Shown here piece after piece: positions 1-52,165 of a stretch of 52,165 nt of DNA. A model generated the notes under the pieces. That model saw only the letters and a list, made by a program, of their open reading frames with translations, was not told the origin of the DNA and did not search any database. Source of the stretch: Syncephalis plumigaleata (Eukaryota; Zoopagomycota; Zoopagomycetes; Zoopagales; Piptocephalidaceae); assembly GCA_025201365.1 (NCBI GenBank), contig JAIXMF010000057.1:1-52165 (forward strand), written 5' to 3'. Position numbers and translations under genes: made by a program. The stretch's first letter is position 1, and each line of letters opens with the position of its first letter.

Positions 1-828
1 TCCATTAATGGTAGAATATTCGGAGCCCATTCTCCTGCAGGAAGAACATCGTGATGCTTACGAAACAGGCGCAACAAACAAAGCGCTGCTTTCTTTTTGG
101 CAAAGCTTTTACTCGTACTATATCATACGTTGTCGTTAGTAAGTAAATTATCGCGATAACTATCCTTATGCCATTTACTTTGATATTAGCAACTTGTAAA
201 CATCACCCGACAACGACTCGGCCATCTCACGTCCTCCAATGTTAGCAATGGCATGGAGTGCCAAACAGTTGACAATCTCCACCGGGTCTTCCAGGTCTTT
301 ACGCAAACTATTCACCACTAATCGGATCATTTCGTGATTCTCCGTCAATAGCAAGGTTAATGCAAGATATCCCTAGATTGACACTGCCATTAGTTGGCGT
401 ATTCATCGCGCAAATATCATCACTTACAATTTGCATCTCGCTGTATTTCGCACTGCAAATCAAGTTGACCGCCTCCGTATGACCGAATTCAACGTCCCAG
501 CCTAGGATGTAAATGTATAGCAATTTGCAAACATATTTCTTACGCTGATATCCGTCCAATTTTCCCTCTTTATTTCGCGAATGTTAATAAAAAATACTAC
601 TTAGTACTACTACTCCTTGACTAGTGTATGCTGCTTACCTTTGAATTTAGCACGAATATTCGCTAACTCTTTGTTAATTCGCTTCTCTTCTAATTCACGC
701 ACTCTACCTATATGGCGAATTCGTTACGGTTAACGTTCATCTACAAGTAGTCTTTCTCGTTTCTAATTCGTATCTACCGTACATTTCCTAATATCTGCTA
801 TGAAGACTGTTAAACCACGCATCGACAT
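1..828 (-). CDS. APL3: AP-2 complex subunit alpha (alpha-adaptin), N-terminal part
   Basis: Large subunit of the AP-2 clathrin adaptor, which links plasma-membrane PIP2 and cargo to clathrin in endocytosis. Seen: the start at 828 gives [15 protein letters not shown]. After a short intron (exon 2 at 639-707) comes [18 protein letters not shown], then [57 protein letters not shown] and [17 protein letters not shown]. The last visible exon, leaving the window at base 1, reads [13 protein letters not shown] and [14 protein letters not shown]. These are the first HEAT-like repeats of alpha-adaptin in the right order. They fit AP-2 alpha better than AP-1 gamma because of the INKELANIR and [15 protein letters not shown] segments. 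At least four introns interrupt the first 160 codons. The rest of the gene lies outside the window. Identification is firm; exon edges are my reading of splice sites. Confidence 0.93.
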
Positions 829-1022
829 TGTGTAAATACTATGTAATCTTGACCGGAAGAAAATAGATGAGAATAAGTAATAAATCGATAAATGAAAGGC
901 GCGTGTGTGTGCACGCATACAAGTACAGTGTTTTTCCATCCAATTAGCGCAGTTAGCCTTAGGTTTCTACTAATAAGTAATAATTATAATAATACGTATT
1001 TAGATTGAAAGCAATAACCATC

Positions 1023-1088
1023 ATGGATAAGCTGTTTCTTGTTGTTTGGTTCTTCGCTGCTCTTGTCCTCTTCTCCTTGAACGTTTAA
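1023..1088 (+). CDS. Possible 21-residue hydrophobic mini-ORF or signal-peptide exon
   Basis: The ATG at 1023 opens a 21-codon frame, MDKLFLVVWFFAALVLFSLN plus V, ending in TAA. A charged start followed by about 16 hydrophobic residues looks like a signal peptide or membrane anchor. It could be the first exon of a secreted protein whose later exons I cannot identify, because GT and AG dinucleotides follow but no convincing reading frame does. It could equally be chance in an AT-rich promoter region. No TATA box is obvious close upstream. Confidence 0.2.
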   Translation: MDKLFLVVWFFAALVLFSLNV

Positions 1089-1673
1089 AAGTAATGGCAC
1101 TTTGATGTAGTCGTGTTGGAACACCGTTTCCATTGCAAAGACTGAGAATAATCTGAATAAAGGTCAGACATGCTGCCATATCCCGATTCCATACACGATA
1201 CTCGAATCCTTTACCATTCATGTTATCTTTACAATTCTGATGTGTGCATCTTATAGAATAATGAATTAGTATATTGTTATAGACTGTACTCATATTAAGA
1301 AGGCATGACAAGTGACAGTAGGATATCTCGTCAATTAGAAAGACTTGAACACCATGCTTCATTGTTATCCACACTTGCGTATGATTTATTTGTGTATTCT
1401 TGATTGAAATAACGTCATCGTATTTCTCTCTCTTCAGTAATGAATCTTTTATTGATAACGATAATTATCATTAAAATCACTTAATTAGTTATACATTACT
1501 GACATATTGTTATCGTTCTATCATAGCACTAAATTATTCCATTGCAATATTAGCGACAACTATTAGATTTATGATCAATTCATGATACACCTGATCTTGC
1601 ATATCTTAAGGATAATAATAACATAGCCGTCGTTTATTTGTTTATTCTTAATGTTCAGGGTTACCAAGGGGTT

Positions 1674-1680
1674 TATATAA
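1674..1680 (+). promoter_or_regulatory. TATA box of the anillin-like gene
   Basis: TATATAA lies 77 nt upstream of the ATG at 1751 and is the only good TATA element near it. Position and orientation fit; transcription start is not shown. Confidence 0.5.
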
Positions 1681-1750
1681 CACGAGTAGTAGGTGCTCAT
1701 GAAACGATAAACAATAACAGAAATTATCTAAGCCATCAGTGTCATTCAAC

Positions 1751-4700
1751 ATGGATATAATAATAAATGATATTGCCAGTAGGTTGGCAAAAGAGAAGTT
1801 AATAGTCGCTTCTTTCATTTACACTTATATTATCTGATAATCGCTGACTAAAGAGAAAAAGAGAGAACATTATTATTGCTATATTTCATTGATAACATGG
1901 TAAGTTAACAAATGATCATTCGATACAACTAGGATTTATAATGATATCGGGTGATAGTGTGATACGGATACAAGTGAAAGTTCCCTAAGAGGCTCGAGTA
2001 GCGAATTATCCGATGCTAGTATTACTGTAGATGACGATGTCGATAAGGATGCGACGAGAGTGAATTCTAGTGAATCGAATATGCAATTACCATCATTGTC
2101 GTATAATCAAATTACAGGTGACTAGCATTTCTTATATGAATGGTGTACTTGTCGTAATAACCAATGGTTTATTCTAGCAATCAAGGAAGACATAGAAAGT
2201 CTTTACAAATCTGCAGTGGGTGAGGAAGAGCAAACAAACAAGGAGCAGGGAACGTGCAGTTCCGCCAGTCTTCCATCAAGTATACTTGATGTAAGGCGTG
2301 ATTCGCCTACTTCTAGCCTAGAAAGTGATCTGACCATTGATGAAAAGGAGTGGCGCTCGCTTATCGAGTACATCAGTGATAGTGATAGGTTGTTGGAGCA
2401 CTTGAACGAGCATGTTCTATTGCCGCATCTACCGCCATCACCATCCATTATCGATGATGAAAAACCGTTTGCCAAAAGCGTATCCAATGAATTGGAGGAA
2501 GCGATGAAACGAGCATTCGAACTAGCCGGTCATGAAGATAAACCTACACCTAGTCCGAAAGTAAGTTTAATTCGTGTAGTGAATAGATGCGACATTTATG
2601 ATTCTGTTTAGGTGAAGCAACCGCAAATATTAACACAGTCACTTCAATGTGTGCGTAAATGGAATGGTGAGAATCCATTGCTCAATACGAGCAGGACACA
2701 AGAGTGGCGCACCTCAAATCGAACAGATCGACAGGAATGCGGTCGATTATACATGCAAGGTAGGTGACAACTATCCGCATGAATTATGTCTAATCGATTG
2801 CTCTACACGACTATATAGCAATTCAGACCAATTTCATCGAACCCAGTCATATTAATGGTAAAGTAGATGATCATTTGCATGTATATATAGATATAGATAC
2901 TAATCATAATTAATGATAGGTGGCCATATCTATTTGGAGGCAACCACTAGCAATAGCAATAGCAATAGCAATAGTAACAACAATAGTACTACTAGTCCTA
3001 TTAGTAATGGTAGTGGTAGCAGCAGCAGTAATAACAATAGTAAACAAAGGCATTTGGGAAATTGTACGGACATTCAAGGGCAATCGATTCCACGACCATT
3101 TAGTAAGGAGGTCAGCTTCAATAGCGAGTTAAACATGTAACTATACAATATTAATCATGACAATCGTACGAGTAATAACAATTGATGATTTGTACTAGAT
3201 CCACATGGCCTGATAGTCATATCACCCTTGCGGTCAAGCATATTAACGATACCAACCTATTCAATGGTTCACGATCGGAACGAGGACTAAAGTCATTCCT
3301 GGTCAATTCGAAACGATCACTCGGTAATCTATTTCACAGTAGACGTGGTGGCAATACTCCAGCAAGCTATATGAATAGCAGTAAGCGTAACGCACTAATC
3401 AAGTCGAGTAGTTGCAGTGAAGACGATGTACATACTAGCTATTCCGGTGATGTCGGCAATTTATCCATGAGTCCAACGATAAGTTACTCGTTAGCTCGGA
3501 GTCAACTACCCTTAGCGAGTACGTCTCGTCAACGGTCGCCTGGTAAAGTTGTCGCCATTTGTCATATATCGACTAGCCAATTGATACCGCTACAACTCAC
3601 GGAGTATCGTTGGATATTCCGAATACCTGATAGTTCGCTTAAAGCCAAGGATTATACACTGCCCACCAATGCCAATGGTGAGAATGGCATGATGATAGAC
3701 GGCCGTATCTGTGGTACTATCTTCCTTAAGGGCATCTACATTCCTCATGACTGTCACATTCCAGTAAGTGTGCCACTACCCTTATAAAGCGTGTAGTCCT
3801 TTGTAGTAAACATTGCCATGAATGATCCTATTAGATCTACCAATGGCCAGACTCTTTCGGGGCATGCTGTCGAGTTGTCGCCGAACAATATTGGCATCGA
3901 AAGGTACAGGCTGAGGGTGTACTACAACAACGAGGTGGAGGTGTAGCAGTAAGTGTAAAAAGTAAGGCCAATTATTATCGCATTATTAATTGAAGATATG
4001 TATTACTTTGTCTGCCTGTCTACCTGTCTGCTTGTCTAGTTTTGGCGTCGACGTCATGCACGTCTTGTTGGTGGTATACTACAGCTACGTGATCCGGTTA
4101 CGATGACACCTGTCATTTACATAAGTCTAAATCAACTATTAGATGTGGCGATGCCATCCACTCAGGATACAACTGACTGGGCCACCACTGCCTCGTACGT
4201 ATTTCGACTACGTTTCCCTGATGGTTATATCGAGTTTGGTGTCAGTTCACTACACGAACGCAAACACTGGATTGCTAAACTCACCGATATTGCCAATGGC
4301 ACTGTGCCACCATCGCACGACTGGTTGGAACAAGCACTTTTACAATATGCACCTGTCGAAGCAGCCATACCTAATGTCAACGTACAGTCATCGTCATTGA
4401 CTGGCAACGTTGCTAATACTCCTAATACGTCTACCGTACCCTACCAGGAACACAACAGCAATGGTAGTGTAACACGATATTCACAAGGCAGTTGAGTCCT
4501 TAAACTTGCAGCAAAACCAAGCACACTTCGAAGGAGACCAGCACGACGAGTGTATCACCACCAGCAACAGCATCAGCAAAAGAACAATGATGGCATGTCA
4601 CCATTACAGGACAAACAACAACAGCAGCAATTACAACAACGACAGCAGCAACAACAGCAATTACAACGACAACGACAACAGCAAGCAACATCTGTTTCGT

Positions 4701-4771
4701 TGTTCACTTCCTCGTCATCGTCGCTTGTTGTCGCGGAACACTTGGGCCCAGATGACGTCGAGGCCTGCTAG
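1751..4771 (+). CDS. Anillin/Bud4-like protein with C-terminal PH domain
   Basis: Probably a cortical scaffold for septum or cytokinesis, by analogy with anillin, Mid2 and Bud4. My exon model is 1751-1797, 1854-1899, 1958-2117, 2178-2560, 2612-2759, 2920-3127, 3199-3763, 3835-3948, 4040-4463 and 4512-4771, about 784 aa; phases agree at each junction. The N-terminal half is Ser/Asn-rich. The exon ending at 3763 holds a beta-rich domain (VVAICHISTSQLIPLQL, GTIFLKGIYIPHDCHIP). The PH domain follows: EGVLQQRGGGVAVFWRRRHA, then LVGGILQLRDPV, YIEFGVSSLHERKHWIAKL. The anillin/Bud4 assignment rests on that order of domains and the FWRRRHARL strand. If the last intron (4464-4511, 48 nt) is kept, a TGA at 4493 ends the protein; if removed, a Gln-rich tail to 4771 is added. 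The first two introns have weaker donors (GTTAAT, GTAAGT), so the N-terminus is less certain. Confidence 0.65.
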
Positions 4772-5347
4772 CTGCAAGGGCCTTTTCCTCAATTCACTAT
4801 GATTTGATTGGTGTAAATAAAAATAGTTTTCCTTCATTATCATGGCCAATGAGCATATAGAATCCATCAAACAATCGATTGACAAATTTATTTTTTCCCT
4901 CCTCTCCCCTTTGATGTCGTCAGTGTGTACCTTTTAAACAAGCCCTGCGCTAATTCAATCGAACGCTACCTTACTTGTTTGCATTTCTGCTCTCTCTCTC
5001 CTCACTTTTCACTTTTCACTTTTTCTTGGTTTAGTCTTCAATCGTCATAAGGGCTATTCTATTGTAAACTCAGCATTAACCAAACAGCATATCTATTTTT
5101 GCATATTCTATTTTAGCATTCATTCCGCGTTACTTTGAAACTTAGTTAACGTCGGCAAAACAAATATATACCACATTGTTTATTTCTTCCTTACTAGCAA
5201 TTCCATTTTTAAATTGCCGCTTGCATTTCAGCTAAAAAACGCACACTTTATTCCCGGCAATTGCCTGTCCCTCTTCTTCTTCTTCTATAAAGCATTATCC
5301 GTTGCACCTTCGTAAAACGCACTTTTCCCAACAGAAATAACGACAAA
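4772..5347. other. Intergenic region and promoter of the Ser-Pro gene
   Basis: Holds the 3' end of the anillin-like gene (an AATAAA-like signal near 4816) and the promoter of the next gene, with pyrimidine-rich runs around 4985-5030 and 5265-5288. No other feature seen. Confidence 0.5.
5286..5291 (+). promoter_or_regulatory. TATA box of the Ser-Pro repeat gene
   Basis: TATAAA 62 nt upstream of the ATG at 5348, directly after a CTT-rich run. Confidence 0.6.
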
Positions 5348-6070
5348 ATGTACGCACGCTATGTTCTTTTGCTTACCATTGTGGCTGCAGTAGGATGTTC
5401 AGCGCAAACAAACGAACCACTACCAAAGGAACTTTTGAATCCAAATGCGATAGACTTGTCGTCCAGACAACAAGCACCAAGTCGTAGCGAGATAGAGAAA
5501 GCGATATCAGCTCTAAACACAGCGAAAGCAGATCAATCATCTTCATCACCAAGCCCAAGTCCAAGCCCAAGCCCAAGTCCATCTCCAGGTCCAGCTCCTA
5601 GTCCAAATGTCAACCCATCTCCATCTCCAAGTCCATCGCCATCCCCTAGTCCTTCTCCAAGGCCATCTCCTAGTCCTAGTCCTTCTCCTTCTCCTTCACC
5701 TTCTCCTTCACCTAGCCCATCTCCATCTCCATCGCCTTCACCTTCTCCAAGTCCCAGTCCATCTCCGTCTCCATCACCGTCTCCAAGTCCATCACCGTCT
5801 CCATCACCATCTCCTAGTCCTTCGCCTTCTCCATCTCCAGATCCTTCTCCAGATCCTTCGCCTTCGCCTTCTCCAGGTCCCAGCCCATCAAACAGCACGG
5901 TGGTTACAGTTGTTCAGCCTCCCTCCAATTCCAATGGTACACGACGACCAACAGACTCGGCCGGCTACTCCACTGTTCAAAATATTCCATATTGTATAAA
6001 TTTTGTGTCCAGTGCTATTACAAGCATTTTGGTTATGATCTTCTTCCAGGCCACAGTTGGTATTTACTAG
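5348..6070 (+). CDS. Secreted Ser-Pro repeat cell-wall protein
   Basis: A 240-aa intronless protein. It starts with a signal peptide ([20 protein letters not shown]). Then comes a short polar region (roughly residues 20-65) and an almost pure Ser-Pro dipeptide array to about residue 175, broken only by a few Gly, Ala, Asp, Asn or Arg. A polar stretch with [17 protein letters not shown] follows, and a hydrophobic tail ([20 protein letters not shown]) that could be a GPI-attachment signal or a membrane anchor. Ser-Pro arrays are typical of O-mannosylated, rod-like wall proteins; enzymatic activity is not expected. The synonymous codons vary within the array, so this is an old repeat rather than a fresh expansion. 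The start is set by the TATA box at 5286 and the signal peptide. First of seven surface-protein genes in a row. Confidence 0.85.
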
Positions 6071-6694
6071 CGATAACTTTAGTATGATATGCCGCGATAC
6101 TTATACATACATATACATAAATAAAATAAACATTGCGTTAAATGATGACTTATCGTGTAATAGCAATGTGTTCATTCATGTTTCATTAGTATGTTTATGT
6201 CTATTAGTAAATGATATGCAGCATCATTACTATGGCTAACACACGTATTTACGATGATACTGCATAAATGTCTAGTTCCAAGCATTAGTTGATAGGTAAA
6301 GACGATCGTCGTTTATGTTTAAAACATTCTTCATTGCTTGACTGAAGTTGGCCCGCTTAATGTTAATGGTAAAACTGTATCGTCGATTGCATTACTTAAA
6401 ACGCGCATTTTACAACCTATTTATTGTCTCACTCGCATCAATGAAAAAGTAACGGACATTATCGACATCGCTATAAAACCATCAATATGCGAAACATGTA
6501 AATAAACAAACATGACAAGCATGAAGTTTCAGTTGCTTTTACTTTCTCTCATTTTTATTCTTCTTCTTCCTATGCTCTTTGGCAATATAAAGAGCTCATG
6601 AATCGAACGGTTGCTTGCTCATAGCACCGGTAACTTTTATTGATCTCTGTCTGTTATTGTTATCACCATCGTCCTTGTCATCATTTTTATCATC
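6071..6694. other. Intergenic region
   Basis: AT-rich 3' flank with AATAAAATAAA near 6118 and the promoter of the next gene. No gene recognised. Confidence 0.5.
6586..6591 (+). promoter_or_regulatory. TATA box of the Ser/Gly-rich gene
   Basis: TATAAA in the context AATATAAAGAG, 109 nt before the ATG at 6695. Confidence 0.5.
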
Positions 6695-6996
6695 ATGAAC
6701 GTTTACGTAAAGACCGCCATCCTACTGGCCATCGCCGTACTCGCTTCCAACGCGGTTGTTGCTCAAACAAACGGACAACAACTACAACAGCAATCGCAGC
6801 ATCCGCAACAATCGCAACCGCAAGGAGGTAGTGCTGCCAGTAGCGCTCATCAGCCACGGCAATACGGTGGCGACGGTAGTGGCGGTAGTGGTAGTGGTAG
6901 TGGTAGTGGTGGCTCAAGTCAGGCCAATTCGCAATTCGCAACTGGTGGTGAAGAAGGAGGCGATAGTAAAGCCTCCGCACTCGGAAGTACGCCCAC

Positions 6997-7049
<53 letters not shown>

Positions 7050-7477
7050 ATAATGCGCCACAGTCGCAGCAAATGGATAAAAGCAATGTACTTACTATAG
7101 TTATGTCAACAGCAGGTGCATCCGCAGGTCAAGGAGGTCCAGGTGCATCAGCCGCTCAAGCAGGTTCAGGTTCAGGTTCCTCCGCGTCCTCTTCGTCCTC
7201 TTTTCCTTCGGCAACTGGAAGTGAAGGCAATGCAGGTGCAACCGCACCAACCGGAACAGGAACCGGACCAAGCACTGGTAGTGTCGTTATAAGCAGTAGT
7301 AAGGGTGCCGATGGTGGAGCCGTCACCATGTCGAGCTCATCAGGTTCGTCGTCGCCCACTTCGACCAGCACATCAGGCAGCACTCGTGGTATAACTCCAC
7401 TGGTCTACGAGCCCAAGTTGCTTTGGATCAGTGGCGTGGCACTCATCATACTTGCTCCATTCATGGCATTGGTTTAA
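6695..7477 (+). CDS. Secreted Ser/Gly-rich surface protein
   Basis: A 260-aa intronless protein with a signal peptide (MNVYVKTAILLAIAVLASNA plus VVAQ). It then has a Gln-rich stretch, a Gly-Ser dipeptide run (about residues 67-76) and a run of about 20 Ser encoded mostly by a pure AGT trinucleotide repeat (6998-7048). The rest is rich in Ser, Gly, Ala and Thr. The C-terminal hydrophobic tail (LLWISGVALIILAPFMALV) fits a GPI signal or an anchor. A low-complexity, probably O-glycosylated wall protein; no catalytic domain is visible. Because the serine run is a pure trinucleotide repeat, its length is likely to vary between strains. Confidence 0.82.
6998..7048. repeat. AGT trinucleotide microsatellite inside the Ser run
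   Basis: About 17 uninterrupted AGT units, in frame as Ser codons in the gene at 6695. Confidence 0.9.
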
Positions 7478-8213
7478 GAAATCCTACTCACTTCCCTCCC
7501 TGTTTATCTGTTACAATATCATTCCTGTGTCTATGATACGGAGGAACCCTTACTGCCATTTCGACAATCATATTCATCATTACCGCCATCAACATTGTCA
7601 ACCACATCCATTCCTCGCATACATCATATCTGATCTTTTCCTCGACAAATAAACATCTTCCTTAATCATATTACAATATGTTTCTTTATCGACTACTGCT
7701 ACTGCTACTGCTACTGCGTCAAGTATTCTGTATAAAACCAATCACACCAACTACCTACGACAAATGAAATCAATTTGATCGACTATATCAGATGATACTA
7801 TGCTGATTAAAGAATGCCAATGTAAAACCTATTAACCTCGTAATGCTTTTACTTGCTTATTCGTCATCGTCATCGTCACTCATCACAGTTGTGACTGGCA
7901 GCTATACAAATTTGTTTTTTTTTCAATTGCAGAAACAAAAACCAGTCCAGCTAAAACGTTAATACCATCATTCATATGTTTTCCATTGTCAGATCACTAC
8001 TGAACATACGAGGTACATAGTGTAATAATGATCGTTGCTGGTTTTAGTTACATTTAGAACACGATGCATTATATATTCGGGCAAAGGAATGCGCGAGATA
8101 TCCCCTCTTCTCTCTACTTCATCGCACAGTTGTACTTCTTTTGCGCATAACAACACTACGCTTCGTTTAGTAATTTTAAATTCGTAATAATTTCAATTAA
8201 TATTTTTGCCAAC
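7478..8213. other. Intergenic region
   Basis: Contains the 3' flank of the previous gene (AATAAAC near 7650), short CTACTG repeats near 7695 and the promoter of the next gene. A TTATATATT motif at 8069-8077 is a weak TATA candidate. No gene recognised. Confidence 0.45.
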
Positions 8214-8852
8214 ATGCACTACTTTTCTCTAATCGTTGCCACTGTCTTCATGGCTGCCGCTACCGTCTCGGCCGACACGACCGCTAATGCTGCTTTCGTG
8301 AATCCTAATGGACCAGGCGCACCAGGTATGTAACTCGTTCACTTGTATAACATATTAATATATATCAATATATCAACATACAATGAATGAAATATCATGT
8401 TACTCGTCCTTTTCTTACTCATCATCATTAACAACTATCGATATTTAGTGGTCTACGTGCCAGCACCAAGCATCTCTCCACCAGCCATCGATTACGTACC
8501 ACCATCATCGGCTCCATCTGCGCCAGCCGTTCCAGTAGTTCCAGTAGTTCCAGTCGCTCCAGCTCCCACCAATGCTCCAGCTGCTCCCGTTGTCCCAGTA
8601 GCTCCGGTGGCCCCCATTAGTTCAGGTGTCCCAGTAGCCCCAGTGGTTCCAGTAGCTCCAGTAGCTCCGGTGGCTCCCGCTCCTGCTGCTCCAGCTCCGG
8701 AACAAACTCAAAGTGCCGCCACTACCACGACAACTACTACCACTACTCCAACGCCAACTTCGACAAACGGCGCATCAAGCCTTACCGGTAATGGAGCCCT
8801 AGAGATTACCGCACTTGGTCTTGCCGCGTTTGTGGGTCAAGCTCTGCTTTAA
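8214..8852 (+). CDS. Val-Pro-Val-Ala-Pro repeat surface protein, member 1
   Basis: Two exons (8214-8325 and 8449-8852), about 171 aa. Exon 1 encodes a signal peptide ([20 protein letters not shown]) and ends in phase 1 at a GTATGT donor. Exon 2 encodes [18 protein letters not shown], a long array of VPVAPV and APAP units, the motif PEQT, a Thr-rich stretch ending TPTSTNGAS, and a hydrophobic tail ([15 protein letters not shown]). The tail and Thr/Ser stem suggest a GPI-anchored, O-mannosylated wall protein. Related to the genes at 9594, 11857 and 13367, which share the VPVAP array, the PEQT motif and the tail. Function beyond a structural wall role is unknown. Confidence 0.82.
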
Positions 8853-9593
8853 TTCCCCTTGCCTTCCCGCATTCTAATCCGCATTGGATATTTCCAGTTT
8901 TTTACTTGTGCAGAGTACAGCTCATTTAGTAGTATTCAATAAAATTTGTATACTCATTAATACATTAGTCCCGTTAGCTGTTGATTCATTGTTAATCGTC
9001 ATCACCTCTTATATTTTATTACTGTATTGATGGGATTTTCATTGATATTACTTGGAGTATGTCATTATCGTGTTATTTGTGTATCTGTGCGTATTCACGC
9101 TACATGAATGGATGTCAAGGAGTTTTCTATGTCATGTCATGTCATGTCATCGTCACTTGGTACGTTTGTTTGCTTGTTTGTTTGTTTTTTACCTGCTCTC
9201 TCTTCCTCTTTCTCTTCCTCTCTCTCCCGCTCTCGTTCCCGCTCTCTCACTACACGCTAATCGTTGTAACCAGGTTCCTTCATTTCTTATCAATATATTT
9301 CACATATATTAAAAAATTATTAGTTTATTTCAGTCAAATTAAAACACAACTAGTTTCATCGGCTCATTTGCCAGATATAGTCATTAATTTGTATTGGATA
9401 CTTGATTGATTGATTGATTGATTGATTGATCATAACGAATGAGCACATATATATTAACGCAACTTATCGATCGCGATCCTCTCGTGTTCCCAACCAGTTA
9501 GTCCTCCAGTAGCAAGTTCATCTCTTATAGTTAAAAATATACTCTAATAATCATTGCTCGCTTTATTGTTAATTCCCCTTCATCCCCTCTAAT
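8853..9593. other. Intergenic region with simple repeats
   Basis: Holds (CATGT)n near 9131, CT-rich tracts around 9190-9250 and a TTGA tetranucleotide microsatellite. An ATATATATTAA motif near 9446 could act as TATA for the gene at 9594. No gene recognised. Confidence 0.5.
9403..9430. repeat. TTGA/GATT tetranucleotide microsatellite
   Basis: About six to seven perfect GATT units in a row. Confidence 0.85.
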
Positions 9594-10568
9594 ATGCGTC
9601 GTGTACAAAGTATTCCTTTGTTAATAGCAACCACCTTGCTACTTACTAGCGCCATCTCACCATGTACAGAAGCCCATGATCATCACCATTCTTTCAAGTT
9701 CAACACCGGCAATCAGCATGACAATTCGGCAAACCATCGCGCCCATTCCACTGGCAATACAATCCCTGTCATTCTTAGTCCGAACGGACCTCCCGAGCAA
9801 GTTGTCGTAGTTCCTAATCAACCATCCGGTGGAGCTGCTATCCCAGTGAATCCCTCGATCAATCCACCAGTATCTACACCGGAGCCTGCTCCTAATCCTG
9901 CTCCTGCTCCTGCTCCTGCAACATCCTCTGCTCCTGCACCAGCACCGGCATCTTCCTCTGCTCCTGCTCCGGAATCTACTCCAGCGCCATCGCCAGTCAC
10001 AACGGTACCTGTGGTTATTGGTGGCCCCGATGGCACTACCGTTCCAGTGCTCGTTGGCGCGCCCCCACCACCAGATCAGGTTGTGTACAAGCCGCCTAGC
10101 AACGAGGGCAATGTGCCTGATCAGCTTGTATACGCTCCAACCACCGGTGGTCAACCAGCTCCCACTAATGCACCCGCCGCACCCGTTGTCCCGGTAGTTC
10201 CGGTGGCTCCCGTTAGTCCAGGTGCCCCAGCTACCCCTGTTGTCCCTGTCGCACCAGTTGCCCCAGTTGCACCGGCTCCTGAAGCAGCACCGGTAGTTCC
10301 TGTCGTACCTGTGGTGCCAGTTGCTCCCGGAACTCCTGCTCCCGTTGCTCCTGCTCCCGTTGCTCCTGCTCCCGTTGCTCCTGCTCCCGAGCAAACATCG
10401 CCATCCAATACGAACACGGGAGCAACGACGACGACAAGCCCCACCCAAACGGCAACACCAACCTCCACAAGCGCGGCCATCCGTCAAATCGCCTCAAGCC
10501 AGGGTAGCGTTGCGCTGGCGATAGTCGGTGCAATCACTTTCTTCGGCACTGCATTAACCGCACTTTAA
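9594..10568 (+). CDS. Val-Pro-Val-Ala-Pro repeat surface protein, member 2 (largest)
   Basis: A single-exon 324-aa protein. It has a signal peptide ([20 protein letters not shown]), a His-rich mature N-terminus (HDHHHSFKF) that could bind metal, then Pro-Ala (APAPAP) arrays and repeated QVVxxPP elements. VPVVPVAPV arrays and PVAPAP tandem repeats follow, then PEQTSPS, a Thr/Ser stem and a hydrophobic GPI-like tail ([20 protein letters not shown]). Unlike the three relatives it has no intron after the signal peptide. A structural, heavily O-glycosylated wall protein is the likely role; no enzyme motif seen. Confidence 0.82.
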
Positions 10569-10802
10569 ACTAACCTCATCATCACCATCATCATCACTAC
10601 TACTAGTAGCATCTATAGCCGACATGGCTATATGTGCGCGTGTATGTACGTCCATTTGATTTTCATTTCTCTTTGCTTAGTGTGCATATGATGTTATCAC
10701 CAAATAACGTTTTCATATATTAGTAATGAATCTAATTGCCTCTAATTTGACCAGTTCATAAATGTCATGTAACCATGTAAATGTTTATTGCAAGCTAAAC
10801 AC

Positions 10803-10808
10803 TATAAA
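10803..10808 (+). promoter_or_regulatory. TATA box of the PG-WPP repeat gene
   Basis: TATAAA 57 nt upstream of the ATG at 10865. Confidence 0.6.
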
Positions 10809-10864
10809 GGCTCCCTCTAATTGTCGCATGTTTCGAATCTTGCATATTAGTTTTTACCTATACC

Positions 10865-11257
10865 ATGCCTAATTATCCTAGTTTCCTTTTAATCATTTTG
10901 CTCGCGAATGGAGTATTAGGTCAGGGCTCGCCAACTACATTCGAGGTTGTTTTGGCCACACCTAAAGTTCCAGGAACTGAGGGTGGATGGCCGCCCACCA
11001 TTCCAGGAACTAATCAGCCATGGCCACCGGTCGTTCCAGGTACAGGGAATGGCTGGCCACCGAATATCCCTGGTGTTAACGGAACTTGGCCACCATTAGT
11101 GCCCGGTAGCACGCCCACAACCGCGTCATCAGGCGTATCTGCGCCCACTGAATCACCAACTTACAACAGCAGTGCACACGGTAGATTACACAATCTAGTA
11201 GAATTGAACTTGCTTTTATTGGCATTATCATTACTCGGCTTGCTTATAATAGTGTAG
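10865..11257 (+). CDS. Small secreted Trp-Pro-Pro repeat protein
   Basis: A 130-aa intronless protein with a signal peptide (MPNYPSFLLIILLANGVLG). Four imperfect repeats of about 16 residues follow, built on W-P-P-x-x-P-G (GGWPPTIPGT, QPWPPVVPGT, NGWPPNIPGV, GTWPPLVPGS), then a Ser/Thr stem and a strongly hydrophobic tail (NLLLLALSLLGLLIIV). The regularly spaced Trp could contact sugars or pack on polymer; this is inference. Probably GPI-anchored or membrane-bound at the surface. Not sequence-related to the VPVAP family next to it. Confidence 0.8.
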   Translation: MPNYPSFLLIILLANGVLGQGSPTTFEVVLATPKVPGTEGGWPPTIPGTNQPWPPVVPGTGNGWPPNIPGVNGTWPPLVPGSTPTTASSGVSAPTESPTYNSSAHGRLHNLVELNLLLLALSLLGLLIIV

Positions 11258-11856
11258 AGCTAGTGTCACTCTATCCTTTTTTCCCTACCTATATCTTCTA
11301 GAAGTCACATTGAATGCACCATTAATTCTAATAAAGCATCTATTTGATGTCAATTCTTTTACATACTCCACCTACTATGACTTTGAGCAATTAATCAATC
11401 ATGAGAATGTCTGGTAACCATGGTAGTACCAGACAATACTGATACTTATTGCTCTCGTGCCAATCTGTCTCGTGTACACGCTGGATCATCCTCGTAACAC
11501 CTTGGACGAACATGCTAGAACCAGATCGAGGTCTAGCGTTGAGATTTCAGTAAAGCACTACAAATTGCAATCCGCTGAATCAACTCGCCATCGTTGCCAT
11601 TCTAATTTTGTGTCAGCGGGGAAACTCACACATTGAAGGAGTCACATCGTCAATAGAATGTCGCGGTAACTCGCGGCTCACGTGTATATAAGCGACTCTT
11701 GTCATGCAACGACGACAACCTTACTAATTCTCATTTAGCATCTTCTAGTATCTACTATCATAAATAGTTGCATTTCTTTCTTTCTTTCTTTCTATTCTTT
11801 TCTTTTTTTACTTGGTAATAATTGCAAGTATCATCGCATATTCAACTCACGCTATA
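11258..11856. other. Intergenic region
   Basis: 3' flank with AATAAAG near 11332 and the promoter of the gene at 11857. No gene recognised. Confidence 0.5.
11685..11692 (+). promoter_or_regulatory. TATA box of VPVAP member 3
   Basis: TATATAAG about 165 nt upstream of the ATG at 11857, followed by a CTTT-repeat leader (11774-11793). Confidence 0.45.
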
Positions 11857-12387
11857 ATGATGTCCATCAACCGTTTCGCTTTGTACCTCGCCGTTGCCAT
11901 CATGGCTATTGGTGTGTCCGCCAATGATTCCCATCATAAGGGTAAGTGTAATGGCGTATACTACACGTGAGCATCACCTATTCAATTACTAATCATTCGA
12001 GACATGCTCTACATGCAATAAATCGACATCCTTTCATCATTAGCGAAAGCAATGGGTAATCAAGCTCTCTATGAACAAGCTGGCCACGCTCAGGATGGAG
12101 GCAATCCAACCTACACCCAGGTGCTTTACACCCCAGCTAATCAGCCAACTGCCGCTCCACCAGCAGCTCCGGTTGCCCCGGTTGCTCCAGTAGCCCCTGT
12201 GGTCCCTGTGGCTCCTGCTCCCGTTGCTCCAGCTCCCGAGCAAACAACGAATACTGTCACCGCTACCGAGACGACTACACCCACACCAACTTCTACCAAT
12301 GGTGCCTCGCTCAATCTAGGCAATCATGATTTGGCAGGAATTGCCGCTCTTGGTGCTGCAGCATTTGCCGGACAGCTCTTATTCTAA
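11857..12387 (+). CDS. Val-Pro-Val-Ala-Pro repeat surface protein, member 3
   Basis: Two exons (11857-11941 and 12044-12387), about 142 aa. Exon 1 is a signal peptide (SINRFALYLAVAIMAIGVSA) and ends in phase 1 at GTAAGT. Exon 2 has a polar N-terminus (QALYEQAGHAQDGGNPTY), an APVAPVAPV array, PEQTTNTVTATE, a [11 protein letters not shown] stem and a hydrophobic tail (IAALGAAAFAGQLLF). Two in-frame ATGs lie side by side at the start. Shares intron position and phase, array and tail with the genes at 8214 and 13367, so these are tandem paralogues. Confidence 0.83.
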
Positions 12388-12823
12388 GCTACACACGTGT
12401 AATGATGCAATTACCCATTCGCATTAATTAGTGTTTTCCAATCTGCCTTGTTGTGCACAATAAATCAGATTTTACAATCCTATCCTATCCTATATGTATG
12501 ATGACTTGACTTGTAGTGTGCCCTTTATTGCAAATAGTACTGAGTAATGATAATGATATAATGCTATTGTGAATACTTATCGACTAGAAATTAATAACAT
12601 TATAGAACATATGCAGTAAAATACTACTACACGCCTTACATGTATGCCTTCCCTACACTTATGTCGATTCATTAGATGAATAAATATTTATTAAGAAATC
12701 TTCGCGAGCATTGACATGTACACAACATTGTTAATTCTAAATGTGCACTAATGTAGCTTGGCCAGCTCATACGCTAAACTATCAAGTTAGCACTAAATCC
12801 AAACTGTTTAGCCTACACGATCG

Positions 12824-13129
12824 CTAGCCTATACAATTGATGGTGTAGCACACTTGTGTACCAGCAAGATTCGCGGGATATTCTATAGAGAGAGTAAGGT
12901 TGCTCATACTGATCAGTATGGTTTCTTCCGGGTGCGTTAAACAAAAGGCGGTAGCATTAGAACTAATTAGTTTTAGTTTAATGATATCGGAACATGACGG
13001 TGTTATATGACAATCCACTGTCCTACCATTCTGACTGCGTGACTCCACATCAAGGAGAGAAGGGGGGGAAGTAGCAGCAGCAGGAACAACAGCAGGAACA
13101 ACAGGAGGTGGTGGAGATGGAGGACTCAC
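12824..13129 (-). CDS. Unassigned ORF, possibly the last exon of a minus-strand secreted protein
   Basis: An open frame of about 100 codons with no ATG near its start. It begins right after an AG (CGGATGTAG), so it could be a 3'-terminal exon. It opens Pro-rich (SPPSPPPPVVPAVVPAAA), then reads RTVDCHITPSCSDIIKLKLI, NATAFCLTHPEE and GTQVCYTINCIG before the stop. Five Cys and alternating hydrophobic residues would suit a small extracellular beta domain. No upstream exon was found, and the space up to the plus-strand gene at 13367 is short. May be a remnant or chance. Confidence 0.25.
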   Translation of the reverse strand: MSPPSPPPPVVPAVVPAAATSPPSLLDVESRSQNGRTVDCHITPSCSDIIKLKLISSNATAFCLTHPEETILISMSNLTLSIEYPANLAGTQVCYTINCIG

Positions 13130-13205
13130 CTACATCCGACAAGTTTTCAATTATTATACCATCTTCTTAATAGTAATATACTCGATCTCTATGAGGAACA
13201 CCATC

Positions 13206-13213
13206 TATAAAAA
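13206..13213 (+). promoter_or_regulatory. TATA box of VPVAP member 4
   Basis: TATAAAAA 161 nt upstream of the ATG at 13367. Confidence 0.5.
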
Positions 13214-13366
13214 TGCGCGATTGATTCGTCAAGAAAAGGTAACTATCATCATCATAAGCAATCTCAAGCTATCTAGCTATCTATCTTTTTCTTTAGCATC
13301 TATCTAGCAAAGCACAGCATTTCTTTCTGCTTAGTTCTTCTTTCTAGTTCTTCTTTAACTGCAAAA

Positions 13367-13886
13367 ATGTTCTCCTTCAACACCATCTCTACTGTCGCTG
13401 TCTTCGCCATCGTCGGCGCTCTTGCCACTATGAGCATGGCTCAAGATTCCGGAAATCAGCAGGGTACGCATGAAATCTAGACTAATTACCATTAACGTCA
13501 ACTCATAACAATCACGTAAACTAACAATTGATTATTGCCTGTTATCATCATCATTATTATTATTATGATCAATAGATGGCTCGCAAGAAACCCCACTCTT
13601 GCCTACCATCACGATTCCTACCGGTGGTGGTAACGCCCCAACAGCAGCTCCTGTTGCTCCTGTAGTCCCAGTAGCCCCTGTGGTCCCAGTAGCTCCTGTG
13701 GCTCCGGCTCCCGTTGCTCCAGCTCCAGAGCAAACAACGAATACTGTCACCGCCACCGAGACGGCTACATCTACGCCAACTTCTACCAATGCGGCCAACA
13801 TACTAGGTGCCGGTAGCAAGGGTCTAACTGAACTCGCCCTACTTGGATCGGCCGCTCTCTTGGGTCAGGCATTCGTTGCCCTCTAA
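13367..13886 (+). CDS. Val-Pro-Val-Ala-Pro repeat surface protein, member 4
   Basis: Two exons (13367-13463 and 13576-13886), about 135 aa. Exon 1 encodes a signal peptide (SFNTISTVAVFAIVGALATM followed by SMAQ) and ends in phase 1 at GTACGC. Exon 2 reads DGSQETPLLPTITIPTGGG, then [10 protein letters not shown] arrays, the PEQTTNTVTATE block found almost identically in member 3, a Ser/Thr stem and a hydrophobic GPI-like tail (LALLGSAALLGQAFVAL). Likely a tandem duplicate of member 3, with the N-terminal 20-30 mature residues diverging most. Confidence 0.83.
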
Positions 13887-14466
13887 ATAGCGTAGTATTA
13901 TCTTTTCTAGTATTACTACCACGTAACAGCATTATCATCAGCATTACCCTTCCTATACTCGTTCACTTACGCCTACCACTTACTAATGTCCAATGTTCTC
14001 ATTTCGAGTGCATAAATACACAAACCCTTAAGCATTTAATTGCTACTGCATTCTCCCTATCCCTTCTTTTACCGCTTAATGAGTCAATAAAAAACACGTC
14101 GTCTAGACGATCTTGCATGCACATTCATTCGATCGAGCAAATACATACATCCTATATGAAGTAATGATTGCGTAACATTATATCTCCAATCTATTGCTTT
14201 CCATTCAAGGTTGTCGCGTATGACATCATCAATAAACGCTATAGTAAATGGCAAGTATGTACACATTCGAATGCAATGATTATCATCGTGCAAAAAGCAC
14301 CACATGCGTGATTGTATGACGACTGTTATCTGAGTGCAACGTTCCAAATTAATCCGACTCTGTTCCGTCTACACTTGGCTTCAAGCGTTCTCTCTCTCTC
14401 TCTGGCCCTAGTAAGCGATAACGGCTCTTTCTTTCGTCTTTTCCTTACAATTCCAAACTATTTACA
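13887..14466. other. Intergenic region
   Basis: 3' flank (AATAAAAAA near 14086) and promoter of the phosphatase gene, with a CT dinucleotide tract at 14390-14403. No gene recognised. Confidence 0.5.
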
Positions 14467-16003
14467 ATGAGTGAAGCTGGCACTACTTGTAAGTATGACG
14501 CTATTATACGCGATAGTTACCAATTATTAACCATTCCTATTATTACTATTCTTACTATTACTGTTGGTCGCTAGGTGATTATAATGACTATTTGCAGTTT
14601 GCCGTTGAAATAGCAAAGGAGGCTGGAAATACCATTCGAGCCGCGTTCTCTCAACGACACGGACATGGCAGTGTTCGTCAGTTAGCGGGAGTAGACCAAT
14701 CGTTGCAGCATTATCAAGATAATGGCCCATCCAGCGTAACAATGACGGAGGCGAAAAACGGCAACTCTTCCGACTTGGTTACCGTGACAGACCGGGCGGT
14801 AGAAGAACGGTTACGCGCCCGTATCGCAGAACGATATCCCAATCATTTATGTGTAGGCGAGGAATTTGGCACGGATGAACGTGTGCGTATAGGACCCGAG
14901 CCCACTTGGATTATGGATCCCATTGGTAAGTTCAATGGAGACGATGAGCACTTCTCCCATCTATCGTGTGTGCGTGCGGGTGTGCGTGTTTATATGGACT
15001 ATTTTCACCATTGATATATACTGACCATTCTACTCGCATTGCTATATTGCTATGGTGGGTCTATGTATATAATGTCACACTTGTGTGTGCTCGCGTGTGT
15101 GTGTGCGTGTATGTCTCGTGTGATCCGTATGTATGGCATTGACACGTGTTTACTTCTAGATGGCACCGCGAATTTTGTTCACGGGTAAGGAAACGCGTGT
15201 GCTAGTAGTTGAATCTTAGACTTACCATGCGATAAACAACAAACCATGCCATTCCACTTGACTAGGTTTCCGTTCGTTGCCGTATCCATTGGCATTGTTA
15301 TTGATGGACAAATATCCGTGGCAGTTGTTTACAATCCAATATTGGACGAGGTTAGTACACAACTAATCCTATCGAGCAATGAATGGTTAGCGCTAATTAT
15401 TGTCAATGATCATGCTAGTTGTATACGGCCATGCGTGGACATGGCGCCTTTTTAAACGGCACACATCAACTACCGTTGCAACCTCAACCTTTGCCTGAAA
15501 TAGGACTGCGTGGATGTATGATAGGCGTGGAATACGGTTCCATAAGGGACGACGCTACCCTACTGCCCAAGATACGCTCTATGGAGCGACTAGCCACGGC
15601 TTCCGCTGGCCATTGTCGCGGTATACGATGTACAGGATCAGCCGCATTGAATTTGTGCCTAGTGGCACGTGGTGCTATTGATGCCTACTGGGAGATTGGT
15701 ATACATTGCTGGGATATCGCGGCAGGCGTACTAATTGTCGAGGAGGCAGGCGGCTATGTCGTGGATGGAGCAGGCTGGCATTCGAGCATACCATCTGTCA
15801 CGGGTACCAATACTGTTGACACTAATACTACTATTAATAGTAGTAGCAACAAGCATCCTTTACCACTGGATATACAAAGTAGAAAAGTTCTAGCCATTCG
15901 AGGAGAGACGACAAAGCGACGTGAAACACCTACAGGTCAAACACAAAACATCACCATTGAGATATTAAATCTAATTGAAGATATTCCCCAAGAAAGAGAT
16001 TAG
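14467..16003 (+). CDS. Inositol monophosphatase family protein
   Basis: Mg-dependent hydrolysis of inositol monophosphates, feeding free inositol to phosphoinositide synthesis; cytosolic. Five exons in my model (14467-14488, 14575-14925, 15160-15184, 15266-15350, 15419-16003), about 355 aa, with all phases consistent. Metal-site motifs are complete: GEEF in exon 2; DPIDGTANFVHG assembled from exons 2, 3 and 4, since introns split it after DPI and after VH; and WDIAAGVLIVEEAGG near the end. The 25-nt exon 3 carries only the catalytic DGT-NFVH core. A loop of about 35 residues after VTERYP-type beta strands and a polar C-terminal extension make it longer than the usual 270-290 aa. Archetype is IMPA/INM1; which member of the superfamily it prefers as substrate cannot be told from sequence. 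Confidence 0.9.
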
Positions 16004-18018
16004 TAATCATATAATAAATGAACACCTATATCAATGATGATGATGATGATGATGATGATGATTACATTAATTATGTGTTGTCATTTTCTTCACGAATAGT
16101 CATCAGATTAATCCAATTGACACTCCGTTCTACCGAACAAGGTAAACTCAACTTGAATTGCTTTGAGAATGGCATGATGTGAGGGAAACAGGGTAAGAGT
16201 TGAAAGCACATGTTCTGTTCTTCAATCACACCAACAACACTTTTATCAATGTGTCCTCGCTTTCTATCTGCTTGTTTGTCGGCTTGTCTATCTCTTTATC
16301 TCGCTCTCCCCTTTTAACTAGTTCTCATCCTCAAAGTCTGTTGTCATTGGTCTTCTTTCCTGCGACTTCTCCTTCTCCAGTCTATTCCGCCTTTAAGCTT
16401 CTCTCTTCCTTGCTATCTTTTAATATTACATTCCTTATTGTTATTGATTCGTGTTATCTTGTTCAATAATAGGTGTGATTCCATTTTGCGCAAACTTCTA
16501 CAACCACTGTTACTACTACTATTATTATTATTACTACTACTACTCTGGCAGCAGTGCCCTCGCTCTTCTGTACTTTAGTTCATTGTTACATCCCCACACA
16601 CGCACACCAATAGTTATTAGTTAGTTATAGCGACCGTAACGGTCTGCGGCATTGAGCCACTCGAGTAGTGTTGCTTCAGCGAGTCTCTTTCCCTCTCTTT
16701 CTCTCTCTTTCCCTCTCTTCTATCCATTACGTGAAACGGTTCAACTAAAGCGTTTTACTTGTTATTACTATATCACTACCAGTTCTAGTCTTTTCATATT
16801 TATTACGCTACTTTGTACACGACTGCTTATTATTAGTATTATTGGCATTATTCACATACACTACTAGGTAAGTGGATGTTTTCTTATTGATTCGTTGTTG
16901 TACTACAGCAGCAATCGTAGCGGTGGTTTTTTGCATAGCGACTATCTGGTATAATTTGGGAAATAAGACACATTACCGTAAAAACACGATACGCTTAATG
17001 GCTTGTCCTTGACTATCATTCAACTCGAATCAATTGTGCATATCTATCTATCTATCTATCCACTTGGATATATTATGTTGATTGGATAACTATAAGAGTG
17101 GCTATAGGGCTTTTTGTGCCACTCATTATTCATTGTCTATCCTAGTGATTATTATTGCGATAACACATGATAATACGTTACAACGATTGCAATAGTAATA
17201 AGTAGAGATAATCGTGGACTTGTATGTGAGCTGTTATGTATGCATATCTAGCTATTTAGTACGCTACTCTATCGTATTACAACATGATTGCTATAGTTTA
17301 TTCAGTAATGTCTGATTCAACAATTGAAATATGCTGCCTCAATTGAGCATCTAGTAATAATAGGATACAATCTATAATGGCATGATTACTTGTTGGTTAC
17401 ATGCAACGCGACACATTGTGTTATGTGTGTGGGCATATATCATTACCATTACCACTGTTTAGGCAGCATTGAATCATGTTTTTATCGTTGTTTCAAGGAT
17501 ATAGTGCCATGCCAAGAATATATACATTGGCATAATGTGTGCAGGATCAACTCTGTCTTACCTCGCATACACGCATACACGCATATTCTTCCTCTTACAC
17601 TCTCACACCAACGCTGACACATTCAGTTTTAAATCAACATGTTAGATTATATGCTACAATAACCTGTTGCTCTTTTTCTATTTCACAAAACAATATCCAG
17701 TTGCGTATATATACGTGTACGTGTACGTGTATGTTGTATGTGTGTGTGTAGCCATTGATTATTAGCTAGAAAATAGGACTTGCCTTTTTATATGTTATGT
17801 TCACGTTTTTATAATACGTGTAGAACCATACACTCCACACTCGTACATCCACACCTCTTACTGACAATATCACCTCGTTTAAAAACGGCCTTTTCTTTTC
17901 TATGAACGCTAATTAACTAACGATTCAACGCTACTCTCCTCTTATTCCCTCTCTATCTTCCTCGCTCTCATATTCTCTATTAGTGTGTCTCGCGGTTACC
18001 TTTTCAGTTTTAGTCGAT
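16004..18018. other. Long intergenic region upstream of the kinase
   Basis: About 2 kb without a recognisable gene. It includes a (GAT)n/(ATG)n run at 16036-16060, CT-rich leader-like stretches (16290-16400, 16680-16720), a TCTA repeat at 17043-17060 and TATACGTGTACGTG repeats near 17707-17730. A GTAAGTGG donor at about 16867 and a TATTAG acceptor near 17982 would allow a long 5'-UTR intron for the kinase gene. That is inference only. Confidence 0.4.
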
Positions 18019-20841
<2,823 letters not shown>

Positions 20842-21312
20842 CTGTTTCTATATAGATGATGATGTAATATCTCCCTATATATATATATCGCATTATTACT
20901 ATTGTCATTACTATTATCACTATCACTATCAAGCAGCACTATTCTTTCTATTTACTTGTGATCACATTAATTTCTCTATCTTGATGGATTAATTATTCTT
21001 GTGTAGCTAGTCTCTAACCATTTCATTTGTTCGTATTCATTATTCCTCATCTCATTTACATACTATTGCATCATTAGGGTTATCTACCTATTTACTTACT
21101 TACTTACTATCCTATTCCAATCATTTACTGATATTTCTATTCTTCCATTGCGTGTAATTTTTGTACATTTAATTCTTTCTTATATTAGTTACATTTTATC
21201 GTCTTTATTATTGGACGAATCTATTCTTTTCACCTTATCTTATCCTTTTTTCTAATCAAAATAAATTATAAGCATGTTGTTTATTTTTACTTTGAATCAT
21301 TGCTATATACGA

Positions 21313-21400
21313 GCATTATTGATGGAGTATTCTGAAATGATGATTATGTTTAGATTCAGACAATTAATAGGACACACGTTTACGCGCTATGACAGACATT
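21313..21400 (+). repeat. Upstream block shared by microexon genes A and B (copy A)
   Basis: From CATTATTGATGGAGTATTCT to GACAGACATT this is about 80% identical to 29091-29177. Both lie about 350-400 nt upstream of the respective TATA boxes. It is part of the duplication that produced the two genes, or a shared control region. Confidence 0.75.
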
Positions 21401-21732
21401 AACAATGGCAAGTCAGTGTATATCTCATTGTTTAATTAGTACCGAGTAAATGTAGTACCTGTAATTAATCAATGAATAGTGCTGTCATACTGATAGATAC
21501 TAGTAGTAGTCATTGTAGATTAGGTAAATGTGTCTAGATGTGATCAATTCGATTGCGTATCTACTGTTCAATATCCATATGATTGACATGGCACAATTAC
21601 TGCATGTTTGATGTCCATTAGGACAAAGGCGACATCCATGCATGGTAGCATCATTCAGAAGCAATTATTGAATATGCGATGATATCGATTTGTCTATTCT
21701 GCAGGACATTGTTGTATTACGACTATTCCACC

Positions 21733-21740
21733 TATAAATA
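21733..21740 (+). promoter_or_regulatory. TATA box of microexon gene A
   Basis: TATAAATA about 149 nt upstream of the ATG at 21882; the paralogue has TATAAATC at 29495. Confidence 0.55.
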
Positions 21741-21881
21741 AACAATGCTAATCGATTCATCTTATCATCATCATCAAGCGTATCTACTCTTTTTATTCTA
21801 TTCTATACTCATTACTCCATTTCGTTTGTTTGTTTGTTTGCTTGTTTGTTTGTCTTGCTCTTCCATTAGGACAATATCAAC

Positions 21882-24800
21882 ATGGAATTATCTGTTGATA
21901 ACAATAATAACAATAGCCAGTCTATAGTCAATGCTACAGCATCCATATCATCAAATTCCCCTGGTATTTCTATCATCATCATCATCATCGATACTAGTCA
22001 ACATGCTAATCGTAATACTACTATCTAATGGTCTTTCTAATGACAATCAATAGATGGTAAGTCTATATCGTATGACATTGATTGCGATGCTGATGATGAT
22101 GCCACATATGATGCTGTCAATCATAGCTGGTGAGTTAAACAACGAGTGATCATGACATCTATCGTGTTGACTAAAATGTACATCAAAATCATATGTTACT
22201 ATTATAGAAGCAGACGTAAGTTGATATTCTGTCTAAATAAACATACAACGTACTAATTGCAATACTCGTATGATAGGAGGTGAGTTGTGAATCACGATGA
22301 TACTATGCCATACGCTCATTGAAATGTGGCAATTGATTTCCGTATGATTATCATGCATAGGAACACGTAAGCTACTAGTATCATTGCAATGAACCATTTG
22401 ATTCACGTATAATTGCATGTATTAGTGGGTAAGCAAGCACTCGTTGGAATGTGGCATTCGATTCACCGATGATGACACGTAATAGATTGTAAGTGGGCGG
22501 TATTCTGATTGCAGTATATGTCATACTAATTGCAATGGCACAATTGCTTCATTTGTCATTCCACACACACACACATGACAGCATGTAGGTGATCATTTCG
22601 ATCATAGTCTATGATGTGCTCATTACAAGTTGACATGTCATGATACGTGTACGATGACCTGTAACAGGATGTAAGTTGCTAGTCTAGCATTACCGTATAA
22701 TGTACTAATAACAACAACAATCATCATTCTCTTTGCATATGATTGCACTAGTATGTAAGTGGACATTTCCATACTAGTGCATGACGTGTTAATAGCAATG
22801 CATCACACACACACACATATACATACATAATAGATTGTAAGAAGTTGGCATTCCAGTCTTACTAGTCGATGTACTCATTACCCTATGGCATACAATTCAC
22901 ATATGATTACGAGTAATAGTATGTAAGTGATGATCAGTGCAATGTGCGATCGATTAATTACAAATTGATTGACGATTCACGTATGCTTCCATGTAACAGA
23001 GGGTAACTAGACATTCCTATCGTGATATGTGTGATGTGTTAATCGAAATGATGAACATGGTTCATGATGGATGATTACACGGCATAGATTGTAGGTTGGC
23101 ATTCTAGTGTTAGTATACGGCATACTAATCATAGTATTTATTTATTATTACGAATAATAGGAGGCAAGTCATTGTGATGACTATAGCATACAATATACTA
23201 ATTGTAGCATGATACATGATTGACTTGTAACAACACCTGCAGAAGCCAGTAAGCTAGCGTTCCAATAATCACAATAATCATAATGGATGACATGCTAAGT
23301 GAAATGCAAATACAATTCATATACGTGTGTGTGTATGTATGATAATCACACGACATAGAGTGTAAGTTAACACGTGGACTACAATTCCAAAATGTAGCTC
23401 ACCTATAACTATGCAATACAATAGGCCGTAAGTTATTATTTCGATTGAAGCATACGAGACATTAATTGGAGTGTGGGATGCAATACACATACTATCACGT
23501 ACAACAGATAGTAAGCTAGCATTATAATTGCCGTATAATGTACTAATAGGAGTGTGAAATGTGATCTGCATATGAATACGTACAGCGAAGAGTAAGCTAG
23601 CATTATGATGACAATGGGTGAAGTATTAATCGTGATGTGGCGTATAATCCATATGCATTATGAATGGCAGTTGGTAAGTATGCAAAATGGCAACAGCATT
23701 CGATGGGCTGATCATAATACGCCATACAATTCTCGTATAATTACACGTCACAGGAAGTAAGTTAATAAATCGATTGCAGCATACGATAGTTCAATTGTAA
23801 TCAACGTATGGCCCACTAATGATTACGCATGGTAGGAGGTAATCTAGTACATCGATTATGACGTGTAATGAACTAATAGTATGGATAGACGGTAAGTTAA
23901 TATACCGATTGAAGCATACAATGAACTAATATGAGACTTGATACATGCATGATCATTCATGATAGCCGGTAAGTTATTAGATTGATTGTAGTATACGACG
24001 AGCTAATGATGAGATGGCATCTAATTTCTTTATTATTATGCATGGTAGTATGTAAGTTAGCAAATAAGTTATACCATACAATGAACTAATTGTAAATTAA
24101 AATGCGATTTCTGCATGATTATGAATGACAGGGAGTAAGTGGGCATAATGCTTACAGCATACAAAGGGCTGATCATAATGGACCATACAATTCTCGTATA
24201 ATTACTCACTACAGACAGTAAGTTGGTACACTGATTTCACCATGCAATGCTCTAATTGTAAATTGGGGTATGACTCGCCTGTGATTATACATGACAGACT
24301 GTAAGTAAGCATAATGATTACAGCATGCAACCAGCTAATAATAAAATGGTATGCAATTCATCTATGATCATGAATGTTAGGAGGCAAGTTGATATATGGA
24401 TTACATCCTACAATGAATTAATTACGATGCGACATACAATTCGCATATGATCATGAATGGTAGTGGGTGAGTACGCATAATGACAACAGCATACGATGAG
24501 CTCATTACAATTTTTGTATAATTATACGTTACAGGAAGTAAGTAAGCATACTGATTACAGGGTACAATGAGCTTACTGTAAATTGACATATAATTCACGT
24601 ATCATTATGCGTGGTAGTCGGTAAGTTAGCATACTGATTAGAGCATACGATGAGCTTACTGTAATTGGCATATAATTCCCGCATGTTTCTGCATGGTAGT
24701 GGGTACGTTGAATGGCGGTTACATAATACAACGTGCTGATATGATTCGTGATACACGTATATTTATACCTGACAGCAAGTAAGTTAACATGCCGATTACA

Positions 24801-27800
24801 GCATACGATAGTTCAATTGTAATTAACATATGTTTGCTTATACTTACGCATGATAGGGGGTAAGCTTATAGATTGATTGTGGCATGCAATGAACTAATCC
24901 TGTTGTAACACTCGATTTCTATACAATTATGTGTGATAGGAAGTAAGTCAACCTACAGATTGCAGCATATGTCGAACTAATAATAATATGTCATAAATCC
25001 GCGTATGATTATGCATGGCAGGATGTAAGTGGTCATTATTGATTTCTGCATGCAATAGTCCAATTGTGATTTACATATGACTGCTTATGATTACACTTGA
25101 TAGATTGTAAGCTAGCATATCGATTACGACATATAATGTACTAATCGTATTGCGACCTTAATTTTCATACGATTGTATGGGACAGCGAGTAAGTCAACGT
25201 ACGATTGCAGCATACGATGTACTAATATGATTATGTATGGCAGTTTGTAAGTCAAGATAATGATTACAGAATACAATGAATTAACATACAGAATACGCGT
25301 ATAATTATACCTGACAGCGAGTAAGTCAGCATGCCCATTGTAGCATACAATAGTCAAATTGTAATTAACATATGGCTTGTTTATAATTATGCATGATAGA
25401 AGGCAAGCTTACATATTGATCATGGATTTAATAAACTGATCGTACGATGATCCACGATTCTATACGATTGTGTGGGACAGGGAGTAAGTTAACATGCCGT
25501 TTGAAGCATACAGTGAATTAATAGAAGATTCGATACATGCATGATTATACCTGACAGCGAGTAAGTTGGCATGCATATTACAGTATACGATAATCTGATT
25601 GTAACTATCGCGTGACCTCTTTATGATTAGCAAGTACGAACGGTAAGCTAGCACATCAATTATGACGTGTAATGAACTAATAGTATGGATAGACGGTAAG
25701 TTAACATACCAGTTGAAGCATACAATGAGTTAATATGATTTGTAATGTATGTATGATCATTCATGGTAGCCGGTAAGTTACTAGATTGATTGCAGCATAC
25801 AGTAAGATGATTAATTGTAATGGATGTGATCCATATGTGATTACAAATGATAGATAGTAAGTTATTATTCGATGCCAATGCTGAATGAACTAATTGCAAG
25901 ATGCCTTATAATTTACGTATGATTACATGTAATAGGAGGTAAGCTGACATGTTGATTACAAGATGTGATACGCTAATGATAACACCATTGAATGATTCAC
26001 ATAAACCTACAAATGTCAGAGAGTAAGTTAGTATTCCAGCTAATATACATAGCGTACTAATTGTACTGTGGTATACTATTGACTGTCGATTGTGTATAAA
26101 AGAGAGTAAGTCATCACTCTGATTACAGTCTACGGTATGCTAATCGGAATGCGATATGTGCTTGTCGTATCATTATTATTATAGGGAGTAAGTTGATATC
26201 CGAATGATAATGCATCATGCACTCATTACAACGGGATGTACAACTCACGTAGAATCCTGCACAGAAAGACGTAAGTTTTATCGTTTGATGTGGTCAGGCA
26301 TCGTGTGGCGCTAATTCACTATTGTATGGCCTAGTTCTGGGCTGAGTATTACCGTGTAAGTTGATATCTCGATTACAATCTACGCTATATTGATTGCAAT
26401 GGGATATGTGCTTGTATTATTGTTATTATAGCTAGTAAGCTGATATCCAAATGATCATGCATCACGCACTCATTACAATGGGACATACAATCCACGTATA
26501 ATCATGTATAGGAAGCAGTAAGTTTATCGTTTGATGTGGTCAAGCATCTTATGAAGCTAATCCACTGTTGTGTGGCCCAGTTGGAGAAGGCGAATCAACA
26601 TGTAGGTTGATGCCACGATTACAATCTATGGTATACTAATGGGAATATAACAAATGCTTGACGTATGGCTGCATGATAGCTTGTAAGCTGAAAGTGTCAG
26701 CTAGTAGACATGAAGCATTAATCATAATGTGACATACAACTCCCGTATGATCATGAATACTAGGATGTAAGCTAGCATTTTTAGCATTGATACGTCGATC
26801 TAATTGCAATGTGGTATACAACTCGCGTGTGATTACATATAACAGCTTGTAAGTGGGCATTGTAATCACGGCATGCGGTGCACTGATTGCATTATGGCAC
26901 ATGATTCATGTATGGTTGTATGTGGTAGTTTGTAAGTTTATTATTCTTGTTACTCCATACGAGGCATTAATTGGAATGGGACATACAATCCATGTATGAT
27001 TATGCGCATCAGGGAGTAAGTCAGCATTCATGTTGTAATACGCTATTGATAGCTGATAGTAATTGGGCATACCATTCATATGTGTGCATGTATGTGTGGA
27101 TAATAGACCGTAAGCTAGCATTCTAATGGCAATTTGACGATGTACTAATAATCGTAATGACGTGGTGTACACCCACAAATGATCATGGATGATAGATGGT
27201 AAGAAAGTCAACCTATTTATTGGAATAGTCTAGTCGCTAACTGCAGTATTGTATCTCATTCGTATATGCTTACGTGTCATAGGCAGTAAGTGGACATTCG
27301 AATGCTATCGTATGGTAGATTGATGGCAGTATAATGGTATACGTTTCATGTATGGCCACATTCTATAGTTTGTAAGTGGGCATTTTGATTGTAATGTGAC
27401 ATACAACTCACCTATGATTATGCGTGATAGGAGGTAAGCAGGCATTCTTGTCCCCATATACGACATGCTAATGACAATGTATGGCATACGATCCATGCAT
27501 GATCATGTATGATAGAAGAAGGTAGGCTAGTATTCTAGTGGCACGTATTCTCCACTAATTGCAATATGGGATACGATTCATGTCTATGTGATTGCGTATG
27601 ATAGCAAGTAAGTTGACGTATTGTTGCCGTGTATGTCGTGCTAACATCATCATCATCATGCCATATGATTGACGTATAACTATTGAACAGAAGGTAAACT
27701 AGTATTCCGATCAAAATAGACGATGTGCTCATTGCAATGCGAACACGATTCATTTACACTTCCATACGATAGGATGTAAGTCGATAGTACTGTTGCATTC

Positions 27801-29027
27801 TATGGCGCACTAATCACAAGACAACATACAACTCACATTTGATCACGTAGAACAAGGGGTAAGTGGACATTTCAATGGCAATTTGCAATACGCTAATAAC
27901 ATTGCGACATTCAATTCCCATATGATTGTGAATGACAGGAGGCAAGTTGGCATTTCTAATGACAATCTATGGCGTGCTAATTGCAATGTACGCCATATGG
28001 ATCGTGTATACTCACGTATAATAGCATGTAAGTGAGCACTTTTACTTGTAATAGGTGACATGCTAATGACGATATGTGACATACGATTCACGTATTACCG
28101 GATTAACAGAAGGCAAGCCAGTGATCCGATCGTGATATGTCATGTGCTAATGGCAATACGACATGTAATCCATGCATGATCACATACCACAGGAGGCAAG
28201 TCAATGGATTGATGACAAGCTATGCTATGCTAAATGCAATACAAGTTGACTAATATATGATAATGGGCAATAGAAAGTAAGCTATCATATCGACTATCAT
28301 GGATGATTCATTGATTGCAACATGTAACATGGCTCATTCACCATGGCACAACACAGGATGTAAGTCAAAAGAAGGCATAGACATGGTGCATGATGCACGA
28401 CTAATCGATGTGCGATATGCAATCCGGTACAATGATATCGAATAGCAAGTAAGTTGGTATTCTTGATGACAGTGTATGATAACTCACCCATAATGTGCTA
28501 CTCGATCCATGTGGATTGTAAATAATAATAATAATAGGAAGTAAGTGGGCATGCCAATCAATGTATACGCATTACTCATTGTAATGGGGCATGTTCTCCA
28601 CGTATGCTGACATACATCAGATTGTAAGCTATCTTTCCGATTGCCATAGACTATACACTGATTACAATCAATGTAAAATACGATATGTGTACGATTGTAT
28701 GATAGCTTGTAAGTTGATAGTATGACGATAACAAATGCCGCATTAATTGTAATGGTATACACGTTAATTGTTAAGGCATCTTGAAGAATGGTAAGGTAAT
28801 AATCCATCATAATCATACTCATACTAATCCATTATGATCACAGAGCAAGACAAGGACATCATCAAGTAGATATTATAGGTATTCAAGTCAAGAATGTATT
28901 GGTGCAAGACCCTCATTTAGTGTCCATACTATTCAAGTCATTATTCCTTGGCACAACAACAAGTATATCTACAAGATCATTCAATCATTTACTGAATATA
29001 TATGTCAGTCTATATTCATACACATAA
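21882..29027 (+). CDS. Microexon gene A: about 84 internal exons, 72 of them single codons
   Basis: Function unknown; no homologue recognised. Exon 1 (21882-21963, 82 nt) reads MELSVDNNNNNSQSIV then NATASISSNSP and ends in phase 1. About 85 introns averaging 77 nt follow, with GTAAGT-type donors (some GC-AG), CTAAT/CTAAC branch sites and TAG/CAG acceptors. The 8-nt exon at 22208 brings the phase to 0, after which most exons are one codon. They spell EEHWIHDYIYRIEKPSAIRR, then LEETPYGTTEWESWQGED and IRFRKGR; after exon 25631, TPIERRGKD, FWAEYYR, L, EA, LEKANQH, and LDLFGTMAFEKKQKD; then EHKEKDQEILN. The final exon starts at 28844. If exon 27851/27857 is 3n or skipped, the protein ends EQDKDIIK at 28869; another splice path reads to 29027. 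No signal peptide. Total about 140 aa from 7 kb. Exon calls come from splice motifs only. Confidence 0.7.
22054..28790 (+). other. Microexon/intron tandem array of gene A, exon positions
   Basis: Exon starts (3 nt unless a length is given): 22054, 22127, 22208(8), 22277, 22361(6), 22426, 22486, 22582, 22668, 22752, 22834, 22920, 23000, 23088, 23161, 23243(6), 23359, 23425, 23508, 23586(6), 23671, 23754, 23836, 23889, 23966, 24049, 24132, 24215, 24298, 24381, 24464, 24535, 24618, 24700, 24776, 24857, 24940, 25022, 25104, 25186, 25244, 25318, 25400, 25481, 25558, 25631(12?), 25693, 25770, 25854, 25936, 26020, 26103, 26185, 26265(6), 26335(21), 26432, 26512(6), 26581(21), 26680, 26764, 26846, 26929, 27013, 27107, 27196, 27283, 27369, 27431, 27516(6), 27605, 27691, 27773, 27857(2, or 27851, 8), 27939, 28025, 28110, 28193, 28274, 28357, 28446, 28538, 28621, 28706, 28787(4). 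Each is preceded by AG and followed by GT or GC. Exon 23243 could also start at 23246. Confidence 0.7.
28844..29027 (+). repeat. Last-exon sequence of gene A, near-identical to that of gene B
   Basis: Matches 33411-33570 with few substitutions over about 150 nt, while the introns upstream are far more diverged. The two length differences are multiples of 3 (an extra CAT near 28917, and a block near 28955). That favours the long frame that contains QVKNVLVQDP and SILFKSLFLG as coding. Confidence 0.8.
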
Positions 29028-29090
29028 TGCTCAATACAATTATTTCAATAGAATATAACAAGACATGATGATTGTAACAGGTGTACGTGA

Positions 29091-29177
29091 CATTATTGAT
29101 GGAGTATTCTGAAATGATGATGATGTGTAGATTTAGACAATTGATAGATCATGCGGTTACACGACATGACAGACATT
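29091..29177 (+). repeat. Upstream block shared by microexon genes A and B (copy B)
   Basis: Copy of 21313-21400; see that entry. Confidence 0.75.
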
Positions 29178-29494
29178 CACCATTACATCTCATTAATACT
29201 TGCTTACTCAATGTACTACCCACAAGCAGCGGATTGACAATGCAGCCATACCAATATCCACTCCTAATTGGCACGATGCTGTTGGAACAGTCTTGCCCTA
29301 TCATTCAGATAGCAAATCTACTGGTCAATATCCACATGGATGGCATGGTAAACGTGCAGCCCGATGGATGTTCCATCATTCCGAGTACAATCCATGTACA
29401 GAGGCGAGTATCGTATGGAGATAGTCTGACTGTGACCTATGTCCATCGTATTATGCTCATTAGGAATATCCGCCATCATCACTATCATCTCGGC

Positions 29495-29502
29495 TATAAA
29501 TC
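29495..29502 (+). promoter_or_regulatory. TATA box of microexon gene B
   Basis: TATAAATC about 200 nt before the ATG at 29698, at the place equivalent to the TATA box of gene A. Confidence 0.55.
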
Positions 29503-29697
29503 AAGCACTTTTTAACACACTCGACTTGCCATCTTCATACTCGCTCTTCTACTCTACTCTACCCTAGCTACTATTTACTACTATCACTACTCGTATATAT
29601 CACTGCCTTATATTCTCGTTCTATTCTACTCCCACTACTTTCTACTCTCGTTCTAGTCAACTTATCTGTCTATCCATTCCACTAGGCCAACATCAAC

Positions 29698-32600
29698 ATG
29701 AAGTTCTCTGCCGTTATCGCTATTGCCGTCGCCGTTGTCGCTGTCGCCAGTCTGGTTGCCGTCGAAGCCAAGCCCACTAGGATGCGTCGTCGTGGTATGT
29801 CACAGGAACAATAAGAACAATAATGATAATAATGGACACTAGCTGACTCATTAATGATTGCTCGATAGCTGGCAAGTCTACCATTTGACCACAATGTCCC
29901 GTGTATTAACCATGCTGTATCACTATTTGTACATTTATTCCGTGAATAGTTGGTATGTTGTCAATGTAATAATGATCCCATTCAATGTGCTAACCGTAAT
30001 ATAATCATGCTCAATCCTCATGTGTGTGCGTGTGTGTCTATTCCGATAGTCGAACGTAGGTTTGCCGATAAATAAATAAACCACCTGACATGCTACTAAT
30101 CATATTGCCATATCGACATGGTACATGGATCAATAGGCCGTAAGTAGTAGTCATGCATGCTGACCATACCATTCAATGAGCTAACCATCCATATGGAATT
30201 ATTCCACAAATAGGTGGTACGTATGACTACTATGGCCATGTCGATTGATGTACTAATCGTAGCCTATTGTTTCATTGTCCACCGATGATTACCGATAGCT
30301 AGTAAGTTCATGTGTATTAAATTGTTGTTTTGACATGCTAATCACATCATAATGTTTGTTCAACGTATCAATATGTTAGCGCAAGGTGGTAAGCTAGTTT
30401 ATTATTTGTATCAAGTGCTATGCTAATAGTAATATAAATCAAAATCATATGTGGCTACCGTTTCAAGGTTTGGTAAGTTAACATTGTTATTGTCATTATG
30501 GTATACTAATTACGATGTGGCACTTAATCCACGTATGCACCTGTATGATAGGACGTAAGTTATCATTCTGACTATAATGAATGAGATACTAATTATACTA
30601 TGGCGTATGATCCACACCTGTTCTTGTACGATAGGACGTAAGTCACCATTCTGACTGTAATAACTGTGATACTAACTACGATACGGCACACGATCCCCGC
30701 ATACGCTTATGTATGATAGCTCGTAAGTCATCATTCTGATTGTCATTAATGATGTACTAATTATAACATGACGTATGATCCACGTGTGGTTATGCTTAAC
30801 AGCTCGTAAGTTACCATTCTAAGTATGACGTGCACTATACTAATTACAATATAATCTACGACTAATTTGTGATTAAAAGGATGTAAGTCAGCATTCTAAT
30901 CGTAACATTTAACATGCTAAAGCCAACCTGGTACACGATTTGTCCATGGCTATACGCAATAGGGGGTAAGAAGTCAACACTCTAGCCACAACAGATAATG
31001 CGCTAACGATGATGTGTGCCACACGATTTACACGTGATTACTTGTAATAGGTTGTAAGTTAGCACGCTGTTCACAATACACATAATACGCTAACGGTGAT
31101 GTTATACACAATCCACGTATGTTCACATACAATAGGCTGTAAGTTAGCATCATTATTGCGAGATGTAGTACGCTAATGACAAATGGCACTCGATCCACGC
31201 ATGACTATGCATAACAGCTGGTAAGTTGACATCAGCCTACAAGGAATAATTTACTAACTACCTTGTGGTACACGACATGCGTATGATTATGTGTAACAGG
31301 CTGTAAGTTACCATTTTGCTTGTAATATATGCTTGTTCTAATCACGCTATGGCGTATGATCCACCTATGTTCCTATATGATAGGGCGTAAGTCATCATTC
31401 TGGCTGTAATGAATGAGGTACTAATCACGCTATGGCGTATGATCCACGTATGTTGTTGTATGATAGGACGTAAGTAAGCATTCTGACTGCGATGAATGAG
31501 GTATTAACTATGATATGGCTCACGATCCACGTATGTTGTTGTATGATAGGAAGTAAGTTACCATTCTAGCTGTAATGAGCGTGGTACTAATTATGATATG
31601 CATGTGATCCTCGTATATTTGTATATAACAGTTTGTAAGCCATCAATATAATTGTAAGGAATGAGTACTAATACCAATGTGGCACATGATCCTCGTATGT
31701 TTGTATATGATAGATCGTAAGTAATCATTCTGACTGCAATGAATGAGTGTACTAATTGTAGCGTGGCACATGATTCCGTGTATGATAGAAAGTAAGTTAT
31801 CATTTTAGTTGTAGCCTATGGGGTACTAATTATAGCGTGTTACACGATTTTCTTATGTTTTTGTATAACAGTTTGTAAGTGATCATTCTGACCGTAATGA
31901 ATGAGATACTAATCATCCTATGGCACACGATCCACGTATGTCTGTGTATGCTAGTGGGCAAGTTAGCATTTCGATTATAATCTATGGTATATTAATCTTA
32001 GTATGACATACGATCTACCTCTGTTCCTGTACGATAGGCTGTAAGTAATCATTCTGGCTGTAATGAGCGTGATACTAATTACAATATGACAAATGGTTCG
32101 CCTATATTCTTGTATGATAGGCCGTAAGTTACCATTCTAACTACAATGTATTGATGTACTGACTACAGTATGGCACATGATCCACGTATGTTCTCGTGTT
32201 GTAGAGCGTAAGTAATCATTCTGACCGTAATGAATGGCGTACTGACTACAGTATGGCACATGATCCATCTATGTTTCTGTATGATAGGTCGTAAGTTAAC
32301 ATTCTGATTGTAATGAATGAATGATACTAACTACGATATGACACACGATCCCTACATGTTTCTGTACATCAGCCTGTAAGTTAATGTTTTTGATCGTAAT
32401 GTATTAATGTACTAATCACAGCATGGCATACGATTCACGTATGTTCTTGTGTTATAGAGCGTAAGTTGGTGTTCTGACCGTAATACACGATGTACTAACA
32501 ATGAAACGACATACAATTAACATATGTTTCTGTATGATAGAATGTAAGTTAACATTACTATTGTAATGCATGCATGGGCTAATTATAATATATATCTTCG

Positions 32601-33570
32601 TGTACAATAGGCCGTAAGTTATTGTTCTGATCGTAATGAATGGGTGTACTAATTACACTATGGCACACGATTAACATACGTTCTCGTATGATAGCTTGTA
32701 AGTTATCACTCTAGTTGTAACCTATGTCATACTAATCCCACTATGGTACATAATTCATATATTTTTGCATACGATAGGCCGTAAGTAATCATTCCAATGG
32801 TAATGCGTGGATGTACTAATCACAATACGGCATGCAATCCATGTCTGCTTGTCTATAACAGCTTGTAAGTGACCATTTTGGCCGTAGTGAATGAAGTACT
32901 AATTATACTATGGCGTATGATCCACATTTGTTCTCGTATGATAGGTTGTAAGTTATCACTCTAGTCGTAACCTATGTGGTACTAATTGTAATATGGCTCA
33001 CGGTCCACATATGTTCTCGTATTATAGAGCGTAAGCTACCATTCCGCTTGTAACCTATGGCATACTAATCCCACTATGGTACATAATTCATATATTTTTG
33101 CATACGATAGCACGTAAGTCATCATTCCAATGATAATGCGTGGATGTACTAATTACAATACGGCATATGGTCGACATATGTTTCTGTATGATAGAAAGTA
33201 AGTAATCATTCTGACCGTAATGAATGATGCGCTAACGACTATATGCCACATTATTCCCGTATTCTCTTGTATGATAGCCCGTAAGTCATTACTCCAATCG
33301 TCATCTACGATATGCTAATTACACTACAGTCCAGTTTAATGGAATGATAGGATTAAGCAGTAAGTAATACTTCAAATGATCATACTCATACTAATTCATT
33401 ATGACTACAGAACAAGACAAGGACATCATCAAGTAGATATTATAGGTAATCAAGTCAAGAATGTATTGGTGCAAGACCCTTTAGTGTCCATACTATTCAA
33501 GTCATTATTCCTTGGACCAAGAAATATATCTACAAGATCATTCAATCATATATTGAATAAATATGTGTGA
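29698..33570 (+). CDS. Microexon gene B: secreted protein with 43 internal exons, 40 of them single codons
   Basis: Function unknown. Exon 1 (29698-29794, 97 nt) encodes a clear signal peptide, MKFSAVIAIAVAVVAVASLV then AVEAKPTRMRRR, and ends in phase 1. Microexons continue AVVERRASGL; the 5-nt exon at 30468 sets phase 0. The next 34 exons are one codon each and spell DDLLDGVALAGDEFIKFW, then AASVPSNALALVSHKP. A 2-nt exon (33358-33359) and the last exon (33411-33570) give QTRQGHHQVDIIG, NQVKNVLVQDP, LVSILFKSLFLG and STRSFNHILNKYV before the stop, about 129 aa from 3.9 kb. The basic stretches (RMRRR, ERR) could be Kex2-type sites. Introns (44, about 79 nt) have GTAAGT donors, TACTAAY branch sites and GATAG/ACAG acceptors. 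Aligns with gene A in promoter, exon 1 phase, phase-reset exon and last exon. Ends 26 nt from the convergent FES1 stop codon. Confidence 0.75.
29869..33359 (+). other. Microexon/intron tandem array of gene B, exon positions
   Basis: Exon starts (3 nt unless a length is given): 29869, 29950, 30050(6), 30137, 30214, 30299, 30386, 30468(5), 30552, 30635, 30720, 30803, 30880, 30963, 31051, 31136, 31218, 31300, 31384, 31467, 31550, 31632, 31714, 31789, 31872, 31955, 32038, 32121, 32205, 32288, 32373, 32458, 32541, 32611, 32695, 32778, 32862, 32945, 33028, 33111, 33195, 33278, 33358(2). Spacing is 70-112 nt. Many introns share the same inner text (ATGGCACACGATCCACGTAT-like) before the acceptor, so units arose by tandem duplication. 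Exon 30386 has a CAAG acceptor with an alternative TTAG 9 nt earlier. Confidence 0.78.
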
Positions 33571-33595
33571 TGTTTTGTTTTTACTTTATTCTATT

Positions 33596-35095
33596 CTATG
33601 CTAACCATTGCCGAAGACGTGACCATTCTTCAGAGGAAAGAATGATACTGCCAAAGTTCGAGTGTAATGTGGCATAAATCGGTTGTAGTTTCTTGATGGC
33701 AGATGATATATCGACAGTGGAATCGATTTTTTGACCTTGAGATGTCTTCATCGATTTGATTATTTCTACTGGAGCAATATATGTTTCCAGCAATACTTGT
33801 AATCCCTATTGTATTGTCAATTTACCATGATCAATTATATCTATATATATACTTCTCCATTACCTTCTCTACTATATCCTCATTATCCGGTTGATTTGCC
33901 ACTAGACTAGCAATAGTATCGGCGAATGGCATTTGATGCATTTGCGGAATATGCTCCTCTGGACATTGTAACGCTAGCTGATGGAATAGAAAGAGTGTTC
34001 TTGCATGCAATGTAGCATCTGTACCATTCACGCGGTCATATCATCATTAGTTGAATAATAGAAATACTACCAGCACAAATGCAACTTACATTTGTCACTT
34101 TGTAGCAAGTTCAACATAACAGTGTAGCCATCTTTAGCTGCAAACAACTCAATGGTAGGTGGTGCATTTTGTAATAAGCCTAATAGATTGTGCGATATGA
34201 TTCATTACTAGTTAATTTTACGCTCATTCCATCTGCAATTACTCTTATTATTACTTACTAGAGAGACAGTAGAGTGCTTTAGCACGTACACTTGTTGTCG
34301 TATCCTTCTCCAATCTATCCAACACGTATTGTAATCCATTCTCTTTAATAAACTATGATAGATGCATCAATATTGTTATTATGCCATAGCTATATAGAAG
34401 GTAGGATTGTTATTTCTACAACAGCATGCTTACCACAACTTTTGCCTTTGGGTTGTTCTGTACACAAGTGCCGGCAATCCATAGTGCGCCACTACGTAAT
34501 ACTGCCTCGTCCGATTGAATGAGTGCCAGTAGACGTGGCCACATTTGCAATGGTTCCATATCTAGACTCGTGGCATTAGTGGATGTGAATCGATCATTTA
34601 CACGGTACTTACTTAGTGCGTTATCGACATGACCTACTAGCTATAGAGTAATGTATGGATATAATCCATATGATTATTAGTGATGGCATTTCATTATCGT
34701 CTTCTCCTCTAGCAACGTACCATTTCAAAGTTTTCCATAAGCACCTCCTTGTTATCCAAGGACACCTGATTATCCTCCAATTGATCCATTATTTCTACGT
34801 ATATTTACCGAATAAATGAGTACACCACTTGTGACAAGACTCGTTGCAATAGACGCCTATATCAATGGTACTCACCACGCATAAGAGTCGCGTCATCCTT
34901 GCCTAGGATAGCATCAATAATACCTGGATCCTAATAGACATGAGTGAGCGAATTAATTGTTATTGCTGCTATTATTAGCGCTTTCCATTACAAACTTACC
35001 AGGTCAGTAAGCGTGCGACGAGGTGCACTTGGCTTCGTTGGATCCTCTTTCTCGGTAGACGAGTTGATAACAGCCCACTTTAGTAGTTTATCCAT
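33596..35095 (-). CDS. FES1: Hsp70 nucleotide exchange factor Fes1 (HspBP1 family)
   Basis: Armadillo-fold protein that releases ADP from cytosolic Hsp70 and helps degrade misfolded proteins. Eight exons on the minus strand: 35000-35095, 34876-34930, 34721-34794, 34434-34640, 34259-34352, 34090-34179, 33864-34018 and 33596-33805; all phases agree, about 326 aa. Family hallmarks in order: MDKLLKWAVINSSTEKEDP, DPGIIDAILGKDDATLMR, EIMDQLEDNQVSLDNKEVLM then ENFEMLVGHVDNA, WPRLLALIQSDEAVLRSGAL then WIAGTCVQNNPKAK, NGLQYVLDRLEKDTTTSVRA then KALYCLS, and GYTVMLNLLQSDK. The C-terminal part (SSEEWSRLRQWLA) is less conserved. The gene is convergent with microexon gene B, with 25 nt between the two stop codons. 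Identification is strong. Confidence 0.92.
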
Positions 35096-35223
35096 AGTGG
35101 TTATAGTAAAGAAGACAAGAGTAAATAGATAGTAGTAAAAGAGTAATTGCGAATTCCTTTTCTTTCGTTTGTTCGTTCGTTCTTAGTAACTATAGCAAAG
35201 TGTAAAAAGTGATTTTAATTTAT
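35096..35223. other. FES1 upstream flank up to the DIRS element
   Basis: Only about 130 nt separate the FES1 start codon from the left end of the retroelement, so the element may have displaced the native promoter. Confidence 0.5.
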
Positions 35224-35225
35224 TT

Positions 35226-35366
35226 ACACTTTAATATGAAGAATATTATACATGAATATATATTTTGCTTTTACCCTTTTCTCTTTATTAATATCGAACT
35301 AAATAAAGTAACTTGGGATTTTCCTCCTATAAATAGTGCCTAATGTGAGCATGTATATTTCTCGCT
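35226..35366 (+). repeat. Left inverted terminal repeat of the DIRS element
   Basis: Runs from ACACTTTAATATGAAG to ATATTTCTCGCT and matches the reverse complement of 39257-39396 almost perfectly; only the outermost 25 nt differ. Confidence 0.9.
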
Positions 35367-35413
35367 TATCCGTTCTTCGCGGTCAATTCATGCTTGCGGA
35401 GGGTGTGGTGGGT

Positions 35414-35524
35414 AATATATATTCATGTATAATATTCTTCATATTAAAGTGTAATTTTCATCAAATAAATTCTCTAGAAAATTACTTTAATATTCATAAT
35501 ATTATACATGAATATATATTTTGC
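35414..35524. repeat. Internal complementary region of the DIRS element
   Basis: The first half (to about 35454) is the reverse complement of the outer left end, and the second half is the reverse complement of the outer right end. It reads as the joined termini of a circle. Ends one base before the recombinase stop codon. Confidence 0.88.
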
Positions 35525-36517
35525 TTATTCAGCTGACGCAAAGTGTACTGGACTTAAATCTAACACTTTTTCTGTAACATTACTTCTTAATAAACGCTGG
35601 CGTCTGTAATGTTTTTCGAATGTGCGTGCATCTGCCCAATTGCCTAGTGTAATGATGTCATCGTGTGGTACACCTCTTTCAAGTGCTAAATCTGAAGCGA
35701 TTGATCTGACACGAGGAGTTGGGCGAATGTCTGTTGAGAGCGCTGTCAACTTTGACAACCAAGAAGCAATGGTGTTATCGGCGACTTTATTGTGAGGCTT
35801 GCCTAACTTAGTGAATAGGTAGTTGTTTCTGACGATATATTGTGGGTGTTGTAATAGTGTTTCGTATGCTTGTACGGGGCATAGCTGTGGGATGTTGCTG
35901 TTAGGTGGAATAATGATTGGTTTAGTAATCGACTCCTTCTTTCGCTTTTCTTTCGGATTAATGATGTATAGCTGTAGGCCTTCGTCAGTTGTTTTTGATT
36001 GTGATCTGCAAATTCTATTGATATCAGAGGGTCTCAATAGTGCTGACATTGCCAGTAAGTAAGCCGTTTTTCGTCGTAGTTGATCAAAATCAGCTGCTGG
36101 TGACGTCGGTATGGCGTATAAGTGACGTAATGTGGGCGTAATATCAACTTTTGATTTATTCAGTGGACGTGGGATGTATTTGAAGTTCCTTATCAGTGCT
36201 TGTATGTCAGGATTGGTTTTGATTGATTCAGGGCGTGTGTGTAGCTTGACAATTGCTGCTCTATAAGTTTGTAGAGTTGCTTTGCTGTAGCCTGCTTCAT
36301 GTGCATCTGCTATGAAATTAACCAAATCTGCTGATGTAAATTTGCTGATATTGATATCCCTTTGGATTGCCCATGAAATGAATAATTGTTGACCTCTGAT
36401 GTACGTTTTGTGCTTTACTTCTGCTAGAACTTTCACTGCCTTGTCCGAATATCCTGGCTCCTCATATTTTCGCTTGAGACACTCCACACGGATATTCTCC
36501 ACTTGTGATTTGTCCAT
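35525..36517 (-). CDS. DIRS tyrosine recombinase
   Basis: Site-specific recombinase that inserts the circular cDNA, replacing a DDE integrase. From the Met at 36517 (MDKSQVENIRVECLKRKYEE) it is 330 aa. It has a SAM-like core-binding domain (TLQTYRAAIVKLHTRPE), then the catalytic domain with LRRKTAYLLAMSALLRPSDI (first Arg), a Lys in the beta-turn region, RVRSIASDLALERGV (second Arg) and GNWADARTFEKHYRR (Trp and Tyr of the active site). It overlaps the end of the RT frame by 85 nt in another frame. The frame stays open far upstream (to 38641) across the RT gene, so the Met used is my choice from the domain start. Confidence 0.88.
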   Translation of the reverse strand: MDKSQVENIRVECLKRKYEEPGYSDKAVKVLAEVKHKTYIRGQQLFISWAIQRDINISKFTSADLVNFIADAHEAGYSKATLQTYRAAIVKLHTRPESIKTNPDIQALIRNFKYIPRPLNKSKVDITPTLRHLYAIPTSPAADFDQLRRKTAYLLAMSALLRPSDINRICRSQSKTTDEGLQLYIINPKEKRKKESITKPIIIPPNSNIPQLCPVQAYETLLQHPQYIVRNNYLFTKLGKPHNKVADNTIASWLSKLTALSTDIRPTPRVRSIASDLALERGVPHDDIITLGNWADARTFEKHYRRQRLLRSNVTEKVLDLSPVHFASAE

Positions 36518-38469
36518 GGCCAACTGGCGGAAGGGGAGGTAGTTTGCGCGTGGTGTTGTGGGTCGAGTATTATTGGGGGAGCTGTGGCTAAGTTGCTCAG
36601 TATGGGGAACCACATTGCTGACGGCCAGAATGGCGTCACTATCGTTGCTTGTGCTATCTTCTCCTGTTGTATCTTGTTCACACATTTGGATATCAAGTTC
36701 CACGGCGGATTCAGGTAAGGATGGCTGAATTGTCTCCAGCTGATTGATAGTGCATCTGTGGCTATCGCGTGAGGGTCTGGCTTCCACGCTACATACGTTG
36801 GTAGTAGATGAGACGTTCGATCGGCGAATAGATCTACGTCGTGTTGACCGTACCTGCGTTGTATCTGTGCAAATGTGCGTGGATGTATTTGCCATAAGTT
36901 CTTGAGGTAGAACTTGCGCGATGCGTAGTCTGCTTCGGTATTCTGAGAGCCTGGAATGTGTTTGGCTCGAATCTGAATGTTCCTCTTGAGACACATCTCC
37001 CATATCTGCGTTGCTAGTGAGCTGAGTTGACGAGATCTCGTTCCTCCCTGCTTGTTGATGTATGACTTCGCCGTCGTGTTGTCTGTGCGTATCAGAATCG
37101 TCGTATTCGATAGTTGCGGTAATGATTTGATCATCAATTCGATTGCTTTCAGCTCTCTCCAATTGATTGATTGCTTCGCTTCTTCGTGTGACCATAGACC
37201 TTGTATCATGTTGTTCTTGTAAACTCCACCCCATCCCTTGTCGCTGGCATCCACATAGATTGATGATGTTGGTGGACGTGTTATTAGTGATCTGCCGTTC
37301 CACTTGGATAGGTTGGTGGACCACCATCTCAGTTCTCGCTTGCAATCTGCTGGTAGCGTCTGTTTGCTGTCCCAGTTCTTGTTGTTCTTCACATGGGAAT
37401 TCTTGAAGAACATCAATGCTTGGGTGTACAAGTTCACAGGAAATATTGCGATCGTCGCTGCCTTGATTCTCATTGTGAGACTGTGGATCATTCGAGGTGT
37501 TGTCGTATTGCTGTTGAGCACTGCTTTGATCGATTTGCGTATGTCGCGGATCTTCTTGGTGGGAAGCTTGATGGTCATCGTCTTCGTTTCTATCTTGAAG
37601 CCTAGGTGAACTAGAGACTGCGTTGGAGTGAGCTGTGACTTCTTGGGATTCCACAGCCAACCTAGTTCTGCTAGTTTGGCCATTATTGTGTTTGTGTGAC
37701 ATTTCGATTCCTGCTTTGAGCTGGCGATGATGATCCAATCGTCTAGGTATGCTGAAATTCGAATGCCTATTGACCTTGCCCATGCTAATACGGGCTTTGT
37801 TAAACGTGTAAAAACCCACGGGACTACTGACAGGCCGAAGGGTGTGGTGCGAAATTGGAATGTTTCTCCTTCCCAATTGAAACGGAGGTACTTTCTTGAG
37901 CTGCGATGTACCAAAATGTGTAGGAAGGCGTCGGTAATGTCTATGGACGTGAGGTAGTCGTTTTTCCTTACTAGCTGGGTGACCTGTTGGATTGTCTCCA
38001 TCTTGAAGTGAGGGGATATAACGTGCTGATTCAGTGCCTTCAGATTGAACACTGGTCGATAGCCTCCGTTCCACTTCGGGATGACAAACATGGGACTCAT
38101 GTAACCTGGCGTATTCGTGGCAGGCTCTATTGCTCGTTTGGCCAATAGACTGTTGATCTCTTGCCTCAGTAATACGCGCTGTTCCTGGTTGAGCGGGATC
38201 GTCGGTCGCACTTTGTTTGAGATTGGTGGCCACTTGCTGAAATGTATCCGGAAACCTTCTTTGACGACGGCATGTACCCACTTGCTGTCTGTCAATCGAG
38301 CCCAGGCTAGATGGAAGCGCTGGAATCTGCCTCCTACTGTTGGTTGTTGTTGTTGTTGTTGTTGTGGTGGTGGTTGCCTCTGTTGAATTGGGGCTTGACT
38401 CTGCCTCCTCTTCTGTTGTTGTTGGCTTGGTTGAATGGGCGCTTCTGGTAAGAGTTCCTGTTGTGCCAA
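36433..38469 (-). CDS. DIRS reverse transcriptase-RNase H polyprotein
   Basis: A 678-aa protein that copies the element RNA. A Gln/Pro-rich leader is followed by the RT domain: IPKWNGGYRPVFNLKALNQH, YLTSIDITDAFLHILVH, FGLSVVPWVFTRL and the catalytic box YLDDWIIIAS. RNase H follows with IYVDASDKGWGG, NWRELKAIELMI and ILIRTDNTTAKSYINKQGG. The C-terminal part (DVDLFADRTSHLLPTYVAW, ALSISWRQFSHPYLNPPWN) matches the methyltransferase-like domain seen in DIRS elements. The frame is uninterrupted. Overlaps GAG at its 5' end and the recombinase at its 3' end, typical DIRS packing. Confidence 0.9.
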   Translation of the reverse strand: MAQQELLPEAPIQPSQQQQKRRQSQAPIQQRQPPPQQQQQQQPTVGGRFQRFHLAWARLTDSKWVHAVVKEGFRIHFSKWPPISNKVRPTIPLNQEQRVLLRQEINSLLAKRAIEPATNTPGYMSPMFVIPKWNGGYRPVFNLKALNQHVISPHFKMETIQQVTQLVRKNDYLTSIDITDAFLHILVHRSSRKYLRFNWEGETFQFRTTPFGLSVVPWVFTRLTKPVLAWARSIGIRISAYLDDWIIIASSKQESKCHTNTIMAKLAELGWLWNPKKSQLTPTQSLVHLGFKIETKTMTIKLPTKKIRDIRKSIKAVLNSNTTTPRMIHSLTMRIKAATIAIFPVNLYTQALMFFKNSHVKNNKNWDSKQTLPADCKRELRWWSTNLSKWNGRSLITRPPTSSIYVDASDKGWGGVYKNNMIQGLWSHEEAKQSINWRELKAIELMIKSLPQLSNTTILIRTDNTTAKSYINKQGGTRSRQLSSLATQIWEMCLKRNIQIRAKHIPGSQNTEADYASRKFYLKNLWQIHPRTFAQIQRRYGQHDVDLFADRTSHLLPTYVAWKPDPHAIATDALSISWRQFSHPYLNPPWNLISKCVNKIQQEKIAQATIVTPFWPSAMWFPILSNLATAPPIILDPQHHAQTTSPSASWPWTNHKWRISVWSVSSENMRSQDIRTRQ

Positions 38470-39164
38470 TTGGATTGATCCTGCCCGCCAGCGTTTCGTG
38501 GCGGGTCCGCTCGAAAAAACTGCTGGGCTTTTTTGTGTTCCAGTATGGCCTTCTTTTGGTTGCTTTGCTCAATGAAAGCTTGTTGGATAATTGCAAGGTC
38601 TTCCTTTGGTTGCTCTTCTTTCTGAATGAGTGTGAAGTCACTGTCCATTGACTTGAGGACCATATCCATTCTAAACGATTTCACAGTGTGAATCGTGTTT
38701 AACAGCAACGATCTAATATCGTCTAGAGCTACTACAAACTGGCGATCAGCTTCCTGGTCTGCTTGTAGGATTGCTTGTTGTAGGATAACATCTAGCGGGC
38801 GTACAACGCCTGTTAATAAATATGCTATTTGCTTGAATCGGCTGTCGTATGCCTTCTGATACTTGTTAAGTTTTGAGCTCGATTCATAGCTACTGACTGG
38901 CGTATAGTCAATACCTTCTATTGGAGCGTAGGCATCGACTATTGCCTTCTTGTCTTTCTCAGATAAGCTAAAGTTATCCAGCCTTGCTGACCATGAACTG
39001 ACGTGGTTAACAAAGTTTTCGTCCGGAATCCAGGTGTCCTTCTGCCTGGTCGGGAGTTGAACCTGCAGAGTTTCTTGCATCTGTTTGAACTGCTGCATAG
39101 CTTCTTGCATTTGCTGCCACATCGCCATCATCTCCTGTGGGTTGAAACCTTGATTTTGTTCCAT
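38334..39164 (-). CDS. DIRS GAG-like protein
   Basis: A 276-aa first ORF with a Met/Gln-rich predicted coiled coil (MMAMWQQMQEAMQQFKQMQE). A central helical region follows (SRFKQIAYLLTGVVRPLDV, ADRQFVVALDDIRSLLLNT), then a basic C-terminus (NNNRRGGRVKPQFNRGN) ending in His, Asn and Gln runs that probably binds RNA. Named by position and composition; GAG proteins of this class share little sequence. Overlaps the RT frame by 136 nt. Confidence 0.75.
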   Translation of the reverse strand: MEQNQGFNPQEMMAMWQQMQEAMQQFKQMQETLQVQLPTRQKDTWIPDENFVNHVSSWSARLDNFSLSEKDKKAIVDAYAPIEGIDYTPVSSYESSSKLNKYQKAYDSRFKQIAYLLTGVVRPLDVILQQAILQADQEADRQFVVALDDIRSLLLNTIHTVKSFRMDMVLKSMDSDFTLIQKEEQPKEDLAIIQQAFIEQSNQKKAILEHKKAQQFFRADPPRNAGGQDQSNWHNRNSYQKRPFNQANNNRRGGRVKPQFNRGNHHHNNNNNNNQQ

Positions 39165-39256
39165 TGCAAATGTTGTAAATAACGCTATATAAAATATAAT
39201 GATAATAGAACGCTTTAACTAGAACTTTGCGGTGATGACCGCGAAAGAGAAAAGGA

Positions 39257-39396
39257 TGAGCGAGAAATATACATGCTCACATTAGGCACTATTTATAGGA
39301 GGAAAATCCCAAGTTACTTTATTTAGTTCGATATTAATAAAGAGAAAAGGGTAAAAGCAAAATATATATTCATGTATAATATTATGAATATTAAAG
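39257..39396 (-). repeat. Right inverted terminal repeat of the DIRS element
   Basis: Reverse complement of the left repeat. Lies just upstream of the GAG start (39164) and carries the CCTATAAATAG motif on the minus strand, so it is the likely promoter of the element. Confidence 0.9.
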
Positions 39397-39503
39397 TAAT
39401 TTTCTAGAGAATTTATTTGATGAAAATTCATTTTGATTTAATAGAAACTGATGGAAATCAAAGGAATACGATCGATTCATATAGCCACTTTGATGGAACA
39501 CTA

Positions 39504-41239
39504 TTACATAGATGTGACTGATTCAAGACCAGTAATCATCGTGGATGCATTGCCACCACTAGTTGCATTCGTATTATTAATAGCAGCAATACGCTGTGCC
39601 AACTGTTCAGCATGCCAGATACAATCATTAATAGAGACACCGAGGTAGGATGCACCTGTCACGGCTAATCGACCATAACTGTGACGAGGTAGATTCTCGT
39701 GTAGTACACGTAATCGTTCTATATGTCCCACTTGATATTGCGGAATACATTGACGATGAATAGACACTAAATGATGGATCGGTTCGTGTTGTACACCTAA
39801 ATGTTGACGTATTGTTTGCAATGCATGTCGTAAAAAGTCATTCTCTGTCCAGTTATCCAGCTGTTCACTCTGCCATCGATATCGACCACCAAGCATTACG
39901 GTGATTCGTGTATATCTACTAGATGTATCGGTACTAGATCCAGGTGTCGTTGCTTGAGAATCGAATACCACACCGAGTGCGGCTGTATTAGGCTCAATCG
40001 TAGGGATTAGATAGCCGAAACCATTAGGAATGGGTAATCGACCGGGATACACGAGGTTCACTACGGCAACATTAGCTGCAATCGTATCAAGTTGCTTGAA
40101 TGATATCGATGCATTATTATTGTCATCTAATAGTTGATGCATAATACGTGCCGGTATCGTACTAACAACCTGATCCGCTTGCAATTGACTACCATTCTCC
40201 AGATTGATCTATACATGTATCATAATAAAATACATTAATATTCCATGATCGCTATTAGATCATTAACGATTACTTACTTTAACCGAGTCATTATCGAAAG
40301 CAATCGACTTTGTTGTGCTATTCAAATGGAGTGTATATCGATCGGACGAGTATTGCTGTTGAAGTGCGCGTGCCATTGCATTAGGAAGCATCTCCAGACC
40401 TTGTTCAAATGTGTAAATCGAGGATGTAACTGCTTTTCTCAACATAGATGACGATGACGATGACGTATGAGATGTATCGAGTAGTTCTTGTTGAATACGT
40501 TGCACGTCAGCATCTACCGGATTATTTCGCGTTGACCATAGGCCACGTAGGATTGAACCATATTTACGCTCCATACGCCATAATTGACCGAGACAGGCAC
40601 GAGCACTCAACTCGCTAATATCACCGGCGTAGATGCCACTCACCACGGCACTCACAATACGATCGGCAACTATCGGTGAGAATCGACGACTAATAAAGTC
40701 ACGAATACTTTCATCTTCCATTGCTGCTGTTGCTGTTGCTGTTGCTGTTTGAATGGCATTAGGTGACGTGCGAAATGGCTCTTTAGCCATAGACCAGAGT
40801 AGAGGTCGCATATAACTCGATTGTAGTATAGACCATGGTCGCATCAAGTGTAATCGATGATTGCCATAGATGAATCGATTCTTGGCTGCGGGTGATGTAC
40901 GTGGTATAACCACAAGTTGATCATCCAGTCTCAATTCTTTAACCTAGATAAACATGCTAGTTGTTAAGAGAAACGCCATCATCTCATATTGCTACTTACC
41001 AGTTGCAAGGTGGCAAGTCCTGCTCTACCTGCAGGTCGTAAGGTACGTGGACCCGTCTCATATAGTATCGAGTCGGATCTTTCATTTACCGTTCTACTCT
41101 CTATCCAACCACCTACTCGATGCTTCGCCTCCACTAGAGTAACACGAGTATGCGGTGATAAACGTAATAAATGATATGCTACAGATAATCCGGATATACC
41201 ACCGCCTAGAACGACAATATGACGCGACGGCACTGTCAT
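39504..41239 (-). CDS. HEM14: Protoporphyrinogen oxidase
   Basis: FAD enzyme that oxidises protoporphyrinogen IX to protoporphyrin IX, the next-to-last step of haem synthesis, on the mitochondrial inner membrane. Three exons (41000-41239, 40278-40943, 39504-40208) give about 536 aa. The N-terminus has the dinucleotide-binding motif VVLGGGISGLSVAYHL and the FAD-contact segment VEAKHRVGGWIESR, then ETGPRTLRP, which is typical of HemY/PPOX. The middle has RFIYGNHRLHLMRP and SGIYAGDISELSARACLGQL. The C-terminus has LAVTGASYLGVSINDCIW before the final tail. No long presequence is evident before the FAD motif, as in animal PPOX, where the first residues guide import. Start ATG at 41239 chosen because the FAD motif begins ten residues later. 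Confidence 0.93.
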
Positions 41240-41434
41240 TGCTAACAAGTATGGAAAAAGGAACGGAATGAGAAGAGGGAGCGCGTTACATTGATGAATA
41301 TGAATTCACATAGAGAATACACGATAACAATTATTGCATTACATTCCACTATGGAAATGCCACTATAACTTGATGTAAATATTGTTTATTTAATAGGCAT
41401 AATAACCTTGAACAATTTTGGTTGTCGTCCTTCT

Positions 41435-41840
41435 TTAAGCCATGAGCTCAGTAAGGGCCGCCTTAACCTTTTTGATATCGGCACCGATAGACGTCTTGAT
41501 AAGTTTGCCATCCTTGAAGTAACCAAATGTAGGCATGGCTGAAATGTTGTATTGCTGGGCAAGTGGCTAATAATTAACAAGGACGCATCCATTAGTATTC
41601 CATATTATATATGACACGTATATATGTTGATAGCTTATTAGCAAGCATGTTATTTACCTGTAGATTATCAACATCAACCTTGATAAAAACGACACCTTCT
41701 GTGGCTTTGTCCAAACCCTCGATCAATGGAGCAATCATACGGCAAGGACCACACCACTCGGCGAAAAAGTCAACAACGACAAGGCTGTTGCCGTTAATGA
41801 TAGACTCGAATTCAGGAATACTTTCGACAAGCTGAACCAT
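41435..41840 (-). CDS. Thioredoxin
   Basis: Small disulfide reductase. Two exons (41658-41840 and 41435-41566), 104 aa, the normal length. [18 protein letters not shown] leads to [20 protein letters not shown] with the intact WCGPC active site, then [10 protein letters not shown]. After the intron, the cis-Pro loop [14 protein letters not shown] and a C-terminal helix ending KAALTELMA. No targeting sequence, so cytosolic or nuclear. The ATG at 41840 fits; a longer in-frame extension to 41975 is Ser/Thr/Phe-rich and looks like untranslated leader. Lies about 200 nt from the HEM14 start in the same orientation. Confidence 0.95.
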
Positions 41841-42258
41841 ATTGAATAGTAAAAAGCAAGAAGTGGAGAAGAAGAAGAAAAGATGAGGGGAAGAGAAAAG
41901 ACTCGTCGTCGTTATGGATGTTATAAGAGTGAGTGAGTGAGTGAGGTCTAATAACTGGTTGAATGAATTGTTCAATCTAAACGAAAAATGACGTCATTTA
42001 ATTGCTCAGCCATTTTTGTATTAATAATCTCCAACACAAATTTATAATCGATTAGTAGCACTTTTATTGAATCTAAATGAGTAAGCAATAAGGTTTAAAA
42101 GTAAGAAATGATGTATAATAGTATTTCATAAATGAATAATCACAAGATGATGATGATGATGATGATGATGATGTAGCAGTTAATAATAAATAAGTAAAAT
42201 GTAAAATGTAAATAATATGTAAATAACCCGTGTCTCCTATGTAAATGGTATACTGATA
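41841..42258. other. Intergenic region with a GAT microsatellite
   Basis: Promoter side of thioredoxin, then the 3' flank of the PX-PB1 gene. A (GAT)n run lies at about 42145-42172. No gene recognised. Confidence 0.55.
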
Positions 42259-45200
42259 TTAAACGGCGAAAAAGGTGACTCGTTCAGGACATTCAAAGAG
42301 AACGACACCAAGGGCGAAATCGCCTTCTATGCGTACAATGGCGCCATCAGCATTTGACTCGCGATAAACGAAAGTACGATCTTTTGTAGCTTGATCGCCA
42401 TGACCGCATCGTTTGAACTTGTCGTCGATTCGTGTGCGTAACTCGTCATAGGTGATGTGTCGTGGTATTTGCACTTTGATCAAGCGTGTCTTATCCAGCA
42501 CTACCTTCACATCGACTAGACCAACTTCGGGTAGGATGCTGGTGGGTGAAGCGATAGAAGAGGGCATGCTAACATCTAGTGCTGCTTGACGTGCCTTATT
42601 ACGACGAGCAATGAACGTATTATTCGGCGAGTGAGCGATAGTACGTGCACGCGCCAATTGGGCCTGTGTCGGACGAGGTGCAATGGAATCCGTACGTCGA
42701 ATAAGCACAGAATCACGAATGCCCGGCTGCGAACGATGATGACGTAGTAGTCCGGTAAGTGCTCGCGATGATGTTTCCGCATCAGTGCCCGTAGCATCTT
42801 TGCCATCATAAGCGGTAGTAGCAGTGGTCGTAGCAGTGGTAGGAGTACTAGGTTTAGTCAATAGGGTAGAAGTCATAGAAGTTATCATTTTGGATGATTG
42901 TATAGGCGTGCTATGAATCAGATTGACCGGACTACTGTCTGCACTGCGAGATCGCCAGCTTGCATTGGAACTCAAGATATCGCTTGTATCGTTAAATACG
43001 GGTATATCCGTGACATTACTCGTGTTGGCGGGTGGTGTACTCGCTCCCGTGTATGGTGTAATTGGTATTTGCGGTGACAATGGCGAGAATATAGGCAGTT
43101 GACTACGTAAACTATTCATGGTTGGAAGTGCAATGGTCTTTGGTTTTGGTTGTGGCGACTCAATCTCGTGAACATGCTGCGCTGCTGACTGTTGAACCGA
43201 CGCCGTCGATACGGTTGCTTTAGTATCAATGGTCATCTTTCGCTTAGTTGCTTCCTTGTTTCCGCTTCTTGTTACCGTTTCCGCTTCCGCTTCCTTTTCA
43301 GTAATGTCACTCGTATCTGGTTCTACTATTGTAGCTGTTGTTGCTGTCTCCTCTTCATTTTGTCCTTGTTTCAACTGCTCAAGCGTACGTTTACGACGTA
43401 GTCCTGCTAGTGCAATGGCCTGAACAAGTGGCTTCCTAATGGCTTCCGGGTCAGAGTTGGCCGTGTCGTGTTCGCCATTTACACGCATTGCCACCGCAGC
43501 TATAGCCGAGCCAGTATATTGCGGCTGTTGCGTTTCCTCGTTGCTCTTCGTTTCCGATAGAATATTCAACAATTCAGCCGATAATTGTTTCTTAACTGTC
43601 ACAGGTTCTGTCGTTCTATTCATTCCGTTGCTGCCATCGTTCGATAGTTTCGGGGATGTCGGTTCGTTGGCTGCCGCTTCTGGTGTCGGTGCATCTGCTT
43701 CCGAGCCAGTGATCGATTCCAATTTCTTGCGTCGATCATTCGCCTTGACAGGTGGTAACACTCGGGTTGCCTTGACCGATTGCTCCTCCCTGTTCATCAA
43801 AGATTGCGAGCGACTCAATCCCACCGTTTCTACTCGCCAATCCGCGGCCATCCTAGCCGTTTCCTCCGACATACGTGGTCGATATTCCGTATCATCATGC
43901 GAGAATTTACGATTCCATGGCGCGGCACTAGTGATCGATGAGTCAAACTGACGTGGAATGGTGTTCAACGATCCAAGTCGTATTAGTCGTGGCATGGCGC
44001 TGCTCGGTGACGCGGATGGACTAGCACTCGTTTGATTCCATGGTGCGGCAATAGCTACCACGCCAGCTGCTCCATTTTGCATTTGACGTAAGGTTGATGC
44101 TGCCGCTACCACTGCCACCTCCTCTTCAACTTCACGTGTATCTGATGGTGCTCGACTACGTACTAGCACTGTCTTGGCTCGTTGTACCAATTTGTTAACA
44201 CTAGTATTACGCTGCAATTGTCGAATCGATTGTTTCAATTGAGGTGTCAATGGTGAACGGAAAGTAGGCGAAGTATTCGGCGATGATGATGATGATGATG
44301 ATGATGATGCCTCGGCGGTCGATTCCGTCGTCAATTCATCGTTGGAATACGCGTTTGACGAGTTAGCAGCGACATTCCTACCGCTCATCGGTGGTGTACG
44401 CGAGCCAGCTGTAGCGATACTAGACCAGCGTGCATCCAAATGATTCGGGTCTTCTTGATCATTCTGATTTGGAAGTGTAGTACACTGAGCGAATGTACGA
44501 GCCAACGGATCGACAATACTACGACTCAACTTGTAGTTCACGTCAGAACGCCAAATACCAAAGAACTCGCGCATCGGTCGTGATTGTTGCACTTGCTGGT
44601 CGGATGCCACTAATCGTGCAACATAACAATCCAGTTGATCCATCATATCGAATGGTACGTTTGCATTACGTTGTTGTGCTCGGGTGAAACTCTCGAGTAA
44701 AGGCGCTAATGGTCGTGCGCTAGATACGTCCAAATTAAACGTATACGCCAAACGAATGCTTAATTCGACGAAATCCTCGTAGATTCGATAGATGGCATAG
44801 GGCTGCGGACGCATCACAATCCTGGGCGCTTTAGGCGGTGGTGGCAAGTAGCGTGGCTTCGGTGTGACATGTAGCGTATACCAGAAACAACCGTCTTCGC
44901 GACGTTCATACGAGACCACACGAACCGATTCGAGTTCACTGGCCAGCTTCACCCCTTCATAAGGCCGGTGCAGCATTGATCGTCGTTTCAAGTGGCGTGT
45001 ATGATCTCTCACCGGTACATCGGCTAATGGCGTCGTGTCACCATCCACCAATGCCGGGACGCTGTCACTCTCGGTTGGCGTCACCAGAAGAGTTGGCGAT
45101 GTCACGGCCGAATTAGGCGGAACACTGAGGCTAAGCAATGACATATCGTTGACAATTGTCGCTGTCTCGGTCTTCACTAGGCCCATTAGCGAATGGTTAA

Positions 45201-45432
45201 CATCGGCCGAGTTGTTCAGTTGTATATGGGTGGCCGCATTTGTCAAAGGCGGGGTTAATAGTGGCATCTCGGACGGCGATTCCGGTGTAGGTATTGGTGG
45301 CAAAGGCTTCTCCAGACTAGTTACTTTAGCGCGAGCAGGCGATTTACGAGGTAGGGTTGGCGGCGGTCGTTGTGGAGGGCCAACCGGCGGGTTATTCGCC
45401 AGCTTTTTTAAAGCAAATGCCTCGGTCTCCAT
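42259..45432 (-). CDS. PX and PB1 domain polarity scaffold (Bem1/Scd2-like)
   Basis: A single-exon protein of 1057 aa. The N-terminus is Pro-rich (NNPPVGPPQRPPPTLPRK, an SH3-ligand-like stretch). A PX domain spans about residues 165-300: SVRVVSYERREDGCFWYTLH, then AIYRIYEDFVELSIRLAYTF and MMDQLDCYVARLV. A Ser/Thr/Ala-rich linker of about 650 residues follows with a run of Ser. A C-terminal PB1 domain (about 970-1057) reads VDVKVVLDKTRLIKVQIPRH, ITYDELRTRIDDKFKRC and ALGVVLFECPERVTFFAV. PX binds phosphoinositides and PB1 pairs with partners such as Cdc24, so a Cdc42 polarity or NADPH-oxidase scaffold role is likely. Unlike Bem1 it shows no SH3 domain. Exact orthology is uncertain. Confidence 0.8.
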   Translation of the reverse strand: METEAFALKKLANNPPVGPPQRPPPTLPRKSPARAKVTSLEKPLPPIPTPESPSEMPLLTPPLTNAATHIQLNNSADVNHSLMGLVKTETATIVNDMSLLSLSVPPNSAVTSPTLLVTPTESDSVPALVDGDTTPLADVPVRDHTRHLKRRSMLHRPYEGVKLASELESVRVVSYERREDGCFWYTLHVTPKPRYLPPPPKAPRIVMRPQPYAIYRIYEDFVELSIRLAYTFNLDVSSARPLAPLLESFTRAQQRNANVPFDMMDQLDCYVARLVASDQQVQQSRPMREFFGIWRSDVNYKLSRSIVDPLARTFAQCTTLPNQNDQEDPNHLDARWSSIATAGSRTPPMSGRNVAANSSNAYSNDELTTESTAEASSSSSSSSSPNTSPTFRSPLTPQLKQSIRQLQRNTSVNKLVQRAKTVLVRSRAPSDTREVEEEVAVVAAASTLRQMQNGAAGVVAIAAPWNQTSASPSASPSSAMPRLIRLGSLNTIPRQFDSSITSAAPWNRKFSHDDTEYRPRMSEETARMAADWRVETVGLSRSQSLMNREEQSVKATRVLPPVKANDRRKKLESITGSEADAPTPEAAANEPTSPKLSNDGSNGMNRTTEPVTVKKQLSAELLNILSETKSNEETQQPQYTGSAIAAVAMRVNGEHDTANSDPEAIRKPLVQAIALAGLRRKRTLEQLKQGQNEEETATTATIVEPDTSDITEKEAEAETVTRSGNKEATKRKMTIDTKATVSTASVQQSAAQHVHEIESPQPKPKTIALPTMNSLRSQLPIFSPLSPQIPITPYTGASTPPANTSNVTDIPVFNDTSDILSSNASWRSRSADSSPVNLIHSTPIQSSKMITSMTSTLLTKPSTPTTATTTATTAYDGKDATGTDAETSSRALTGLLRHHRSQPGIRDSVLIRRTDSIAPRPTQAQLARARTIAHSPNNTFIARRNKARQAALDVSMPSSIASPTSILPEVGLVDVKVVLDKTRLIKVQIPRHITYDELRTRIDDKFKRCGHGDQATKDRTFVYRESNADGAIVRIEGDFALGVVLFECPERVTFFAV

Positions 45433-48400
45433 GATATATATCTCTATATACGCTAGACTTGGCGTGTCAGTCGACGTTCTTTTTGTTTCTTTCGGCTAAA
45501 GCAGGTATACTAACAATAACAATATTAACAACAATAAGAATTAAAGAAAAAGACAAATGTGACAATAGAAGACGACGCTTAGATTAGTACAAGGAAAGTA
45601 ACCGGTTGTTGCGATGGATAAGCAACAAGATAAATGGTGGTGTTGTTGTTGTATTTATCTTTCCCCTCACTCAATCGATGGTCTATTCGTGAAAATGGCA
45701 GTGCCAAAAATAGCCGTCGTTCTACTATTAGAAAAAGAAGAAGCGTCTAATGGAAATAGACGAGGTATGAAAAAATGGGAAGAAAGAGCAAGTTTTTGCT
45801 TTGTGAAAATCAGTAGATAATCTTTTTAATAACAGCAAAGAACAATAGAAAGGAGTTTGTAGAGATGAACAATGATTTGTAGAATGAAGGTGTGTACGGA
45901 TATGTACAAGCAATAGCATGGCTATTCCCATTTACACTTGCTGCCATGTCACCTTTGTATCGCGTCTACACTTCATCGCTGTCATCTACTCATCCACTCA
46001 TTCGTTCATTTACTTGCTTATTCACAATGTCACCAATGTTAATATCCCCTCTCCTCTCCTCTCCTTCCTCTCTCTCTCTCTTCCTCTCTCTCTCCTACGT
46101 TATAGTAGTACTTTCTCCTTTACCTTGATCTCTCTCTCTCGTTCTTTCTCTTCTTTTCTTCGATGGTACTATCGTGTGTTTATCTTGCTAAAAGGGGGTG
46201 TGAACCGTAGATATTATTCGGAGTTTAACGAGTGGAAAAAAGATATCAAAAAATAATAAGAATGTTGCTATAGAACAATAACAACAACAAAAAGATGTAC
46301 GCACGAGAGAGAATATACTAATGGTAGAGTTCAATTAATAAATGTAAAATCTTATACCATATACTGTAACGCGGCCACACGGTATTAATATTGCCAATGG
46401 GCCTATTCCAACGGAAATAACGGTATGGGAACAGTTCAAATCCGCTGGTAACAAGTAAATGTGCCCTTAGGACTTTGCTATATGGAAGAATGGTAGCAAT
46501 GATTGTTTGCAACAGGTTTACGGCTGCCGTATTGGCATGCGTAAAAATAACTGTGGGGTAAAGGAAGAGAGGATGCGCAAGTCAATACGCAGCAATTATA
46601 ATGTGGTAGGCAAATAGTAGCAATGATAGCAATAGGTAGAAGAAGAATGGAAGAAAGATGAAGCTACTACACATGCACGGCAAAAGTGTACTTCAATAAC
46701 GATGATGCATGTCAATTATACGTGCATGCGTATCCTCTTTCCCCTTCTCTCGCTCTCTTATTATACTAGTTGTAGACACTGCTTGAGTGCCCATGATTTG
46801 ACTGGCAACGTGTAATATTGCGGTAATAGCATGTGGTTGGTTAAAGATAAACTTTTCCCAACTTTACATGTGCGTCGCGCGTAGCACAAACGCGTTCAAG
46901 TCAATCCATGTCTTAGAAATGGACAAGCGTACTAGGCGATAGATGCCGTTCCTCGCCTCCATCCAAGTACAATAAGGGTTCTTTAGTACTCTTTTAGGTA
47001 AATGCTCGGTTATACGAGCGTCTTTATGCGTGGATGGACCCGTCACGCATGCGTACACAATCTACCGGAAATGTAGTGATAACTTACCGAATGATCTATC
47101 GAAATGGTATGTGCTGATCGTGTGGATGTCACTAGGTGGAACAATGCGTAACTGAGTGAATAATGAGTTACGCACACAAACACACACACGCACAAGTTGT
47201 ATAGGCTATTGAAGAACAATAAAGCAAAATTGATTCAAATGTAGAAAAAGAGAGAAGGGCAGGCGAATGCTTTGCGACGAAAATACAGAGTAAAAGGAGT
47301 TCCAAAAGAACGCTAACGGATGCAGAGGCGTTGCTTATAAGCAGTTTATGAAAACAGTCTACTTGGCACGAGCGTTGTCTTGGAAGAATGTGAACAGCAA
47401 CATCAACAAGGAGTAAGGATAGCGTGGGTGGATGTGTTCATGCCGACGCAGTTGTTAGAAGTGCTCATGTTATTTGATGATAAATCAAGTAAATGCTCGC
47501 CACTGCATTGACCATCGATAAATAGAACGTTCGGTCAATAGACGTAATTAGTAGACATACCAACCCGTACCAGTTCATTTCTACGGTCATTCTGTTACTG
47601 CTGCTACTACTGCTACTGCTACTACTACTAGTTGTCTACGTTACAAGTTCAACTTGTTCCTACTGACGTGGCACAAATAATGATGGTTATAGTTGCAATC
47701 GCCATTTGGACACATAGTCACCAATTCCTTACATTTGCCAATTTCTACTATTATAAACGCATTTATATTTTTGTAATAGCTCACTATATATATATATATA
47801 TCGATTGTTACATTGCTATCTCTTTACCGAGACCGATTGTTGATATATACCGGTTAGGAAACTAGTTTTGATCTCCAGTATTCATACGAGGAATACCTAC
47901 ATTAGCGTTAATTTATATTGAAGCCATACACACATACACCATACTCACACTCATACACACATACACACACATGTATATTTACGCTACTATCTGCCGCGAC
48001 AACCAATGCGTTACATGTGGTTCACTTACAAGTCAAAACGCTCTCCTATCCGCACTATTACCCTATTAGGCAGTATATCAAGTAATGAAGTTGTACACTA
48101 CTCACATGGTGTGGAAACTCTCGTTGACTGCCTCTCTCTCCCTCTGTGTGTGCCTTCCTTCCTCTCCCTTCCTTCCTCATCTTGCTTGCGCGCTTTTTCT
48201 CTAGCTAGTTTGCTAGTTAGTTAACTAACTAGCTATCCCGCTAGTGCTCTCTACTTTTTGCCAAGTGAATCAGTGTAGCTCAGCGTGTCGTCTAGCCCCG
48301 TGCCATTGTAACTGCAACGATGGTTCAAGCCGTGACAAACTGAGGCGTAATTGTTGAAACGGTAATAATTGGAAACATCGTTTTCCTACTGAAGCTGAAG

Positions 48401-49114
48401 CAGCCCGTTTGAACCTCACTCACCTAGATGAGGGGCACGCAAATGGCAACAACGCGATAGAATTATGATCATTCATTGGCTCTGTTCCTTTGTCCGTATA
48501 AAACCTGACTATCGCATATCGCATGCCTAACCCACTAGCCGACCAACACCCACACAGACAGACACACCCACCCACACACATTTGTAGTGGTGGATGCTCA
48601 GGCAATAACCGGCTATTTTTTTACATGTCTACATGAAGCGGTGACTTGCAAGAAATCCATCAGTCTTTCTCCTGCTTTACCTTTATCCGTTCAACATTTT
48701 CCTACACCTCTGCACTACTTGCACTTGCATACTCTTCATTTATACTTTTATTAGTTCGGTGAGCAGGCCTACACCATCTTTACTCTTATCTTACTACGTG
48801 CCGCTTACCTTTTATTATCTAATACTTACTATATTCGTCGTCTCTTTAGTTTCTTTCTCATTCTCCTCCTCCTCTTCATTACTCTTTTACCTTACTTAGT
48901 TTTCTATTCCTCAGTGTGTTTGTGTTTGTGTTGTGTTTGCTTCTCGTTCAGTTGAGCGCCGGTAGCTTGCTTTTTCTCACTGTCGTTTATCATTTCATTT
49001 TTGCCTAGTATACAAAACTATAATTATATTGGTATACACACTTAAATAATCGCATCATTCAATCGCTTTATTACAGTTATTGTAGCAGGAAAAAAAACAG
49101 TATCGAATTTGATC
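45433..49114. other. Long gene-poor region
   Basis: About 3.7 kb between two divergent genes. It has CT-rich tracts (46050-46150, 48130-48190), ACAC runs (47170-47180, 47930-47970), an AT dinucleotide run (47790-47803) and several open frames of 60-80 codons with no domain or signal. I searched for tRNA boxes and found none convincing. Long 5' UTRs or 5'-UTR introns of the flanking genes could lie here. Confidence 0.45.
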
Positions 49115-52100
49115 ATGTCGTTTCCGGCCTCTCGTGTCATCTCACATGATCGACTAGCTGTAAAGCATAAGAGTATTTCAATGAAATCAATAGACATTGG
49201 AACGAAAAACGACGACCATCACAACAATGACCGTCCCTTATTCGATGCTAGAGCGGTACCATTTGACATTAAATCGTATTCAAAATACCCTACTGCTGCT
49301 TCCGCTTCTTCTTCCTCTTCTTCTCCTCCTCCTCCTCTTCCCCCTTCGGACAAGGATGATTTCCATTCATCGAATCGATCCTATGACCCGACAACGAGAA
49401 AGCCCTCTATTAGTCATAAACAGTCGAAGGAGACACCAAGTGGAAAATATTCGTCGGCATCGTCGTACGAATCAACTAGTTCCATTTCCAGTACGAATTC
49501 TTTATCCACAAGTCCTTCGAAACCGACACTAAACACGTCAATGATCAGCGGTCGGTCGGAGTCGAGTAAAAAAGATAAATCACGTCAGACTAAAAATGGT
49601 AATGACATTATTAATTATATAGTTCAAGATAGCACTTTATTAATCACCGATTGTTGGTCGGTTCATTTTTCTAAAATTAATTTATTATAGTGGATACATC
49701 GTCGAATCCAGTGGATGACTGTGCCGATATCAACTTTGCCAGTATGCTTCCTGTGTACACACCCAAAGAAACGTATAGACGATCCAGTGAATCGTCCGTA
49801 TCCAGTCGATCGTCCAGTTCCATTAGACCAGCAAAGCGACAACCACCACTTATTAGTATACCGTGTAATACTAGTGCAGTAAACAATACGGAGACTGTCG
49901 CGTCACCTATTCAACTCACTGATACTTGGAATGAGGCGATTATCTCACCACAACCAGTGCCTATGGTTTCCCGTATTAGTCGCAACAGTTCCCATGATAG
50001 TTTAACGTCAATGACCGACAGTTCTCGTTTCAAGGCTGGCAACACGAATGAAAGTGCCATAAGTGATACGGGATCATTTATAAATTCCTATCTCTACTTA
50101 GATCCATTACCATTGCAATCCAGTGGACCATCGCCATCTGATTCAATTTTATCGACAAAATCAATGGTCAATAATAATAATAACAATAATAATGGTACAG
50201 TAGCTTCGAATTCTACTCTTCAATCAACCGCAATTGCTCCTGCTAGACGAACATCATCAGTGACAATATCATCGAACAATGAGGAGTCGGCATTTGGTGT
50301 AGGTAGTGTCTCTACGCCTAATCATCAATTACCTACGAAGAATCGACTGGGATCCAGCGAGCGCAAGACAGTATCATCAGGAAGCGAGAATGACAGTCAA
50401 AGCGACGAGGAGAGCGACGAGGACGAGGATGAGGAGATTTGTACGGCACGTGCTATCATGACACCATTCTCTGCAAAGTTTAGCACTTCATTCTTAGTGC
50501 AACAACAACAACAACAACAACAGCCGCAACCACCTCCACCTCCACCGTCGGCATCCACCAAAGCCGATTATAGGAAGACCATTAGCGGGGCGTTCATGCC
50601 TACATCGGCGGCCGTGCCCATCCAACGGTTAATGACACCGGTGGTAGTGGCGGCACGTCGTAACAATCCGTCATCAACGGAAACGAATGAGCCATCGCTC
50701 ATGCGATCTCGATCGAATTCACATCGACGCAGCAGTGTGGACTCACCAACCTCTCGTGATTTTGTAAAACTACCTACACGTCCATGTAGCATTGCCTCGC
50801 CATTGCCCTTATCTCCCTCGGAATTAAGGCATTTGGCACGATTGGGAGCGGAGGATGATAGCGATAGCGAGGGTGATAGTACACCTGTTGAATCTGTTGT
50901 CAAGAAAAGTTCAAATAATATCAAGAATATCAAGGATAACGATAGTAATAATAATCGTTCACGAGCACGTTCCTCTGTTGAGATTGAACTTGACGTACCA
51001 TTAATTCAGGCTAAATCTGCTGAAACTAGTGAAGTCTCGACATCTCAGGAATTATCCGCTACATCCAGCAGCGACACAAAGACGAAGATGCAACGATTCT
51101 GCACTCCTGATATGCCTACCGATTTTCTTACGGATAGATCAATGTCGGCGGAACCGTTTGATTTAAACAGTTTGAAAACGGCGTCAGCAACACTGGCACG
51201 ATCACATCGACCAAAATCCAGTAGTGCCTCTAGTATTGTTATACAAGACACGCTAAAGAACAAGAGCAGCTTCAGCAGTCTATCGTTGAAATCCAGTGAT
51301 GAGCATGTGATATCACGTCGTGGCTCCTTACCCTCTGACATGAATAATATAAAACTTACCACAACGACAGCCGAGATGGATGATGATGACGACGATGACA
51401 CGCTACCACCACTGCCAGGTAGCAATCGGTCATCGGTGTCGTCTTGCCTTAGCGTTTTACCGCCACCCGTGAAGAGCAAGTCACCTCTACGTAAAAGCCT
51501 TAGCCAGGGCACGGCGCAAGATGCCACTGATAGCTTTGACTTTGTATCGTCGGAGGCACCAGCTCGACGTAGAACGGGATCAGCTGATTTCGGCGGTAAA
51601 GCAACGCTAAGCCGATCGATAGTCGAGGTATCGAGTCAAGAACTCCGAGTGTCTACCGCCAACACTAGCACAAGCAATAGCAACAGCAGCAATACCACTG
51701 TTATTGTTACTGTACCGCCTACACGTACCGGATCAACGCCGCCTATATCGATGGCGAAACACTCGCATAATAGAAAGGGCAGCAGTCAGTCGTCATTGTT
51801 AAACAATGGCGCATCACCTAGGACGTCCATTTCATCTAGGAGATCATCTGTTGCTTCATTATCTAGCAGGGCAAGTACCACCGATAAATCGGGTAACCAG
51901 CTCGATTCGTTGGAGGCATTTATTAGGAGCCAATTCGGCCTTAATCAACAGGATAAGTCATCGATGCATCATCAGTCGCAGTATCAACAGCAACAGCAAC
52001 CGCAACAGCAACAACAACAACAACGATCAATGTCCGATGTCAGCATGTACCCCCCGCCTCTTCCCAGTAATGCTCATGCAGTATCACCTAAAAATATTAC

Positions 52101-52165
52101 CACCGGCAGCAGCAGCAGCACCAGTATCACCACCACTAAGCCATCGCCTAGTGCCTCTTACAAGG
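49115..52165 (+). CDS. Large Ser-rich protein, 5' part only
   Basis: Starts MSFPASRVISHDRL at 49115 (first ATG of the frame). A 92-nt intron (49599-49690, phase 1) follows, and the frame then stays open to the window end, at least 986 residues. The sequence is Ser/Thr/Asn/Pro-rich with poly-Ser, poly-Asn, poly-Gln (50502-50523, 51989-52023) and acidic runs (SDEESDEDEDEEIC). Short conserved-looking islands include DTWNEAIISPQPVP, RFCTPDMPTDFLTDRSMSAE and LDSLEAFIRSQFGL. Many RRxS-type sites suggest phosphorylation. No folded domain is visible in this part; a kinase, GEF or scaffold domain may follow beyond the window. Not recognised. Confidence 0.75.

Follow-up and report, generated by a model that had tools for sequence, protein, structure and literature searches.

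Can the coding region of a gene be divided almost entirely into exons of a single codon? This question is raised by a contig of the fungus Syncephalis plumigaleata, a member of the Zoopagales in the Zoopagomycota (JAIXMF010000057.1, assembly GCA_025201365.1), from which a stretch of 52,165 nucleotides, hereafter the window, was analyzed. A first-pass annotation had proposed that positions 21882–33570 of the window contain two genes, with approximately 112 exons of 3 nt among 127 internal exons.

RESULTS AND DISCUSSION

Spacing of Splice Sites in the Window

Within 21882–33570, the motif YAG-N3-GTAAG(T/C) was found 87 times on the plus strand and 0 times on the minus strand. For the remaining spacings of 0 to 30 between YAG and GTAAG(T/C), only 0–5 occurrences each were counted in this region, and the motif occurs once elsewhere on the plus strand of the window. 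In recursive splicing, the next donor follows the acceptor with almost no separation, and zero bases are left per step. The corresponding zero-length arrangement, YAG-GTAAG(T/C), was found 0 times in 21882–33570, and each step in the Syncephalis arrays would leave three bases rather than none.

The exons were delimited with a Viterbi parser that used a flat exon-length prior, was trained on the splice sites of 21882–33570, and required an AG acceptor. The free parse of gene 1 gave a score of 1,457 and 84 internal exons, 73 of which were 3 nt. Ten dinucleotide shuffles of gene 1 were determined to have scores of 6–46 with 0–2 exons of 3 nt, its reverse complement had a score of 62 with zero 3-nt exons, and four other stretches of the window scored below 8. 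In the final models of both genes, 111 of the 127 internal exons are 3 nt, within one of the initial count, and the outer exons begin at 21882, 28844, 29698, and 33411, exactly as first proposed. Their description as single-codon exons holds for the 94 of these 111 that are whole codons in phase 0; it does not hold for the 7 in phase 1 and the 10 in phase 2.

Elsewhere in the window, the protein encoded by an ORF at 5348–6070 begins with a leader-like stretch and has an extended Ser-Pro repeat, and retrotransposon-like ORFs occupy 35525–39164 on the minus strand. The ORF at 36433–38469 (minus strand) matches reverse transcriptase, with weaker matches to RNase H and Dam. A long ORF of the window aligns with a deposited S. 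plumigaleata protein at 98% identity over 57%.

Models of the Two Genes

The features of gene 1, a member of subfamily B, are as follows.

21882–28869, plus strand: gene 1; 86 exons and 85 introns; homologous to the intron-free paralog L081
21882–21963, plus strand: exon 1; 82 nt, ending in phase 1 (later parses chose 34 nt)
22214–22215, plus strand: 2-nt exon AC, at which the phase changes from 1 to 0
26335–26355, plus strand: 21-nt exon in the final model
26581–26601, plus strand: 21-nt exon encoding LEKANQH, which aligns with the contiguous LQAANQH of L081
27857–27858, plus strand: 2-nt exon GG, at which the phase changes from 0 to 2; picked to fit L081
28776–28790, plus strand: penultimate exon; 15 nt (4 nt in the free parse)
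28844–28869, plus strand: last exon; the family-wide 3' end

The 84 internal exons of gene 1 (72 of 3 nt) encode approximately 107 amino acids, mostly in phase 0, and the 85 introns are 50–110 nt in length (median, 79). The predicted protein contains 135 amino acids, with no signal peptide evident by eye, and its TGA stop codon is split by the last junction (28789–28790 and 28844). The exon at 22214–22215 may alternatively be read as 8 nt from 22208, and the frame is kept in both the 8- and the 2-nt readings. The reading of the free parse was broken by stops. Six borders were set by hand, mostly to fit paralogs: the end of exon 1 (82 rather than 34 nt) and the borders of five internal exons (8 to 2, 1 to 6, 8 to 2, 4 to 15, and 3 to 6 nt). 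Every acceptor is AG, and no base was changed. Gene 1 resembles L064 on contig C351; this contig and that of the window (C337) may represent haplotypes or a segmental duplication.

The features of gene 2, a member of subfamily A, are as follows.

29006–29697, plus strand: 5' region common to other family members; 78–91% identical by blastn to loci on contig C1
29698–33436, plus strand: gene 2; 45 exons and 44 introns; predicted protein of 79 amino acids
29698–29794, plus strand: exon 1; signal-peptide-like MKFSAVIAIAVAVVAVASLVAVEA followed by basic RRR, ending in phase 1 (by eye)
30468–30472, plus strand: 5-nt exon, of a kind frequent among family members, that takes the reading from phase 1 into phase 0
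30552–33280, plus strand: run of 34 consecutive 3-nt exons with their introns, in phase 0
32646–33277, plus strand: 333-bp (four-unit) tandem duplication with 79% matches
33351–33359, plus strand: penultimate exon, holding the stop codon TAA (33354–33356)
33411–33436, plus strand: last exon; 3' untranslated region in gene 2

Of the 43 internal exons of gene 2, 39 are 3 nt; the 44 introns are 51–97 nt in length (median, 80), and the product is probably secreted. The 5' region was compared by blastn using 28771–29300 and 29401–29800 as queries. All four codons differ between the two copies of the duplication at 32646–33277 (CTT GCC CTT GTT versus AGC CAC AAA CCC). Gene 2 has an open exon 1, and there are 0 premature stops in the final models of both genes.

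Intron-Free Paralogs and Deposited Proteins

The decisive evidence comes from five intron-free paralogs, L078–L082, which have the junctions that the splice model predicts. In L078, L079, and L080, exon 1 is followed by a continuous body and by the tail of the penultimate exon, fused to the last exon without interruption; by eye, L079 and L080 also have the long family 5' region. L081 and L082 are the subfamily-B equivalents, with an ORF of 131 amino acids. The spliced product of gene 1 (134 amino acids in this alignment, and 135 after one further border move) is identical to L081 at 59 of 136 positions in an alignment that begins close to the start and extends to the stop, with a two-sequence E value of 1e-26, and the TGA stop spans the same junction in both. 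The end-to-end frame of gene 1 is not fully independent of this comparison because its borders were set with L081 in view. Spliced L033, in which no border was moved by hand, matches L081 at 84.6% over 130 nt. A genome search with the joined bodies of array genes gave two matches, both to subfamily-B intron-free copies, and no intron-free counterpart of the gene 2 body was found in it. The models and the joins of the intron-free paralogs agree with the original proposal of two genes built of nearly all 3-nt exons.

The paralogs bear directly on whether each array might be one giant intron that is removed by recursive splicing or skipping, with the 3-nt steps acting as ratchet points and the mRNA consisting of approximately exon 1 and the last exon. 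The acceptor-N3-donor arrangement does resemble recursive splice sites, skipping of a 3-nt exon leaves the frame unaffected, and the lack of stop triplets described below could reflect avoidance of decoy sites. However, the intron-free paralogs hold the body as well, beyond exon 1 and the last exon, and we regard this reading as very unlikely.

A profile of seven spliced subfamily-A proteins identified 18 proteins: 15 named S. plumigaleata, 1 other NCBI entry, and 2 from JGI. The family may have relatives outside of the S. plumigaleata genome. The gene for P0004 is intron-free, and a pattern for the end of this protein had no match in the genome for that reason. P0016 contains GDDQPAFIMSQPDDEQAQFFMAMQQQ, a string that by eye nearly reproduces the one-codon exons of L047 and keeps their order, and the P0016 annotation differs from the L047 model at several exons that are missing or extended. 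The searched parts of P0012 and P0014 had no contiguous match in their own genome, and their contig has two places with Trp-Lys one-codon exons, each downstream of a family exon 1. P0021, a JGI record of 70 amino acids from another source, has a related leader and the sequence RRAVVQRRAP, where gene 2 has RRAVVERRA.

A Family of Array Genes

The layout donor-intron-acceptor-NNN-donor was found at 2,776 places genome-wide, compared with 245 in the reversed control. The same layout with four bases was found at 68 places (373 in the reversed control) and with six bases at 220 (293 in the reversed control). Three successive donors at the array spacing occur 2,036 times genome-wide and 2 times in the reversed control, and the last exon of the family, with no more than 3 mismatches, occurs at 175 places (0 in the reversed control). 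A subfamily-A protein gave 144 matches to the genome, mostly to exon 1, some of which lie in intron-free or broken copies. Matches of equal score are found on separate contigs (for example, C46, C178, and C281), and the assembly therefore probably holds near-duplicate or allelic contigs that inflate the gene counts. Within the limits of this redundant assembly, the family to which the two genes belong is large.

Forty of the 42 genes or pieces fetched were parsed, leaving out L039 and L060. These 40 models contain 1,269 internal exons, 1,071 of which are 3 nt and 1,218 of which are multiples of 3, together with 1,309 introns having 1,257 GT and 52 GC donors and a commonest length of 80 nt. Five further loci brought the totals to 45 models and 1,163 exons of 3 nt. 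Outside of these counts are L039 (unparsed, with no exon-1 or last-exon match), L060 and L073 (no units), and L074, whose last exon was missed by the script and which was parsed separately. L060 is a solitary, truncated 3' end of the family, and in L073 the family last exon is next to a retrotransposon-like ORF (by eye). The GT or GC donors, branch motif, and AG acceptors are those of U2-type introns. The branch motif named in the first-pass annotation is present as CTAAY in 1,028 of the 1,438 introns of 45 genes, and the strict form is missing from 410.

Subfamily-A members start with a signal-like exon that usually ends in RR, and in most of them a 5- or 2-nt exon shifts the reading from phase 1 to phase 0. 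Read exon by exon in phase 0, 34 of the 45 models stop in the penultimate exon (one exon earlier in L072). In 7 of these 34 (L032, L036, L040, L044p, L062p, L065p, and L072), one exon is not a multiple of 3 in this reading; it is the switch exon itself in L044p and probably in L032. The remaining 11 models are nine subfamily-B loci, where the phase changes again, and the poorly parsed L059 and L068. A constant phase-1 reading with the end QDKDIIK was abandoned because the 5- or 2-nt exon moves subfamily A to phase 0, with its stop in the penultimate exon, and gene 1 ends in phase 2.

Two further arrays frequently use an exon of 6 nt: L071 (G000:C223:612000-615200), where 18 of the 35 internal exons have this two-codon length, and G000:C58:10438-12755, with at least 16 such places on C58. 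None of five family proteins scored above the Pfam cut-offs, and a PDB search with family proteins gave no significant match.

Five of 27 subfamily-A loci (L032, L035, L051, L053, and L075) have an exon 1 that is either not open or in a phase other than 1, and these may be either decayed copies or assembly errors. It is thus conceivable, but improbable, that the family is functional while many arrays, possibly including both genes of the window, are decaying. The five disrupted exons, the solitary 3' end, the copy beside the retrotransposon-like ORF, and the fact that gene 1 is open throughout only with hand-set borders all point in this direction. Against it, exon 1 of gene 2 is open, neither final model has a premature stop, and the splice sites are still constrained between paralogs.

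Stop Triplets and Decoy Splice Sites

None of the 1,163 exons of 3 nt in the 45 models is TAA, TAG, or TGA; for the first 1,071, the base composition predicts 28 stops. When the triplets are joined and read in the two other frames, 25 and 117 stops are found among 1,031. Genome-wide, TAA or TGA occurs as an exon at 11 places, compared with 27 in the reversed control. Other triplets are rare as exons: CAG (0 found, 17.8 expected), TAC (0 found, 11.3 expected), and GTA (1 found, 22.8 expected), and in our reading these would make decoy splice sites. Since TAG is an acceptor, and TAA and TGA create GTAAGT and GTGAGT across the acceptor G, decoy avoidance could also remove stop triplets and explain their absence in part. 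Many of the exons are, in addition, related copies, and the missing stops alone are therefore not proof of translation.

Divergence of Exons, Introns, and Splice Sites

Pairs of units were compared when they had at least 25 common nine-letter words and at least 95 aligned sites; the pairs overlap and are not independent. For between-gene pairs with introns less than 5% diverged (n = 371), the divergence was determined to be 6.3% at exon sites and 3.5% in introns, and for those with introns 5–10% diverged (n = 687), 13.8 and 7.4%, respectively. In these two closest bins, exon sites are approximately 1.8 times as diverged as introns, third positions are the lowest, and the ratios of synonymous to nonsynonymous changes are 2:52 and 10:171 (12:223 in total). 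Within genes, the unit pairs (15 and 45) gave a ratio of 0:34. Donors and acceptors are less diverged than introns in 13 of 13 gene pairs, and exon triplets are clearly above introns in 11 of these and approximately equal to them in L064p/L067p and L052p/L067p; the synonymous to nonsynonymous changes of the 13 pairs sum to 6:164. Homogenization of introns could inflate the contrast between exons and introns.

The codons are thus fast-evolving, and donors and acceptors are conserved between paralogs, in keeping with the earlier remark that exon content varies from unit to unit while the splice signals stay intact. The selection for splicing suggested in the first-pass annotation is supported by this constraint, by the absence of stop triplets, and by the predicted joins of the paralogs.

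The same evidence was weighed against a satellite-like tandem repeat of 83 bp in which the splice-like motifs are incidental and neither splicing nor translation occurs. The units are indeed in tandem, of approximately 83 bp, and have a common full-length consensus. However, the 3-nt spacing is constant although adjacent units range in length from 58 to 94, the donors and acceptors show far stronger conservation than other parts of the unit, stop triplets are lacking, and the spliced products are homologous to intron-free ORFs. The satellite reading was rejected on the splice constraint and the homology of the spliced products, and its probability is negligible.

Origin of the Units

The best-matching intron was found 1–4 units away for 455 of 1,250 introns, compared with an expected 296. 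Gapped identities of random intron pairs (0.71–0.72) equal those of shuffled sequences and are uninformative; similarity was instead evaluated from a consensus built without gaps from 94 introns that are 80 nt long. The 80-nt introns of subfamily A have a common full-length consensus. In a weak tree, where one of the three intron-free subfamily-A genes sits on a long branch, these genes are found at two positions among the array genes and require two changes.

These results also address whether the intron-free genes are ancestral, the arrays having arisen from introner-like insertions between codons. Introner-like elements are known in fungi from the published descriptions consulted (PMC4457414, PMC9860276), and the single consensus of the subfamily-A introns would suit such an origin. 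A fixed 3-nt spacing would not be expected from insertion, however, adjacent units are the most alike, and the intron-free genes occupy two places in the tree. We consider an insertional origin unlikely.

Proposed Structure and Splicing of the Genes

The explanation that we favor, with considerable confidence, is that the two genes are spliced members of a one-codon-exon family that have grown by unit duplication and encode small, fast-evolving proteins. In this explanation, homologous U2-type introns of approximately 80 nt divide the coding body into exons that are mostly one codon long, and the body would have grown by tandem duplication of a unit of one intron and one codon. An exon of 3 nt has no room for both of its splice sites to be bound at once, and therefore stepwise removal, with three bases left per step, is the likeliest course. 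If the genes are expressed, every intron would be removed from the pre-mRNA, probably successively from the 5' side, and each step would leave three bases abutting the next strong donor. Skipping of any 3-nt exon would keep the frame and may add protein variants.

The product of subfamily A (gene 2) would be small, probably secreted, and cleaved at its basic site; that of subfamily B (gene 1) would be small, charged, and leader-less. Recombination with full-length cDNA is the probable source of the occasional intron-free copies. Rapidly changing codons with retained splice signals would be expected for proteins at a parasite-host interface. Syncephalis is described as mycoparasitic in the source consulted (PMC10386755), and from the signal-like exon 1, this lifestyle, and the fast evolution, a function at the host interface seems the likeliest.

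Comparison with Known Systems

In the portions of the literature cited here, the coding region of the schistosome micro-exon genes (MEGs) consists mostly of very small symmetrical exons, the products are found in parasite secretions, alternative splicing is proposed to vary the protein, and dN/dS exceeds 1 for the mature portion in three families (PMC4350168). The Syncephalis arrays, which were likened to MEGs by gene structure, also consist mostly of tiny symmetrical exons, as the proportion of multiples of 3 indicates (1,218 of 1,269). As regards secretion, exon 1 looks signal-peptide-like by eye in gene 2 and in subfamily A, and no such leader is evident in gene 1. The Syncephalis genes differ from MEGs in that the exon is typically exactly 3 nt, the introns are homologous tandem copies, and the organism is a fungus.

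The aphid bicycle genes, as summarized in PMC9168663, likewise form a large, fast-evolving family of putative effectors with many micro-exons, about 17 exons on average, and nearly every internal exon in phase 2; the megacycle gene contains more than 100 microexons for approximately 2,000 amino acids. In contrast, the 84 internal exons of gene 1 encode approximately 107 amino acids, and phase 0 predominates in genes 1 and 2 (94 of 111 exons of 3 nt). Isolated ultra-small exons include a 1-nt exon in Fusarium CYP621A (PMC12940212), a 3-bp exon in Drosophila homothorax (PMC7392893), and plant microexons of 15 nt or less (PMC8831610). As presented in these sources, such exons show that the spliceosome can include exons of a few bases, but they sit in otherwise ordinary genes, whereas Syncephalis has dozens in a row. 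In the accounts of introners and of intron gain by tandem duplication consulted (PMC9860276, PMC4457414, PMC4974935), homologous introns likewise multiply and duplication can create introns; multiplication in Syncephalis is local, with approximately one intron per codon. Among the literature matches listed, including the papers on Syncephalis, the titles and abstract openings, mostly of non-subscription sources, describe neither arrays of one-codon exons nor this family.

Implications

It is plausible, though we advance it tentatively, that a parasite has built a gene family of perhaps more than 100 members from single-codon cassettes and generates diversity codon by codon through stepwise splicing. 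If so, each amino acid would have its own exon, which could be singly duplicated, lost, replaced, or skipped without a frame shift, and there would be up to approximately 2,700 such exons in the 33-Mb assembly, or fewer if near-duplicate contigs are discounted. The disagreement between the deposited P0016 and the array structure suggests that gene finders may overlook or distort such genes, and others may be hidden. Dozens of consecutive exons near the practical minimum length would allow direct tests of splicing fidelity, of the sequence in which introns are removed, and of how far exon definition can go, and the family would constitute an extreme fungal parallel to the schistosome MEGs and the aphid bicycle genes.
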